DNA of 64,000 nucleotides from Fuerstiella sp. Its GTDB lineage: Bacteria > Planctomycetota > Planctomycetia > Planctomycetales > Planctomycetaceae. The stretch spans positions 1 through 64,000 of the forward strand of contig JALHMY010000006.1 in assembly GCA_022843805.1 (NCBI GenBank). The letters are read 5' to 3'. Of the stretch, positions 1-64,000 are shown one piece after another (position 1 is the first letter of the stretch; every line of letters begins with the position of its first letter). The notes under the pieces were generated by a model. The model was given only the letters and a program-made list of their open reading frames with translations. It was not told the DNA's origin and did no database searches. Position numbers and translations under genes: made by a program.

Positions 1-389
1 CCTCCTCTCCCAGCGAAGCTGGGGGAGGTCGAGCGAGCGAAGCAAGATCGGGAGGGGGCCGGGTGAATAGCGGTTTGCGGGTGTTATAGTGAGGGCGTTG
101 AGTGCCATCCGCGGCGGGCCCTCCCCCGGCCTTCGGCCGACCCCTCCCACTGCGCTTCGCTGCGCGGGAGGGGAGGATTTTGCGTGGAGGGGAGGGTTTA
201 TTTAACCTCCTCTCCCAGCGAAGCTGGGGGAGGTCGATCGAGCGATAGCAAGATCGGGAGGGGGCCGGGTGAATAGCGGTTTGCGGGTGTTATAGTGAGG
301 GCGTTCTGTGCCACCCGTGGCGGGCCCTCCCCCGGCCTTCGGCCGACCCCTCCCACTGCGCTTCGCTGCGCGGGAGGGGAGAGATTTGC
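1..389. repeat. tandem pair of ~180-bp structured GC-rich repeats
   Basis: Two near-identical copies, about 1-182 and 206-389, lie head to tail with a period of 205 bp. Each begins with a hairpin (CTCCCAGC, loop, GCTGGGGGAG) and ends with further GC hairpins, including GGCCTTCGGCC and an arm ending in GGGAGGGGAG. The copies differ by a few substitutions and small indels. No coding capacity is convincing: ORFs here are GC-rich shadows. The repeat sits immediately 3' of ftsY, which ends at 411. It is probably a member of a dispersed intergenic repeat family of this genome; that is inference, because only this locus is visible. Confidence 0.85.
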
Positions 390-410
390 GGGGAGGGGTT
401 TCGGCGCCTG

Positions 411-1352
411 TTATTTCTCAAACAGGGCGTCGACGAAGCCCTTGGGGTCGAACAATTCCAGATCGTCAATCTGTTCGCCGACGCCGATGTATTTTACCGG
501 AATGCCAATCTCCTGGCGGATCGCCACGACTACACCTCCGCGAGCCGTGCCATCAAGTTTGGCGAGTACCAGGCCGGTGCACTTGACGGCTTTTGTAAAG
601 CTCTGAGCCTGGCTCAGTCCGTTTTGTCCGGTGGTTGCATCCAGAACCAGCAGGCTTTCGTGCGGCGCAGCGGGGATGACCTTCTGGATAACGCGACGGA
701 CTTTATCCAGTTCGTCCATCAGGTTTTTCTGAGTCTGCAGGCGTCCGGCGGTATCGATAATGACGTAGTCGGCGTTTGTCTGAACGGCACGCTGGCAGCC
801 CTCGTAGGCCACTGCGGCAGGATCAGAGCCGCTTTCCTTGCGGACAATTTCGCATCCCAGCCGCTGGCTCCACATCGTCAGCTGTTCGACAGCAGCCGCT
901 CGAAAGGTATCGCCGGCAGCCAGCACCACTTTGTTGCCATTCTTTTGCAGCAGGTTGGCAATTTTGGCGATCGACGTTGTTTTGCCAGCGCCGTTTACTC
1001 CGGCAACCAGAATTGTGGTGGGACCGGATTCTGCTTTAGCCAGAGGTGACAGTGGGTTGTTCAGATCCCAGAGCGAATTGTTGCTGCCGGTCAGCAGATC
1101 CACCAGTTCGTCGCGTACTGTTTTCCAGATGGCATTCACATCGACTGTTCGTCCGCCATGCTCCGCACGCAGCCGTGTCATAATTCGATTTGCGGCGGCA
1201 ACACCCATATCCGTTCGAATTAGCCGGCCTTCAAAATCCTGAAGGACTCGCTCATCCAGAATCTCACCCGCGCGAAACAGGTCACGAACGTCGGTGCGCA
1301 GAATCTGCTTCGTCTTTTCCAGGCCACGTTTAAGTTTGTCAAAAAGTCCCAT
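411..1352 (-). CDS. ftsY: signal recognition particle receptor FtsY
   Basis: SRP receptor GTPase that docks ribosome-nascent chain-SRP complexes at the membrane and hands them to SecYEG. The 313 residues hold the helical N domain (about 1-100) and the G domain: P-loop GVNGAGKTT (118-126), the DTFRAAA insertion motif (148-154), DTAGRL (200-205) and AKLDGTARGG (264-273). The long acidic A domain of the E. coli protein is absent; only a short amphipathic start (MGLFDKLKRGLEKTK) precedes the N domain, as in many bacteria, and probably provides lipid contact. No Shine-Dalgarno sequence is seen before the ATG. The gene ends against the tandem repeat block and is 159 bp downstream of rhaB on the same strand. 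Identification is secure. Confidence 0.96.
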   Translation of the reverse strand: MGLFDKLKRGLEKTKQILRTDVRDLFRAGEILDERVLQDFEGRLIRTDMGVAAANRIMTRLRAEHGGRTVDVNAIWKTVRDELVDLLTGSNNSLWDLNNPLSPLAKAESGPTTILVAGVNGAGKTTSIAKIANLLQKNGNKVVLAAGDTFRAAAVEQLTMWSQRLGCEIVRKESGSDPAAVAYEGCQRAVQTNADYVIIDTAGRLQTQKNLMDELDKVRRVIQKVIPAAPHESLLVLDATTGQNGLSQAQSFTKAVKCTGLVLAKLDGTARGGVVVAIRQEIGIPVKYIGVGEQIDDLELFDPKGFVDALFEK

Positions 1353-1511
1353 AGCGTGTGCTGTCTTCGTTCTGTAGGCGGATCAAAATTTTCCATGCCG
1401 GAATTCGCAGGAAAACGAATTCGTTTAAAGGCTGAGACCAGTAAAGCCTGAGACCAGTCAGAGTTCCCAGGGAGCGGATTCTACCCTGCGTTGCTTCCAG
1501 TTTGACATTTC

Positions 1512-2999
1512 TTAACGTTCGCAGATCTTCTGGAAGCGGCCCCACGCCTCGTTCCATGCATTCTGGTGCTGAGGAGTGTACTCCGTAATTGACTCGGAAC
1601 GACGGACAACTTCCCGAATTTCTGCCAGAGAAGACAGGTCTCCCGCGGCGCGAGCCTGGATCAGTACGTTGCCCAGAGCAGTTGCTTCCACTGGTCCAGT
1701 AAATACCGGACGCCCGCAGGCATCAGCAGTAAACTGATTCAGCAGGTGATTCTGTGTCCCGCCGCCAACAATGTGAATGACGCTGACCGGAACGGACGTC
1801 AGTTCTTCCAGCCAGCTCAGAACCATTCGATATTTGAAAGCCAGGCTCTCCAGAGCACACCGAATAAACTGACCCTCAGTTTCAGGGACTGGCTGTCCGG
1901 TTCGCCGGCATTCGTCCGCAATCGCATCCGGCATGTCGGAGGGGCTAAGAAATTCTGGTCGGTCAGGGTCAACGAGTGACCGAAATGCGGGAGCATCCGT
2001 CGCCATTTGCGTCAGAGTCGCATAATCCAGGTTTTTGCCTCGCTGTTCGAAGGATAAGCGGCATCGCTGAACCAGCCACAGCCCCATGATGTTTTTCAGC
2101 AGCCGATAGGTTCCGTCAATTCCGCCTTCATTGGTGACATTTCTCCTGAGTGCATTTTCTGTCAGAATTGCGTCCTGCACTTCGACTCCCATGAGTGACC
2201 ATGTACCGCTGCTGATGTAAGCCCAGTCTGCTCGACCTGTATTTGCAGTGGGAATCGCAGCGACAGCGGCACCGGTGTCGTGTGTTGCCGGTGCCACGAC
2301 ATTCAGTCGTCCGAGCCCTGTGAAGTCGGCAACATCCTTTCGCAGAGTTCCCAGTTGCGTGCCTGGGTTCACGACTTCCGGAAACATCGACACCGGGACA
2401 TTGAACTTCCGCAGCATGTCGGAGGCCCATGTTCGAGTTGTGGCGTTCAGCATCTGGGTGGTCGACGCATTGGTAAACTCAACAACCCGACTGCCACACA
2501 GACACCAGTGAAAGAAGTCGGGGATCATCAGAAATCGTTCTGCAAGAGCCACCAGTTCCGGATCCCGTTCACACATTGCCAGCAGCTGATACAATGAATT
2601 GATCTGCATAAACTGCAGACCAGTCTGAGCAAAGATTTCCGACTTTGGTACCCTCTGGAATGCCTTTTGGAGCATTCCCTCAGTGCGAGTATCACGATAA
2701 TTCCATGGCTGTCCCAGCAGCTCATCGTGGCGGTTCATCAGCACAAAGTCCACGCCCCACGTGTCAACTCCCACGGAAACTGCCGATGATCCGATCCGTG
2801 AAGCCGCTTCACGCAATCCGTTCTGGATTTCTGACCACAGGCCCACGAGGTTCCAGCGCAGAGTGTTGCCGAGTCGCACGGGACCATTTGAAAACCGATG
2901 AAACTGCTGCACTGAAATTCGGCTGCCATCAAAGTGGCCCGCCATCACTCGCCCGCTTTCTGCCCCCAGATCCACCGCCAGATATGTCCTGTCCGCCAT
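1512..2999 (-). CDS. rhaB: rhamnulokinase, FGGY carbohydrate kinase family
   Basis: ATP-dependent sugar kinase, best matched to rhamnulokinase, which phosphorylates L-rhamnulose in cytosolic rhamnose catabolism. Its 495 residues fit the family length. The N-terminal half starts with the phosphate-binding segment [11 protein letters not shown] and has [11 protein letters not shown] with the likely catalytic Asp; the C-terminal half has [11 protein letters not shown] and the nucleotide-binding segment [17 protein letters not shown] clear SD (GAGGAAACAGG) stands before the ATG at 2999. No rhaA, rhaD or rha regulator is adjacent, so the substrate is assigned from sequence similarity alone; another FGGY substrate such as fuculose remains possible. 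Confidence 0.88.
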
Positions 3000-3146
3000 T
3001 TGCCTGTTTCCTCAACCCCTCAACCCGGATTTGCGTTGCCAGCTTTCCCCGGGGAGGATTGTGACAGGCTGGTTGTGCTTCGCAAGTTTCAGCAGTTTGT
3101 CACCAGAATCGGTATTCCTGTCCGGACTATGGAGTCCCCGGCAGTC

Positions 3147-3740
3147 ATGGAATATCATTCCGAAATGCTTCACCTTCAGTCCACATCTCCGGAACGCTGG
3201 CTCCGTCAGGTTGACCAGCATTTGAACGATATTCTGATCGATCATGCGCATTGCGAGCAAAAAGCGGCTTCAACCGCGATGGATCTGATGTTCGACTATG
3301 TCGAAAACGAAGATCTTTGCCAGCAAATGTCAGAAATTGTTCGCGAAGAGCTGGAGCACTTTCAGCTGGTTCGGGATCTGCTTAAGCAGCGAGGTGTGCG
3401 TTTTTGCCGGCTTAAGCCGGGGACATACGGCCGAAAACTGAAGGAACTGGTGCGTCGTCAGGAGCCACATCGGGCGATTGACCGGCTGCTGGTGGCGGCC
3501 CTGATCGAAGCGCGCAGCTGCGAACGCTTTGTTCTGCTGCGTGACCATCTGACGGATTCACAGCTAAAAGACTTCTACGGCAGTCTTTATGAATCAGAGG
3601 CCCGCCATCATGCGACCTATGTCCGGCTCTCCCGATACTTCGGCAGTGAATCCGACATTCAGGCTCGATTGCAGGAACTCGCGGAGCTCGAGGCCGCCAT
3701 CATTGCTGAAGGCTGCGAACTGCCTCGAGTGCACAGCTGA
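3147..3740 (+). CDS. miaE: tRNA-(ms2io6A)-hydroxylase-like diiron protein
   Basis: A ferritin-like four-helix diiron protein of the MiaE family, which hydroxylates the isopentenyl group of 2-methylthio-N6-isopentenyladenosine at tRNA position 37. Visible ligand candidates are E37 in DHAHCEQKA, the REELEHF segment (66-72), E121 in ALIEARSCERF, and E151 with H154 in SEARHHATYV. At 197 aa it matches the usual size of about 200. ATG codons in frame occur at 3129, 3147 and 3165, and an open frame reaches back to 2934. I chose 3147 because the family-like sequence begins there and an upstream start would run into rhaB, which is transcribed divergently. The substrate is inferred from the family. Confidence 0.85.
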   Translation: MEYHSEMLHLQSTSPERWLRQVDQHLNDILIDHAHCEQKAASTAMDLMFDYVENEDLCQQMSEIVREELEHFQLVRDLLKQRGVRFCRLKPGTYGRKLKELVRRQEPHRAIDRLLVAALIEARSCERFVLLRDHLTDSQLKDFYGSLYESEARHHATYVRLSRYFGSESDIQARLQELAELEAAIIAEGCELPRVHS

Positions 3741-3769
3741 TCGGACGAGTACACGGCCGGGCCGAGGTG

Positions 3770-3883
3770 CAATGGCGTGGACTTAGTGTCGCCTTTCGCT
3801 CCGCGAAAGTAGCGTTTTCGCGTCTTTTCGCAGAGCGAAAAACGACTATGGAAGCCCGCACGATGCTTAAGTCCACGCCATTG
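3770..3883. mobile_element. MITE-like element with 16-bp terminal inverted repeats
   Basis: A 114-bp element has perfect 16-bp terminal inverted repeats (CAATGGCGTGGACTTA at 3770-3785 and its reverse complement at 3868-3883). It is flanked on both sides by the 11-bp direct repeat GGGCCGAGGTG (3759-3769 and 3884-3894), which could be a target-site duplication. The interior holds two hairpins built from TTTCGC/GCGAAA-type words. It has no coding capacity. A non-autonomous transposable element or a structured dispersed repeat both fit. The following bases to 4026 contain another TTTCGCTCCGCGAA motif and a GGATCG/CGATCC inverted pair between convergent genes, and no gene. Confidence 0.6.
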
Positions 3884-4026
3884 GGGCCGAGGTGGCTAAG
3901 GATCGGTTCACGAATTAATATCGTGTTTCGCTCCGCGAACCAACGTTGGATCGCGAAGCGATCCAGGACAATCACGACAGCTATTTTCGAGCCGCTCCTA
4001 ACGCGTATTATTCCGGTTTGCAGAGA

Positions 4027-5832
4027 TCACTGAGCCGGTTTCAGAGCGAACTCATAGCAGGCAACTTCTTCGCTGTTTCGCAGGAAAATGCGATTGTCGA
4101 CAACAATCGGGTGATTCCATGTTTTGCCCTCAATTGCAGGAATTCGCGCCAGCTCATCCAGCTTCGAAGGGTCTGCCTTAATCAGTACGAGCTCTCCATT
4201 TTCGGCAGCCACCAGCAGCTGACCTGCATCAGACAATAACAGTACCTGTCCGCTTCCATAACGACCCTTCTTCCACGCTCGCTTGCCGGTTGTCAGGTCA
4301 ATACAGGCAAAAATATTGCCATCGAATCCGTAAATATGTCCATCATATTCCACGAAGTCATTGAAGTCAGGCTTCATGTCGGTGGATGTCCAGTCTTCCT
4401 TTGTGGTCCACTGATCAGCCGAATGAGAAACGGTAATGCGTCGAGTTCCCATGCCGAGGCTGGATGCAATCAGCACAGAGTTACCGATCACGAGGGGTTG
4501 AATTGCCCGATAGTTCTCGAGCGGCCATTCATGCTGCCAAAGTACGGTTCCGTCCTGAATATTCAGACACTGGAGTCCGCTGTTTGTCTGCATCAGAATG
4601 CCGGGTATCCCATCAATCGTTGCCAGATGCGGGGAACTGTAACTGTGATTGCCTGAGGCCACAGTCCAGCGAATGTCACCAGATTTCGCGTCGTATGCAA
4701 GAATTCCCTTGTTCCCCGAGCCTCCTGCATGCACAACAACCAGGCCGTCGACGGCGAGAGGCGAGGAGGAGAAGCCCCACTGAGGTGGTTTGCAGCCTGC
4801 GTCAGCCTGCATGTCCCTCTGCCAGAGGACTTCTCCACTGGAAGGGTTAAGGCAGATCAGGTTTCCATTGGCGCCCAGAGCGAACAGGCCTTCGTCAGAC
4901 AGCGTGGGGGTTGCCCGAGGGCCCGCGCCGGCAACTGCTTCCCAGAAACGACTCGGATATTCATAGGCCCACAGGATATCGCCATTCGAGGCATTCAGAC
5001 ACAAAACAGCTTCATTGTCACCTCGCTGCTCCTGAGTCCACAGGCGATTTCCAGCAGCGGCAAACGATGACCAGCCAGGGCCGATCTTCGATTTCCAGAT
5101 CAGCTGCGGAGGCGAGCCGGTCCAGTCTTCGTCCAGAATGACTCCCGGATATCTTCCATCACGCAGCGGGCCACGGAATTCCGGCCACTGTGCATCGGCC
5201 CGAGTAATCACCGGCGTCTGATCCGACGCAGACAGCGGATTCGTGGAGCCATCCTGTGCAGTGGCTTTTCGTTCGGCCAGACTCTTCAGATACTGCTGTT
5301 CGGCAGTTGGTGACCACCGCCATGCAAACTCTGCTTCGAAACGTCCTGTAATGCCTTTCAGCTGCAGCAGATCCCAGAATCCAAATCCCAGTGCCGACAT
5401 CAGCAGCGCGGTGCGCAGGCGATACGCTGGTCGACCAGCGAGTATGATCAGTGAAACTGTGAAGAGAACAAAGCCCGCTGGCAGCTGATAAACGATTGTG
5501 CTCATTCCCTTCATGGAAAAATGCAGCAACAGAGCTGAGACGAGTGCCAGACCGACAACGCCGATCAGCCCTGTGATCTTTTCCCGTATTCCTGCCCGAC
5601 TGGCAAATAGCCACCAGATCAGGATGAGGCCACAGATACCCGCAGGACCCATGAATCCCATCATCATGACAGGCAGCGGAGGTGACTCGACCAGCGTGGG
5701 AATGATTTTCATCAGTCCCATCACGACCAGCAGCATGGCAGCGGGCCACCATCGAAGCGAAACAGAAACGTTCGGCGTGGCGTTCGCTGGCAAGGTCACA
5801 CTCGAATTCTGAAACGGGTTTTCAGTGTTCAT
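4027..5832 (-). CDS. membrane-anchored PQQ-like beta-propeller protein
   Basis: A 600-residue protein with five predicted N-terminal membrane segments (about 27-47, 54-78, 86-107, 113-133, 139-157), followed by a large domain of PQQ-type blades. Blade-like repeats read LNASNGDILWAYEYP, LNPSSGEVLWQRDM, YDAKSGDIRWTVA, LNIQDGTVLWQHEW and IDLTTGKRAWKKG. The domain opens with WPEFRGPLRDGRYPGV, typical of planctomycete PQQ-repeat proteins, which often show no proof of PQQ binding. It probably faces the periplasm. I chose the ATG at 5832 because GGAAAGAG precedes it and the longer open frame to 5988 is low-quality sequence. The function is unknown; the propeller may be a scaffold or redox sensor rather than a quinoprotein enzyme. 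Confidence 0.82.
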   Translation of the reverse strand: MNTENPFQNSSVTLPANATPNVSVSLRWWPAAMLLVVMGLMKIIPTLVESPPLPVMMMGFMGPAGICGLILIWWLFASRAGIREKITGLIGVVGLALVSALLLHFSMKGMSTIVYQLPAGFVLFTVSLIILAGRPAYRLRTALLMSALGFGFWDLLQLKGITGRFEAEFAWRWSPTAEQQYLKSLAERKATAQDGSTNPLSASDQTPVITRADAQWPEFRGPLRDGRYPGVILDEDWTGSPPQLIWKSKIGPGWSSFAAAGNRLWTQEQRGDNEAVLCLNASNGDILWAYEYPSRFWEAVAGAGPRATPTLSDEGLFALGANGNLICLNPSSGEVLWQRDMQADAGCKPPQWGFSSSPLAVDGLVVVHAGGSGNKGILAYDAKSGDIRWTVASGNHSYSSPHLATIDGIPGILMQTNSGLQCLNIQDGTVLWQHEWPLENYRAIQPLVIGNSVLIASSLGMGTRRITVSHSADQWTTKEDWTSTDMKPDFNDFVEYDGHIYGFDGNIFACIDLTTGKRAWKKGRYGSGQVLLLSDAGQLLVAAENGELVLIKADPSKLDELARIPAIEGKTWNHPIVVDNRIFLRNSEEVACYEFALKPAQ

Positions 5833-6327
5833 AACTCTTTCCAGTTTCCAGTTCGCGAAGTGTGTGACCCATTCCGGCAGTGTTTCGCAGTGTCTCGTCG
5901 ATTGATGAAGCACCGCGACCGAATGCGGACTAAGAATTTCCAGAGCAGCAGGTGTATCACATCGATTCCGGATTGTAGCTGTCAACAAGTCACAGAATCG
6001 AACATTCCGCAGGATCGTTGCTGGAGGACATCATGGCGGGCGACCGGTACTGATCGCTTCGTCAGGTGCACAAACCTCTTCTGGATTTTCACTCTTCTCC
6101 CGGGGAACTCCGCCTGTAGTTTCCAGATTTGCACAATAAAAATGCATGTGTTGCAATTTAGCCAGGCAGTTTTCGTGGTGGAAGTGATCGCAGGTACAGT
6201 TATTAGTCGGCGATTTTGGGAAACGCGTCATTTGAAGTCCTTTCGCATATCCAGACTTCGCAGGGCTGCCTTTAAACTAATCATCGGTTTGATTCTCGCA
6301 ACTGCTTGTCGATCAGGAGTCTGGCTG
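5833..6327. other. intergenic region between divergent genes
   Basis: About 495 bp separate the PQQ-propeller gene (minus) from the amine oxidase gene (plus), so promoters for both should lie here. I see no convincing sigma-70 promoter, RNA gene or repeat. The plus frame used by the amine oxidase stays open back to 5860, but that stretch reads as arginine- and cysteine-rich noncoding sequence. Only its last 32 codons (from a TTG at 6232) look like a possible signal peptide. Confidence 0.5.
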
Positions 6328-8232
6328 ATGCATCCGCTCGAACCGCTCACCGCTGCCGAAGTGCAGCAGGCCGTTTCAATCTTGAAACAACTTGGTCGAG
6401 TGACATCCACGACTCGATTTGTATCGGTGACTTTACACGAGCCGCCCAAGGATCGTGTTCATTCTTTGAAGACCGGGGATGCGATGGACCGCGAAGCCTT
6501 TGTCGTTCTGTTCGACAATGCATTGAACAGTTGCTTTGAAGCCACTTTATCACTGACAAAGCAGTCGCTGATTCTGTGGAAGCATATTCCCGGTGTGCAG
6601 CCGACGATGACGATTGACGAGCAGGTGGAATGCGAGCAGGCGGTCCTGCAGTCCGCCGAGTTCAAAGCGGCATTGAAAAAGCATTGCGGTACCGATGACA
6701 CCAGTCTGGTCATGGTGGACATCTGGAGTGCCGGCAATTACGGCGATCCGGAGGACAGTTCACTGCGTCTTGCAAGGCCCTTATGTTTTTTGCGGACTGA
6801 TCCGACGGACAATGGATACGCAAGGCCAATTGAAGGGCTGCGGCCTGTTGTCGACCTGAATTCCATGAAGGTGATTCGTATTGAGGAATTCGGTGTCTGG
6901 CCATTGCCGCCGGAGCCAGGCAATTATTCCGCGGACAGAGTGCCGAATCAGAGGACCGACATTAAGCCGCTGGAAATTCTGCAGCCTGAAGGGCCGAGTT
7001 TTGAAGTTGACGGCTACCAGGTGCGCTGGCAGAAGTGGAGCTTCGTAATAGGTTTCAGCGCGCGGGAGGGACTGACGCTACATCATTTGCGATACAATGA
7101 CAATGGCGAGGACCGCTCCATTTTGTATCGCGCATCTCTGACCGAAATGGTTGTGCCCTACGGTGACCCCGGTCCTACTCAGCGTCGAAAGAATGCATTC
7201 GACGTGGGTGAATATGGGATGGGCATGTGTGCCAACAGTCTGGAACTGGGTTGTGACTGTCTGGGGTTGATTCGATATTTTGACGCACATCTTTGCACCA
7301 GTCGCGGAGAGCCTCTGACGGTAAAAAATGCGATTTGTATGCACGAAGAGGATTTCGGTATCCTTTGGAAACATACTGATCGACGGCTGGGCACACCGGA
7401 AGTTCGTCGGTCCCGGCGGCTCGTGATTTCCTCTGTGTCCACAGTTGAAAACTATGAATATGGATTCTTCTGGTATCTGTATCAGGACGGCAATATTCAG
7501 CTCGAAATTAAGCTGACAGGAATTCTGTCGCTGGGTGTTCTGCCGGAAGGTCAGAAACCGCGATACGGCACAATGATCGCTCCGCAGCTGTATGCTCCCG
7601 TGCATCAGCACTTCTTCAATGTGCGACTGGATTTCGATCTGGACGGCGTGGCTAACACGGTCCAGCAGGTGGATATTGTTCCGGATAACATTGACGAGAA
7701 GAATCCGTTTGAGAACGCCTTTCTTGCGAAGGCTCAGCCTGTCGCGACGGAAAAGCAGGCCAGAGCCAACCTTTGTCTTGAGACCGCTCGTACGTGGAAG
7801 ATCATCAATCCACAGGTTCGTAATGCTGTGGGAGAACCGGTAGGCTATAAGTTTATGCCGGGTGACAACTCATTGCCGATGGCGTCAAAGAATGCGTGGT
7901 GGAGGAAGCGGGCGGGATTTGTTGATCACCATGTTTGGGTCACTCCGTTCCGGGACGACGAGCGTTACGCAGCGGGAGACTTCCCGAACCAAAGCGGCGG
8001 GGGTGACGGGTTGCCCGCATGGACGGCTCAGGATCGCCCTGTGGAGAATACCGACGTCGTGTTTTGGTACACCTTTGGACATACGCATATTCCACGGCCC
8101 GAAGATTATCCCGTCATGCCAGCCGCCTATCTCGGTTTCCTGCTGAAACCCAACGGATTCTTTAAGGAGAATCCCGGCAACGATGTCCCGCCGTCAGCAG
8201 GCAAATCGCAGCAAAAATCCTGCTGTCACTAA
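6328..8232 (+). CDS. copper-containing primary amine oxidase
   Basis: Copper/topaquinone amine oxidase that converts primary amines to aldehydes with release of ammonia and hydrogen peroxide. All key sites are visible in the 634-residue form: catalytic base D292 in FDVGEYGMG, topaquinone precursor Y376 in the NYEY motif, copper ligands H426 and H428 in HQHFFNV, and the C-terminal copper-site motif TFGHTHIPRPEDYP. The length equals that of bacterial cytosolic-type enzymes. The ATG at 6328 follows CAGGAG at good spacing. A TTG at 6232 would add a basic-hydrophobic segment (ISRLRRAAFKLIIGLILATA) that could export the enzyme, so location is unsettled. The physiological amine is unknown. Confidence 0.92.
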   Translation: MHPLEPLTAAEVQQAVSILKQLGRVTSTTRFVSVTLHEPPKDRVHSLKTGDAMDREAFVVLFDNALNSCFEATLSLTKQSLILWKHIPGVQPTMTIDEQVECEQAVLQSAEFKAALKKHCGTDDTSLVMVDIWSAGNYGDPEDSSLRLARPLCFLRTDPTDNGYARPIEGLRPVVDLNSMKVIRIEEFGVWPLPPEPGNYSADRVPNQRTDIKPLEILQPEGPSFEVDGYQVRWQKWSFVIGFSAREGLTLHHLRYNDNGEDRSILYRASLTEMVVPYGDPGPTQRRKNAFDVGEYGMGMCANSLELGCDCLGLIRYFDAHLCTSRGEPLTVKNAICMHEEDFGILWKHTDRRLGTPEVRRSRRLVISSVSTVENYEYGFFWYLYQDGNIQLEIKLTGILSLGVLPEGQKPRYGTMIAPQLYAPVHQHFFNVRLDFDLDGVANTVQQVDIVPDNIDEKNPFENAFLAKAQPVATEKQARANLCLETARTWKIINPQVRNAVGEPVGYKFMPGDNSLPMASKNAWWRKRAGFVDHHVWVTPFRDDERYAAGDFPNQSGGGDGLPAWTAQDRPVENTDVVFWYTFGHTHIPRPEDYPVMPAAYLGFLLKPNGFFKENPGNDVPPSAGKSQQKSCCH

Positions 8233-8330
8233 AGGGAGAGCTCACCTTCCTGATGCCGCTGAAGATCTTTCATATCACAGGACCCGATCTGCGAAAGGAA
8301 AGAAGATCAGGATAACAAGGTTCAGACATC

Positions 8331-8391
8331 GAAGCTCCGCTTCGCCAGTTCCGCATGCAATATCATCATTTGTCTGGCGGAGCGGAGCTTC
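8331..8391. repeat. 18-bp inverted repeat (hairpin)
   Basis: Arms 8331-8348 (GAAGCTCCGCTTCGCCAG) and 8374-8391 pair with one mismatch around a 25-nt loop. It lies between the amine oxidase stop and the MerC-like gene, without a following T-run. It is either a factor-dependent terminator or mRNA-stabilising hairpin, or one copy of a dispersed repeat. Confidence 0.6.
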
Positions 8392-8442
8392 AGCAATTTG
8401 CCGGCAGTCTCCAGGAAATTGCAGGCTCCGAGAGGTAACAGG

Positions 8443-9108
8443 ATGACGGCTCATGGACTGACATCGAGTCGATTGACGGCCGACTGGCTGGGCGTCGGGT
8501 GTTCTTTCGCCTGTGCGTTACATTGCAGTGTGTTGCCTCTTGCGCTGTGCCTGTTGCCCGGTTTTACTCAGGTTGGCGCTGTGTCTCCTCTGCTGCAGCC
8601 TGTCACATTGCTTCTGTGTTGTTTGCTGGTCTTTCTCGGCATAGTTCCGGGATATCGTCAGCACGGGGACTGGCGAGTTGCCACGATGGCCCTTTTTGGA
8701 CTGATATTGCCGCTTCCTGAGATTCTGTTATCTGATGTCTGCTGCATTGTCGGCGAATCCTCAGAACTCCTTCAGGCACCAGATTCCCGAGGACTGAATG
8801 TTAATTCTGTAAAGGGGGATTCGACAGTCCCCGGTTCAGGTTCAGGTCTGACGGATCAGCAGATAACGGTTCAGCATTTGACCAGGAAAATGACTTCCGA
8901 AACAGCGGTCTCAGATTTGTCCCCGGACATGGCAAATGTTCCGGGGGCTCGCCGAATCCTGTCGTCTTTTACGATCACCGGCGGAGTGCTGCTGATGCTC
9001 TCGCATCTGCTGAATATTCGTCTGCGGTGTCAATGCCGTGGCGGGATGATGCCCGTTTTCCAACCCCGTTGGGCAACGCCGTTAAGGATTCCTGCACCGA
9101 AAAACTGA
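8443..9108 (+). CDS. MerC-like integral membrane protein
   Basis: The N-terminal half resembles the MerC family of mercury-transport membrane proteins: DWLGVGCSFACALHCSVLPL (about 14-33) carries the cysteine/histidine pattern of MerC, followed by hydrophobic segments at about 52-70 and 80-98. A polar stretch (about 105-168) is inserted before a last hydrophobic segment (about 172-191) and the MerC-like end HLLNIRLRCQC. ATG 8443 has GAGG upstream. No merR, merA or merT is nearby, so mercury is not supported as the substrate; planctomycete MerC-domain proteins are mostly uncharacterised. The last 16 or so codons lie inside an inverted repeat (9064-9216), so the C-terminus appears to have been rewritten by the repeat. 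Confidence 0.75.
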   Translation: MTAHGLTSSRLTADWLGVGCSFACALHCSVLPLALCLLPGFTQVGAVSPLLQPVTLLLCCLLVFLGIVPGYRQHGDWRVATMALFGLILPLPEILLSDVCCIVGESSELLQAPDSRGLNVNSVKGDSTVPGSGSGLTDQQITVQHLTRKMTSETAVSDLSPDMANVPGARRILSSFTITGGVLLMLSHLLNIRLRCQCRGGMMPVFQPRWATPLRIPAPKN

Positions 9109-9216
9109 GACGTTTAACCCGTGGCCGAGAGGCCAGGCCACAGCGAGTCTGAACAACCTGGCCTCTCGGCCACGGGTTAAACGATTCAAAATCCTTAACG
9201 GCGTTGCCAACCGGGG
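9064..9216. repeat. nested long inverted repeat (cruciform-capable)
   Basis: The inner stem is perfect over 26 bp: 9112-9137 pairs with 9157-9182 around a 19-nt loop. Outside it, 9064-9090 pairs with 9190-9216 at about 25 of 27 positions. The left outer arm encodes the last residues of the MerC-like protein. The bases CCGGGGTTGCATAAC at 9211-9225 recur exactly at 35046-35060, which shows that the family is dispersed. Confidence 0.85.
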
Positions 9217-9228
9217 TTGCATAACAAA

Positions 9229-9440
9229 GCCTGGGGTCGCCGTAAACACGGCGCACCCCAGGAAAACACAGGAAAATGCGGTTGAACCCCAACGGGGTTC
9301 CACAACACGATCAGCGATCGATCGCAGCCTTGTGGAACCCTTTCAGGGTTCGGACCGAACGAACATCAGGAACCTGGGGTGCGCCGCTTTGCGTCGACCC
9401 CAGGCTTTGTTGTGAAACCCGTTCCGGGTTGAATCGCACT
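9229..9440. repeat. cluster of REP-like inverted repeats
   Basis: This continues the repeat block. GCCTGGGGTCG...CGCACCCCAGG (9229-9262) is mirrored by CCTGGGGTGCGCC...CGACCCCAGGC (9373-9404), and AACCCCAACGGGGTTCCACAA (9285-9305) by TTGTGGAACCC...GGGTT (9330-9350). The arrangement is a larger palindrome of palindromes around 9310-9325. From 9441 to 9663 I see only unstructured sequence ahead of the next gene. No coding sequence is supported in 9109-9663. Confidence 0.7.
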
Positions 9441-9663
9441 GTTTTCTGAGGTGTGGGCAAATGTTCGCGCTAGTTGCCATACGTTTCGCGGAACGGTAAA
9501 ACATCTTCGGATGTGATCGTTGGAGGAGTTTTGCAAATCCATTCGGACGACGGCCTGGGCTGGAATTCGGCATCGATCAGGTTGGTGCGTTGTCAGAGTT
9601 TGAGGTTCAGAACCACAGAATCAGCCGCAGGGTGATAGTTCACGGTTCAGAAACGGAGCAGTC

Positions 9664-10962
9664 ATGAACGACCAGTCGGGCTTTTCCCGTCGACATTTTC
9701 TGGGCGGTTCGGTCATGGCAGCTTCAGCGCCATGGATAATTCCGTCGAAAGCGCTGGGTCGGGACGGGGCTGTCGCTCCGAGCGAAAAAATCACACTTGG
9801 TGTCATCGGGATCGGCCCGCGCTGCACCTATGATCTGCAGGCCATGCTGAAGCTGCAGGATGTACAGTGTGTGGCAATTGCCGATGTGCAGGCCAGTCGG
9901 CGAGACGCGGGGAAGATGCTCGTCGATAAGCACTATGGAAATTCAGACTGCCAGCTCTACAGAGATTTTCGGGAATTGCTCGCTCGCAAAGACATTGATG
10001 CAGTGCTGGTTGCCACGGGTGACCGCTGGCATGCAACGGCATCTATGCTGGCCGCTCAGGCTGGTAAGGATGTTTACAGTGAAAAGCCCTGTGGTCTGAC
10101 GATAGAACTTTGTCAGCAGCTGGCCGACACGATGAAAGCGACGGGCCGCGTATTTCAGGCAGGCACTCAGCGGCGCAGTGTTCCCAACTTTCAGCAGGCC
10201 GTCAGACTTGCTCAAACAGGAAAACTGGGACAGCTGAAGACTCTTTACGCTTCCGTATATATGCCGACTCTTGACAACAGCTGGCTGCCAGGTGAACTCA
10301 CGCCGTCCAGGGACGTTTGCGACTGGAATATGTGGCTCGGCCCGGCTCCATGGCGACCCTACAATGCTCAGTATGTTGCGGGGAAATGGCGAGGCTACTA
10401 CGACTTCGACTCGGGTGCGCGGTTACTCGACTGGGGCGCCCATACCGTGGATCTCTGTCAGTGGGCGAATCAGTCAGACAGCTCAGCACCAGTTTCTTAC
10501 GAGCCGTCAGAAAAGGGAATTACCTGTCTCTATGAGAACGGCGTTCGGCTTGTCCTGGACTTCCTGGCCACACCTTTTGGTGATCGGGGTCCAAACTGGA
10601 TGACAAGGCTGGGAACATGTCCTGTGCGATTTGTTGGCACCGAGGGTTGGGTAGAGACGGGCGACAGTGGTGACACCGAGGTTTCATCGCCAGCCCTGCG
10701 AAGTGAACTGCAGGATGCCGCCGGAAAGGTGATTGGTCTGGATGTCTCGGCTCACGCCAGGAATTTTTTCGACTGCGTGCGGTCGAGACAGCCGACGGTG
10801 ACGAATGCTGAAGTGATGAGAAATTCGCATGTTGCCTGTCATGCGGCGGCCATGTCGTGGATGCTGAAACGCGCGTTAAAATTTGATCCGATCACTCAGA
10901 AGTTTGTCGACGACGAAGAAGCGAATGGGTTGTGTTCGCGACCCGCTCGACCATGGACTTGA
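9664..10962 (+). CDS. Gfo/Idh/MocA family oxidoreductase with Tat signal
   Basis: NAD(P)-dependent sugar or polyol oxidoreductase of the Gfo/Idh/MocA superfamily, 432 aa. It starts with a twin-arginine signal (SRRHFLG, residues 8-14, then a hydrophobic stretch ending near SAPWIIPSKALG), implying folded export to the periplasm, a common arrangement in planctomycetes. The Rossmann motif GVIGIGPR is at 46-53, followed by the EKP motif (140-142), and the C-terminal alpha/beta domain contains WGAHTVDLCQWAN. SD GGAG precedes the ATG. The gene stands alone after the repeat block and converges with hflX 29 bp downstream. The substrate cannot be told from sequence. Confidence 0.9.
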   Translation: MNDQSGFSRRHFLGGSVMAASAPWIIPSKALGRDGAVAPSEKITLGVIGIGPRCTYDLQAMLKLQDVQCVAIADVQASRRDAGKMLVDKHYGNSDCQLYRDFRELLARKDIDAVLVATGDRWHATASMLAAQAGKDVYSEKPCGLTIELCQQLADTMKATGRVFQAGTQRRSVPNFQQAVRLAQTGKLGQLKTLYASVYMPTLDNSWLPGELTPSRDVCDWNMWLGPAPWRPYNAQYVAGKWRGYYDFDSGARLLDWGAHTVDLCQWANQSDSSAPVSYEPSEKGITCLYENGVRLVLDFLATPFGDRGPNWMTRLGTCPVRFVGTEGWVETGDSGDTEVSSPALRSELQDAAGKVIGLDVSAHARNFFDCVRSRQPTVTNAEVMRNSHVACHAAAMSWMLKRALKFDPITQKFVDDEEANGLCSRPARPWT

Positions 10963-10991
10963 ACACGCATCGTGGATTGCCGTTCCAAACA

Positions 10992-12410
10992 CTAATTCAC
11001 GGACACAGTTTCCGGTTCAGCTTCAGATTCCGGTTCCGGCAGCGGGTCGAGCACTTTTACGCTGAGGTCGTCGGACGGCATTGCGCGGACAAACTGTCCA
11101 GGAATTCGGCTGACGATTCGAACTCGGCTGGAGGCATCCTCCAGATAGGTGCGGCTGAGCTCTTCGCCGTGCTTTGAGAGCCAGGCAAACAGTTTTCCGT
11201 TTCCGCTTCCGGTTTCAATTTCTACTGTCTGCATTCCCCCGGAGAGTCGATCGGCCACAATGGCGGACAAACGGTCGATTCCGGCCCCCGTTGCGGCACT
11301 GATTGTGACGGTATCCGGATAATGACGGCGCAGTACGTCAACCACTGACTGGTCTTCGATTCGATCAACCTTATTCAGGACCAGCAGTACGTTGGTGCAG
11401 TCGATACCGATCTCCTGAAGCACCTGATAAACCGTGTGAATTTGTCGTTCTGCCTCGGGATTACTGGCATCGACAATATGCAGCAGCAGATCGGCGTGGC
11501 GTGCTTCTTCCAGAGTGGACCGAAAGGAGGCCACGAGATGGTGAGGCAGGTTGCGGACAAATCCGACGGTGTCACTGAGCAGAACATCGCCGAATCCAGG
11601 AATTTGCCAGCGGCGGGTTCTGGTATCCAGAGTGGCAAACAGCTTGTCGGCCACAAGGACATCGGCACCTGTGATGGTACGCATGAGCGTGCTTTTACCG
11701 GCGTTGGTGTAGCCAATCAAAGAAACGGTTGGCTGTTCGCGTCGAAGCGACACCGTTCGCTGCCGACGACTTTCCACGTCCTTCAGTTTCTGTTTGAGCT
11801 CGGAGATACGTTTATCGACAAGCCGTCGGTCCGTTTCCAGCTGCTTTTCGCCAGGTCCGCGGCCAGCCCCCAGTCCGCCGGTACCCCCGCCGCCGAGACG
11901 TTCCAGGTGAGTCCACATACGCTTCAGGCGAGTTCGGAAGTACATCAGCTGAGCGAGTTCAACCTGCAGCATGGCCTCGTGGGTTTGTGCGTGAGTCGCA
12001 AAAATGTCGAGGATGACTTCGCTGCGATCGACGATGGGTTTTTCGAGCGACTGTTCAAGCGCGCGACCCTGAGAGGGAGTCAGATTATTGTCAAAAATGA
12101 CAACTTCCGCATCTTTCGCTTCTACCAGGAGCTTCAGTTCTTCCAGTTTGCCGCGACCAATACAAACCGATGGATGCGGAGTCTCCCGAAACTGGACCAT
12201 TTCGCCCACAACCTGAACACCGGCCGTTTTCACGAGACCCTTGAGTTCATCGAGTGCATTTTCACGAGTGAACCCTTCATCCGGATGGAATACTCCAACG
12301 AGAATGGCCTTTTGGCTGGCTACCGTCAGTTCTTCGCGTTTTGGGTCACCCAAGTGGCTGCTTCCTTTAAACTGTTCAACGAAACAATTCGGTAAATTTC
12401 GCTCGGACAT
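10992..12410 (-). CDS. hflX: ribosome-associated GTPase HflX
   Basis: HflX binds the 50S subunit and splits stalled 70S ribosomes under stress. The 472-residue protein has the HflX N-terminal domain, the glycine-rich linker GGGGTGGLGAGRGPGEKQLE (about 173-192), a coiled segment, then the GTPase domain with P-loop GYTNAGKST (233-241), DTVGF and NKVD, and a short C-terminal domain with a polar tail rich in Glu and Pro. I chose the ATG at 12410 because AGGA lies just upstream and the alternative GTG at 12437 overlaps a perfect palindrome (12438-12458) and lacks an SD. The gene is transcribed alone. Confidence 0.93.
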   Translation of the reverse strand: MSERNLPNCFVEQFKGSSHLGDPKREELTVASQKAILVGVFHPDEGFTRENALDELKGLVKTAGVQVVGEMVQFRETPHPSVCIGRGKLEELKLLVEAKDAEVVIFDNNLTPSQGRALEQSLEKPIVDRSEVILDIFATHAQTHEAMLQVELAQLMYFRTRLKRMWTHLERLGGGGTGGLGAGRGPGEKQLETDRRLVDKRISELKQKLKDVESRRQRTVSLRREQPTVSLIGYTNAGKSTLMRTITGADVLVADKLFATLDTRTRRWQIPGFGDVLLSDTVGFVRNLPHHLVASFRSTLEEARHADLLLHIVDASNPEAERQIHTVYQVLQEIGIDCTNVLLVLNKVDRIEDQSVVDVLRRHYPDTVTISAATGAGIDRLSAIVADRLSGGMQTVEIETGSGNGKLFAWLSKHGEELSRTYLEDASSRVRIVSRIPGQFVRAMPSDDLSVKVLDPLPEPESEAEPETVSVN

Positions 12411-12437
12411 TTCCTGGCAATGGAATGTCGTTTTCAC

Positions 12438-12458
12438 CGGCTGCGTAGTACGCAGCCG
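12438..12458. promoter_or_regulatory. 10-bp perfect inverted repeat upstream of hflX
   Basis: CGGCTGCGTA and TACGCAGCCG flank a single G, 28 bp before the chosen hflX start. It would form a hairpin in the hflX leader or act as an operator. No -10/-35 pair is clear around it. Confidence 0.4.
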
Positions 12459-12882
12459 TGGCAGTTAGCGTCAATATCTTATTCTACCGGGCAAACATTG
12501 TGCCACTCGATATTCCAAATACTGCGATTACCGATTTTCATCGTCGGAGGCAGGTTAGACCAACCTGAGTCTCAGCCCCCTTCATCTACCTTCATCTAAT
12601 GGACACTGCCGAGGGGTCAGTGGGTTCGCTGTGTTTTGCATTCCAGCGTGCGTGACCTGATGAGAAATTGCCGGCTGAAATTGCCGATTTCGACACGCCA
12701 AATCGCCGAACCCTTTTCCTGCAAAGTTCTATTCAGTTCGGACTGTTCCTCATCAGGCATGCGGGACGAATAAAGAGGAAACAGTGATGGGTGTTATGAG
12801 AAAGAGAAGATCGCGTTCCCGATTCTGTCTGGCGGTTCTCAGCCATTTTTCGTGACGACGGGGCAGGGCAGGAGGCCCGACG
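12459..12882. other. intergenic region with possible 22-residue small ORF
   Basis: This is the 424-bp spacer between divergent hflX and the GlsB/YeaQ-like gene. One small ORF stands out at 12787-12855 on the plus strand: SD GAGGAAACAG lies before ATG, and it would encode 22 residues, very basic at the N-terminus (MGVMRKRRSRSRF) and ending in a hydrophobic run (CLAVLSHFS). It could be a leader peptide of the downstream gene; coding is unproven. The remainder shows no RNA gene or repeat. Confidence 0.3.
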
Positions 12883-13281
12883 ATGTCAGAAGCGGACATG
12901 ATGGAAATTCTCAGGACCAGCTTAAACGAACTGCTGCGCTGGGTGGGATTTGGCACGCTGACTGGTCTCGCCGCGAAAGCCATCATGCCGGGTCGCGATC
13001 CCGGCGGTGCCGTTGCCACCATGCTGATGGGAATTGGAGGCAGTGTCATTGGTTGCGGTACAGTGCTGTTCTTCTGGCGCGATGCGTCGCTCGACCCAAT
13101 TAGCGGACGTGGTTTTCTCGCTGCCATTCTGGGTGCTTTTCTACTGCTGTTCTTCTACCGACTGCTTGCTGGCTCATTCTTTACTGAGTCGGATGGGTAT
13201 GAAGATCAGAAAATGCACAAGGTTCGCAAACGTGCGCAAAAGCGTCGTCTGGTCGAGGAAATTCTTAAAGATGCCGCGTAG
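12883..13281 (+). CDS. GlsB/YeaQ/YmgE family stress-response membrane protein
   Basis: Small integral membrane protein (132 aa) of the transglycosylase-associated GlsB/YeaQ/YmgE family. It has three hydrophobic segments (about 20-34, 42-65, 77-97) with the family-like small-residue pattern GTLTGLAAKAIMPGRDPGG and a glycine-rich second helix. A charged C-terminal tail of about 30 residues (KMHKVRKRAQKRRL) is longer than usual for this roughly 85-residue family. A strong SD (AGGAGG) lies 8-9 nt before ATG. Members are induced by envelope or acid stress in other bacteria, but their molecular role is unknown. Confidence 0.78.
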   Translation: MSEADMMEILRTSLNELLRWVGFGTLTGLAAKAIMPGRDPGGAVATMLMGIGGSVIGCGTVLFFWRDASLDPISGRGFLAAILGAFLLLFFYRLLAGSFFTESDGYEDQKMHKVRKRAQKRRLVEEILKDAA

Positions 13282-13362
13282 AGCCGGGGCGAACTGAGCA
13301 AGAAATTCATATCACGCGGGATTCCGGCAGCAGGTCAGGATCGGGTCTTGCCGTGGATTTCC

Positions 13363-13845
13363 CTATCGATTTCCGCCCTGTTTCCGGAATTGTTCTGTCA
13401 ACAGCATTTCGCTGGCTGGACGCGGATCAATCTGCTGACTTCTTCGAAGCTCTTCCACCGCTTCGTGAAGGGCCTGCCGCGCTCGCCGATTTCTTCTCAG
13501 CGACTGACTCACATGCACTCGACTGGCGACCGCGTCGCTAAATGCCAGCAGAATCAGCCAGAAGGCCAGCAGCAGCAGTCCCATGACATAAAACGTAGCA
13601 AACGCGGGGGACTGTTTGAATGCCGGAAGGTTTTCGCACAGGGAAATCAGTGCACCCAGTGTGACCGTGAGGGCTGATGTCTGCATTCTTCGTCGATACT
13701 GATTGTCGAAGAATTTCTGATCATTCGAGCCGAGGTCAAGGTCTTCCTGATGTCGGCGATGCTGAGCGACGTGCCATCCAATCATGGCCATCCCGAACAA
13801 TGCAACCACGACACCAACGCTTAGAAACACATTGTCGGTTGCCAC
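13363..13845 (-). CDS. hypothetical membrane protein
   Basis: I do not recognise a family for this 160-residue protein. It has three hydrophobic segments (about 6-26, 55-71, 81-103), with a charged linker between the first two (HRRHQEDLDLGSNDQKFFDNQYRRR) and a cytosolic-looking basic C-terminus with a helical QALHEAVEELRRSQ stretch. The start is a GTG at 13845 with AAAGG-like sequence upstream. It converges with the GlsB/YeaQ-like gene 81 bp away. Codon use and the regular membrane topology support a real gene. Confidence 0.65.
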   Translation of the reverse strand: MATDNVFLSVGVVVALFGMAMIGWHVAQHRRHQEDLDLGSNDQKFFDNQYRRRMQTSALTVTLGALISLCENLPAFKQSPAFATFYVMGLLLLAFWLILLAFSDAVASRVHVSQSLRRNRRARQALHEAVEELRRSQQIDPRPASEMLLTEQFRKQGGNR

Positions 13846-14727
13846 GCCAGCGCCTTTTTGAACCAGAGGGACAAATGATTGCGGGAGTCTTCGTCTGCAA
13901 TATCAGGAAACGCCTTATTGTCCGTTTCTGTGCAACAGAAAACGACTGATTGGAAGCCGACAGCAGCAATTTTTTGGAAAACACACGAACTTCCGAGGGA
14001 ATTCCGTCGTCAAATCAGAAGTCCAGGCAACAACCATCATGTTGGTGATGTGGTCTGGAAGCCACTCCTGCAGTTAGTGTGGTCCCGCCTTCTTTCCTTT
14101 CAAAATACCAGTGACTCTTTTCCCGCAAAGTGTTTCCTGTAAGTGTCTCGATTTTGACCTTTCTGACGTCGCTTTGATAACAGTTGGTCGACAATGGATC
14201 GGTCAAAAATGCACCAGAGTGGTACAGGAATGATGAGTACTGGACGGATTCGGTAAGTTTTGAACCACTGCGCGTGCGGAACAGGGGGCGCGTGCGGAAC
14301 AGGTGCGCGTGCCGATCGGGTGCGCGTGCTGAACGGGTCAGGTAAATCGCCTTGAGAAAATTTTGATATTTCCCGCGTTTTTCCTTTTAATTTCACATTT
14401 TTGTAAGACCGGCGTGTTTGTTTTACGTAATTACAACGGGACCGGGGCGAGCAAATCGGCTCGCTAAAGTCGCCAGAATTGAGTTGCGGACGTGAAAAAT
14501 CGACTGTGACAGCTGCTGCAAGATGAAATGTGCTATCGCCGAAAGAATCGGTTTGCAGAATGGCACAGGCTTTGCCAGTAAATATTTCACTGCTTGTTTA
14601 TGGACTGCCTGATCTATTGTGGCAGCCCACTTCTCCGGGGCAACAGGCGTTTCACGATCCCCGGTCGAATTTGAGTGAATTAGGACTGACCATTTTCCGT
14701 CGTATGTTGGTCAGAAGGAGAAGCGAA
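13846..14727. other. long intergenic/leader region before the sigma factor gene
   Basis: About 880 bp without a supported gene. It holds the 17-bp tandem repeat at 14270-14338, then an A/T-rich stretch (14345-14440) containing TTTACGTAATTAC, which is a plausible promoter zone though no clean -35/-10 pair is evident. The sigma-factor reading frame is open back to 14530, but that extension has no family-like sequence. A long untranslated leader for the sigma factor is possible. Confidence 0.45.
14270..14338. repeat. four-copy 17-bp tandem direct repeat
   Basis: Copies at 14270-14287, 14288-14304, 14305-14321 and 14322-14338 follow the pattern GCGCGTGCGGAACAGGT, with the first 8 bases invariant and drift in the rest. 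The period is 17 bp, with one 18-bp unit. It lies 390 bp upstream of the sigma factor start, so it may be an array of protein-binding sites or a slippage-derived microsatellite. Confidence 0.8.
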
Positions 14728-16392
14728 ATGTCCCGTTATCAGACTCCAGCTCTGCAGACTCTTGCCGAGCAGCAGGTTCGGTTTGCTCCTAACACCGTGA
14801 GGATGGCACAGCTGGAGGATGCGGAGAAATTCCTGCTGGAGGTCGACCTCAGGGAAACATTTCCTTATGCGGATGTCTGCGAGCGTATTACGGGATACAG
14901 GCCTTCCAAAACGAAGATGCCCGATATTCCGGGCGCACATTTGTCTCACGATCTGCGATGTCTGGTGGAAGATCTGTCAGCAAGCCTGAAGATCGACGCG
15001 GAGACGATGGCGGAGCCGGTTCTGACGGTGGATGAGGTGAGTGAGCGGCTCAATATATCCACCAAAACGGTTTGTCGATGGCGAGACAAGGGGCTGCCGA
15101 GTCGCTGGTTCATGATCAATGGAAAAAAGCGGTTGGGTGTGAGGGAGTCATCTTTGCAAAAGTTTATGCAGCTGCATGAAGAAGAAGTTGCTCGCGGTCA
15201 GGCTTTCACGCAGCTGACCGACTCGGACCGGGAGCAGATCATTAATGAGGCGCGACATCTGTCTGCACAGGGATTGCGACTGACGGACGTAAGTCGGCGT
15301 CTTGCTCAGCATTTTGGGCGTGCCGTGGAGACGATTCGTTACACGTTGAGGGATTATGATATGGAGTATCCGGAGAACGCGATCTTTGTCACGACAGAAC
15401 GGCCGATGTCCGTTGAGCATAAGGAACTGGCCTTTGACCTTGCTCAGCAGGGTATTCGGATTCCCGATCTTTCGCGTCGTTTTGGTCGTTCCCGGGCCGT
15501 GATTCAGTCGGCGCTGGCGGAAGTTCGCGCGATGCGGCTGAAGTCGATGGTGATGGAGTTTATCGACAACGACGAGTTTCGACGGGAGAAGGCTGAAAAG
15601 CGAATTCTCACGATGCCGCCCGAGTTGTCTGTTTCTGAAGGCCCCGTTCGGCCTCCTTCCGGGCTGCCCGCGTATCTTGCCGAATTATACAAGGTGCCAC
15701 TGCTGACCCGGGAGCAGGAGCAATACTATTTCCGTCGCATGAACTTTCTGAAGTTCCGTTTTGTGGAACTGCAGAAGTCGTTGAATCCAAAGCGACCGGG
15801 TACTCGCACTCCGGCTGAAATGGAAAAGCTGCTGCGGCAGATTGCTGAAGTGAAGAACCTTCTGATCCGTTCGAACCTGCGGCTCGTGGTGTCGATTGCC
15901 AAGCGTCATATGAAAGCGGGTGTGAATTTCTTTGAGCTGGTCAGCGACGGAAACATGTCGCTCATTCGAGCGGTTGAGAAATTCGACTATTCACGCGGCA
16001 ATAAGTTTTCAACTTATGCATCGTGGGCCATCATGAAGAATTTCGCACGCTCTGTCCCTGCTGAGAACACTCGACTGGACCGTTTCCGCACGGGTCAGGA
16101 GGATATTTTTGTACAGTCCACTGATGAAAGAACGACAGGTTTTGCGGATGAGCGGATCAACCGGGCTCAGCGAAGTGCCATTCTGGAGATGATGGAAGAG
16201 CTGAATGGTCGGGAGCAGAAGGTAATTGCGTGCCGGTTTGGTCTGGACGGGGGTTCAGAACCAGAAACTCTTGAACAGGTTGGCGTGCGACTGGGGGTCA
16301 CGAAAGAGCGAGTCCGCCAGATCGAAGTGCGTACTCTGGAGAAACTGCGCCGCATTGCTGAGCGTCGGCGAGTGGATATTCCCGGAATTTAG
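14728..16392 (+). CDS. sigma-70 family RNA polymerase sigma factor with N-terminal helix-turn-helix domains
   Basis: A 554-residue transcription factor. Residues about 313-345 resemble sigma region 1.2 (LPAYLAELYKVPLLTREQE), 377-444 are region 2 (NLLIRSNLRLVVSIAKRHM, then DGNMSLIRAVEKFDYSRGNKF), and 483-544 are region 4, with the recognition HTH in GVRLGVTKERVRQIEVRTLE. A region 3 is not recognisable: only about 38 residues separate regions 2 and 4. Before the sigma part there is a MerR/excisionase-type HTH (99-138, LTVDEVSERLNISTKTVCRW) and two homeodomain-like HTH segments (about 166-207 and 229-270). I chose ATG 14728 because AAGGAG lies 8 nt upstream. The promoters it reads are unknown. 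A terminator follows, so it is monocistronic. Confidence 0.85.
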   Translation: MSRYQTPALQTLAEQQVRFAPNTVRMAQLEDAEKFLLEVDLRETFPYADVCERITGYRPSKTKMPDIPGAHLSHDLRCLVEDLSASLKIDAETMAEPVLTVDEVSERLNISTKTVCRWRDKGLPSRWFMINGKKRLGVRESSLQKFMQLHEEEVARGQAFTQLTDSDREQIINEARHLSAQGLRLTDVSRRLAQHFGRAVETIRYTLRDYDMEYPENAIFVTTERPMSVEHKELAFDLAQQGIRIPDLSRRFGRSRAVIQSALAEVRAMRLKSMVMEFIDNDEFRREKAEKRILTMPPELSVSEGPVRPPSGLPAYLAELYKVPLLTREQEQYYFRRMNFLKFRFVELQKSLNPKRPGTRTPAEMEKLLRQIAEVKNLLIRSNLRLVVSIAKRHMKAGVNFFELVSDGNMSLIRAVEKFDYSRGNKFSTYASWAIMKNFARSVPAENTRLDRFRTGQEDIFVQSTDERTTGFADERINRAQRSAILEMMEELNGREQKVIACRFGLDGGSEPETLEQVGVRLGVTKERVRQIEVRTLEKLRRIAERRRVDIPGI

Positions 16393-16495
16393 GAAGCCTG
16401 TCCTGGGAAAAGTTCAATTCGCCGGAATAAGAAGACGAACAGAACACGATTCAGGTTTTTTGCGGACGAAGTGCCGACGTCTTGGGTAATTCAAC

Positions 16496-16552
16496 AAAAG
16501 TTGGGCGGTTTTGGAAGAGGCGACTTGCCTTTCCGGAACCGCCAACTTTTTC
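16496..16552 (+). terminator. rho-independent terminator after the sigma factor gene
   Basis: The arm AGTTGGGCGGTTTTGGAA pairs, with wobble pairs, to TTCCGGAACCGCCAACT, which is followed by TTTTT. It closes the sigma factor transcript before the tRNA/tuf promoter. Confidence 0.8.
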
Positions 16553-16580
16553 TGATGCTGACAGGTTTCGCATATCAGCC

Positions 16581-16608
16581 TTGCCTGGAAGAATCCGATT
16601 GTTATACT
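16581..16608 (+). promoter_or_regulatory. sigma-70 type promoter for the tRNA-tuf operon
   Basis: TTGCCT (16581-16586) and TATACT (16603-16608) are separated by 16 bp. The start point would be near 16615, about 22 nt before the first tRNA. This is the clearest housekeeping promoter in the window. Confidence 0.75.
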
Positions 16609-16636
16609 CCGCGACTCGCCACCGCTTCCGGTCTGC

Positions 16637-16709
16637 GCTAGTGTAGCTCAATTGGCAGAGTTCCGGTTTTGTAAACCGGCGGTTGTGGGTTCGACTCCCA
16701 CCGCTAGCT
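16637..16709 (+). tRNA. tRNA-Thr (anticodon TGT)
   Basis: A 73-nt cloverleaf: acceptor GCTAGTG/CGCTAGC, D arm GTAGCTCAATTGGCAGAG, anticodon stem CCGGT/ACCGG with loop TTTGTAA, and T arm GTGGGTTCGACTCCCAC. It reads ACA. The 3' CCA is not encoded. It is the first of four tRNAs before tuf, the same Thr-Tyr-Gly-Thr order as upstream of tufB in enterobacteria. The spacer to the next tRNA (16710-16897) is T/G-rich and empty. Confidence 0.97.
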
Positions 16710-16897
16710 TCCGGGATTTCCTTTGGCTCCAGGTGTCAGGGGATTCCGGCAGTCGATTCAGCATTTGTTTCTTTTTGTGTTTTGTATTTGTGTTTTTTGT
16801 AGTTGTGTGTACCGGCACTGTTGTTCTGTGATTGATGTGCGGTGAGATGTGCGGTGATTAGTATTCGGTGTCTGATATTTCGGGTTTGATGTTCAGA

Positions 16898-16979
16898 GGG
16901 GGAATACCAGAGCGGCCAAATGGGCCAGACTGTAAATCTGGTGGCTTAGCCTTCGCAGGTTCGAATCCTGCTTCCCCCA
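16898..16979 (+). tRNA. tRNA-Tyr (anticodon GTA)
   Basis: An 82-nt class II tRNA: acceptor GGGGGAA/TTCCCCC, anticodon stem CCAGA/TCTGG with loop CTGTAAA, a long variable arm (TGGCTTAGCCTTC) and T arm CAGGTTCGAATCCTG. Discriminator A; CCA is not encoded. Confidence 0.97.
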
Positions 16980-16986
16980 ATGCTCA

Positions 16987-17057
<71 letters not shown>

Positions 17058-17224
17058 CTTTTTGCTGTCAGTTTGAGCGTTCGTGTGTCAGAAGATCGGT
17101 TTTAGGCATCGGTGACTCCCGGGGTTTGTTTTTTGTGTGTGGTGTTTTTGGGTCGGGGGCTGGTGTAAGAGTTGTTTCGTCTGGTGCGTGGCGGTGCAGT
17201 CTGGCTGTTGTGTTTGCGGAGATT

Positions 17225-17300
<76 letters not shown>

Positions 17301-17417
17301 CTGCGTGGATTGATGTGTGGGGGCGGCTCGCGTGAGTTGCCGGATTTTGTTGTTTTGAGTTTGTTTTGCCGGGCGTTGTGTTGCGTGTCCTGGCGTAATT
17401 GATCTGGAGTTCAGGAG

Positions 17418-18614
<1,197 letters not shown>

Positions 18615-18695
18615 TCTTTGCGGTCTGAATGCAGCTGCCTGTCGCCGGCATGGACGACAGGCAGTTTTCTGTTTTTGAGTTCAGGATGTTGAGAA

Positions 18696-18848
18696 ATGCG
18701 TGAGTACGTGTGGCTGGAGTGTACTGAAACAGGTGCCCGAAACTACCGGGTCATCAAGGAAACTCGCGGCACGGAGCGGCTGGAACTCATGAAGTATTGC
18801 CCGAAGCTGCGACGGCATACGCTTCACAAGGAATCCAGGAAAAAGTAA
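18696..18848 (+). CDS. rpmG: 50S ribosomal protein L33
   Basis: A 50-residue L33 beginning MREYVWLECTETGARNYRVI and ending KLRRHTLHKESRKK. L33 contacts the tRNA exit side of the large subunit. It retains C9 and C35, one cysteine from each of the two CxxC pairs of zinc-binding L33, so it cannot form the usual four-cysteine site. It lies between tuf and tRNA-Trp; the order rpmG-trpT-secE-nusG is common in bacteria. Confidence 0.93.
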   Translation: MREYVWLECTETGARNYRVIKETRGTERLELMKYCPKLRRHTLHKESRKK

Positions 18849-18871
18849 AAGTGCGGCTCTGGCCGTACCGG

Positions 18872-18944
<73 letters not shown>

Positions 18945-19257
18945 TTTGGAATAAGGGGAGTTCGGTGTAATACTAACTCCCGTTGGAATTTGGTGTGTTT
19001 GGCGAATGCGGTCGTGGCTGGCGTTGGCCAGCTGTAATCGTAAGGGCTTGCTTAAATTGGAGCGGAGCTGTTGTCGGGCTGACTGACAGGATGGGCAATG
19101 CTGAAAGTTGCTCTTATTGCTGAATAGTCGGTGCAGTCAGCGGCGGTCTGACGGAGTGTGCGGGACGAGGGTTTCCGGTTAGGGTCGTATGGCGTCGGGA
19201 GCCGTCGGTATACCGAAGTATGTCTGTTTTCGGGTGATTTGAGTTTCTGAGATCCCC
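18945..19257. other. intergenic region between tRNA-Trp and secE
   Basis: A 313-bp spacer. Just after the tRNA, GGGAGTT (18956-18962) and AACTCCC (18975-18981) can pair around a 12-nt loop, but no T-run follows, so it is at most an attenuator or processing hairpin. I find no open reading frame with gene-like composition and no convincing promoter before secE. Confidence 0.5.
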
Positions 19258-19692
19258 ATGTCAAGTAAAGAAGCTGGTCTATCGTTATTGCCGGAACTGC
19301 TGAGATTTGGTGTTTATAAACCAAATCAGGGGCGACTTGTTCGGCAATTCACATTCTTTGGAGTGGCGATTCTGGCGGCGTTTGGTTGTATCACACTGGC
19401 GAACGGCCCTTTGGGTGGGTCGACCAGCGGATTTGTGCAGATTGGCATTCCGGTACTGATATGGCTGTTGAGCTGTTGGATTGCTTTTCGGGCTGTGAAT
19501 ATCCCTCGTTTTGCCGACTTTTTGATCTCGGTTGAGTCCGAAGTTGAGAAGGTGACGTGGCCAATGCGGCAGGAAGTGATGCAGGCTACGGCGGTGGTGC
19601 TGGTAACAATGTTCTTTTTGGGCGGTTTTCTGTTCACTGTGGATATGGTCTGGAAGAAGTTGTTTTCCATGATTGGCTTTTTGGACTTTTAA
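19258..19692 (+). CDS. secE: preprotein translocase subunit SecE, long form
   Basis: SecE clamps and stabilises SecY in the translocon. The conserved core is C-terminal: an amphipathic helix with VESEVEKVTWPMRQEV (about 94-109), then a single hydrophobic helix (about 111-130). Two further hydrophobic segments (about 31-49 and 59-82) precede it, giving three predicted membrane spans and 144 aa instead of the usual 60 or so. Three-span SecE also occurs in enterobacteria. nusG follows at 161 bp, the standard pairing. Confidence 0.93.
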   Translation: MSSKEAGLSLLPELLRFGVYKPNQGRLVRQFTFFGVAILAAFGCITLANGPLGGSTSGFVQIGIPVLIWLLSCWIAFRAVNIPRFADFLISVESEVEKVTWPMRQEVMQATAVVLVTMFFLGGFLFTVDMVWKKLFSMIGFLDF

Positions 19693-19853
19693 TGTGGTTG
19701 CTGAGTGGCGAATCAAGCGAATATTGGTCTGTCTGCTCAGAAGTTGTGAATGAATGACGTCAAGAGGTTGCAATCTGGCTGCATCGTGGTCAGGATACGC
19801 CCCTTCGCCTTTCCCCTTTTCGGTGTTGTTGCAGTTCTCGGAGGTTTGACTTC

Positions 19854-20420
19854 ATGGCAGAGAATGCGGTTGGCCGTAAACCAGCCAGCGAAATGCTCTG
19901 GTATGTCCTGAAAGTTCAGACAAATCGCGAGCGCACGATTCGAGATGCATTGCTCAAAAAGATTCGGCTCGAGGAGCTGGAAGAATATTTCGGGGAAATT
20001 GTAATTCCTTCTGAAAAAGTGAAGGACACTCGCAGCGGAAGTGCAAAGGAGCATGATCGAAAGTTGTTCCCTGGTTACATCATGATTCAGATGGTGCTGA
20101 ATGATGAAACCTGGTACCTGGTGCGTGATACCGGCGGTGTGGGTGACTTCGCAGGTGCTGCTGGCAAGCCGTTGCCAATGGAACAGCACGAGGTTGATCG
20201 GATGCTGGGTCGGATTAAAGAGGATTCAACTTCAGCTCCTAAAGTGAAGATTGCATTCACTTCAGGGGACATGGTTAAGATTCGGGAAGGTACTTTCGAA
20301 AGTTTCGAAGGCACCGTAGAGGGCGTTGATGAACACAGTGGGAAGATTTCGGTATTGATTGAGATCTTCGGGAGATCGACGCCGGTGGAGTTGGATCATT
20401 GGCAGGTCGAAGCGGTCTAG
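19854..20420 (+). CDS. nusG: transcription termination/antitermination protein NusG
   Basis: NusG binds RNA polymerase and links it to Rho or to the ribosome via S10. The NGN domain (about 14-120) begins [11 protein letters not shown] and includes [14 protein letters not shown] domain (about 130-188) has [19 protein letters not shown] and ends HWQVEAV. Its 188 residues match the usual length. The neighbourhood secE-nusG-rplK is conserved. Confidence 0.97.
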
Positions 20421-20450
20421 GCGAAAAATTTTCGGTGAGTTGAATCGGAT

Positions 20451-20882
20451 ATGGGCAAGCAGCGACTGGTTGTTACTCAGATCAAAGTTCAGGTGACTGG
20501 TGGTCAGGCGACTCCGGCACCGCCGGTGGGTACCGCTCTGGGTCCGCACGGCGTGAACATTGGTCAGTTTGTTTCGCAGTTTAACGAGCGAACTCGTGAT
20601 ATGATGGGGATTACAATTCCCGTCGTGATTACGGTGTATAATGATCGCTCCTTCGAGTTTGTGCTGAAGAGTCCTCCTGCTGCTGTTCTGTTGAAGAAGG
20701 CAGCCGGGATCGCGAAGGGCTCCGGAAGTCCCCTGAAAAACAAGGTAGGGACTGTCACGACAGCGCAGCTCGAAGAAATCGCAAAGAAGAAGTACGACGA
20801 TCTGAATGCTTCAAGCCTGACTCAGGCTCGGCGAATGATTGCCGGCACGGCCCGTAGTATGGGTTTGGAAGTGATTGACTAG
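20451..20882 (+). CDS. rplK: 50S ribosomal protein L11
   Basis: L11 forms the GTPase-associated centre with 23S rRNA and L10-L12. The N-terminal domain has [20 protein letters not shown] and [12 protein letters not shown]; the C-terminal domain has KTPPA-like [13 protein letters not shown] and ends with the ARSMGLEV motif. 143 aa is normal. It starts 30 bp after nusG, with rplA 127 bp downstream. Confidence 0.97.
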
Positions 20883-21009
20883 GCAGGCTGGACGAATTGT
20901 GCTGCTCAGATTGTTGACTTTGGCGTAGTTTGTTTGGTGTTGGGTTGTCGGTGCGCCGGTCAGTTTTGTAACGGTTTTGTCTTCCGGTCCTTTGGTTGTG
21001 AGTTGAGTG

Positions 21010-21714
21010 ATGGCTGGTCGTTCGAAGCGAATGGATGCATTGACGAAGAAGGCAGCAGGCCTTGGTGTTGTTCAGTTGAGTGCTGCGGTGCAGGCGCTGA
21101 AGTCAATGGAAGATCAGTTGCCAAAGGGAATCAAGCGATGCGGCTTTGATCAGACTGTAGAGATTGCCATTCGGCTTGGCGTTGATCCTCGTCAGGCCGA
21201 TCAGATCGTTCGCGGTTCGATTGTTCTTCCGCATGGTATTGGAAAGTCTCAGCGGGTTCTTGTTTTTGCTCAGGGTGAGAACGTTAAGGTCGCGCAGGGA
21301 GCCGGTGCTGATTTCGTGGGTGGCAAGGAGCTGGCTGACAAGATCAAAGACGGCTGGCTCGATTTCGATGTGGCGATTGCCACGCCGGACATGATGGGTG
21401 TTGTCGGTCCTCTTGGTCGAGTTCTCGGTCCTCGAGGCCTGATGCCAAGTCCGCGTGCTGGCACGGTGACGCAGGATGTGGCGACTGCGGTGAAAGAGTA
21501 TAAAGCGGGTAAGGTCGAGTTCCGTGTCGACTCAGGGTCAAATGTGCATTGTGTTGTGGGCAAGATGTCGTTTGACGCGGCGCTTTTGCAGGAAAACATT
21601 GAGTCGCTGTTGAGTTATATTCGCAGTCTTAAGCCCAGTGCCTCGAAGGGAGTTTATGTTCGCGGTGTCGTGGTTTCTGCCACGATGATGCCTTCGATTC
21701 TGGTCGCCGTTTAA
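21010..21714 (+). CDS. rplA: 50S ribosomal protein L1
   Basis: L1 forms the mobile stalk that releases E-site tRNA and can repress its own operon in other bacteria. The 234 residues carry the family pattern: [28 protein letters not shown], then [20 protein letters not shown] and [17 protein letters not shown] chose ATG 21010; a GTG codon directly before it would only add one Met-equivalent residue. Confidence 0.97.
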
Positions 21715-21854
21715 ATCGGGTATTGGCCGGGTTTCTGGTGTGCGATTAGCTTTATCGGATTGGTAAAAGTCGCAGAAGATAACAAAGTAGTTCGTGGACT
21801 GCCTTTCCCTGTTTGATGGTTGATTGGCGCTGAGTTTTGTTACCGCTTGATTTT

Positions 21855-21860
21855 TATAAT
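21855..21860 (+). promoter_or_regulatory. possible -10 element ahead of rplJ
   Basis: A perfect TATAAT lies 39 nt before rplJ in the 185-bp rplA-rplJ spacer, the position where an L10 leader or internal promoter is often found. The -35 side (TGAGTT with an 18-bp spacer) is poor, so this is tentative. Confidence 0.3.
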
Positions 21861-21899
21861 CAGCAGTTTTGGTCGTAGTCACAGGAAACGAGTGTTTCA

Positions 21900-22478
21900 A
21901 TGAGTCGTCGTATTAAGGACATGTTGATCGCTGACATCCAGTCTCGGATTGGAGATGTCAAGGATTTCCTGGTTGTGGATTGCTCCAAAATGGACGCAAT
22001 TTCAGCCAACCGCTGGCGGCTGGGTCTGCGCGACGCGCGAATTTCAGCGTTGACGATCAAGAATTCGATCGCGCTCAATGCGTTAAAGCGTAAGGGAGTT
22101 GAAGGTCTCGACAAGGTTCTGGCTGGGCCTTCAACCCTGGTGTGGGGTTCGGATGACGTTGTAGCCTTGTCCAGGGCCGTGGCGACGTTTGCGAAAGAAA
22201 TTAAGAATTTTGAAATTAAAGGCGGTTCAATTGAAGGCCAGTCGATTGACAGCGCCGGCGTTGAGTCGTTGAGCAAGAGTGCTGGACGGCTGGAGACCAT
22301 TGGTCAGATCTGTGGTGCCATGCTTGCTCCGGGAGCGATGCTGGCAGGATGTCTCCAGGGTCCTGGAGGATTGCTTGCCGGTCAGTTGCAGACGATTTCC
22401 GAGAAAGATGGCGGCGCGAGCGAAGCGGCGGACGAGTCGGGATCGGTTACTGAAGCAGCTTCTTCCCCTGAAGCTTAA
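21900..22478 (+). CDS. rplJ: 50S ribosomal protein L10
   Basis: L10 anchors L7/L12 dimers to the ribosome through its C-terminal helix. The N-terminal rRNA-binding domain is clear (SRRIKDMLIADIQSRIG, ALTIKNSIALNALKRKG, LAGPSTLVWG). The 192 residues end in a low-complexity acidic Ala/Ser/Glu tail of about 25 residues after the L12-binding helix, longer than in E. coli. The start ATG has only a distant AGGA upstream. Confidence 0.95.
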   Translation: MSRRIKDMLIADIQSRIGDVKDFLVVDCSKMDAISANRWRLGLRDARISALTIKNSIALNALKRKGVEGLDKVLAGPSTLVWGSDDVVALSRAVATFAKEIKNFEIKGGSIEGQSIDSAGVESLSKSAGRLETIGQICGAMLAPGAMLAGCLQGPGGLLAGQLQTISEKDGGASEAADESGSVTEAASSPEA

Positions 22479-22557
22479 TGAATCAGGCGACTTGTTCGCT
22501 TGTGTTTTGATTTGTTGATGACGAAAAGCGTGTTACTGAAAGGAAAGGTACTTAGAG

Positions 22558-22965
22558 ATGTCTACTGCGGAAGCTGCCACAACGTTCGATGCAGCCACAA
22601 TTGAACTTGGTGAAAAGATTGTTGGGCTGACTTTGCTCGAGGCAAAGCGTGTTGTGGACTATCTGGAGCAGGTTCACAATATTAAGCCAGCCGGTGGTGG
22701 CGCCATCATGATGGCCGCACCAGCTGGTCCGGCTGCCGAAGCGCCTCCGGAGAAGACGGAGTTTGATGTTGTTCTGACCGGCTTTGGTGAGAATAAGATC
22801 CCGGTGATTAAGGTTGTGCGAGCCGTGACGGGTCTGGGGCTGAAGGAAGCCAAAGACCTGGTGGAAGCTGCTCCCAAGACGCTTAAGGAAGGTCTTGCGA
22901 AGGAAGATGCTGAGAAGCTGAAGGCGGAAATCGTTGCAGCCGGTGGTACCTGCGATATTAAGTAG
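22558..22965 (+). CDS. rplL: 50S ribosomal protein L7/L12
   Basis: The stalk protein that recruits translation GTPases. The N-terminal dimerisation domain (about 12-45) is followed by an Ala/Pro/Gly hinge ([19 protein letters not shown]) and the C-terminal factor-binding domain (about 68-135), with [36 protein letters not shown] and the end [17 protein letters not shown]-like sequence precedes it. A strong hairpin follows before rpoB. Confidence 0.97.
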
Positions 22966-23307
22966 CAGGTTTGGTCATGGCAGTTAGCAGAGCTTTTCGT
23001 TGACGTCGGATCGGGGAGTTCGATGAACTCCCCGATCGGCGGTGATTTTTGAAGTCAGTTCCTGACATTTTCGTCTGCTGCCGGTTACGGTGACAGACTC
23101 AAAAAGGCTCGGCGATTCGTGGTATTTGGCCGGCTGACCGTGGTTCGGTTGACAGAAAAGATAAAGTCGCAGGCAGCTGTCTTCAGGCAGGTGCCTTTCG
23201 TCGCGCGCTTTTTCCGTTGACGAGCCGGTCTGTGGCGAGCTGGCGGCGGCGAGCTGGTCGGTAGTGATGGGTTTAATGGTGAGTTTTGTAGTTAAGGCAG
23301 GTTTGGT
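22966..23307. other. rplL-rpoB spacer with attenuator hairpin
   Basis: A 342-bp spacer between rplL and rpoB. It contains the hairpin at 23009-23037 and further on a TTGACA (23148-23153) without a matching -10. No open frame looks coding. In E. coli the same spacer carries an attenuator and an RNase III site; the arrangement here is analogous, though the sequence is unrelated. Confidence 0.6.
23009..23037 (+). terminator. transcription attenuator hairpin between rplL and rpoB
   Basis: A perfect 13-bp stem, GATCGGGGAGTTC (23009-23021) with its complement (23025-23037), around a 3-nt loop. The T-run (TTTTT at about 23046) begins some 9 nt after the stem, so termination should be partial. This would lower rpoBC output relative to the ribosomal proteins. 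Confidence 0.65.
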
Positions 23308-26300
23308 ATGGCTATTCCGTCTGTACGTACGATCGACCAGGACACTGTTCGAGGCTTCGGAAAAATCAAGGCGGACTACGAGATTTCTGGATTAACTCAG
23401 ATCCAGACGGCGTTCTACAGTCGTTTTTTGCAGGCCGAACGTCCGGCTCGTGATCGACTGGATTTTGGACTGGAAGGAATTCTGCGCGAAGTCTTTCCGA
23501 TCATTAGCTTTGACGGTCAGTTCCGGCTTGAGTATGTCAAGTATGAATTGGGTAAGCCTCGCTATACGGCGGACGAATGTCGTCAGTTGAAGCTGACTTA
23601 CGGGATGCCGTTTCGCATTTGGCTGCGGCTCGTCAAAGAGCAGCCGGTCGAGGAAGAGGTGTATCTGGGCGACATTCCGATCATGATTGGTGGTGGTGAA
23701 TTCATCATCAACGGAGCGGAGCGTGTCGTTGTGAGCCAGCTTCACCGATCGCCGGGGGTGGACTTCGTGATGGCAGAAGAGACTGCCAGCAGCGATCGTA
23801 AAACACATTCGTGCCGAATTATTCCGGAACGTGGAAGCTGGATTGAGCTGCTCGTCAGTAAACGGGAAGCGATTGGTGTTCGCATTGACCAGAGCGGAAA
23901 GTTTTCAGCGCTCACACTGCTTCGCGCGATGTCCCGTGATTATTCCTCGGATGCGTCGATCATTCGTCTGTTTTACCCGACACACACAATAAAGATTAGC
24001 GCAAAGACGACAGCGTCTGAGCTTGAGAATCTTTACGCCGTCGATGACGTTGTTTATCCGGAGAAGCATGAGCGGGCAGGGGAGCTGGTGGTCGATGCCG
24101 GATCTCAGATCACGGAAGCGATTGCGGAAGAACTGATTACAGCTGGCGTTAAGTCGGTTGAAGTTGTTACCGAGGTGCGGGATCAGTTGATTCTGAAGAC
24201 ACTTGCCGAGGACGGGACGTCCACGCACGAAGAGGCTCTGCTGAAGATCTATCAGCGATTGCGGCCGGGTAATCCGCCGAATCTGGACAAAGCGTCTGAG
24301 CTGTTCACAGAGAAGTTTTTTGATGTGAACCGTTATCGTCTTGGTCGAGTCGGTCGTTTCCGCATCAATCGCAAGTTCCAGCAGTCAGTGTCTGATGAAG
24401 AGATGACGCTGAAACCGGAGGACTTCATCAATGCGATGCGATACATCGTTCGCCTGCGAATCGGTGACGACACGGCGCAGATTGACGACATCGACAATCT
24501 CGGAAATCGCCGTCTGAGGACGATCGATGAGCTGGCCTGCGATGAAATTCGCAAGGGTTTCCTGAAGCTTAGCCGAACGGTTCGCGAGCGGATGAGCCTT
24601 AAGGAAGTGGAGTCGATCTCCCCGAGGACTTTGATTAATCCAAAGAGTGTTTCAGCAGCGATCGACTTCTTCTACGGTCGCAGTGAACTGTCTCAGGTGG
24701 TGGATCAGACCAATCCATTGTCGATGCTCACACATGAGCGACGATTGAGTGCTCTGGGTCCGGGCGGTTTGAATCGCAAGCGAGCCGGCTTTGAAGTGCG
24801 CGACGTTCACATTTCGCACTATGGCCGTATTTGTCCGATTGAGACTCCTGAAGGTACCAACATCGGACTGATTTCCAGTTTGAGTATATTTTCCAGGGTC
24901 GACGACTATGGTTTTCTGATTTCACCTTACCGTGTCGTAAAGAATGCGCGGGTGATGGATGAAGTCGTCTGGCTGCGGGCTGATGAAGAGGCTTCCGCGT
25001 TTGTTTGTCCGGCTGATACGACGGTTGCGGACGGCGAGATTGCGGAAGAGCGTGTACTGGCTCGAAACAAGAGCGATGTGGTCTGGATTGGCCGTGAACA
25101 GGTTGAATTTATTGACGTGGCGCCGTGTCAGATGGTCGGTGTCTCAGCCGGTCTGATTCCGTTCCTTGAGCATGACGACGCGAACCGAGCCCTGATGGGT
25201 TCGAACATGCAGCGTCAGGCTGTGCCTTTGCTAATCTCTGAACGGCCAGTGGTTGGCACGGGTATGGAGCCATTCGTAGCGCAGAATTCCGGCATGGTGC
25301 TGCGAGCTGAGAAAGCCGGCAAAGTGACGTATGTGGACGCCAACACGATTGAAATCGACGGGCGTCGTTATCCGCTGCGGAAATTCATGCGTCTGAATGA
25401 GCGAACCTGTCTGAATCAGAAGCCGATCGTTGCGGTTGGGGACAAGGTTAAAGCGGGCCAGGTACTTTGCGACAGTGCGGGAACTCGAAAGGGCTCACTG
25501 GCGCTGGGGCGAAATGTTCTGGTGGCCTTTATGTCGTGGGAAGGCTTCAATTTCGAAGACGCCATTATTCTGTCGGAGCGTCTGGTGAAGGAAGACGTTT
25601 ACACGTCGATTCACCTTGATGAATTTGATGTGGAGATTCGTGAGACCAAGCTGGGTCGCGAGGAGTTCACACGAGACATTCCGAACGTGAGTGAGAAGGC
25701 CTTGCGCCATCTGGATGACAGCGGTATTGTGAAGATCGGTACGCGAGTTCATCCGGGAGACATTCTTGTCGGCAAGGTATCGCCAAAAGCGAAGTCAGAA
25801 CTGACTCCTGAAGAAAAGCTGCTGCACGCGATCTTCGGTCGGGCCGGTGAGGACGTTAAGAACGAATCACTGGAGGTACCCAGCGGTGTGGGTGGAATCG
25901 TGATTCATACGGAGAAGTTCTCTCGCCGAATGAGCCTGTCGGAGATTGAGCGAAAGCGATTTGAAGACGACCTGAAGAGAGTTGAAAAAGAGGGTGAAGT
26001 CGCGATTACGGAAGCGTTCAGAGGATTTATTACTGAACTGGAAACGGTGCTGGAGCAGCCCGTAACGGACGAGGACGGTCGGCAGATCTCGAAAGTGGAA
26101 GAAACAAAAACGGTTGCCGATTTTGCTCGACGATTCCAGAGTCGATTCGAAGAAATGGATGTCCGCAGTCCTCAAAAGAAGACGGCTGCACGAAAGGTCA
26201 TTCGTGACAACTGGTGTCTGGTTGAAGACGTCATTGATCGTGAGGACCATCGCCTGAACAGTATGAAGCGTGGCGACGAGCTGCCAAGTGGTGTGCTTCA

Positions 26301-27030
26301 GATGGTGAAGGTCTATGTGGCATCGAAGCGCCAGATTTCGGTCGGTGACAAGATGGCCGGTCGCCACGGGAACAAGGGGGTTATTTCCAAGGTGCTCCCG
26401 ATTGAAGACATGCCATTCCTGTCGGATGGTACTCCTGTGGACATCATCCTGAATCCGCTGGGGGTACCCAGCCGAATGAACGTGGGACAAATTCTTGAGA
26501 CTCATCTGGGCTGGGCGGCAGGTAAGATGGGTTATCGGGCAATTTGTCCGGTATTCGACGGTGCCACAGAAGAAGATGTGCGAGCAGCTCTGGTGGAAGC
26601 TGGTTTGCCGGAAGACGGTAAGTCAGTTCTTTACGATGGCCGTACGGGAGATCGGCTGGAGCAGAAAGTGACCGTTGGGCAAATTTATATGCTCAAGCTG
26701 CACCACCTTGTGGATGATAAGGTGCACGCCCGCGCAACGGGGCCATACTCACTGATCACTCAGCAGCCACTCGGCGGTAAAGCTCGATTTGGAGGCCAGC
26801 GATTTGGGGAAATGGAAGTCTGGGCTCTGGAGGCGTACGGAGCCGCCTATATTCTGCAGGAACTGCTGACCGTAAAGAGCGACGACGTGGAAGGCCGTAC
26901 CAAGATTTACGAGAGCATGGTGAAGGGCGAGAATACTCTGGAAGCCGGCACGCCAGCCAGCTTTGACGTGTTGAATAACGAGATCCGCGGACTGTGTCTG
27001 AATCTCCATCTGGAGAAGGCAGGGCTTTAA
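23308..27030 (+). CDS. rpoB: DNA-directed RNA polymerase subunit beta
   Basis: The beta subunit, 1240 aa, with an intact rifampicin-pocket segment ([20 protein letters not shown], then [19 protein letters not shown]). By eye, the positions matching E. coli F514 and M515 are both Val, while D516, H526 and S531 are conserved. [11 protein letters not shown]-like [30 protein letters not shown], the [13 protein letters not shown] motif and the C-terminal [20 protein letters not shown] clamp segment are all present. SD AAGGCAGG precedes the ATG. It forms the catalytic core with rpoC 136 bp downstream. Confidence 0.98.
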
Positions 27031-27166
27031 CAGGAGTGGTGTTCCCAAACATCATTCTGCCGGAGTTCAGACAGTCAGTGTATTTCCTGGAAATTAATTC
27101 CGTTCGTGTGCCAGAGTATTCTCTGGCCACGATTCGGGAAGAACCTCAGTTTGAGGAGAGTGAAGC

Positions 27167-30100
27167 GTGAGCGTCAGCGAAGGTACATTTGATCGTGTTA
27201 ATGACTATGCCTCGATTAAGATCAGTCTGGCTAGTCCCCACGATATTCGCAGCTGGTCTTTTGGTGAAGTAAAGAAGCCTGAGACTATCAATTACCGAAC
27301 TTATCGTCCGGAACGGGATGGTTTGTTCTGCGAGCGCATTTTTGGACCTGAAAAGGACTGGGAATGCGCCTGCGGCAAGTACCGCGGCATGAAGTACAAG
27401 GGAATGATCTGCGACCGCTGCGGCGTAAAGGTGACTCACAGTCGCGTGCGCCGCAAGCGAATGGGGCATATTGAGCTGGCTGCCCCGGTTGTGCATATCT
27501 GGTTCTTCAAGTCGATGCCCAGTCGTCTGGGTGCCTTGCTGAACATGAAGACGACATCCCTGGAAAAGGTAATCTATTTCCAGGACTATGTGGTGATTGA
27601 TCCGGGCGACACTCCGCTGAAGCAGTGTCAGATGCTGACCGAAGAAGAAGCCCGACAGGCTCGTCGAGATTACGGCGAAGGTTCGTTTGAGATTGGCATG
27701 GGTGCGGAGGCCGTCAAGAAGCTGCTGATGAGCATGCGTCTTGTGGAGCTGTCAGGGGAATTGCGCACGGACCTTGCCAAAACCGGCAGCCAGCAGAAGA
27801 TCAAGGACCTGATCAAGCGGCTGAAGATTGTGGAGGCGCTGAGGGACAGTGAAAACCGTCCTGAGTGGATGGTTCTGGATGTAATCCCCGTCATTCCGCC
27901 CGATCTGCGTCCGCTGGTATTGCTGGATTCCGGCAACTTCGCAACGAGTGACCTGAATGACCTGTATCGCCGCATTATCAATCGAAACAACCGACTGAAG
28001 AAGCTTGTTGACCTCAATGCTCCTGAAGTGATTGTTCGCAACGAGAAGAGAATGCTGCAGCAGTCTGTGGATGCGCTGTTCGACAATAACCGCTGCAAGC
28101 GGCCGGTTCTGGGATCGTCAAATCGACCTCTGAAGTCCCTGACCGATATGATCAAGGGTAAGCAGGGGCGTTTCCGCGAAAACCTGCTCGGCAAGCGTGT
28201 GGACTATTCTGCGCGAAGCGTAATTGTCGTGGGTCCGGACCTGAAGCTGCATCAGTGTGGTCTTCCGAAGAAGATTGCACTTGAGCTCTTCCAGCCGTTC
28301 GTGATCCGCCGCCTGAAGGACCTTGGCCATGCAGACACGATCAAGAGCGCCAAGCGAATGCTGGAACGCCGCGATGAGGATGTCTGGGACATTCTGGACG
28401 AGGTGATTCGAAACCATCCCGTACTTCTGAACCGAGCTCCGACTCTGCACCGAATCGGGATTCAGGCATTCGAACCGGTACTGGTGGAAGGAAACGCGAT
28501 TCGGCTTCATCCGCTGGTTTGTCGCGGATTCAATGCTGACTTCGACGGCGACCAGATGGCCGTGCATTTGCCACTGTCCATCGAAGCGCAGGTTGAAGCC
28601 ACCACTTTGATGATGTCAACACACAACATCTTCAGTCCTGCCAATGGTGCGCCAATTATCAGTGCATCTCAGGACATCGTGATGGGATGTTATTACCTGA
28701 CGCTGAAGCGCCCCGATCGTCCGGGGGAAGGCATGATCTTCGCTTCGTCAGAAGAAGTGTTTATGGCGTTCCAGCAGGGCAAAGTGTCGCGGCATGCCAC
28801 GATCCGTGTGCGAATGCCCAAGGGTAAACGGGTTAAGGGTGAGGGATCTGATAAATATCGCCCGGGTGGGCTTGTGGAAACGTCTCCGGGACGCGTGATG
28901 TTTAACGACATCCTGCCGAAACGTATGGCCTTTTATAACCATACGATGCGGAGCAAAGACCTTGCGATGGTGATTTCTGACTGTTACCTGGAACTGGGTC
29001 GGCGAGAGACCATCGAATTGCTTGACCGCATGAAGAGCTGCGGGTTCCGAGCATCAACGGAAAGCGGGCTTTCCTTCGGCGCCAGCGACCTTAAGACCGC
29101 TCCAAACAAGGAGAAGGTGATTGGTGAATCTGAAAAGACAGTTTTGAAGCAGCAGAAGCTGTTTGAAAAGGGTGTCATTACCAATCAGGAGCGATATAAC
29201 AAGGTTCTGGACATCTGGACCCATGCTCGTGAAGAGATTACCAAGTCGATGATGGAGCAGCTGGAGCACGACGTTCGCGAAGGCGGGGCGTATGTGAACC
29301 CGATTTACCTGATGGCTCATTCCGGTGCCCGAGGGGGTGTCGGTCAGATTCAGCAGTTGTCAGGGATGCGAGGTTTGATGGCCAAGCCGAGCGGCGAGAT
29401 CATTGAAACTCCGATTAAGTCAAATTTCCGTGAAGGTTTGTCGGTACTTGAGTACTTCAGTTCGACGCACGGTGCCCGAAAGGGTCTTGCGGATACTGCT
29501 CTGAAGACGGCAGACAGCGGATATCTGACCCGTAAGCTGGCGGACATCTGTCAGAACATGGTCGTGACGATGCACAATTGCGGCACCACCAAGGGGCTGA
29601 CGCGGGGAGTTGTGTATCGCGGCGAAAAGGTGGAAGTGGGTCTGGCCGACGCCATTCGCGGACGAGTCAGTCGCACAAACATCGTGAATCCGATCACGGA
29701 TGAGGTGATTGTACGTGAGGATGAGCTGATTACGGTTGAAAAGGCACGCAAGATTGAGGAAATGGGATTGGAGCGAATTCAGGTTCGCAGTCCAATGACC
29801 TGTGAATCGTCGCTGGGAATTTGTCAGCTGTGCTATGGGATGGACCTGTCCACCGGGGACCTCGTGGAACAGGGTATGGCAGTTGGAATTATTGCCGCTC
29901 AGAGTATTGGGGAGCCAGGTACACAGCTGACGATGCGAACATTCCACATTGGTGGAGTGGCGTCGAAAGACGTCGAGCAGAGTGAGTTGATGGCGAAGCG
30001 AGCCGGTCAGGTTCGATTTACTCGAATTCGCAGCGTTATTAACGCCGAAGGCCGGCAGGTTGTGCTGGGGCGAAACGGGGAAATCAGTATCGTCGACGAT

Positions 30101-31480
30101 CGTGGTCGTGAAGTCGAGAAACAGTCGGTTCCGAACGGTGCCGTGCTGGCTGTGACAGAGAATCAGCAGGTCAATCCAGGCGATGTTCTGTGTAACTGGG
30201 ACCCGCACTCGATTCCGATTATTGCACAGGTTGGCGGACGCGTGCGTCTGGATGACTGTATTGAAGGGCAGTCGATTCGAACCGAGAAGGAAGCTTCCGG
30301 AACGATGCGACGTACGGTCACTGAGCATAAAGCGGGATTGCATCCGCAGGTGATCGTTGAGGATGGTACGGGACGTATTCTGGACTTCTATTATCTTCCT
30401 GAAGGTGCCAGTCTGGAGTGTGAGGAAGGCGGAAGCATTTCTGCTGGTACGATGGTCGCGAAGACTCCTCGCGAATCGACAGGTACTCAGGACATTACCG
30501 GAGGTTTGCCTCGAGTTACAGAACTGTTTGAAGTGCGAAAGCCGAAGGATCCCGCGGTTGTTGCCGAGATTGACGGTGAGATCGAGTTTCTGGCAGAGAA
30601 GAAGCGCGGGAAGCGAATCGTCTTGATCAAGGGAGCCGACGGCACCGAAGTCGAACACGTAATTCCGCACGGAAAGCATCTGCTGGTGCACCCGGGAGAT
30701 GTGGTGAAGGCCGGGGACGCCCTGGTCCGTGGCCCTCTTGTTCCACAGGACATTTTGCGGGTGAGCGGTGCTGAAGAAGTTCAGCAGTATCTGCTGCATG
30801 AAATTCAGAATGTTTACCGGGCACAGCGAGTGGAAATTGACGACAAGCACATTGAAATCGTCATTTCGCAGATGCTCCGCAAGGTAAGAGTGGATAATGT
30901 GGGTGACACTGACCTTCTGCCGGGCGTCCTGGTTGACAAATTTGAGCTCAAGCGAACAAACGATGAACTGGAATCACGGGTCAAGATTACGGATCCGGGT
31001 GGCTCCGATTATGAAATTGGCGATAAGGTTGCGATTAAAGATGTGGAAGAGGTGAATGCGGAGGTCAGTCGGCCCGCGAAATTCACGTCACTGAAAAAAG
31101 CGCGTGCCAGCCATCAGTTGCTGGGAATTACGAAAGCGGCCGTACAAAGCGAAAGTTTTATTTCGGCGGCAAGTTTTCAGGAAACTACCAAGGTTCTCAC
31201 GGAAGCCGCGCTTGGCGGAAAAGTGGATAATCTGGTCGGTCTGAAGGAAAATGTGATTCTTGGCCATCTGATTCCGGCTGGTACGGGATTCCACCTTCAC
31301 CAGGATGCTCAGGTGCGAATTCACGATTCGGCGATTCGAGAGCAGGAAGAAGCGAAGCAGCGAATGGTTGCTGCCCGGCAGGGTCTGATGGTTGACGCAG
31401 AGATTCCACCACGCCGGATGGATCCTGATCGACCGTCAGCACCGTCTTTGGCGGATCTGACTCCTGACGATCCGATGTGA
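27167..31480 (+). CDS. rpoC: DNA-directed RNA polymerase subunit beta'
   Basis: The beta-prime subunit, 1437 aa. The zinc site near the N-terminus (ECACGKY, then ICDRCGVKV), the [20 protein letters not shown] segment, the catalytic NADFDGDQM (456-464) that binds active-site magnesium, the trigger-loop region with [20 protein letters not shown], and the second zinc site ([13 protein letters not shown]) are all visible. The start is GTG at 27167 after TGAGGAGAGTGAAGC. The tail ends with a Pro/Asp-rich stretch. Large antisense open frames inside this gene are GC-bias shadows. Confidence 0.98.
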
Positions 31481-31502
31481 GCGGGCGGAATTGTCATGAT
31501 CG

Positions 31503-31529
31503 TTGACACACGAGGTTGACGATTATGAT
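31503..31529 (+). promoter_or_regulatory. possible promoter upstream of rpsL
   Basis: TTGACA (31503-31508) and TATGAT (31524-31529) are separated by only 15 bp, 67 bp before rpsL. The boxes are good but the spacing is short; it could give the str genes independent expression from rpoBC. Confidence 0.35.
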
Positions 31530-31596
31530 CAGTGCGGATAAAGTGTTGCGTTTTCGGTAACAGCATAGTCTTTTTGTCTTAAGAATTTGGCGAGTC

Positions 31597-31968
31597 ATGC
31601 CCACGATCAATCAGCTTGTCCGGAAACCTCGCCGGCAACAGCGTTCCAAGACCAAAACTCCTCTGCTTGAGGGATGTCCTCAAAAGCGTGGGGTTTGTCT
31701 TCAGGTAAAGACCGTTACCCCGAAGAAGCCAAACTCGGCCCTTCGAAAGGTGGCGCGTGTTCGGCTTTCCAATGGGAAAGAAGTCACCGCCTATATTCCG
31801 GGCGAAGGTCACAACCTTCAGGAACACTCGATCGTTCTTGTCCGTGGTGGTCGTGTTCGCGACCTTCCCGGGGTTCGATATAAGATTATTCGCGGTGTTC
31901 TGGATACTTTGGGCGTGAATGGTCGCCGACAGGCTCGCAGCTGTTATGGGGCAAAGCGTCCAAAGTAG
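31597..31968 (+). CDS. rpsL: 30S ribosomal protein S12
   Basis: S12 sits at the decoding centre. The 123 residues start [13 protein letters not shown] and carry [11 protein letters not shown] (with the lysine whose substitution gives streptomycin resistance in other bacteria), [11 protein letters not shown] and [16 protein letters not shown], with wild-type-like residues. It heads the rpsL-rpsG-fusA-rpsJ series. Confidence 0.98.
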
Positions 31969-32210
31969 TCGGTTTCCGCCTGATCGCCTGACGGATTCCG
32001 TATTGTTGCGTCTGCCGTTGTTGATTTTCGGCAGATTCAGCATCTGAGTTCGGTTGCTCCTTTTGTTTGCGGCGATTGACGCCATGCAGGATGGGTGAGT
32101 GTCAGTGTGGCTGGTTGGCGTGTGTGGCTGGTCGAGTGTTGTGTGGCCACGGTTGTTTGGTGTATTGTCGGCTGAGTTTTATCTACGTGCTCTGAAGGTG
32201 TTTGATCTCA

Positions 32211-32684
32211 ATGGTTAGTAAATTCACTGCCAGTCGTGAACAGCTGAAGCCCGATACTCGCTTTAGCAGTCTTTTGGTTTCAAAATTCGTCAATTGCCTG
32301 ATGTATGATGGCAAGAAGAGCGTTGCGACGGGTGCAGTTTATCGCGCGATGGATATGATTCAGAAGCAGTTGCCAAATGAAGATCCGCTAAAGGTCTTCA
32401 CGCAGGCGATTGAAAATGTCAAGCCTGCCATTGAGGTTCGTTCCAAGCGAGTTGGTGGGGCCACGTATCAGGTTCCGACACCTGTGAATCATCGTCGTCA
32501 GCAGGCTCTGTCAATTCGCTGGATCCTCGAAGCAGTTCGCGGTCGCAAGGGTCGTCCGGTTGACCGATCACTTGCGGACGAGCTGATGGCTGCGTTCCGT
32601 CGTGAAGGTGTGGCGATGACTAAGCGGGAAAATGTGCATCGTATGGCGGATGCAAACAAGGCCTTTTCTCACTTCGCCTGGTAG
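32211..32684 (+). CDS. rpsG: 30S ribosomal protein S7
   Basis: S7 nucleates the 30S head and contacts E-site tRNA. 157 aa from ATG 32211 (MVSKFTAS; two upstream in-frame codons add only three residues). Family segments: [42 protein letters not shown] and [20 protein letters not shown]. It lies 242 bp after rpsL, an unusually wide spacer with no visible gene. Confidence 0.97.
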
Positions 32685-32865
32685 TTCCGGGAGTGGCGTG
32701 AGCAGGGTTCAGAGGCCCGCTGGTGCCGGCAGCGGTGTCCGGGGGGATCATCCCGGTCCGGCTTTTTCTGAAGTGTTGGCAGCGTATTTCGTTACAATTG
32801 AATCGCCAGGCTGGGCTTGCCAATAAGTCCTGCTTGGCGTTTTTCGTTTGTACCTGGGAACAGAC

Positions 32866-34947
32866 ATGGCACGCGCAATTCAAGACATCCGGAACATTGG
32901 CATCATCGCGCACATTGATGCCGGGAAGACCACGACGACAGAACGCATCCTGTTTTATACGGGCGCGTCTCACCGAATGGGAAACGTGGACGATGGAACC
33001 ACGGTTACGGATTTTGATCCGGAGGAGGCTCAGCGTGGAATTACGATCTATTCGGCAGCTGTGACCTGCCAGTGGGCCGGCTGCACCATCAACATCATTG
33101 ACACTCCCGGTCACGTTGACTTCACCGCTGAAGTAGAGCGCAGTCTGAGAGTTCTCGACGGTGCGATTGTGATCTTCAGTGCGGTGGAGGGGGTGGAGGC
33201 GCAGAGTGAAACAGTATGGCGGCAGGCCAATCGATATCACGTTCCGAGAATCTGCCTCATCAACAAGATGGATCGGATTGGCGCTGACTTCAATCGTGTT
33301 CTGGGCCAGATTCGCGACCGTCTGAAAGGGAATCCGCTGGTCATGCAGATCCCGGCCGGGCAGGGGCCACGCACAAATTCCGACGGATTCTGCGGCGTGA
33401 TTGATCTGCTCAGGATGAAGGCAATTTACTGGGATACGGATTCGAGGGGTGCCGAGTTTAAAGTTGAGGAGATACCTGAGATTTATCGGGATGATGCGTC
33501 GATTTGGCGGGCGGAGCTGATGGACACGTTATCCCTGCTGGATGAAGAGTTCATGATGGCATGTCTGGAGGCCGAGGATGTCCCGGTGGAACTGGCAATT
33601 GCCGCGATCCGCCGACTGACGCTCAGGGGAGAGGTTCAGCCAGTCTTTTGCGGGTCGTCGCTGGACTATATTGGCGTTCAGCCACTGCTGGACGCTGTTC
33701 GTGATTTCCTGCCCAGTCCGCTGGACAAGCCTCCTGTCGAGGGCATCGTGCCGAGTGGCAAGCAGGCCGGTCAGTCGGCATCGCGTAAAGCGAGTGCGGA
33801 TGAGTCGTGTTGTGCGCTGGTGTTTAAGATACAGGTGGAATCACATGCTGATCTGTATTTTGTGCGGGTTTACTCGGGGGTGCTCACCGGAAACTCGAAG
33901 CTGCTGAATCCTCGAACCGGGAAAAAGGAGATGGTGACGCAGCTGTGGCATATTCAGTCGGACTCGCGGGAGAAGGTGGAGCGAGTGGAGGCTGGAGATA
34001 TCTGTGGGGTGATTGGGCCTCGTGAGTCAGCCACTGGAGATACACTGTGTGACGCTCAGGCCCCGATCGCCCTCGAAGCGATTACATTTCCTGAGACAGT
34101 GATTTCTGTGGCGGTGGAGCCGGAATCGAGTGCTGACCGACGCAAGCTGGAAGACACATTGAAGCGGCTGGAGAAGCAGGACCCGACATTTCACGTCAAA
34201 ATCAACCCTGATACTGCACAGACGATCATTAGCGGGATGGGTGAGTTGCATTTAGAGGTGATTCGGCACCGGATGGAGCGGGATTTCAACCTGAAGGTTC
34301 GATTCCACAAGCCGAGGGTGAGTTATCGGGAGAAGCTGGTTGGTACGATTACAGTGCGTGAGGACTTTTCGCGGCAACTGCCGTCGGGGCCGATTGGGTT
34401 TGGTTTGACGCTGGTTGCGGAGGAAATTCAGGATAGCGGCGCCTCGGTGGAGGTAATTAATCAGGTGGCGGTGGATTCGATTCCGAAGGCGATGTTGCAG
34501 ATTTTGCTGGAGTCGATCGAAAAGGAGGCACAGGGGGGTGGGAAGTTTGGGAATCCGCTGATGGCATTGCGTCTGCGGATCATTTCGGTTGAATATCGGG
34601 AGGGTGAATCGAATGAAGTCGCCATTCGCACTGCTGCTGCGGAGGCCTTCCGAAAAATCCTCAGTGATGGGAAACTGGTCATACTGGAGCCCATCATGAC
34701 ACTGGAAGTGGTGACACCGGAAGATTTTCTGGGCAATATCCAATCCGACCTAAATTCTCGTCGGGCGGTGATTGTTAACAGCGACCGACGTGGCGATTTG
34801 TGCGTAATTCAGTGCGAAGCGCCGCTGGTCGAGATGTTTGGCTATTCAAATCAAATTCGAAGTTTATCGCAGGGTCGGGCTTCTTATTCGATGGAACCCT
34901 GTCGATACGAGATTGCTCCTGCAAATGTGGCAGACCTGATGATGTAG
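32866..34947 (+). CDS. fusA: elongation factor G, divergent form
   Basis: A translational GTPase of the EF-G family in the standard fusA position. The G domain is intact: [12 protein letters not shown] (15-26), [14 protein letters not shown] switch I, DTPGHVDF and NKMDR. Domain IV is atypical: the canonical GG-GQYG-type loop is replaced by [11 protein letters not shown], and the domain IV tip that reads SYHDVD in E. coli reads EYREGE here, so the His583 equivalent is Arg (alignment by eye). The C-terminus is conserved ([26 protein letters not shown]). It may belong to the spdEFG lineage described in spirochaetes and planctomycetes. I chose ATG 32866; the earlier in-frame start at 32848 is not family-like. 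Confidence 0.9.
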
Positions 34948-35037
34948 TTGAAGTTTAACAGTACTTCTGCCGAACTAGATGATTTCTCGTCCGTCATTCA
35001 TTGACAGAATGTCCGTGCAACCGTAAACTCCGCGATT

Positions 35038-35060
35038 CCCCGTGGCCGGGGTTGCATAAC
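35038..35060. repeat. dispersed repeat fragment between fusA and rpsJ
   Basis: CCCCG-TGGC-CGGGG forms a small hairpin (35038-35051), and CCGGGGTTGCATAAC at 35046-35060 is identical to 9211-9225 in the repeat block after the MerC-like gene. It appears to be a remnant of the same repeat family, inside the ribosomal cluster. The rest of the 148-bp spacer is empty. Confidence 0.6.
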
Positions 35061-35095
35061 GAATTACCTAATCTCTTTGCTCAAGGTGACTTGCG

Positions 35096-35425
35096 GTGGC
35101 TGGTGCTGGTGAAGAATGTATCCGTATACGGATGGAAGCCTATGACCATTCGGTGCTGGATCAGTCAGCAGCGGAGATTGTAGATACCGCTAAGCGAACC
35201 GGGGCGATTGTCCATGGTCCGGTACCGTTGCCGACTCGTATTGAGCGGTATACGGTTCTTCGAAGCCCTCACATCGACAAAAAGTCGCGTGAGCAGTTCG
35301 AGATCCGGACCCACAAGCGACTAATTGACATCATTCAGCCTACTGGTAAGACGGTTGATGCGCTGAACAAGCTGTCATTGCCGGCGGGCGTCGATATCAA
35401 GATTAAAGCAACGGCGACTGCCTGA
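35096..35425 (+). CDS. rpsJ: 30S ribosomal protein S10
   Basis: S10 (NusE) is part of the 30S head and a transcription antitermination partner of NusG. 109 aa with a GTG start; AAGGTGA lies 6 nt upstream. Family motifs: [55 protein letters not shown] and the end [12 protein letters not shown]. It opens the S10-type gene series. Confidence 0.97.
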
Positions 35426-35594
35426 GCTTCGCGGTTCTGTGTCTGGTGGGTTGCTTCTCATTGGGCAGTGGTTCAGCGGGTTTTGGTTAGTGTTGGTTGT
35501 TTTGATTGCAGATGTTTTGGTGTTGATTTCTTTTTCGGGCCGCCTGTCTGTGGCTCGTCGTTCCATGGTTTGTTTGCGCGCGGGTTTGTAAGCT

Positions 35595-36290
35595 ATGTCT
35601 GTTGGCTTGCTCGGTAAAAAAATTGGAATGACGCAAGTCTACGGTGATGACGGCGTCATTGTGCCTGTGACCGTCATTGAGGCTGGTCCGTGTGTGGTGT
35701 TGCAGGTTCGGACGCAGGGTGTCGATGGTTACGACGCTGTGCAGCTCGGGTTTGACAATATTCCGCGGGGCAAGGCTCCTCGTTCGGTCCGCGGTCATGT
35801 GACGGTGCTTGGTGGCCGTCGGCAGGCTGTTCGGAAGTCAGCGGGTGTTGAGGCTGGTGCGAAGGCGGGTTGTGAGCCCAAGCGTTTTGTTCGGGAGTTT
35901 CGCGTCGACGGCGGTGATCACGGTCTCGCGGTTGGGCAGGTGCTGCTTGCTGATTCGCTCGCCGGGATCCAGTTTGTAGACGTGATTGGTTATTCCAAGG
36001 GTCGTGGCACAACTGGGGTTATGCGCAGGCATAATTTCCATGGGCAGCCGGCAAGTCACGGTGCGAAGCGAGTTCATCGGCATCCTGGATCGATTGGACA
36101 GAGTGCTGACCCGTCCAGGGTAATGCGTGGGACTCGCATGGCTGGGGTGTATGGTGGTGAGCGGGTGACTGTGAAGAATCTTCGACTGGTTCGCACGGAC
36201 AACGAAAATAATGTGGTGCTGGTGCGAGGGGCGATTCCGGGACCGGTTGGGTCTTATGTGATTGTGCGTCGCTCAGAGAAAAATCGATAA
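35595..36290 (+). CDS. rplC: 50S ribosomal protein L3
   Basis: L3 is an early assembly protein near the peptidyl transferase centre. 231 aa; it starts MSVGLLGKKIGMTQVYGDDG, and the central loop has GVMRRHNFHGQPASHGAKR with the Gln that is methylated by PrmB in E. coli, then HPGSIGQSADPSRVMRGTRM and AGVYGGERVTVKN. Slightly longer than E. coli L3. It lies 169 bp after rpsJ and 21 bp before rplD. Confidence 0.97.
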   Translation: MSVGLLGKKIGMTQVYGDDGVIVPVTVIEAGPCVVLQVRTQGVDGYDAVQLGFDNIPRGKAPRSVRGHVTVLGGRRQAVRKSAGVEAGAKAGCEPKRFVREFRVDGGDHGLAVGQVLLADSLAGIQFVDVIGYSKGRGTTGVMRRHNFHGQPASHGAKRVHRHPGSIGQSADPSRVMRGTRMAGVYGGERVTVKNLRLVRTDNENNVVLVRGAIPGPVGSYVIVRRSEKNR

Positions 36291-36311
36291 TCCCTGGTGC
36301 TCGGTGGATCC

Positions 36312-36935
36312 ATGATTTCTGTCGCAATTCGAGATATGTCGGGTACTGAGTGTGGTCGCTACGAGTTCGATCCTGCAGCTCTTGCTGACGGGGTGAACCG
36401 GCAGTTGCTGCATGATGTTGTCGTAATGTACAATGCAAATCGTCGCGTCGGTGAGGTGCAGACGAAGTCTCGCGGTATGGTGGCTGGCAGTACTCGCAAG
36501 CTGTTCAAGCAAAAGGGTACTGGTCGTGCTCGTGCTGGCGCGATTCGTACGCCCGTTCGTCGTGGTGGCGGTCATGCATTTGGTAAAAAGCCGCGTGATT
36601 ACTACTACCGATTGCCAAAAAAGGCGGTTCGCAAGGCCACCCGAATGGCTCTGCTGAGTAAATTCCAGGACTCCCAGGCCGTTGTGCTCAAGGGTTGGGA
36701 CTGTTCGGCCCCGAAGACTAAGCTGGTGGCCGGCTTTTTGAAATCAGTGGGATTAAGTGGTCAGTCGGTTCTTCTGGCGACAGAGGGGCTGAATGTGAAT
36801 GTCTGGAAGTCAGCGAGAAACATCGAAGGTGTCGAAGTGATGCCCGGGGCTGACCTGAATGCATACAGTCTGCTGCGCCAGAGAAATATTGTGATTACGG
36901 TTGCGGAAATGGACCGGCTGATTGGCCGCAAATAG
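36312..36935 (+). CDS. rplD: 50S ribosomal protein L4
   Basis: L4 lines the peptide exit tunnel. 207 aa from ATG 36312, which has GGTGGA upstream; a GTG at 36297 would add five residues. The extended loop is clear: TRKLFKQKGTGRARAGAIR, RRGGGHAFGKKPRDYYYRLP and KKAVRKATRMALLSKFQD. The C-terminal domain has the Asn-rich ligand segment ending NIVITVAEMDRL. In E. coli L4 also regulates this operon; no equivalent leader is seen. Confidence 0.97.
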   Translation: MISVAIRDMSGTECGRYEFDPAALADGVNRQLLHDVVVMYNANRRVGEVQTKSRGMVAGSTRKLFKQKGTGRARAGAIRTPVRRGGGHAFGKKPRDYYYRLPKKAVRKATRMALLSKFQDSQAVVLKGWDCSAPKTKLVAGFLKSVGLSGQSVLLATEGLNVNVWKSARNIEGVEVMPGADLNAYSLLRQRNIVITVAEMDRLIGRK

Positions 36936-37044
36936 TGGTTGGTCGTGCTGGTGCTGTAGCCAGGGTATCGTGTGTGTGGCGCTGTGTTTGTTGTGAGGGT
37001 ACAGCGTCGAAAGCGTAAAGTGTCGTGCGTGTATAGTGGATTGA

Positions 37045-37365
37045 ATGGGTGTTGATATGCCAAAGCCGTCCGAGCATGTTCCAGCGGTGGAGCAGCATTA
37101 TGTGATTCGTCGGCCGCTGGTAACGGAAAAGGGGACGCACGTCTCTGAGCGGCACAACGCTTACTCGTTTGAGGTGCATCCTCTTGCGACAAAGCTGGAT
37201 GTGAAGGCTGCGGTTGAGAATATGTGGAACGTTAGGGTCGTGGGCGTCAGAATTCAAAACCGAATTGGCAAGCCGCGTCGGTACAAGATGACGATTGGTC
37301 ACACGAAGGGCTGGAAGAAGGCGATCGTGAAGCTTCACGACGAAGATCGTATTGCTTTCTTTTAA
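37045..37365 (+). CDS. rplW: 50S ribosomal protein L23
   Basis: L23 sits at the tunnel exit and docks trigger factor and SRP. 106 aa; VIRRPLVTEKGTHVSERHN and EVHPLATKLDVKAAVENMW identify it, with the rRNA-binding IGKPRRYKMTIGHTKGWKKA loop. The start may be ATG 37045 or ATG 37057; neither has a strong SD. Confidence 0.96.
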   Translation: MGVDMPKPSEHVPAVEQHYVIRRPLVTEKGTHVSERHNAYSFEVHPLATKLDVKAAVENMWNVRVVGVRIQNRIGKPRRYKMTIGHTKGWKKAIVKLHDEDRIAFF

Positions 37366-37422
37366 CTGATGCCGGGTGTTGTCGGTCGACTGTTTGCAAT
37401 TTTGTGTTAAGCGAGTTTTTCC

Positions 37423-38280
37423 ATGGGTGTTCGTTTCTACAAGCCGGTAACTCCTGGTCGTCGCGGAGCGTCGGTTAGCGACTTCGCTGAGATCACAGAC
37501 CGTAAAAAGCGACCCGAGAAAGAGCTGACTACCCGGTTTAAGAAGAAGGGTGGCCGTAACTTTCAGGGGAAGATTACGGCCCGTCATCGTGGGGGTGGGC
37601 ATAAGCGTCTTTATCGGCAGATTGACTTCCGGCGGGACAAGGACGGTGTGGTGGCGAAAGTCACGCACATCGAGTACGATCCGAACAGAACATGTCGAAT
37701 TGCTCTCCTGGAGTATGCTGACGGAGAAAAGCGGTACATCCTTGCGCCGGAAGGACTTGCTGCTGGTGCTATCGTGGAAAGTGGCACAACGGTAGAGCCG
37801 GTGGTGGGTAACTGCATGCCGTTGAGTTCTATTCCGCTCGGTACAACGGTCCATAATATTGAGATGCAGCCGGGGCGTGGTGGCCAGATCTGTCGCAGTG
37901 CCGGGGTTGGCGCAGTCCTGAATGCTCGAGATGGTCGCTGGGCTCAGATTACCCTGCCGAGCGGTGAGGTCCGAAGAGTTCCGGCGAGCTGTCGGGCGAC
38001 GATCGGAACGGTTGGAAATGGCGAACACAGCAGCATCGTGATCGGCAAAGCTGGGCGTAATCGCTGGAAGGGGATTCGACCTCGAGTTCGAGGTACCGCG
38101 ATGAATCCGGTCGCTCACCCGATGGGTGGGGGCGAAGGGAAGAACTCCGGTGGGCGTCACCCGTGCAGCCCGACTGGCAAATTGTCAAAGGGTGGCAGAA
38201 CTCGTAAAAAGAAGAAGGCTTCATCCAAAGCCATCATACGGCGTCGGCGTTCAGTTCGGTACGGTGAAGTTAAGCTGTAA
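37423..38280 (+). CDS. rplB: 50S ribosomal protein L2
   Basis: L2 supports subunit association and the peptidyl transferase centre. 285 aa; motifs [59 protein letters not shown] and [20 protein letters not shown], with the conserved His of the peptidyl transferase region in the last one. The basic tail ends [13 protein letters not shown]. Confidence 0.98.
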
Positions 38281-38338
38281 TCGGTTTCAAAATTGTGTTT
38301 GACGGCAGGATTACGGGGCAGGTGAGGAAGGTTGTTTA

Positions 38339-38608
38339 ATGGGTCGTTCTCTGAAAAAGGGTCCTTATGTCGACCCGCGAGTTCTCGAAAAAGTTGAGAA
38401 GCTGAACGAGTCGGGGCGTAAAGAGCCGATCAAAACCTGGTCTCGGAAATGTACGATTTCACCCGAGTTTGTTGGGCATACATTCCTCGTTCATAACGGA
38501 AAAGTTCACATCAGTGTGTACGTCACCGAAGATATGGTGGGGCACAAGCTGGGCGAATTTTCTCTGTCACGAACGTTTCGTGGTCATGGTGCGAAGGGTA
38601 AGAAGTAG
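38339..38608 (+). CDS. rpsS: 30S ribosomal protein S19
   Basis: S19 is a 30S head protein contacting S13 and A-site tRNA. 89 aa; [40 protein letters not shown] and [20 protein letters not shown] are diagnostic. The stop is followed after 2 bp by rplV, so the two are very probably translationally linked. Confidence 0.98.
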
Positions 38609-38610
38609 TC

Positions 38611-38952
38611 ATGTTGGTACGTGCGACTCACATGTTCGCCCGCATTTCTCCCACCAAGATTCGGCCGTTCGCGGATATGATCCGTGGAAAGTCTGCTGAA
38701 GAAGGTTTGAATGCGCTGGCATATGTTCCCAACCGCGGAGCTCGTTTTCTTGAGAAGGTTCTGAAAAGCGCCATTGCCAACGCTGAAGAGCGTGGCGTCA
38801 GGAATCCGGACCGATTGAAAATTGGAGAGGCTCGGGTCGACGGCGGCCCGATGTTTAAGCGAGTTCAGCCTCGAGCTCGCGGAATGGCGTTTCTGATTCG
38901 GCGGCGAACTGCCCACATTCATGTGGCAGTGGATGCTCCTGAGCTCGGATAG
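38611..38952 (+). CDS. rplV: 50S ribosomal protein L22
   Basis: L22 lines the exit tunnel opposite L4. 113 aa; ARISPTKIRPFADMIRGKSA, then AIANAEERGVRNPDRLKIGE and the hairpin GGPMFKRVQPRARGMAFLIR, ending with the RRTAHIHVAVD strand. It starts 2 bp after rpsS and is followed 30 bp later by rpsC. Confidence 0.98.
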   Translation: MLVRATHMFARISPTKIRPFADMIRGKSAEEGLNALAYVPNRGARFLEKVLKSAIANAEERGVRNPDRLKIGEARVDGGPMFKRVQPRARGMAFLIRRRTAHIHVAVDAPELG

Positions 38953-38982
38953 TTTTGGGCCTTTTTTCTTGTAGGTGGAAGC

Positions 38983-39684
38983 ATGGGTCAGAAAGTAAGG
39001 CCAACGGGATTTCGAGTGGGCGTGATGGAGACCTGGCGAAGTCGCTGGTACGCTCCGAAACGCGAGTTTGGTGATCTGCTGGCTGAAGATCAGAAGATCC
39101 GAAAATTCGTTGCCACTAAGTATGAATTCGCTGAGATCTCCAAAGTGGAGATAGAGCGAACACGCGATCAGGTAGTGGTTCATCTGTTCTCTGGTCGTCC
39201 GGGTGTGATTATCGGGCGAAAGGGGCAGGAAGTTGATAAGTTGAAGGCTGAGCTTGAGGATCTGACGGGCCGTCGAATGGACGTCAAGATCGTTGAGATC
39301 ACAAACCCGAACCGCGATGCGAAATTGGTGGCGATGAAGATTGCCCAGTCTCTGCAGAAGCGGGGAAGTTTCCGGCGAGCGATTAAGAAGACGCTGGATG
39401 AGGTGATGGGTTCGGGTGTTTTTGGAGTGAAGATTCAGATGTCGGGACGTTTGGGCGGTGCCGAAATGTCTCGAACAGAGAAAGCAAGTCGCGGGTCGAT
39501 TCCATTGTCGACTTTGCGTCGCCATATCGATTATGGCTTTGCCGAGTCCGCCACGGCTACAGGAATCATTGGCGTCAAAGTGTGGATCGATTTAGGCGAT
39601 TATTCGAGTGAGGAGTCTTTAGATGGCTCTAATGCCAAAGCGGGTCAAGCATCGCAAAAGCCAAAGAGGGCGTATAAGAGGTAA
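38983..39684 (+). CDS. rpsC: 30S ribosomal protein S3
   Basis: S3 forms part of the mRNA entry site and helicase. 233 aa; MGQKVRPTGFRVGVMETWRS, the KH domain with GRPGVIIGRKGQEVDKLKAE, and GRLGGAEMSRTEKASRGSIP. The core ends near VWIDLGDYS. The last 20 or so residues ([18 protein letters not shown] region) are read from bases that also encode the start of L16 in another frame: the rpsC stop is 62 nt inside rplP. Both tails are basic, consistent with overprinting. Confidence 0.97.
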   Translation: MGQKVRPTGFRVGVMETWRSRWYAPKREFGDLLAEDQKIRKFVATKYEFAEISKVEIERTRDQVVVHLFSGRPGVIIGRKGQEVDKLKAELEDLTGRRMDVKIVEITNPNRDAKLVAMKIAQSLQKRGSFRRAIKKTLDEVMGSGVFGVKIQMSGRLGGAEMSRTEKASRGSIPLSTLRRHIDYGFAESATATGIIGVKVWIDLGDYSSEESLDGSNAKAGQASQKPKRAYKR

Positions 39685-40042
39685 TGCGACTCGCGGCAAC
39701 ACGGTCGTTTTCGGTGAGTGGGCTCTTCAGTCATTGGACCCAGGGCACATCACTGGTCAAACGATTGAAGCGTGTCGTATTGCGGCAACGCAATATGTGC
39801 GCGGTGAAGGGCGAGTTTATATTCGAATTTTCCCGCAGAAGCCGGTTACGGCCCGTCCGCTGGAAACTCGAATGGGTAAGGGTAAAGGGGAGCCGGATCG
39901 CTGGGTGGCTGTAGTGAAGCCTGGTACAGTACTTTTCGAACTGGCCGGTGTTTCTCGTGATGCAGCTCGAAGTTGTTTTAAGCGAGTAGCTCATAAGTTG
40001 CCCGTCAGAGTTCGGCTGGTCGGTCGTCGTCCCGAGATTTGA
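39623..40042 (+). CDS. rplP: 50S ribosomal protein L16
   Basis: L16 organises the A-site tRNA elbow region. 139 aa; [20 protein letters not shown] is the expected N-terminus, with [40 protein letters not shown] and [16 protein letters not shown] precedes ATG 39623; a start at ATG 39632 is possible and would still overlap rpsC by 53 nt. The conserved N-terminal basic patch argues that the overlap is real rather than a mis-called start. Confidence 0.97.
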
Positions 40043-40066
40043 AATTTGAAACGTCAGGGTTTAGTG

Positions 40067-40267
40067 ATGTCTACGTTGAGTCATTTGAGGGAATTGTCAG
40101 CCGAGCAGTTGACGCACGAGCTGCGTGAAGTGCAGCAGTCTCTCTTCAAATTGCGGTTTCAGGCGGCTTCAGAACGCAGCGACGTGCCTGGGAATGTGAA
40201 GAAATTGCGACGCACGATTGCACAGATCAAGACAATTCAGCGACAGCGGGAACTGGCTGGTGTGTGA
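40067..40267 (+). CDS. rpmC: 50S ribosomal protein L29
   Basis: L29 is a small two-helix protein at the tunnel exit. 66 aa from ATG 40067 (MSTLSHLRELSAEQLTHELR); motifs QQSLFKLRFQAASERSD and VKKLRRTIAQIKTIQRQREL. The frame extends to 40046, but ATG 40067 with CAGGG upstream gives the usual length. Confidence 0.96.
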   Translation: MSTLSHLRELSAEQLTHELREVQQSLFKLRFQAASERSDVPGNVKKLRRTIAQIKTIQRQRELAGV

Positions 40268-40397
40268 GATTTACACGTGTGAGCGGCTTCTTGCTCGCAA
40301 CTGATGACGAAATTCAGGTAGCTGGGTGACGTTAAAGCTGGTTGGTGATTGCCGGGAATTTTAACGACGCGGTTTGAATCAGATTGGTGTTGACTCG

Positions 40398-40652
40398 ATG
40401 AAGAAGACGTTGATCGGTACGGTGAAGTCGGACAAGCGGATTAAGACGTTGCGCGTCGAGATTGAGCGACGGATGCGGCATCCGAAATATGGAAAGATCA
40501 TCCGCGGAAAGACAGTTTGTCAGGTTCATGATGAGAATGCCACGGCGAAGGAAGGCGATCTGGTAGAGATCGAGGAGTGTCCTCCGGTTTCCAGGAGCAA
40601 ACGGTGGGTGCTGGTTCGCGTGGTGCGGCCGGCGGCTGTCGTTGAGGCATAG
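40398..40652 (+). CDS. rpsQ: 30S ribosomal protein S17
   Basis: S17 is an early-binding OB-fold protein of the 30S body. 84 aa from ATG 40398 (MKKTLIGTVKSDKRIKTLRV); further motifs ERRMRHPKYGKIIRG, HDENATAKEGDLVEIEECPP and SRSKRWVLVRV. In-frame upstream Met at 40374 is not needed. Spacers of 130 bp before and 176 bp after contain no gene. Confidence 0.96.
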   Translation: MKKTLIGTVKSDKRIKTLRVEIERRMRHPKYGKIIRGKTVCQVHDENATAKEGDLVEIEECPPVSRSKRWVLVRVVRPAAVVEA

Positions 40653-40828
40653 GTGCACGATCATCATGCGAGAGCCACCGCTCGGTTGTGGGCGGATCTT
40701 GTCAGACTTGTGCGACAGCACCCGCTGGCTCAAATGATGTGTTGCTGCTTTGATATTTCAGCGTTGATTGTTGATGATTGTGCCAGAATCGTTTTTTGTA
40801 GAACTCATGTGTTGGTTGACGGTGACTT

Positions 40829-41197
40829 ATGATTCAGATGCAAACCATGCTGGACGTGGCTGACAACTCCGGTGCAAAAACGGCCCGTTGTATTAAGGTG
40901 CTTGGTGGCACTCGTCGTCGCTATGCGTCGCTTGGTGATATTGTGGTTATTAGCGTGCAGAAAAGCATTGCTGGCAGCAACATTAAGTCGGGGTCTGTGG
41001 TCAAGGGAGTGGTGGTGCGAACCCGCAAGGCTTCTCGCCGTCCTGATGGAAGTTATGTTCAGTTTGACCGCAACGCGGTGGTGATCGTGGATAACGATGG
41101 CAACCCGCGTGGCACTCGTATCTTTGGCGCGGTTGCTCGTGAGTTGCGAGACCGTAAATTTATGAAAATCGTTTCACTTGCCAGTGAAGTGGTATAG
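40829..41197 (+). CDS. rplN: 50S ribosomal protein L14
   Basis: L14 sits at the subunit interface and is the RsfS site in other bacteria. 122 aa; [32 protein letters not shown] and [20 protein letters not shown], then [20 protein letters not shown]. The next gene is rplE, only 46 bp away; rplX, which normally lies between them, is missing. Confidence 0.98.
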
Positions 41198-41243
41198 ATT
41201 CGCTGTTCTTTGTGCCTGCGTTGGCAGGTTGAGTGTCTGAGTT

Positions 41244-41792
41244 ATGCCACGTCTATTAAACGAATACCGTAACAGAATTGTTCCAGAACTTAAGAGTCAG
41301 CTGGGTCGGCAGAACTCTCACTGCATCCCGCGACTTGAGAAGATCGTGGTCAGTATGGGGGTCGGCGAAGCGATCAATGATCGCAAGCGTCTCGATGCTG
41401 CGGTTGAGCATTTGATGATGCTGAGTGGTCAGAAGCCACAGATTTGTCGAGCTAAGAAATCTGTGTCCGGGTTTCGACTGCGTGAAGGATCGCCGATCGG
41501 TTGCCGGGTGACGCTGCGTGGCAAGCGAATGTATGAGTTTCTTGATCGTCTGATTACTCTGGCACTTCCGCGGGTGAGAGACTTCCGCGGCGTGAATCCA
41601 AATGGTTTCGATGGACATGGAAACTACAACTACGGGCTGAACGAACAGCTGGTATTCCCTGAAGTTGACCCTGAGACAGTGACTCACACTCAGGGTATGA
41701 ATATTACATTTGTGACTTCGGCAAAGACCAATGACGAGGGACGAGCATTGCTGAGGGCATTTGGAATGCCGTTTAAGGCAGAAGATAAGTAG
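41244..41792 (+). CDS. rplE: 50S ribosomal protein L5
   Basis: L5 binds 5S rRNA and contacts P-site tRNA. 182 aa; IPRLEKIVVSMGVGEAINDR, the LSGQKPQICRAKKSVSGFRL segment, GCRVTLRGKRMYEFLDRLIT and the DFRGVNPNGFDGHGNYNYGL region are conserved. It ends DEGRALLRAFGMPF. It directly follows rplN because rplX is absent. Confidence 0.98.
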   Translation: MPRLLNEYRNRIVPELKSQLGRQNSHCIPRLEKIVVSMGVGEAINDRKRLDAAVEHLMMLSGQKPQICRAKKSVSGFRLREGSPIGCRVTLRGKRMYEFLDRLITLALPRVRDFRGVNPNGFDGHGNYNYGLNEQLVFPEVDPETVTHTQGMNITFVTSAKTNDEGRALLRAFGMPFKAEDK

Positions 41793-41905
41793 AGCATAGT
41801 GGGCTGGGCCTGGCCCTGTGGTGCGTGGTATGCGCGTTTGACGTTCAGCAATATGTCAGGTTGCTCTGGCTGAAATTTCAGTGAATTTGGACAGAAGAAG
41901 TTGCA

Positions 41906-42091
41906 ATGGCAAGCAAAGCAAAGATTGAAAAGGCGAAACGGAAGCCAAAGTTCAGCAGTCGTATCGAACGGCGTTGCGTACTTTGTGGGCGTCCCCGGGC
42001 CGTCTATCGTAAATTTAAGTTGTGTCGCATTTGTTTTCGAAATTTGTGTCTTGACGGCCTGATTCCCGGGGCTCGCAAGGCCAGTTGGTAA
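41906..42091 (+). CDS. rpsN: 30S ribosomal protein S14, zinc-binding type Z
   Basis: The short zinc-ribbon form of S14. 61 aa with ligands C24, C27, C40 and C43 in [20 protein letters not shown], and the conserved end [20 protein letters not shown]-like sequence precedes ATG. A strictly zinc-dependent S14 suggests that a zinc-free paralogue might exist elsewhere for zinc starvation; none is in the window. Confidence 0.97.
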
Positions 42092-42123
42092 TCTCTGGAA
42101 GTTTTTGGCAGAGTCTATTTTCT

Positions 42124-42519
42124 ATGATGACTGACCCAATCGCGGATCTGTTGACCCGAATTCGCAACGCGGCTCGCGTGGAGCGTCCGTTTGTGGATGT
42201 TCCGTATTCTCAGATCAAGATGAACATTGTTGACGCTCTGAAAAGAGAAGGATTTATCTGGGATCATGAGGTCATTGAAGGGGAGCCTTCGAAGACCCTT
42301 CGAGTGACTCTGAAGTACGGTCCGAACGGCGAGCAGATTATACAGCACATAGAGCGGATCAGCAAACCGGGTTGCCGAGTGTACCAGGGTGTGCGGGAAA
42401 TGCGTGATATTCGGCAGGGTACAGGCATTGGGGTTCTTTCAACGCCAAAAGGCGTTTTGAGCAACCGTGAAGCGAAGAAACAGGGTGTTGGTGGTGAAGT
42501 TCTGTGCCAGTTGTGGTAG
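42124..42519 (+). CDS. rpsH: 30S ribosomal protein S8
   Basis: S8 binds the central domain of 16S rRNA. 131 aa from ATG 42124 (MMTDPIADLLTRIRNAARVE); motifs KREGFIWDHEVI, RISKPGCRVYQG and GTGIGVLSTPKGVLSNREAK, ending GGEVLCQLW. No SD is apparent; an open frame back to 42085 is not family-like. It lies 32 bp after rpsN. Confidence 0.96.
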   Translation: MMTDPIADLLTRIRNAARVERPFVDVPYSQIKMNIVDALKREGFIWDHEVIEGEPSKTLRVTLKYGPNGEQIIQHIERISKPGCRVYQGVREMRDIRQGTGIGVLSTPKGVLSNREAKKQGVGGEVLCQLW

Positions 42520-42621
42520 AAGCTTGGGTAGAGTTGGCTGTCTCGTGAGGGTAGTCGGCTGAATCTGTAACAGCACTCGGGGTCGTTTTTGGCCCTGGGA
42601 TTTATTTGGTGGCGACCAGCA

Positions 42622-43170
42622 ATGTCTCGAATTGGTAAAAAGCCGGTTTCAATTCCCTCGGGTGTGAAGGTTGATGTTCAGGGCAGCACAGTCAGTGCCC
42701 GGGGCGCAGCCGGCGAGTTGGCGATTCAGGTTCATGACAAGATCTCTGTTGAGGTTGATGCAGCAGCATCTCTGGTGCGGGTGAACCGCCCTGACGATAA
42801 ACGCGAAAGTCGTGCTCTGCACGGGCTGACAAGGGCGCTTATCCAGAATCTTGTCAACGGTGTTTCCAAGCCGTTTGAAAAACGTCTGGAGATTATCGGA
42901 GTTGGTTACAACGCCAATCTTGCTGGTCGTAAGCTGACGCTGCAGGTTGGCTACGCGAATAAAATCGTTTTGGAAGTCCCGGCTGGTGTGACGTGCGAAG
43001 TTCCGGACGCGACTCATATTGTTGTGAAAAGTTCTGATCGACAGGCCTGTGGTCAGTTTGCTGCAAATATCAGAGCGGTACGACCTCCTGAACCCTACAA
43101 AGGTAAAGGGGTTCGTTATCAGGGCGAGTTTGTCCGGCGTAAATCTGGTAAGGCTTTCGGTTCAAAGTAG
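42622..43170 (+). CDS. rplF: 50S ribosomal protein L6
   Basis: L6 lies near the sarcin-ricin loop. 182 aa from ATG 42622 (MSRIGKKPVSIPSGVKVDVQ); conserved segments ALHGLTRALIQNLVNGVSKP, LEIIGVGYNANLAGRKLTLQ, and the C-terminal signature PPEPYKGKGVRYQGEFVRRK followed by SGK. An upstream in-frame start at 42589 adds only non-family residues. Confidence 0.97.
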   Translation: MSRIGKKPVSIPSGVKVDVQGSTVSARGAAGELAIQVHDKISVEVDAAASLVRVNRPDDKRESRALHGLTRALIQNLVNGVSKPFEKRLEIIGVGYNANLAGRKLTLQVGYANKIVLEVPAGVTCEVPDATHIVVKSSDRQACGQFAANIRAVRPPEPYKGKGVRYQGEFVRRKSGKAFGSK

Positions 43171-43288
43171 GCACCGCCTGAAAGCTTCCAAATCAGCGAG
43201 TGGACGTTTGTTCAGTACGGAATTGTTGAGAATATCTTTAAGTTGTTTATGACCGGTCGCAGTGTTAGATTGTGGGCAGGTAAGCGTA

Positions 43289-43660
43289 ATGAAGTTTGAA
43301 AAAAGAATTGCGGCTCAGGGTCAGCGTCGAAAGTACCGTGTGAGAAATCGCGTGGTTCGCGACTCTCACGGTCGTCCACGGCTGTCAGTGTTCAGAAGTA
43401 ATCGGCACATGTATGCCCAGATTATTGATGATGCGGCGGGGAAGACGCTGGCAGCGGCCAGCACGGTTGAGGGAGAGATTGCCGGGGCTGGTAAGTTTGC
43501 CGGTAATGTCTCATCCGCGGAGAAAGTTGGTCGGCTGATCGCTGAGCGCGCGGCTGAAAAGGGAATAACAAAAGTCGTGTTCGATCGTGGTGCTTTTCGG
43601 TATCATGGTCGGGTTGCTGCATTGGCCGACGCTGCACGTGGTGCCGGGTTGGATTTCTAG
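43289..43660 (+). CDS. rplR: 50S ribosomal protein L18
   Basis: L18 binds 5S rRNA with L5. 123 aa from ATG 43289 ([20 protein letters not shown]); motifs [31 protein letters not shown], and [20 protein letters not shown] followed by ARGAGLDF. The expected neighbours rplF and rpsE flank it. Confidence 0.97.
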
Positions 43661-43700
43661 GTCAATTGAAAAGTGCTTTGTTCAGCCGCAGGGGTGACTG

Positions 43701-44183
43701 GTGTCAACAAGCGAAGTTAGAAGCGATTCAGGCGAAAAGGTCATAGCGATTCGACGTTGTGCCTGCGTGGTAAAAGGCGGGCGGCGTTTCAGCTTTGCAG
43801 CACTCGTTGTTACGGGTGACGGCAATGGTAAGGCTGGCTACGGCTATGGCAAGGCCATTGAGGTGCCGTTGGCGGTTGAGAAGGCCACAAAGCAGGCGAA
43901 TCGATCACAGGCTTCTGTACCGTTGGTTGGTTCGACGATTCCTCATCAGGTGATTGGTCGGTTCCGTGCATCGAAAGTGATTTTGCTGCCTGCCAAACCC
44001 GGAACTGGTATCATTGCCGGCGACTGTGTGCGGTCAGTTGTGGAGTCGGCTGGAATTCATGACATTTTGACAAAGGCCTATGGTTCGACGAATCCGTTGA
44101 ACCTCGTCAAGGCCACGTTTGATGCTCTGCGACAGCTGCGTACTCGCGAGCAGATTGAGCGTTTGCGGGGAGTGTCGCTGTGA
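43701..44183 (+). CDS. rpsE: 30S ribosomal protein S5
   Basis: S5 is involved in mRNA entry and decoding accuracy. 160 aa with a GTG start after AGGGGTGACTG. Motifs [20 protein letters not shown] and [20 protein letters not shown] of the dsRNA-binding domain, then [20 protein letters not shown]. It overlaps rplO by 4 nt (GTGA), indicating translational coupling. rpmD (L30), usually the next gene, is absent. Confidence 0.97.
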
Positions 44184-44650
44184 TTTTGAATGATGTGCAC
44201 ACGGGGATTCGAAAGAATAAGAAGCGGAAGAGAATTGGCCGCGGTACTGGTTCCGGACACGGTAAGACATCCGGTCGAGGTCATAAGGGCTTCTATTCAC
44301 GCTCTGGTTCGTCTCGACGTACGGGATTTGAAGGCGGACAGATGCCTTTGTTTCGTCGCGTGGCGAAGCGTGGCTTCAGCAACAACGCATTTGCGGCTGA
44401 AGTTGCTATCGTGAATGTTAGCCAGCTGGAAACTGCGTTCGAAGCAGGCACCGAGGTGACTCCGGAGTTGCTGGTCAGTCGCGGGATCGTTCCCTCACGC
44501 TTTGACGAGTTGAAGGTGTTGGGCGACGGAGAGCTGACGAAGTCATTGAAAGTGCATGCTCATCGCTTTTCATCCTCCGCCGAGCAGAAGATTAAGGCGG
44601 TTGGTGGGAGTTTCAATATTCTGACCGGTGCCGGAGTGGTCGCGGGTTAG
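44180..44650 (+). CDS. rplO: 50S ribosomal protein L15
   Basis: L15 is a late assembly protein of the 50S. 156 aa with a GTG start inside the rpsE stop (GTGA overlap). The glycine- and lysine-rich extension [20 protein letters not shown], then [20 protein letters not shown] and the C-terminal domain ending [12 protein letters not shown]. It takes the place next to rpsE because rpmD is missing. Confidence 0.97.
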
Positions 44651-44721
44651 AAGGTGAGGCTGGCGGTGTTGTCTGTAGTTGCAAATCGGATTTTCCTGCT
44701 GTCGTCTTGTGGAGAGACGGA

Positions 44722-46068
44722 ATGCTCTCAAAATTAGTGACCGTATTTCGCGTTCCGGAACTTCGCAGGAAAATTTTCCTAACGATTATCCTTCTGGCGG
44801 TATACCGGCTGGGTTTTTTCATCACTTTGCCCTTTATGAACCATGAGGTGATTAAGGACACGGTTGAGAAAGCTGGTCAGGCTGGTGGACTCGGAAGTCT
44901 TCTTCAGATGGCCTCGTTGCTGTCTGCGACCGACCTGCAAAGCGGTTCGATATTTGGGCTTGGGATCATGCCATATATCACCGCGTCAATTGTCTTTCAG
45001 CTGTTGGGTACAGTTTACCCTCCTCTGGAGGCATTGCAGAAGGAAGGTGAGTCCGGGCGTCGAAGGCTCAATGAGTACACTCGGTACGCCACCGTATTTG
45101 TTTGTTTTCTGCAGAGTTATGGCCTGATTCGTTACAGCCTTGCGGGTCAGGGTTTGGTGCTTGACTATTACAACACGTTTTTCTGGCATCTACTCGGCAC
45201 GATCATCATGACGGCCGGGACGGTGTTTCTGATGTGGATTGGCGAACAGATCGATGCGTATGGGATTGGCAACGGGATCAGCCTGCTGATCATGGCTGGC
45301 ATTTTGGCTCGACTGCCCGATGTCGCGTACAAGTGGCTGGACGGGATTGGAACGCAGGGCATTCAGATTGGGACGACCTACGGTATTGAGAAATTGTTGC
45401 TGATGGCAGCGTTGTTTGTCGGGGTGATTGTCGTTGTTGTCTTCATTACGCAGGGGCAGCGTAAGATCCCGATTCAAAGTGCCAAGCACGTTCGTGGCCG
45501 TCGGGTGATGGGTGGCAATCGTCAGTGGTTGCCGCTGCGGGTGAACCAGTCTGGCGTGATGCCCATCATTTTTGCGTCAAGTCTGTTGTTGATTCCGTTC
45601 TTTATTTTCAATCAGCTGAGAAATCTGTTTGGGGAAAGTGGCACTCTGGCGGTTATCGCTGATGCGTTTAGCCCAGGTCAGGGATTTATCTACAATCTTT
45701 CGTATGTGCTGCTGATTTACTTCTTCTGCTATTTCTGGACTGCCATTACATTCAATCCGAAGGATATGGCGGAGAATCTGAAGGACAGTGGAAGTTTCAT
45801 ACCTGGTTATCGTCCTGGTGGAAGAACGGCCGCGCATCTTGAATCTGTAATGTTGCGAATTACGTACGTCGGTGCTGCATTTCTTGCGGTGATTGCCGTG
45901 ATTCCAACTGTAATCTCAACGACGTTAACCGGTGATTTTGCCACAGCCAGTTTCTTTGGTGGCACCGGACTTTTGATTATGGTGTCGGTGGCACTGGACC
46001 TGGTTCAGAAGATCGATTCGCACCTTGTGATGAGAAATTATCCGGGTTTGCTGGATACTGAGAAGTAG
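44722..46068 (+). CDS. secY: preprotein translocase subunit SecY
   Basis: The channel subunit of the Sec translocon. 448 aa from ATG 44722 (MLSKLVTVFRVPELRRKIFL) with GGAGAGACGG upstream. About ten hydrophobic segments; the plug/TM2 region has SIFGLGIMPYITASIVFQLL, TM5-6 has ISLLIMAGILARLPDVA, and RVNQSGVMPIIFASSLLLIP identifies TM7. The cytosolic loop GGNRQWLPLRVN is present. The gene ends RNYPGLLDTEK, shorter than in E. coli. rpmJ follows at 107 bp; infA, adk and map, frequent neighbours, are absent. Confidence 0.98.
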   Translation: MLSKLVTVFRVPELRRKIFLTIILLAVYRLGFFITLPFMNHEVIKDTVEKAGQAGGLGSLLQMASLLSATDLQSGSIFGLGIMPYITASIVFQLLGTVYPPLEALQKEGESGRRRLNEYTRYATVFVCFLQSYGLIRYSLAGQGLVLDYYNTFFWHLLGTIIMTAGTVFLMWIGEQIDAYGIGNGISLLIMAGILARLPDVAYKWLDGIGTQGIQIGTTYGIEKLLLMAALFVGVIVVVVFITQGQRKIPIQSAKHVRGRRVMGGNRQWLPLRVNQSGVMPIIFASSLLLIPFFIFNQLRNLFGESGTLAVIADAFSPGQGFIYNLSYVLLIYFFCYFWTAITFNPKDMAENLKDSGSFIPGYRPGGRTAAHLESVMLRITYVGAAFLAVIAVIPTVISTTLTGDFATASFFGGTGLLIMVSVALDLVQKIDSHLVMRNYPGLLDTEK

Positions 46069-46175
46069 TTGGTCTGCGGATCGGGAAAGATTTGTTTGGC
46101 ATTTTTGAGCGTGGTGCGGGAAACTGTCCGGAAGTTGGGCGGACCTGCTATCGCCGGACTTAGCGGTGAAGTAAG

Positions 46176-46292
46176 ATGAAAGTTCGTTCAAGCGTAAAAA
46201 GGGTTTGCGAGCATTGTAAGCTCGTCAGGCGGCGTGGTCGGATTTTTGTAATTTGTTCTTCTAACCCACGCCACAAGCAGCGACAGGGCTAA
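46176..46292 (+). CDS. rpmJ: 50S ribosomal protein L36
   Basis: A 38-residue zinc-binding L36: [20 protein letters not shown], then [18 protein letters not shown]. The ligand set is intact (C11, C14, C27, H33). ATG 46176; TAA at 46290-46292. rpsM starts 33 bp later, the classical rpmJ-rpsM order. Confidence 0.95.
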
Positions 46293-46325
46293 ATGCCGGG
46301 CTGTGTGATATCGGAGACTGTGTAA

Positions 46326-46712
46326 ATGCCTCGTATTTTGGGCGTTGATATTCCCAACAACAAGCCGACTTACATCGCGCTGACGTACCTTTACGGTGTT
46401 GGGCCGGTGTTGTCAGTGAAGATTTGTGCTGAGCTGGGGGTTGATCCGCATGCTCGCGCTGGGGAACTGACTGAAGACGAAGTCAGTCGCATTACGACTC
46501 ATCTTGACAAGAACTACACTGTAGAGGGACCTCTTCGGCGAAAAGTTCAGCAGGATATTGGTCGTCTTCGGGAGATTCAGTGTTATCGGGGCATCAGGCA
46601 TCGCCGTGGTTTGCCGGTTCGCGGGCAGCGTACGAAAACGAATGCAAGGACGCGTAAAGGCCGTAAGAAGACGGTTGCTGGTAAGAAGGGCGTTAAGGAT
46701 CTGAAGCACTAG
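46326..46712 (+). CDS. rpsM: 30S ribosomal protein S13
   Basis: S13 bridges the subunits and contacts P-site tRNA. 128 aa; [29 protein letters not shown], and the C-terminal [20 protein letters not shown] followed by [16 protein letters not shown]. It heads the alpha-type series rpsM-rpsK-rpoA-rplQ. Confidence 0.98.
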
Positions 46713-46758
46713 GCGTTTGTGATGATTGAAATTTTGCGCTTTGCAGTGAGATGAGTCT

Positions 46759-47139
46759 GTGGCTAAGGTTAAGAAGAAGAAGATTCGACGTAATGTGAAC
46801 AAGGGTATCGCCTATGTGAAGGCGACCTTTAACAATACGATCGTGACCATGACCGATGCGGCCGGCGATGTAATTTGCTGGGCGACGGCGGGTACTGTGG
46901 GCTTTAAGGGTTCACGAAAGAGTACTCCGTTTGCTGCTCAGCGAGCGGCCGAAACCGTCGCTGAACGGGCTGCCAAAGTGGGTGTCCGCGAAGTTGAGGT
47001 GCGTGTAAAGGGACCGGGATCCGGTCGGGAAAGTGCAATTACCGGGTTGCAGTCATCCGGGATTGCCATCAAGTCGATTGAAGACATCACGCCATTGCCC
47101 CATAATGGCTGTCGCCCGCCAAAGAAGCGACGCGTTTGA
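46759..47139 (+). CDS. rpsK: 30S ribosomal protein S11
   Basis: S11 lies on the platform near the anti-SD helix. 126 aa with a GTG start. Motifs [38 protein letters not shown], and [20 protein letters not shown]; the end is [12 protein letters not shown]. rpoA follows directly; rpsD, usually between them, is not here. Confidence 0.98.
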
Positions 47140-47177
47140 TTTGGTAGGATTGTTTGTTTCTGTTTTGAGGTCAAAAA

Positions 47178-48185
47178 ATGCGTATTCGTTGGCGAGGTCT
47201 TGAGCTTCCCAGTCGTGTTCATGTGGACCGGGAAACTCGCACTGCAACATACGGCAAGTTCGTTGCGGAGCCATTTGAACGAGGGTTCGGCGCCACGGTG
47301 GGCAACAGTCTTCGTCGTATTTTGTTGTCCAGTCTTGAAGGTGCGGCAATCACTCGTGCTCGCGTTCAGGGTGTTCAGCACGAGTTTACGACCATTCCTG
47401 GCGTGGTTGAAGACGTCACTGATATTTGTCTGAATTTGAAGTCACTGGTCGTTAAAAATCACAGTGCCTCCAGTAAGACGTTGAGAATTGAAAAGAATAG
47501 TCGCGGAGTTGTGACGGGTGCGGATGTGATTTGTGACGATCAGGTTGAGATCATCAACCGGGATCTCGTGATCGCGACGATGACTGACGATGTTCCATTT
47601 CATATTGAAATGACAGTGGAGAACGGCCGCGGTTATGTTCCTGCTTCTGAGCAGTATCAGCACGAGCCGGAAGTGGGCGTGATTCCTCTGGATGCAGCGT
47701 TCTCCCCGGTTGTGCGAGTTCGCCATCTGATTGAGGATACTCGCGTTGGCCAGAGGACTAACTACGACAAGCTGACGCTGGAACTCTGGACAAACGGTAC
47801 GGTTTCCCCCGAGATGGCTTTGGTGGAAGCAGCAAAGATTCTGAGGAAGCATTTGAATTGCTTCATTACATTTCGCGAGCCGGGACCTGAAGCGGGCCCT
47901 GAAGGTGGATTGCGCGGGATGAGTGAAGCAACAGGATATTCTCCTGTCGATATGGAATTGGAAGAGAAGCTTGGAAAGAGTTTGGCTGAGCTGAATCTTT
48001 CCGTACGAGCCACGAATTGTCTTGAGTCTGTTGGAATTAATACGGTTCGTGACCTGGTGGTTCGAAGCGAAGATGAATTGCTTCAGGTCAGGAACTTTGG
48101 TGAAACTACTCTTGATGAGGTTCGGGAACGTCTTGGTCAGATTGACCTGCGGCTGGGTATGCGTTTACCGAATCAGACAGTTTAG
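47178..48185 (+). CDS. rpoA: DNA-directed RNA polymerase subunit alpha
   Basis: The alpha subunit, 335 aa. The N-terminal dimerisation domain contains [20 protein letters not shown] and the [20 protein letters not shown] segment. A Gly/Pro/Glu linker ([14 protein letters not shown], about 234-247) leads to the C-terminal domain (about 270-330) with [20 protein letters not shown] and [15 protein letters not shown], which binds UP elements and activators. Start ATG 47178, with TGAGGT upstream. Confidence 0.98.
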
Positions 48186-48345
48186 GTGTGTTGCCGAGGT
48201 CGGCAGGGCCTGTAGATCAGTCATAAATTGATCGGCAGATGTTTGGTTGTTGAAGTTACTGGTACGTGCGGTCTGCGGAATGTAGTTGCTGCAAGGCGCG
48301 GATTTTTTGAACTTGGTTCCTGTTAAAATAGAGTGAGTGTCTGGA

Positions 48346-48927
48346 ATGCGACACCGTGTTAGCGGCAGAAAGCTTGGCAGAAATGCCTCGCATCGAAAAG
48401 CGATGTTTCGGAACATGGCAACCAGTCTGATTCGTTCAGTGACGCCTCAGGAAGACGTTGTGGGCGAACCGAAGGTTGCCGGACGCATCATTACGACTGT
48501 TCCCAAGGCCAAAGAGTTGCGGCCAATTGTGGAGAAGCTGGTAACGCTTGCGAAAAAGGCAGCGATTCACTCTGCAAAGGCCGATCAGTTCCGGACGAAG
48601 GCTGAAAGAAACAGCGAGGCTTGGAATCAGTGGCGAAATTCTGAGGCTGGTCGCAACTGGGTGCTGGCCAGTGCACCGGCTCTGGCTCTGCGTCGCCAGG
48701 CATTTGCAGCGCTGCGGGACGACAGGGCGGTCGATATTCTGTTCGACGTTTTGGCACCTCGGTTTGCGGATCGTACCGGCGGATACACTCGCATTGTAAG
48801 ATTGTCGGGTGTTCGGCTGGGGGACGCCGGTGAGCGTGCGATTATTGAATTTACGGGGGTTCGGGACCGCGTGAAGAAGGCTCGCCGAAGAGCGGCCCCT
48901 GCGGTGGTAGAGACTGCGAATTCCTGA
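48346..48927 (+). CDS. rplQ: 50S ribosomal protein L17 with insertions
   Basis: L17 lies close to the tunnel exit. The N-terminus ([30 protein letters not shown]) and the C-terminal half ([20 protein letters not shown]) are typical. At 193 aa it exceeds the 127 of E. coli: one insertion of roughly 16 residues follows LIR (about 32-47), a second of around 40 residues follows LVTLAK (about 71-114, [15 protein letters not shown]), and there is a short C-terminal tail. ATG 48346 fits; the GTG at 48337 adds three residues. A terminator 30 nt downstream ends the ribosomal cluster. Confidence 0.95.
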
Positions 48928-48956
48928 GTATTGTTGAGTGATCTGAGTTCTGATGG

Positions 48957-48989
48957 CCCTCGTCGAAGAGATTCGATGAGGGTTTTTTT
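48957..48989 (+). terminator. rho-independent terminator of the ribosomal cluster
   Basis: CCCTCGTCGAA pairs with TTCGATGAGGG (one G-T wobble) around a 5-nt loop and is followed by seven T residues. Placed 30 nt after the rplQ stop. Confidence 0.9.
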
Positions 48990-49127
48990 GTGGCGACGTT
49001 GTTGGTTTTCGTTTGTGGGATTGACAGCCTGATACCGGGGCAACGATCATGGCTGCATAAACTTAGGTCTCAGCGGATGTAAGGTCCGATGAGAAGTTGA
49101 GTCTCCGAAGGAGCGGAGAGATTTGGC

Positions 49128-49712
49128 ATGAGCGGTACCGGCTTTGACTTTTGTCTTGCGATGCAGGCGTTTTGCGAAGACATTTGCAGGCGGCATTGTG
49201 AGTTTTCCCATATCCGAATGCAGGATGTGGCCGTAACTTTTGCTCAAACGCGATCGACGGTTGAATGGGGTATGCAGGCGAAGCTTACGCCAATGCGTTT
49301 TGAGGGCGGAGCGATGCACCAGCGTCGGGGAAAGCGTCTCTGGACTGTGCAGCGAGTGTTCAGTCACGGCAGGGAGATGCTTTATATTCTGACCTTCTAT
49401 TTGCCGCGATTCCTGAACCTCTCATTTGAAGAGAAGCTCGTCACTGTTTTTCATGAGCTGTATCACATCGGGCCCGATTTTGACGGTGACATTCGTCGAT
49501 TTGGCGGAGCCTGTTACATCCATACGGGCAGCCAGAAGGCCTACGATCGGCAGATGGAGGTGTATGTGCGAGAGTACCTTCGTTCCGGTCCGCCGGAGAG
49601 TTTGTATTCATTTCTACGACTGAATTTTCGACAGCTTCAGACAGTTCACGGGCCGGTCAGGGGATTACGAATTTCTATTCCGAAACTCATTCCGCTGGAA
49701 GAAGCCGCGTGA
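49128..49712 (+). CDS. putative HExxH metallopeptidase-like protein
   Basis: A 194-residue cytosolic protein of unrecognised function. The centre has VFHELYHIGPDFDGDIRRF: H109-E110-x-x-H113 is the zincin-type signature, with D/H candidates just after for a third ligand. It is reminiscent of the small putative metallopeptidases of phages and of uncharacterised planctomycete proteins. There is no signal peptide; cysteines C9, C16, C20 and C24 cluster at the N-terminus. SD GGAGAGA precedes ATG. The gene follows the ribosomal terminator and lies 24 bp before the flavin-reductase gene, so they may be co-transcribed. Confidence 0.7.
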   Translation: MSGTGFDFCLAMQAFCEDICRRHCEFSHIRMQDVAVTFAQTRSTVEWGMQAKLTPMRFEGGAMHQRRGKRLWTVQRVFSHGREMLYILTFYLPRFLNLSFEEKLVTVFHELYHIGPDFDGDIRRFGGACYIHTGSQKAYDRQMEVYVREYLRSGPPESLYSFLRLNFRQLQTVHGPVRGLRISIPKLIPLEEAA

Positions 49713-49736
49713 CATGAGTTTGGGAGGGGATGTTTA

Positions 49737-50345
49737 GTGGAAATCGAAATCGACCGGATTCGGCCGTCAGTTGTTTACCAGCATTTGATTCGATTGATTG
49801 TTCCACGTCCTATCGCATGGGTGTCTACGGTCTCGCGTTCCGGGCTGTCGAATCTGGCACCATTCAGTTTCTTTACCGGGGTGGGTTCAAGGCCTCCAAG
49901 TCTTCTGTTTTGTCCGGCGAATCGTCGCGACGGGCAGCCGAAGGACACGTTGAGGAACATTGTTGATACCGGGGAATTCGTGGTCAATGTAGTGACCTCC
50001 AGGATGGCAGAGTTGATGAATCAGACATCTGCAGAGCTTCCGGAGAACGAATCGGAGTTCGCTGCCTTTGGTTTAACTGAGATTCCGTCAGTAGCAGTTC
50101 GAGCACCACGAGTGGCTGGCGTGCCGGTGAGTTTTGAATGTCGGCTCCTGGAGTTGCTGAACCTTGAATCGGGTCCTGGAGCTGCGAACATTGTTGTTGG
50201 GCGGATTCAGCACGTTTACGTCGATGACCAGGTGCTGGATTCTCAGGGTTTTGCGGACCCGAGTCGACTGGATGCCATTGGGCGAATGGGCGGCGGGGCC
50301 TATTGCAGAACGACAGATCTGTTTGATCTGCCCAGGCCCGACTGA
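49737..50345 (+). CDS. flavin reductase-like (FMN-binding) protein
   Basis: A 202-residue protein of the flavin reductase/FMN-binding split-barrel family: PRPIAWVSTVSRSGLSNLAP, FSFFTGVGSRPPSLLFCPAN, and KDTLRNIVDTGEFVVNVVT follow the family order; the C-terminal part has VVGRIQHVYVDDQVLD and the RMGGGAYCRTTDLF segment. Members reduce free flavin with NAD(P)H or act as hydrolases or DIM6-type proteins. The start is a GTG after GGGAGGGGATG. It is 24 bp after the HExxH protein. The electron acceptor is unknown. Confidence 0.87.
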   Translation: MEIEIDRIRPSVVYQHLIRLIVPRPIAWVSTVSRSGLSNLAPFSFFTGVGSRPPSLLFCPANRRDGQPKDTLRNIVDTGEFVVNVVTSRMAELMNQTSAELPENESEFAAFGLTEIPSVAVRAPRVAGVPVSFECRLLELLNLESGPGAANIVVGRIQHVYVDDQVLDSQGFADPSRLDAIGRMGGGAYCRTTDLFDLPRPD

Positions 50346-50414
50346 CTGGCTTGTGCAAAACAGCAGGCTGGCAGGCAGACTCAGTGACGAACCCTAATGC
50401 TGCGGTGCGGACAG

Positions 50415-50915
50415 TTAAGGAGATTCGTCTGTCTGAATGGTCGCTGCCGATCGTCGCAACTGCGCGAGGAATCGTGGCAGATAAAATTGTTGCACCAGCA
50501 AAGGTTCGTCGGGTGAGAAGCCTGGAACGGCGTGAGCGTATTGAGAGAAATCGGATGGAGAAATTGCCCATCCTTCGACCTCCGCCCAGCCAAAGACGAT
50601 CAGTACCTGATCCGAAATCTTCTGGCATGCGAGCCAGCGAGTGTATTCATCGGAAAAATCGAAGGGAAGGTAGATCAGGTCGCCTTCATCAGATGAAAGT
50701 TCCCGGATCCACGCGGTGAGCATGCGTTTTAGCCCGACCTTTGGTGAGCAGTTATGGTCGGGACTTGAAGGGTCAAGGCCAAGATAATAGCTGTTCCCCA
50801 GTTTGGATACTTCGCCTGCCTGAACGACGATGTGGTTTTCAGCGTCCAGATGCACCATAACGATTTGCGACTGAGGGGCGGATTCCTGCGAGGGCTGAGT
50901 TGGTACGGTATTCAA
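50415..50915 (-). CDS. hypothetical protein
   Basis: 166 residues that I do not recognise. The N-terminus is polar and low-complexity (about 1-19); the rest looks like a small globular domain with VGLKRMLTAWIRELSSDEGD, LIYLPFDFSDEYTRWLACQK and FGWAEVEGWAISPSDF. No signal peptide, membrane segment or motif is seen. The listed start is TTG at 50915; ATG at 50858 (MVHLDAENHIVV) is a reasonable alternative and would remove the low-complexity leader. It converges with the flavin-reductase gene 69 bp away. Confidence 0.6.
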   Translation of the reverse strand: MNTVPTQPSQESAPQSQIVMVHLDAENHIVVQAGEVSKLGNSYYLGLDPSSPDHNCSPKVGLKRMLTAWIRELSSDEGDLIYLPFDFSDEYTRWLACQKISDQVLIVFGWAEVEGWAISPSDFSQYAHAVPGFSPDEPLLVQQFYLPRFLAQLRRSAATIQTDESP

Positions 50916-51198
50916 AATTTGGGGATTCCGATTTTAAGGCGAGTCTCTGATGCTGTTCAGTGAGTTGAGATGCCGTTCAGGTGAGTCGGCGGGAGTTGTA
51001 CTGGGAAACGGGCTGCTGGATTTCTTCCCGGGATCTCCGGCAGTATATTCAGCGTTTTATCCTGGAATGCTCGACAAAGGCTCAGCAAATGCCGGAATCT
51101 GTGTGAAAAGCCGCTCGAAAGTGATTTCCTGAAACGAATCACTTTTCGCAGGATAATTCAAGTCGTTTACACTCACTGGACTTTCAGAAAGACCGCAC

Positions 51199-52179
51199 AT
51201 GCCTCGTGTTCTCTGTACTGCGCTCAACACTGACGACGGACCTCACATTCAGATTTTTCGTAATTCCGGCTGGACTTGTGACATTGTGGATCGGAGTCTG
51301 AACCTTTGGGATGCTGCGGTCCTCGCGAAGGCTGTTGCCGGATACGATGCAGTTCTGGCGGGTTCTGAGCCGTATACACCGGGAGTGCTGAGTGCAAATC
51401 CTCAGCTTAAGGTTCTGTCGCGGTATGGCGTCGGATTTGATGCGATCAATCTGACGGAGTGTGACAGACTGAAGATTGTGGTGGCAACGACACCGGGGTG
51501 CAATCACCATGCTGTGGCAGAGCATGCGATTGCCATGCTGATGGCAGTCGCCCGTGGGTTTCCTCGCTGTGACCAGGAGGTGCGCCGTTGTGTCTGGACG
51601 CGAGTCTCACGCCCTCGGGTCATGGGCAGTACTTTAGGTCTGCTGGGTTTGGGTAGAATTGGACAGGCGGCGGCGACCAGGGCGATTGGTCTGGGGATGA
51701 CAGTTGTTGCCTATGACCCCGTTCCCCCGACAAGCTTTCTGGCTCAGCATCCTGTGAAGGCGATGGCTCTGGATGAAGTACTTGCGGTCTCCGATTACAT
51801 CTCGCTTCATTTGCCAGTGCTGCCGTCGACAAAGCAGATCATCAACGCCGGCTCGATTGCCAAAATGAAAGATGGGGCAGTTTTGATTAATACTTCGCGT
51901 GGTCCTCTGGTTGATGAACCAGCTTTGATTGAAGCACTAAAATCCGGAAAGTTGCGTGCGGCAGGGCTGGATGTGTTCGAAATTGAGCCATTGCCTGCGA
52001 CGAGTCCGTTTCTGCAGCTGGAGAACGTGTTGCTGAGCGGGCATGTGGCTGGTCTTGACAATGAATCACACGACGCCACCTGTATCATGGCTGCAGAGAA
52101 TATTCTGATGCTTCATCAGGGACACTGGCCAGCTGACAGAATTCAGAATTTGAAGGGCACGACAAACTGGGTCTGGTAA
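51199..52179 (+). CDS. D-isomer-specific 2-hydroxyacid dehydrogenase (phosphoglycerate dehydrogenase-like)
   Basis: An NAD-dependent dehydrogenase of the D-3-phosphoglycerate dehydrogenase type, 326 aa. The cofactor motif GLGRIG is at 150-155, followed by an acidic residue near YDP. The catalytic set is complete: R234 in NTSRGPLVDE, E263 in DVFEIEPLP and H282 in GHVAGLD. It has no C-terminal ACT or ASB domain, so it is the short form; serine biosynthesis is not assured, and it could act on another 2-hydroxyacid. It is convergent with the DegT-type aminotransferase gene 28 bp away. A GTGATT/AATCAC inverted pair lies about 60 bp upstream. Confidence 0.88.
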   Translation: MPRVLCTALNTDDGPHIQIFRNSGWTCDIVDRSLNLWDAAVLAKAVAGYDAVLAGSEPYTPGVLSANPQLKVLSRYGVGFDAINLTECDRLKIVVATTPGCNHHAVAEHAIAMLMAVARGFPRCDQEVRRCVWTRVSRPRVMGSTLGLLGLGRIGQAAATRAIGLGMTVVAYDPVPPTSFLAQHPVKAMALDEVLAVSDYISLHLPVLPSTKQIINAGSIAKMKDGAVLINTSRGPLVDEPALIEALKSGKLRAAGLDVFEIEPLPATSPFLQLENVLLSGHVAGLDNESHDATCIMAAENILMLHQGHWPADRIQNLKGTTNWVW

Positions 52180-52207
52180 GGATTCGACGGAACTGCCAGT
52201 GAACAGA

Positions 52208-53380
52208 TCAGCCCGCCATGCGACGTTTTGCGAAGCAGGCGCGAACATCAAGAACGGCTTCAATCACATCGCCTGCATCCTTGTCTGACATGGATGGCGA
52301 AAGTGGAAGACTAACCATATGTTCGAATGCCTGCTGAGCAACCGGAAATGCATCTGGCGAATAGCCGTATTTGTTTCGGTAGAAGGAATGCATGTGAATT
52401 GGAATGAAATGTACGGACGTTCCAATATTGCGGGCCGTCATTTCTTCGATGAAACGATTTCTGTCGACTGACCATTCCTGAGGACGGAGGCGCAGGACGT
52501 ACAGGTGCAGAGCATTGGTAACGTGAGGGCGAGTCACTGGTGTCAGGAAGCCTGGGAACACTTCGAAGGCTGAATTGTATTGGCGTACAATCTCCTGTCG
52601 CCGTTCCTGCATTTGGGCGAAGCGTCGCAGCTGCTGCAGTCCGAGGGCCGACTGAATGTCCGTCATATTGTACTTATAGCCAGGTTCGACAATATCATAG
52701 GCCCACTTACCGCCCGCCGCATACCGGCTCCATGCTTCCCGGTTCATTCCATGCAGGCTGAGAATTCGGGCACGATCCAGAAGTTCGGCTGAGCCCGTCA
52801 GCATGCCTCCTTCGCCGGTCGTCAGATTTTTTGTGGCGTAGAAACTGAAAGCTGTGAGGTTGGACCCGGCGCCGATTTTTTTCCCTCGAAATTCTGCTCC
52901 AACAGCATGGGCCGCGTCCTCAATCAGATGCAGATGATTCTGAGAACAGATTTCCTGCAATTGATCCAGTTCGACCGGGTGGCCTGCGTAATGAACGGCG
53001 AGTACTGCTTTTGTTGCGTTCGTAATCGCTCGTTCAACGCCGCGAGGACTGATATTCAGCGTATCGGGTTCCACATCCACGAGCACGGGCTTCGCACCAA
53101 CATGCTCGATGACGTTAACTGAAGCCGCAAACGTCAGAGGCGTTGTGATGACCTCGTCGCCTGGGCCGATATTCAGACTGCGGAGCGCGATGTGCAGACC
53201 TGCCGTACAGGAATTGAGAGCAAGTGCCGCAGGCGCGTTGCAGTAATTCCGGAAGTTTTCTTCGAACTGACGAGTGCGAGGGCCAGAGGTTAGCCAGCCG
53301 GATCTCAGGGCTTCAATAACTTCATCAATCTCTTCCTGTCCAATCAGAGGCAGGGAAAACGACAGAAACTTGTCACGCAC
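52208..53380 (-). CDS. DegT/DnrJ/EryC1/StrS family PLP aminotransferase
   Basis: A PLP-dependent sugar aminotransferase-type protein of 390 residues. The internal-aldimine lysine is K184 in AFSFYATKNLTTGEGGML; the cofactor-binding region has NSCTAGLHIALRSL and ITTPLTFAAS, and EDAAHAVGAEFRGKKIG precedes the lysine. The C-terminal part includes TSVHFIPIHMHSFYRNKYGY and MVSLPLSPSMSD. The start is GTG with GGAGG 5 nt upstream. Such enzymes transaminate nucleotide-linked keto sugars for surface polysaccharides; no other polysaccharide genes are adjacent, so the substrate is open. Confidence 0.92.
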   Translation of the reverse strand: MRDKFLSFSLPLIGQEEIDEVIEALRSGWLTSGPRTRQFEENFRNYCNAPAALALNSCTAGLHIALRSLNIGPGDEVITTPLTFAASVNVIEHVGAKPVLVDVEPDTLNISPRGVERAITNATKAVLAVHYAGHPVELDQLQEICSQNHLHLIEDAAHAVGAEFRGKKIGAGSNLTAFSFYATKNLTTGEGGMLTGSAELLDRARILSLHGMNREAWSRYAAGGKWAYDIVEPGYKYNMTDIQSALGLQQLRRFAQMQERRQEIVRQYNSAFEVFPGFLTPVTRPHVTNALHLYVLRLRPQEWSVDRNRFIEEMTARNIGTSVHFIPIHMHSFYRNKYGYSPDAFPVAQQAFEHMVSLPLSPSMSDKDAGDVIEAVLDVRACFAKRRMAG

Positions 53381-53809
53381 AATGCACCTCCATGATGGCG
53401 ATTTAGGTTCGCATTTTTGAACGTGGTTTAGTGGTTTTTTCAGAATGGAACCAGATCAGTTGGGTGCTGATCGCACGTGCAGTATTGGCACCGCAAATCG
53501 GCATAAACTGCCGTTTGTTCCCATGTCCTGCAGATACTGCAGATTTCCCCTGAGGTTTCTTCGTCAAATTTCGTTGTTTCGTTGTGCGAAGTTTGTTTCA
53601 TGGGCGAAACACGGTTGTCTGGGGATCGTTTCATGAAACGATATAGATGATCTTTGCCCTGGCGGTTCAAGGACGGGCTGCTGTCGGCTGGTTGGGAAGA
53701 AGCTGTTATTTCAGTAAGACGTTGACTGTCTCGCGTTGGGCAGCTCGGTCAGTGAAGGCCGGGGGCGTTTCTGAGTACCGGCAGATTTCCATATCAACGA
53801 CTTGTTGCT
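53381..53809. other. intergenic region with perfect palindrome
   Basis: A 429-bp spacer between divergent genes. It contains the 18-bp palindrome at 53625-53642 and, 30 bp before it, a related imperfect GTTTCATGGGCGAAAC. A minus-strand open frame at 53440-53670 shows CSIC and CQYC, but its composition and overlap with the palindrome make coding doubtful. No clear promoter could be assigned. Confidence 0.5.
53625..53642. promoter_or_regulatory. perfect 18-bp palindrome, operator candidate
   Basis: ATCGTTTCATGAAACGAT reads the same on both strands. The half-site GTTTCAT recurs in GTTTCATGGGCGAAAC at about 53595. It lies about 170 bp before the secreted protein gene at 53810. The dyad is typical of a dimeric repressor site; the regulator is unknown. 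Confidence 0.5.
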
Positions 53810-55525
53810 ATGAGAACCACCAAAATTGTTTTTCGATTGTTATTGCTTTTGAGTCTGACGGGTCAGTCAGCGTTGTTTGCAGTTTCCGTGGAGGAGGAGC
53901 ATGACGCGGAGCAGGATCGTCGTCGAATGGCAGTGACGTTAAACTATTGCCGTGCTGCATTGCATCGAATTCGGCGAGCCCCGTCCAAGAACGTGGTGCT
54001 TGAAGAGCAGCAGAGGATTCTTAACAATCTTGACTTGAATCAGATTGAGGATCCCGAGGTGATGTCTCTTTACAGGGCCATTCTCGATGAGATAGGCCAG
54101 ATTGAAATCAGTGATCGTGAACGTCACGTGATTGAGGAGCAGGTTCGTCGCGGACTGCAGCGGAAGATGGGCACGGACATCTTTGTGATTGGTGCTCAGG
54201 CGGCGACGGGGCAGATTGGGTCTGTCATTCAGTCGGGTGCAAACAGCTGGTGGGATTACCGCAGCACGCAGATCAAGCGAGAAGCGGATCTCTGGCAGGT
54301 TGAGAAAACGCAGTTCACAACTTTGATGGCTCGATCATCCACGTTTCTGGACAGTTTCTGGAAGCTGAGCCGCAAGAGCGAGATTCCTGACCGCTGGCTG
54401 CTGCGGGATCAGGATCTGGATCAGCTGGCTGAGGTATTGAATGAGAAGGATTCTGAACGACGACTGAGGATGCTGGGTCGGCTGGAAAAGTTTATGGAGT
54501 GCTATCCACCGTACTGGTATTACGTCGCTCGTACTCAGCAGCAGCTTGGACAGGTCGACGCGGCCGTTGTCACATTTCGTCGACTGGCGGATCTGGGGCG
54601 TGGACATTTCCGGCAGGACGATATGCTTGCCAGCAGCATGGCCAATCTTTCGCTGATTTACGAAATCCGAAAGAACCCTGAAGCGGTGGAAGCTGCGATG
54701 GCGGCCGTTGATTACTCCAGTCGCAACTGGGAATCGAATCTTGTTGCTGCGTGGGTGCTGGAGCGTCATGCAAAGTATCAGCAGGCTGAAGATCTGATTC
54801 TGTGCAATCTCGACTACGATCTGGAGACTGATCAAAGCTCCGTCGCCCTTGTTTCGCTCTATTATCATTCCGGAGATCGAGCGAAGCTTTCTGCGTTGCT
54901 GGATGACCGGGAAATCCTGAGCAGAGTTCCTGTTCCGGGACTTTTGTTGTGTGCTCGTCTGCTTGGTCCGAATCGTCTTCCAAAGAACGCGGAGTTGTAT
55001 CTGGCATCTACAATTCAGGCCACACGTCGACAGTCAGCCCGAAATAATGGCATTGCCGTATCGGCGGGATCTGCATGGAAGCTGAGTGACGCGGATGCCC
55101 AGATTGCTGATGGCTCGTTGATCTTCTATTCCACGGGTTATCGTCCGACTGCACGTGGCGTGGAGGTGAACTTTGTGACGACAGGGGAAAACTCGGCGGA
55201 CGGGAATCGGGGAGATACTCTGCGTATGACTCTGAACTATCCCGGAACTCCAGCCATCCATGTTGTGATGATGGCAGAAGACGAGCACCGCGATTCCGGG
55301 GCGGCAAATGTTCCGGCAGGTCGCCGCAGTTCGCTTTTTGGAAATACGTTCTCCGGGGTAGCAGGAGGACAGGCGACAAGGACGTATCGGATTCATGAAA
55401 TTGAAGTTGATGGTCTTAGTCTTTCGCTCGGGAGTGATCCGGAGATCGCGCCGGAGGCTGGTGATGACGAGAGGAGAGTTCTGAAGCCGGAATTCTCCGG
55501 GGAGAATGCGCCCACTCGATATTAA
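53810..55525 (+). CDS. secreted hypothetical protein with TPR-like helices
   Basis: 571 residues, unrecognised as a family. A signal peptide is clear (MRTTKIVFRLLLLLSLTGQS, cleavage near ALFAVS). The mature part has a helical region (about 45-130), a glycine-rich GAQAATGQIGSVIQSGANSW stretch, then TPR-like helical pairs (about 205-360: YYVARTQQQLGQVDAAVVTF, AAWVLERHAKYQQAEDLILC, LVSLYYHSGDRAKLSALLDD). The C-terminal third is beta-rich, with an internal disordered stretch. It probably acts in the periplasm as a scaffold. It is monocistronic, preceded by the palindrome; pyrF converges on it 54 bp downstream. Confidence 0.7.
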   Translation: MRTTKIVFRLLLLLSLTGQSALFAVSVEEEHDAEQDRRRMAVTLNYCRAALHRIRRAPSKNVVLEEQQRILNNLDLNQIEDPEVMSLYRAILDEIGQIEISDRERHVIEEQVRRGLQRKMGTDIFVIGAQAATGQIGSVIQSGANSWWDYRSTQIKREADLWQVEKTQFTTLMARSSTFLDSFWKLSRKSEIPDRWLLRDQDLDQLAEVLNEKDSERRLRMLGRLEKFMECYPPYWYYVARTQQQLGQVDAAVVTFRRLADLGRGHFRQDDMLASSMANLSLIYEIRKNPEAVEAAMAAVDYSSRNWESNLVAAWVLERHAKYQQAEDLILCNLDYDLETDQSSVALVSLYYHSGDRAKLSALLDDREILSRVPVPGLLLCARLLGPNRLPKNAELYLASTIQATRRQSARNNGIAVSAGSAWKLSDADAQIADGSLIFYSTGYRPTARGVEVNFVTTGENSADGNRGDTLRMTLNYPGTPAIHVVMMAEDEHRDSGAANVPAGRRSSLFGNTFSGVAGGQATRTYRIHEIEVDGLSLSLGSDPEIAPEAGDDERRVLKPEFSGENAPTRY

Positions 55526-55579
55526 TTCGAGCGGCAGGCAGGCCTGCAGGCTGTCAGTTCGCTTTGCGGAACCTGACTG

Positions 55580-56539
55580 TCATTTCGCGGGCAGGCTTTG
55601 GCGAAGGATACCGGCGGGCGTGTGAGTTGCCAGATCGGCGATCATTTCGTGTGTTGCCGCGGCGACGGCGTCCAGCCAGCGATCCGGGCCGAACTGCTCC
55701 TTAAACGGCTTTCTCAGCCATGCAAAGTTAATTCCACGTGAACTGTTGACGATCGCTCCGAGTCCATTCGCATGAAACGCGGCAGAACTGTCTTCGGAGC
55801 TTCCCCCCTGAGCTCCATATCCGGGAATCAGCAGGGGGACGTTTGGCATCAGTGTTCTCAATGCACGCAGCTGGTCAGGCCATGTGGCTCCGACAACCGC
55901 GCCGACTGGTCCATACGTCTGATGATCGCGGAGTGAGAATGAAAGCGACTGCACGGTTTTTGCCACGGCTTCATACAACGGCTGGCTCAGGGTTTCACGA
56001 TCCTGGTAATCGGAAGCGCCGGGGTTGCTGGTTCTGACCAGAACATAGACTCCTGCTCCCCGGCTTGCCGCACAATCGACGAAGGGTTTCAGTGTGTCGC
56101 TGCCGAGGTACGGATTGACAGTCAGTGCGTCAGCTGGCCATGCAGCGGCTTCCGGATCCTCGCCAGCCAGCCATGCATCCGCATACGCTTCTGCAGTTGT
56201 TCCAATGTCGCCTCGTTTTCCATCCGCAATAACGAGCAATCCGGATTTTCGGGCATAAGCCATCACAGAGTGCAGAGCCCGGCATCCGGGAACGCCCAGC
56301 TGTTCGAAAAAGGCAACCTGTGGTTTAATGGCGGGTACCAGTGGGGCAACGACATCAATGATCTGTTTCGCAAAAACCTCAAATGCGTTCGCCGTTCGTT
56401 CATGGATGGTTCCCGATGAACCTGCAGAGCCGAGTCGAATTGCGTCCGGGAGCAAATCCCATCGCGGATCGATTCCGACGAGCGCGGGTGTACCACAGGT
56501 CTGAATACGCTGGTTGAGCCGTTCGATATAGCTGGCCAT
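55580..56539 (-). CDS. pyrF: orotidine 5'-phosphate decarboxylase, type 2
   Basis: Converts OMP to UMP, the last step of de novo pyrimidine synthesis. The 319 residues match the long type 2 enzyme. Substrate and catalytic motif: IADGKRGDIGTTAEAYA with K108, preceded by KPQVAFFEQLG and followed by DALTVNPYLGSDTLKPF and the phosphate-binding IPGYGAQGG. Insertions relative to the short E. coli enzyme are typical for this type. Start ATG 56539. It stands alone; no other pyr genes are near. Confidence 0.94.
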   Translation of the reverse strand: MASYIERLNQRIQTCGTPALVGIDPRWDLLPDAIRLGSAGSSGTIHERTANAFEVFAKQIIDVVAPLVPAIKPQVAFFEQLGVPGCRALHSVMAYARKSGLLVIADGKRGDIGTTAEAYADAWLAGEDPEAAAWPADALTVNPYLGSDTLKPFVDCAASRGAGVYVLVRTSNPGASDYQDRETLSQPLYEAVAKTVQSLSFSLRDHQTYGPVGAVVGATWPDQLRALRTLMPNVPLLIPGYGAQGGSSEDSSAAFHANGLGAIVNSSRGINFAWLRKPFKEQFGPDRWLDAVAAATHEMIADLATHTPAGILRQSLPAK

Positions 56540-56782
56540 CGGTATAAGACCCCATCAACGTTTTTTTTGAACCGACCCTGTGAAACATATTCGCATGATC
56601 ACCTGCCGATTCCGACAGAATAACCGCATCGTGATGAATGAAACGAATTTGTCGACTGTGCGGGCATCGGAATTTCTGTTTGCACGTGCAGAACAGGATT
56701 CGAAGAGAGGATCAGGGTTTAAGTGCAATTCGTGAATCATGTTTCAAACACAATCCAGATCAACTTTTTGGCGGGCTTTCCT

Positions 56783-56965
56783 ATGATACAATTCAAGTCA
56801 GTGATGCGGTTTCTTGCCGATGAGCGAGGACCTACCGCCGTTGAGTACGCCGTGATGCTGGCGATGATTCTGATTGTAATGATCGTCGGAATTACTGCAG
56901 TTGGCGGCGGTACCAATGGGTGGTGGGTGCGTTCAAGCGAGCAAATGTCGACACATGGGTTCTGA
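56783..56965 (+). CDS. Flp/Fap-type pilin
   Basis: A 60-residue type IVb pilin-like protein. A short positively charged leader (MIQFKSVMRFLADERG) precedes the predicted prepilin peptidase site G/PTAVEYAVM, with Glu at +5 and Tyr at +6 of the mature protein, then a hydrophobic helix (LAMILIVMIVGITAVGGG). Only about 20 residues follow, so the mature pilin would be about 44 residues. No tad/cpa assembly genes are in the window. The open frame reaches back to 56723, but ATG 56783 gives the classical leader. Confidence 0.85.
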   Translation: MIQFKSVMRFLADERGPTAVEYAVMLAMILIVMIVGITAVGGGTNGWWVRSSEQMSTHGF

Positions 56966-57002
56966 TCCGCTCGTCGACTGAGTCATAAACAGGTGATTTA
57001 AC

Positions 57003-57914
57003 GTGCCCTTATCCACACAGTGTCTGATCGCGCTCGGTGGAAACGTGGGGGTCAGCGGAGAAACCTTCGCGAGTGCCTGTGAGGTTCTGGCTGCGTCTGG
57101 TGCAGAGATTGAGCAGCTAAGTGCGGTAATACGGACCCCCGCAGTCGGAGCGAATGCCGGAGCCGAATTTCTGAATGCGGCCGCTGTGCTGACTACCTCA
57201 ATGACCGCCCCTGAGCTTCTTCGGACGCTTCATCGGGTTGAGAATCAGTTTGGACGCACAAGAACGGTGCACTGGGGACCAAGAACCCTGGATCTCGACC
57301 TGATTCTGTATGGCGACAGTGTCATTGATTCCGACGAGGTCGTTGTTCCTCATCCCGCGATGTGGTATCGACGATTCGTGTTGTTTCCGGCGGCGGAAGT
57401 AGCTCCCGCGATGCGGCATCCTCTGCTGGACCGGACGGTTGAGCAACTGCTGCAGAGATTGAATTGTCTTCCTCTGGTGTTTCATCTGCAGTGGCAGAAC
57501 GTCTGCGAACCGGTCGAAATGCGGGATCTGTCGCCTGCTTCACCCGGCAGCTCTGGAAAACGTCACTGGCTGCTTCAGCTTTGCAGACAATTGCGTGTTT
57601 CAGTCCCGGAGCATCTGGCGAAATTTGTGATATCGCCACCGGATATTGAAAGTGAGAGGCCGTTTGCCGAACTTCGATTCTCAGCCGAACGATCGGTCTC
57701 TGACAGTTCATCAGTTTCTGACAGTTCATCGGTACCGACAGGCAGTGAGTTTCTTCAGGCTGCTGCAGCACGTCGCCGCCAGCCGTCACAGCAGGGGGAT
57801 TTTATCATTAACCTTTCAGCAGATTCAGACTGCGAGCGCGCGGTACAGGACATTGTGATCGCGGCAACTGGAGGTGACCATGACGCCGTCAGCGGGGTAG
57901 CAGCAAAGACCTGA
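57003..57914 (+). CDS. folK: HPPK (folate synthesis pyrophosphokinase) with long C-terminal tail
   Basis: 2-amino-4-hydroxy-6-hydroxymethyldihydropteridine pyrophosphokinase. The catalytic domain occupies about 1-155: CLIALGGNVGVSGETF, AEFLNAAAVLTTSMTAPELL, then RTVHWGPRTLDLDLILYGDS with the metal-binding DLDL and VPHPAMWYRRFVLFPAAEV. It is followed by about 145 extra residues without a recognised domain, including two copies of VSDSSS encoded by an 18-bp tandem repeat (57699-57734). Usual HPPK is about 160 aa. The start is GTG, with CAGGTGA upstream. It follows the pilin by 37 bp. Confidence 0.9.
   Translation: MPLSTQCLIALGGNVGVSGETFASACEVLAASGAEIEQLSAVIRTPAVGANAGAEFLNAAAVLTTSMTAPELLRTLHRVENQFGRTRTVHWGPRTLDLDLILYGDSVIDSDEVVVPHPAMWYRRFVLFPAAEVAPAMRHPLLDRTVEQLLQRLNCLPLVFHLQWQNVCEPVEMRDLSPASPGSSGKRHWLLQLCRQLRVSVPEHLAKFVISPPDIESERPFAELRFSAERSVSDSSSVSDSSSVPTGSEFLQAAAARRRQPSQQGDFIINLSADSDCERAVQDIVIAATGGDHDAVSGVAAKT
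57699..57734 (+). repeat. 18-bp tandem duplication inside folK tail
   Basis: Two copies of TCTGACAGTTCATCAGTT, the second ending GGTA. It encodes the in-frame Ser/Asp-rich VSDSSS repeats, so the duplication preserves frame and suggests an unstructured linker. Confidence 0.8.
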
Positions 57915-57926
57915 GGTTCCAGTGTT

Positions 57927-58121
57927 TCAGCGGCCCGAATGGCTGCGCAGTTCCTGCCGGTACAGTTTTTCCAGCTGATCGAGTTCCTGCAGCAGCTGCT
58001 CCTGATGTGACGGATCGATGATGTCATCAAGCCGCATGCGAAGTTCGCGGACGATGGATTCCAGCTGCGTTCGCATGGCATGGCCATTGAGACTGGATTG
58101 TTTTTTTCGAAAGAAAAGCAT
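57927..58121 (-). CDS. small coiled-coil hypothetical protein
   Basis: 64 residues from ATG 58121 (MLFFRKKQSSLNGHAMRTQL). From residue 17 on it is a continuous heptad-like helix (ESIVRELRMRLDDIIDPSHQ, then EQLLQELDQLEKLYRQELRS). Such short helical proteins are common partners or antitoxin-like proteins, but no partner is visible. It converges with folK 13 bp away. Coding is plausible from the strong amphipathic pattern; an SD is weak. The open frame continues to 58232, but that part is cysteine-rich and unlikely. Confidence 0.5.
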   Translation of the reverse strand: MLFFRKKQSSLNGHAMRTQLESIVRELRMRLDDIIDPSHQEQLLQELDQLEKLYRQELRSHSGR

Positions 58122-58662
58122 TGTCAGCGTCACATGCTCATAATTGCGCCCGGCTGGCCCGGGAGAATCGAGGAGTGCATGTTGCACGCAGGACGTCAGG
58201 CACTGTTGTCGCACTGTACTGTCACATTGCACTGATGCATCTGCAGCCTGATATATTGGATGTCTGGTGACAACCGATTCAAGATTTGTTGGGCGGGATT
58301 GTGCTTCTGCTGAAACCTCATCCCGGAATTCGCTCAGATTGATCAGGATCCGACTGATTCTGATTCGTTGAAAAATATCAACGTCTCAGGCTTCGTCATT
58401 CGTCATCGACGGGGTGTCCCGTCTCTTCCTCACTCCCTGCCTGAAACGCAACCACAAACGTCGCGGCTCTCGCAGGTTTTGTCAGGGGTTCTTAATCAAA
58501 GCGTCACGGCCCGGACTCAGAGGGCGGGAGGCAGATTCAGGTGATATTATGTGGACTCCGTTGCAGAAGCCTGGGCGGGCGCGGATATTGTTGGATGATC
58601 GTCATTGATCGAATGTTCGGCGACGAAAAAGCGATTGCTCTGTCCATTGATGAGATCGGCTA
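58122..58662. other. intergenic region ahead of the SWIM/DUF6493-like pair
   Basis: About 540 bp with no convincing full-length gene; the divergent promoters of the small coiled-coil gene and the SWIM gene should be here. The only coding-like piece is a 22-codon frame at 58595-58663. I saw no repeat or RNA gene. Confidence 0.5.
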
Positions 58663-58663
58663 A
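58595..58663 (+). CDS. possible translationally coupled leader peptide
   Basis: ATG 58595 to TAA 58661-58663 encodes 22 residues (MIVIDRMFGDEKAIALSIDE, then IG). Its stop shares one base with the ATG of the SWIM gene (TAATG), a classical coupling geometry. The SWIM gene itself has a weak SD, so coupling would explain its translation. The SD of the small frame is also weak. Coding is unproven. Confidence 0.35.
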   Translation: MIVIDRMFGDEKAIALSIDEIG

Positions 58664-60126
58664 TGAGTGGTCTGACAATTCCCTGTGAGTATCGCTATTT
58701 GCATGAGTCACGGCTGGATCGTGGCCAGTTGCTGCTGGCGACTTCAGCGTCACTCATGCCGTCATCTGCGGCGTCTGCAGGTACGACAACTTCTTCATCT
58801 GCATCGCGAAATGCATCACAGGCAGACGGGACGTCACCCCATTTTTTTTCGGGAACGCTGGTGAAACCCCGTCGTACATCGGGGCTGCTTCGCGGGCTCA
58901 TGAATATTGTGCGGTCGCGGTTTCATGTGCCTGCCGCCATGCTGAACCGAATTCTGGCGGAATCTGATCCTGTTGTCACATGTTCGGACGGACGCATTCG
59001 GTTTGAAGGTTTTTCGGCCTGCTGTGGAGCGTATGCGAGAGTTGATCTTCTGCCTGAAGCCGTGGACGGGCAAACTCTTTGTCGCGGCACGACCAACGTC
59101 GATTTCAATCAGCCCATGCTGACGGCTTTGGCAAAGATACGCGATAATGATCACGTCACTCTGAGTGTTGGTGCAGATCATGTGCAATTGTCTCGCAATG
59201 CGGAGGCGGTTATTGAAAAACAGGTCGCACTTCCGGTACGCTGGCTGAAGGGGTTTGTCGAAGTCCAGTCGTGCCAGAGTCGGATGACACTGATACACGA
59301 TGTCAGTGGACGTGAGGCGATGCGTTTTCTTCGATCACTGCCTCGCATGAAGACGAATCGGCGTGAAACGTTTGTCGCGGCGGCTGGTGGCGGGCTGCGT
59401 CTGAGTCAGCTCCCGGCACCAAACGTGGTTCGAGTGGGTGGGCTGGAGAGGCTGCGAGTTCTGGAGAGCATTGTTCCTGACGCGGAACGTCTCAGAATCT
59501 ATGCTGACGACGTCACGGGTGCTTCGGCGTGGGAGCTGTCGTACAGCGACTGTCGTTTTCATCTGGTGATTAGTCCGGAAGTGTGGCGTGGATTCTCGGG
59601 TGAAGGTCAGGCATTAAACGCAATGGCGGCTGGGCACTGGGATACGGTATTGCCTATGGTGAGATCCTGTCTGGCCTGGGATGCTGTCATTGATGAAGAA
59701 GCTCTGCATCGTCGTGTCTCGCTACTTGCGACGCCGAACTTTTCAGCAGATGCCCTGGCGATACGCGGAGCACTTTCTGCGCTGGGGACTCAGGGGATTG
59801 CAGGATTTGATCTGGCGGAAGGCTGCTGGTTTCACCGGGAGCTGCCGTTTGATCTTAATGCTGTCGAAAAGCACCATCCAAGACTGAAAGACGCGCAGAA
59901 GCTGCTGGCAGAGGGCCATGTTCGCGTCGGCAGGGAGTCGAAGGAACAGGTCGAAGTGCTGGTACAGTCAGGTGGTGTTGATCATCGGGTGCGACTCAGC
60001 TCTGATGATGCAAGGTGTACATGTCCCTGGTTCGCGAGGTATGGTTCGTCACGCGGACCCTGTAAACACATACTGGCTTCGCAAATGTTTCTGGAGAATG
60101 CGGAGGATGGCTTCGAAAGTAAATAA
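58663..60126 (+). CDS. SWIM zinc-finger domain protein
   Basis: 487 residues. The C-terminus carries a SWIM zinc finger: C452-x-C454 and C467-x-H469 in RCTCPWFARYGSSRGPCKHI. The preceding part (about 130-445) is mixed alpha/beta of unknown fold with VTLSVGADHVQLSRNAEAVI. The N-terminus has a Ser/Ala-rich segment (about 27-56) and a basic region. SWIM fingers usually bind nucleic acid or protein. The gene overlaps the next one by 20 nt, so the two products are likely co-translated partners; in other bacteria SWIM proteins of this kind sit next to DUF6493 and MoxR/VWA genes. Precise function unknown. Confidence 0.85.
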   Translation: MSGLTIPCEYRYLHESRLDRGQLLLATSASLMPSSAASAGTTTSSSASRNASQADGTSPHFFSGTLVKPRRTSGLLRGLMNIVRSRFHVPAAMLNRILAESDPVVTCSDGRIRFEGFSACCGAYARVDLLPEAVDGQTLCRGTTNVDFNQPMLTALAKIRDNDHVTLSVGADHVQLSRNAEAVIEKQVALPVRWLKGFVEVQSCQSRMTLIHDVSGREAMRFLRSLPRMKTNRRETFVAAAGGGLRLSQLPAPNVVRVGGLERLRVLESIVPDAERLRIYADDVTGASAWELSYSDCRFHLVISPEVWRGFSGEGQALNAMAAGHWDTVLPMVRSCLAWDAVIDEEALHRRVSLLATPNFSADALAIRGALSALGTQGIAGFDLAEGCWFHRELPFDLNAVEKHHPRLKDAQKLLAEGHVRVGRESKEQVEVLVQSGGVDHRVRLSSDDARCTCPWFARYGSSRGPCKHILASQMFLENAEDGFESK

Positions 60127-63100
60127 AGACGGTCTGCAGCTGGTGCTCGATTCGGGCGACGAAAAGGAGTGCGTGAATTTCTTTCGCGGAATGCCGGAGG
60201 AAGACAGACGTCAGTATTTTGCAGTCGTCAGGCCCTTCTGGAATCTAATTCGGAAGAGTCGTTTCATTGAAGATCCGCCCGGTACTTTTCGATGGAACTC
60301 GCGTGCTGAAATCGCTGATGCCGCGTTCCTTGCCACCGCCAGCGGGGCAGAGATCAGGAAAGCCCGGCTGGCAGGGCAGCTTAAAGATGAAGTGGTCTTC
60401 GAGATTATTGCCGACCGAAGACCTGACTGGGTGGACGACTGGGTTCGTTCAATGCTTGAAGAGTCCTGGTACTGGAATCACTGGCGCCTGATTCGTCGCC
60501 TGATCATCGCAGGTTTGGCGAAGAAGCCGGATTCATCTCGGTATTTTCTTGGGATGATTAGTGCGCTGAATGGTCGAAGGAACGAAGGATCGCTGGCTTT
60601 GTCTCTGCAGCAGGCACCCGATTTGCTGGAGGAAGATATCTGGAAGCTGTTTGAATTCGACGGAGAGGGTGAGAATAGTCTGGCAAATACCGAACGATTC
60701 GAAGGCAGCTGGACCGACGCTTTTCTCGCTCTTATGAATGAAGGCCGACTGCCGCGAGCACGCCTTCTCCAGGCCACGATCGAAGCGCTGGAGCGGGACT
60801 TTAATCATTACCGGGCAAAATGGTTCTATGAGTTCTTTGATCGTTTGGAACCTGCCGAGGAGGAGCTGAGATATTATGGAGAGCGACTGCTGGGGCTTCT
60901 TGGTGTATCGGCACCCAATGTGGCGTCCTGGGCGCTGCGGCGAGTGGAGCCGCTGGCAAAATCGGGGGCCTTCCGGACCGCGACCTTCTGTCACGCAATA
61001 GAGCCCATTTTGAGAGCTCGGGCAAAGGGGACTGTGCTCACAGCGATTAAAATGCTGGAACGTCAGGCAGTCTCAGCTCCGCACGAAGCCTCGATCGTTT
61101 CGATGACAGTGGCAACAGCACTGGCCCACGAATCGCCGGAAGTACAGAAGGCGACGTTTCGATTGCTGGAATCAATTTCGTCTCCGAATGATGAAAAGGT
61201 GTATGCACTGGTTCAGAAATTCCAGCCAGTGCTGGCGGCGTCAGTTCGTGGCACTGCCGCGAAGTGGCTCGAACGCTCCGGCAGTACCCTGGTGAACGCC
61301 GGCACGTTGCGCTCGCCCATGGGAACATCCAGTGACGAATCGGATTCAGGATTTGCTCCGGGAGTGCGGCAGGTGATATCCGTTGCAACATCAGCACCAG
61401 TGCCGGAGATCTCCGGGGAACTTGAGCTGCTCTATTCGATTGATGTTCTGAGACGAAATCAAAATGAGGGAGTCTTCGAAATTCCCGCTGCTATCTTTGA
61501 CGGCACCGAGCTTCCGAGACTTTCGCTGGTGCGGCAAGTGATTCCAGTCACAACCATTGAAGACCTGATCGACGTCTGTGCTCAGGTCATTGAAGACGGC
61601 ACTCTTGTGGATGATGCAGAACGCTGCATTGACGGACTGGCTCGCTTGTGCGGTTCCAGGCCAGCGGACATTGATCTGCTGACTGCACCATTGCTGAAAC
61701 GAGTTCGCAGTCGGATTCAGAAGAGATGCAGTCCATTTTGTGGCGTTGATCCGGCTTACGATGTGATGGGATTATTCTACACGTTCTGTACAGGGCAGTT
61801 GATTGTGCCCGTATTGAAGTCAGGGACTCTGCAGTTTGAATTTGAAGGCACAGGGTCCAAAGAGTACAGCATTAATACGAAGAAGCCGATTGGTTTTCTT
61901 TCAGCCCATTGCCTTTCGGTTGCTCGCAGAATCGCAGCCGGTGAGGCGTTGCAGCTGCTGAGTACGCCGACTCACGCAGGAGGGTGGATCGATGCGATCG
62001 AACTTGCGAAACGTGTCAGTGCATGGTCCGTTTCTGTGCCGGATTTGCCGGATGTTATTCTGGCAATGCTGCGTCTTGCACCGCAGAATCGGGAGGCTGC
62101 CCTGAAGTTACTTGCGGACCGGCCGGAGGAGTGGTGCAGGGCGATACGTCATGCCCTTGGAGCCCCGAATATCCCGGTTGGAGATACGGCAGCATTGTGG
62201 GCAGCTGCTGCACGAGCGCGTGCACCGTGGCACAATGACCCGCACGTGAGTAGCAGGCATCCAGGGCTCGGCCCGGATGCTGCTGAAGCCGCAGATATCT
62301 CAATTCAGATAAAAACTCGTAAATCCGGCCCATACACATTTTACAGCGCTGGATTTGCGGTTCAGCCGAGAGTACCGGACAACGTTGATCCGATGCTGGT
62401 CACAGTTCTGATGTTTGCAAGCCAGTCGATCGGGAAGGAATATTCGTTCGAAATGGGTGGATTTGCCGGCCGCACAGACGGCGCGGTTCGCTGGTCGGCA
62501 ACAATCTGGCCACTGGCTCGGGAATCCTGGTTTGCAGCGTGTGCTGGCGAGTGTCTTTCAAACATCGACTGGTCGGAAGCTCAGTGGCAGAATCGAACAA
62601 TGCTGGAACCTTTGCTGGATTCCGGAACGCCGTTGCGAAAGGCAGGAGTCTTGTTACTGGCGGGAATGCTGGGGGCCAAAGAACCGGGCGAATCCGGACT
62701 GGCCACCGACATCGCGATTCGAGCCATTGACGATGGACGTCTCGGCAGCGACAATCTTGGTGAGGCACTTTCGCTGCTTCTGACCTCCGGACTGATCAAG
62801 CCGGGACGCTGGAAGAAAACACTGACGGAGGTTGCTGCTGCGTCACCGGTCCATTCCGCAATCATTCAGATTGCCCTTCAGCAGTGCTTTTCGGACCCTG
62901 CGAAAGAGTTGCCAAAAGATTCAGCGAAGCTTCTCGAGCTTTTGTATGAGCTGAGTGTCGACGCTGGGATCCCTCTGACTTCGGAATCGTGCCGGACCTT
63001 TCTGGCATCAGGTACTGCATCTGGAAAGTCCGCCAAAATGGCGAAGAGTCTGCTCGACTTGAACGGGCACCCGGAAGGGCACGACAGACTCCGAAGCATT

Positions 63101-63181
63101 CGGGAAAAGGCAGTGGAACGTCGATTGGTTGCTGCCAGTCGGATGCGGCTGACTAACTTTTCAGGAAGCCGGCATGAATGA
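60107..63181 (+). CDS. large DUF6493-like helical-repeat protein
   Basis: 1024 residues from ATG 60107, which is preceded by GGAGG and lies 20 nt inside the SWIM gene. The N-terminus (LQLVLDSGDEKECVNFFRGM, then PEEDRRQYFAVV) resembles the DUF6493 start, where a helical pair is followed by a conserved tryptophan region (SWYWNHWRLIRRLI). The middle looks like HEAT-type helical repeats (AVSAPHEASIVSMTVATALA), and the C-terminal 300 residues include another helical block with LREKAVERRL-like ends. There is no signal peptide or transmembrane segment. No catalytic motif is visible, so a scaffold or regulator is likelier than an enzyme. Family assignment is by memory of the pattern. Confidence 0.65.
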   Translation: MASKVNKDGLQLVLDSGDEKECVNFFRGMPEEDRRQYFAVVRPFWNLIRKSRFIEDPPGTFRWNSRAEIADAAFLATASGAEIRKARLAGQLKDEVVFEIIADRRPDWVDDWVRSMLEESWYWNHWRLIRRLIIAGLAKKPDSSRYFLGMISALNGRRNEGSLALSLQQAPDLLEEDIWKLFEFDGEGENSLANTERFEGSWTDAFLALMNEGRLPRARLLQATIEALERDFNHYRAKWFYEFFDRLEPAEEELRYYGERLLGLLGVSAPNVASWALRRVEPLAKSGAFRTATFCHAIEPILRARAKGTVLTAIKMLERQAVSAPHEASIVSMTVATALAHESPEVQKATFRLLESISSPNDEKVYALVQKFQPVLAASVRGTAAKWLERSGSTLVNAGTLRSPMGTSSDESDSGFAPGVRQVISVATSAPVPEISGELELLYSIDVLRRNQNEGVFEIPAAIFDGTELPRLSLVRQVIPVTTIEDLIDVCAQVIEDGTLVDDAERCIDGLARLCGSRPADIDLLTAPLLKRVRSRIQKRCSPFCGVDPAYDVMGLFYTFCTGQLIVPVLKSGTLQFEFEGTGSKEYSINTKKPIGFLSAHCLSVARRIAAGEALQLLSTPTHAGGWIDAIELAKRVSAWSVSVPDLPDVILAMLRLAPQNREAALKLLADRPEEWCRAIRHALGAPNIPVGDTAALWAAAARARAPWHNDPHVSSRHPGLGPDAAEAADISIQIKTRKSGPYTFYSAGFAVQPRVPDNVDPMLVTVLMFASQSIGKEYSFEMGGFAGRTDGAVRWSATIWPLARESWFAACAGECLSNIDWSEAQWQNRTMLEPLLDSGTPLRKAGVLLLAGMLGAKEPGESGLATDIAIRAIDDGRLGSDNLGEALSLLLTSGLIKPGRWKKTLTEVAAASPVHSAIIQIALQQCFSDPAKELPKDSAKLLELLYELSVDAGIPLTSESCRTFLASGTASGKSAKMAKSLLDLNGHPEGHDRLRSIREKAVERRLVAASRMRLTNFSGSRHE

Positions 63182-63286
63182 TCTGCGCTGGAGGGAAATC
63201 AGGACTGCTAACGAATCACAATCTTCGCGATTCCGGTTACGTCTGTTCCAAAGGAATCCGGGTTCTGGTGTTACGATGATGAAAGT

Positions 63287-64000
63287 TTATGCCAGGGGCA
63301 GTTCCGTTTCAGCGCGGCAGATTCTGTCATGAAATTGACGGACCGTGTCGGCTTCCGGATGTATCTGAATGCCAGTACCGGCTGTTTTGATGAGCCGACA
63401 GGCGGCGAATTTATCGGCAGATTTCTCGTATTCCATAATCCACGCATCACGTTCCTGCAATCGCTCGGGTGACACTGGCCAGACTCCCGGGCGAGGTTTC
63501 ATGTGTCCCGAAATGCCGATTCGCCATGGCTTTGCCGTCAGGCGTGCTCGAAAGCAGTGCTGTTTCTCGCACATGATGGCATAGGTGCGATCAACTTTTA
63601 ACTGCCGAAAAGCCTCTGCGACTTCGTCTGAACGCGGATCGAATAGTCTGTGCAAAGCCATCACTCGAAACCCGTTAGACGTGCGGTAGATGCGAACGCA
63701 CCAGTCAGGGTGCGACCGAATAAAGGCGTCGATGTGTCGAATCGCAATTTCTTCGTGACTGCCACGCAGCCGTGCCAGCAATTTCCTGGCTGGGGGGGCG
63801 ATGAGTAGTGAGATGTACACGACAGCCACGACAAAGGTCAGCAGAGCGAAGAGAATGGAGCCCAATTTATCCAGTACCCAGAGGCTGGCTGCACCTGCGA
63901 TGATGACACCTGTCAAAACGTTTGTACAACCGAACTGATCCGAGTCCGGGAAATCGATATCCGCAAAGAAGACATTGGGAGTGTTCAGGCAGCGAGCGCC
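63287..64000 (-). CDS. hypothetical membrane protein, 5' end cut by window edge
   Basis: The minus-strand frame is open from the window end to a stop at 63287, 237 codons, so the start lies beyond 64000. The visible sequence begins GARCLNTPNVFFADIDFPDS, followed by two hydrophobic segments (GVIIAGAASLWVLDKLG and LFALLTFVVAVVYISLLIAP) and a soluble domain of about 150 residues with HIDAFIRSHPDWCVRIYRTS and YAIMCEKQHCFRARLTAKPW. A TTG at 63916 would give a 209-residue protein but discards gene-like sequence upstream. I do not recognise the family. It converges with the DUF6493-like gene, 105 bp away. Confidence 0.75.
   Translation of the reverse strand, partial: GARCLNTPNVFFADIDFPDSDQFGCTNVLTGVIIAGAASLWVLDKLGSILFALLTFVVAVVYISLLIAPPARKLLARLRGSHEEIAIRHIDAFIRSHPDWCVRIYRTSNGFRVMALHRLFDPRSDEVAEAFRQLKVDRTYAIMCEKQHCFRARLTAKPWRIGISGHMKPRPGVWPVSPERLQERDAWIMEYEKSADKFAACRLIKTAGTGIQIHPEADTVRQFHDRICRAETELPLA

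Follow-up and report, generated by a model that had tools for sequence, protein, structure and literature searches.

Architecture of the sigN gene product

The window analysed here is a stretch of 64,000 nucleotides of Fuerstiella sp. DNA (contig JALHMY010000006.1), and all coordinates refer to its forward strand. Positions 14728–16392 hold a gene, named sigN in this work, that encodes a sigma-70-family factor of 554 residues with an N-terminal helix-turn-helix (HTH) array. Its start is the ATG at 14728, with AAGGAG ahead of it; the frame remains open further upstream, but orthologues nevertheless align from residue 1–4. From the N-terminus, SigN is composed of a helical N-domain, a winged HTH of the MerR/BldC/excisionase type, two three-helix HTHs, a region-1.2-like segment, sigma region 2, a disordered linker and sigma region 4. 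The predicted segments are supported by AlphaFold models: that of the whole protein, built from 46 orthologues, has a pLDDT of 83, and that of the N-terminal 300 residues alone one of 90.

A preliminary description of this locus had claimed three HTHs followed by sigma regions 2 and 4, which Pfam and AlphaFold confirm; structure prediction, named there as the check on the N-terminal segments, returns them as HTH folds. Its account of the N-terminal part holds for the three HTHs but overlooked the N-domain (residues 1–95) and the region-1.2-like segment (residues 313–352).

The N-domain (14728–15012), conserved across classes and carrying the motif RITGYRP, is predicted to form four helices (7–19, 22–38, 47–55 and 69–87); a Pfam scan gives no match to it. 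At two other loci, L210:4588-5730 and L217:3783-4919, an N-domain of about 82 residues with an ITGYR-like motif is fused straight to sigma regions 2 and 4, the three HTHs being absent.

The winged HTH (residues 96–150, 15013–15177) adopts an a-a-b-b-a fold at residues 98–149 of the model. Pfam HTH_17 falls just short of its cut-off at 98–148 (26.5 bits vs 27), while HTH_23 passes; the BldC chains 6amk and 6ama match residues 88–135 with E-values of 2.5e-4 and 7.7e-4. By both fold and profile, this module is of the MerR/BldC type. The second HTH (residues 164–214, 15217–15369) is HTH_38-like, with AlphaFold helices at 165–180, 185–196 and 200–213, placing the motif within 165–213. The third (residues 227–273, 15406–15546) is homeodomain/Hin-like: it resembles HTH_28 and HTH_23, matches structure 2lvs (E 1e-6) and has helices at 229–240, 245–252 and 256–273. 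Weaker Pfam HTH matches are found at 162–207 and 235–261.

Among 28 relatives, Pfam finds HTH_23 in 26, HTH_17 in 25 and HTH_38 in 21. In the orthologue alignment, recognition-helix residues R117, W118 and R119 of the first HTH and E201, T202 and R204 of the second are invariant, those of the third being less conserved. Solved DNA-binding structures match the whole array only weakly. Among the best matches to the HTH pair are paired-domain and Tc3- or TnsB-type transposase HTH pairs, themselves weak (1u78, probability 0.84; 1k78, probability 0.97) and with E-values that are not significant; unlike these transposases, SigN has no transposase domain. A mobile-element origin of the array was rejected, as plasmid and phage records gave no match to it and it occupies a conserved chromosomal place.

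Sigma regions and the missing region 3

The region-1.2-like segment (residues 313–352, 15664–15783) was recognized by alignment to solved principal sigma factors: residues 313–351 align to region 1.2 of HrdB and SigA, the Pfam r1_2 profile scoring 17.1 bits, below its cut-off of 22; the AlphaFold model, too, has helices here. Sigma region 2 (residues 373–443, 15844–16056) is matched by Sigma70_r2 (PF04542) at 379–437 with an E-value of 4e-14, above cut-off, and forms helices over 360–442 in the model. It is the most conserved part of SigN (36 of its 71 residues are invariant across the 46 orthologues) and retains the core-binding and melting residues NLRL, DGN and FSTYA.W. With such conservation and the key residues NLRL and FSTYA.W kept, SigN is likely a working sigma factor within its class.

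Region 4 (residues 471–548, 16138–16371; helices 471–547) matches Sigma70_r4 (PF04545) at 489–541, with an E-value of 3e-19, above cut-off, and resembles region 4 of RpoD. In region 2.4, on the other hand, the invariant WAIMKNFAR of SigN stands against WWIRQAITR in the two RpoDs. Residues of region 2.4 govern recognition of the -10 element, and -10 recognition by SigN should therefore differ from that of RpoD.

In place of region 3 lies a linker (residues 444–470, 16057–16137), of pLDDT below 50 and low confidence over 444–472. Neither a Pfam scan for Sigma70_r3 (PF04539) nor the AlphaFold model contains region 3 in SigN. The same scan detects it strongly, with E-values of 1e-15 to 1e-22, in three other sigma factors of the genome (two RpoD-like factors and one of 306 aa), and its absence from SigN is thus real. 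Both the lack of region 3 and the short connection first proposed for regions 2 and 4, of some 38 residues, are borne out, the linker measuring about 27–40 residues here. The same genome also encodes a 325-aa paralogue (L211:5295-6269) with sigma regions 2 and 4 and neither region 3 nor the HTH array; similar short paralogues are present in other relatives.

Distribution and genomic setting

A profile built on the N-terminal 300 residues finds SigN in 196 of 199 Planctomycetia genomes and in all 112 of 112 genera, nearly always as a single copy: sigN is a core gene of Planctomycetia. A sample of 40 near-relative genomes, the window's own among them, yielded full-length orthologues in 35, with one of the 35 split over two frames; most of the five genomes without an orthologue are less completely assembled. 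In the window's family, one genus (g233; G403, G423 and G429) gives very weak matches or none, a possible loss. Across the phylum, a sample of 292 genomes contains 82 with a SigN homologue.

Directly downstream of sigN lie tRNA-Thr-Tyr-Gly-Thr, tuf, tRNA-Trp, secE and nusG, so that the tRNA/ribosomal cluster noted beside the gene at the outset is real. This order is kept in roughly half of 80 named loci, as counted by hand from the locus listing; the remainder have other neighbours or contig ends. Cotranscription was rejected as the reason for the linkage: the cluster has its own sigma-70-like promoter, TTGCCT-N16-TATACT (16581–16608), separate from sigN and conserved in a genus-level alignment. 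An Rfam scan around sigN returned tRNAs only.

Loss of the sigma part outside the class

In several families outside the class (f60, f76, f79 and f10), and separately in one member of f77, only vestiges of regions 2 and 4, or nothing of them, remain while the array is retained. The gene in the first four families often follows one that we take, from its sequence, to be mqnA, likewise in intact members of f54. Among intact proteins, identity in region 2 exceeds identity in the array in 154 of 156 pairs; among decayed ones this is true of just 15 of 171. Two separate losses of the sigma part are needed on the tree, which comes from a quick search with SH-aLRT support only. The HTH array stays conserved in two lineages in which regions 2 and 4 decayed or vanished, and is thus kept for its own sake. 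In the phylum-wide sample, genomes with decayed forms hold one copy each, so that no intact second copy is seen in them.

A three-box element upstream of sigN

Ahead of sigN in the class we found an element of the form GAAC-N16/17-CGTC-N8/9-CGTA. Its spacings are fixed: CGTC follows GAAC by 20–21 nt, and CGTA stands 32–33 nt from GAAC and 11–13 nt after CGTC. Of 81 regions upstream of sigN, 41 contain the element; dinucleotide shuffles give 0.1 on average and a reversed control gives none. The 81 regions are related loci whose counts are not independent, the pattern was discovered in the very sequences counted here, and it also seeded the trained motif search. It lies about 70–440 nt ahead of the start codon, a position that suits a promoter or an operator. 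The copy in the window is degenerate, TCAC-N16-CGTG-N9-CGTA-ATTACAA at 14393–14436, its three boxes spanning 14393–14429. No such element was found ahead of SigN homologues outside the class. A 17-bp tandem repeat (GCGCGTGCGGAACAGGG) also occurs upstream of the gene, in four copies at 14269–14338; this repeat was rejected as an operator, not being seen upstream of sigN in the five nearest relatives.

A search of 40 genomes for the strict three-box form places it mainly ahead of sigN, to which it is nearly private, with the remaining sites near control level. The element could alternatively be an ordinary ECF promoter, with GAAC as -35, CGTC as -10 and 16–17 bp between them; a different ECF sigma factor would then read it, and sigN would stand in a cascade without self-regulation. 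We regard this as quite possible, if somewhat short of an even chance. The spacing and sequence fit what is generally known of ECF promoters, and the GAAC and CGTC boxes look more like one of these than like a promoter of SigN's own, because an RpoD-like region 4 predicts a TTGACA-like -35 element. Moreover, the two-box form is somewhat enriched elsewhere, with 35 sites in the 40 genomes vs 10 in the reversed control; on these same counts, a large ECF regulon of the two-box element was rejected. Against an ordinary ECF promoter stands the third box, CGTA, whose conservation is close to that of the first and which is foreign to ECF promoters, and the three-box form was not found as a regulon. 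This alternative bears on the element alone and can hold together with our main explanation of the protein.

SigN among known sigma factors

SigN belongs to the sigma-70 family by its region 2 and region 4 profiles and its conserved region 2 residues. Its region-1.2-like segment and its regions 2 and 4 align with the corresponding parts of Group 1 factors (RpoD, SigA, HrdB; E 7e-35 for HrdB, 8k60), but it has neither region 3 nor region 1.1, and an N-terminal HTH array instead. Against the NCBIfam RpoD models it stays below cut-off as well, scoring 145.6 bits with TIGR02393, for which the cut-off is 354. The best NCBIfam match, at 152.7 bits, is MzaA of the MZA defence system (NF041931); it arises through the sigma region, its best stretch covering region 2 only, and is far below the cut-off of 800 for membership. 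BldC, which binds direct repeats head to tail (PMC5859096), is a lone winged HTH of 68 residues, whereas the winged HTH of SigN is one module of a sigma factor.

Closest in outline are the Planctomycetes ECF groups with N-terminal extensions, the former ECF87–89, whose existence is known and which a review describes as unstudied (PMC8103513); that extended sigma factors exist in Planctomycetes is hence already on record there. SigN might be an ordinary member of these groups and nothing more, a possibility towards which we are rather sceptical. As far as the review's description of them goes, they belong to the same phylum as SigN and, like it, combine a long N-terminal extension with sigma regions 2 and 4 but no region 3 (PMC8103513). 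Possession of regions 2 and 4 without region 3 is itself the mark of an ECF factor, and SigN scores 93.7 bits with TIGR02937 (sigma70-ECF superfamily), for which the cut-off is 42.9. Speaking against simple membership, SigN also carries an RpoD-like region 4 and a segment like region 1.2. Our literature search found no description of the HTH-array content, the class-wide single-copy conservation, the sigma-loss lineages or the upstream element, which is not proof of novelty; the SigN family is apparently unstudied.

Proposed function of SigN

In our joint reading, to which we give an even chance, SigN is an ancestral alternative sigma factor of Planctomycetota that anchors the holoenzyme through a DNA-binding array of its own, with probable self-control. 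Region 2 would bind core RNA polymerase, regions 2.4 and 4 would contact the -10 and -35 elements, and the HTH array would keep the holoenzyme bound at a particular site nearby. As SigN has no region 3, and with it no extended -10 contact, binding of a neighbouring site by the array would be a plausible replacement, one that would act like a built-in activator. That the HTHs serve composite promoters or make the factor its own activator, as suggested at the outset, is consistent with the invariant recognition-helix residues, the class-wide conservation and the survival of the array. The only candidate site found for SigN is the element ahead of its own gene: through its three boxes, SigN probably controls its own transcription. 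In its evolutionary form the proposal is more tentative, and we rate it a little under even: the array of an ancestral own-activator sigma factor would bind an upstream or start-site element while the sigma regions recruit polymerase, replacing region 3, and two lineages would have become pure DNA-binding regulators by losing regions 2 and 4. Where the sigma part is gone, the array would act as a plain DNA-binding regulator.

It seems unlikely that the N-terminal 300 residues are instead mainly sensing or autoinhibitory, their HTH folds making protein contacts and the sigma part reading ordinary promoters. ECF factors with regulatory extensions are known, and the extended Planctomycetes members are unstudied according to the review's description (PMC8103513); the N-domain, which has no Pfam match, could be a sensor, and the L210 and L217 proteins join it to sigma regions with no HTHs between. 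But recognition-helix residues are among the invariant ones, and the array outlives the sigma part, where inhibiting that sigma is impossible. Least probable to us is a chain of two functions, with the array acting by itself as a repressor, above all of sigN, and the sigma part independent: the near privacy of the three-box element to sigN and the two lineages that lost the sigma part and retained the array speak for it, but essentially all of the class has kept the fusion intact, a hint that the parts cooperate.

For additional contacts with DNA, sigma factors normally depend on activators that are separate proteins. If our joint reading is true, a whole class would possess, in a core single-copy sigma factor with three DNA-binding modules of its own, a sigma factor and activator in one chain, an idea open to direct test in Planctomycetia that can be cultured. 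The decayed forms offer a natural experiment, in which a sigma factor turns into an ordinary regulator. Ten of these forms (L193, L195-L200 and L203-L205) share a conserved DxxETDLRWA motif ahead of the vestigial region 2, possibly pointing to a new function.
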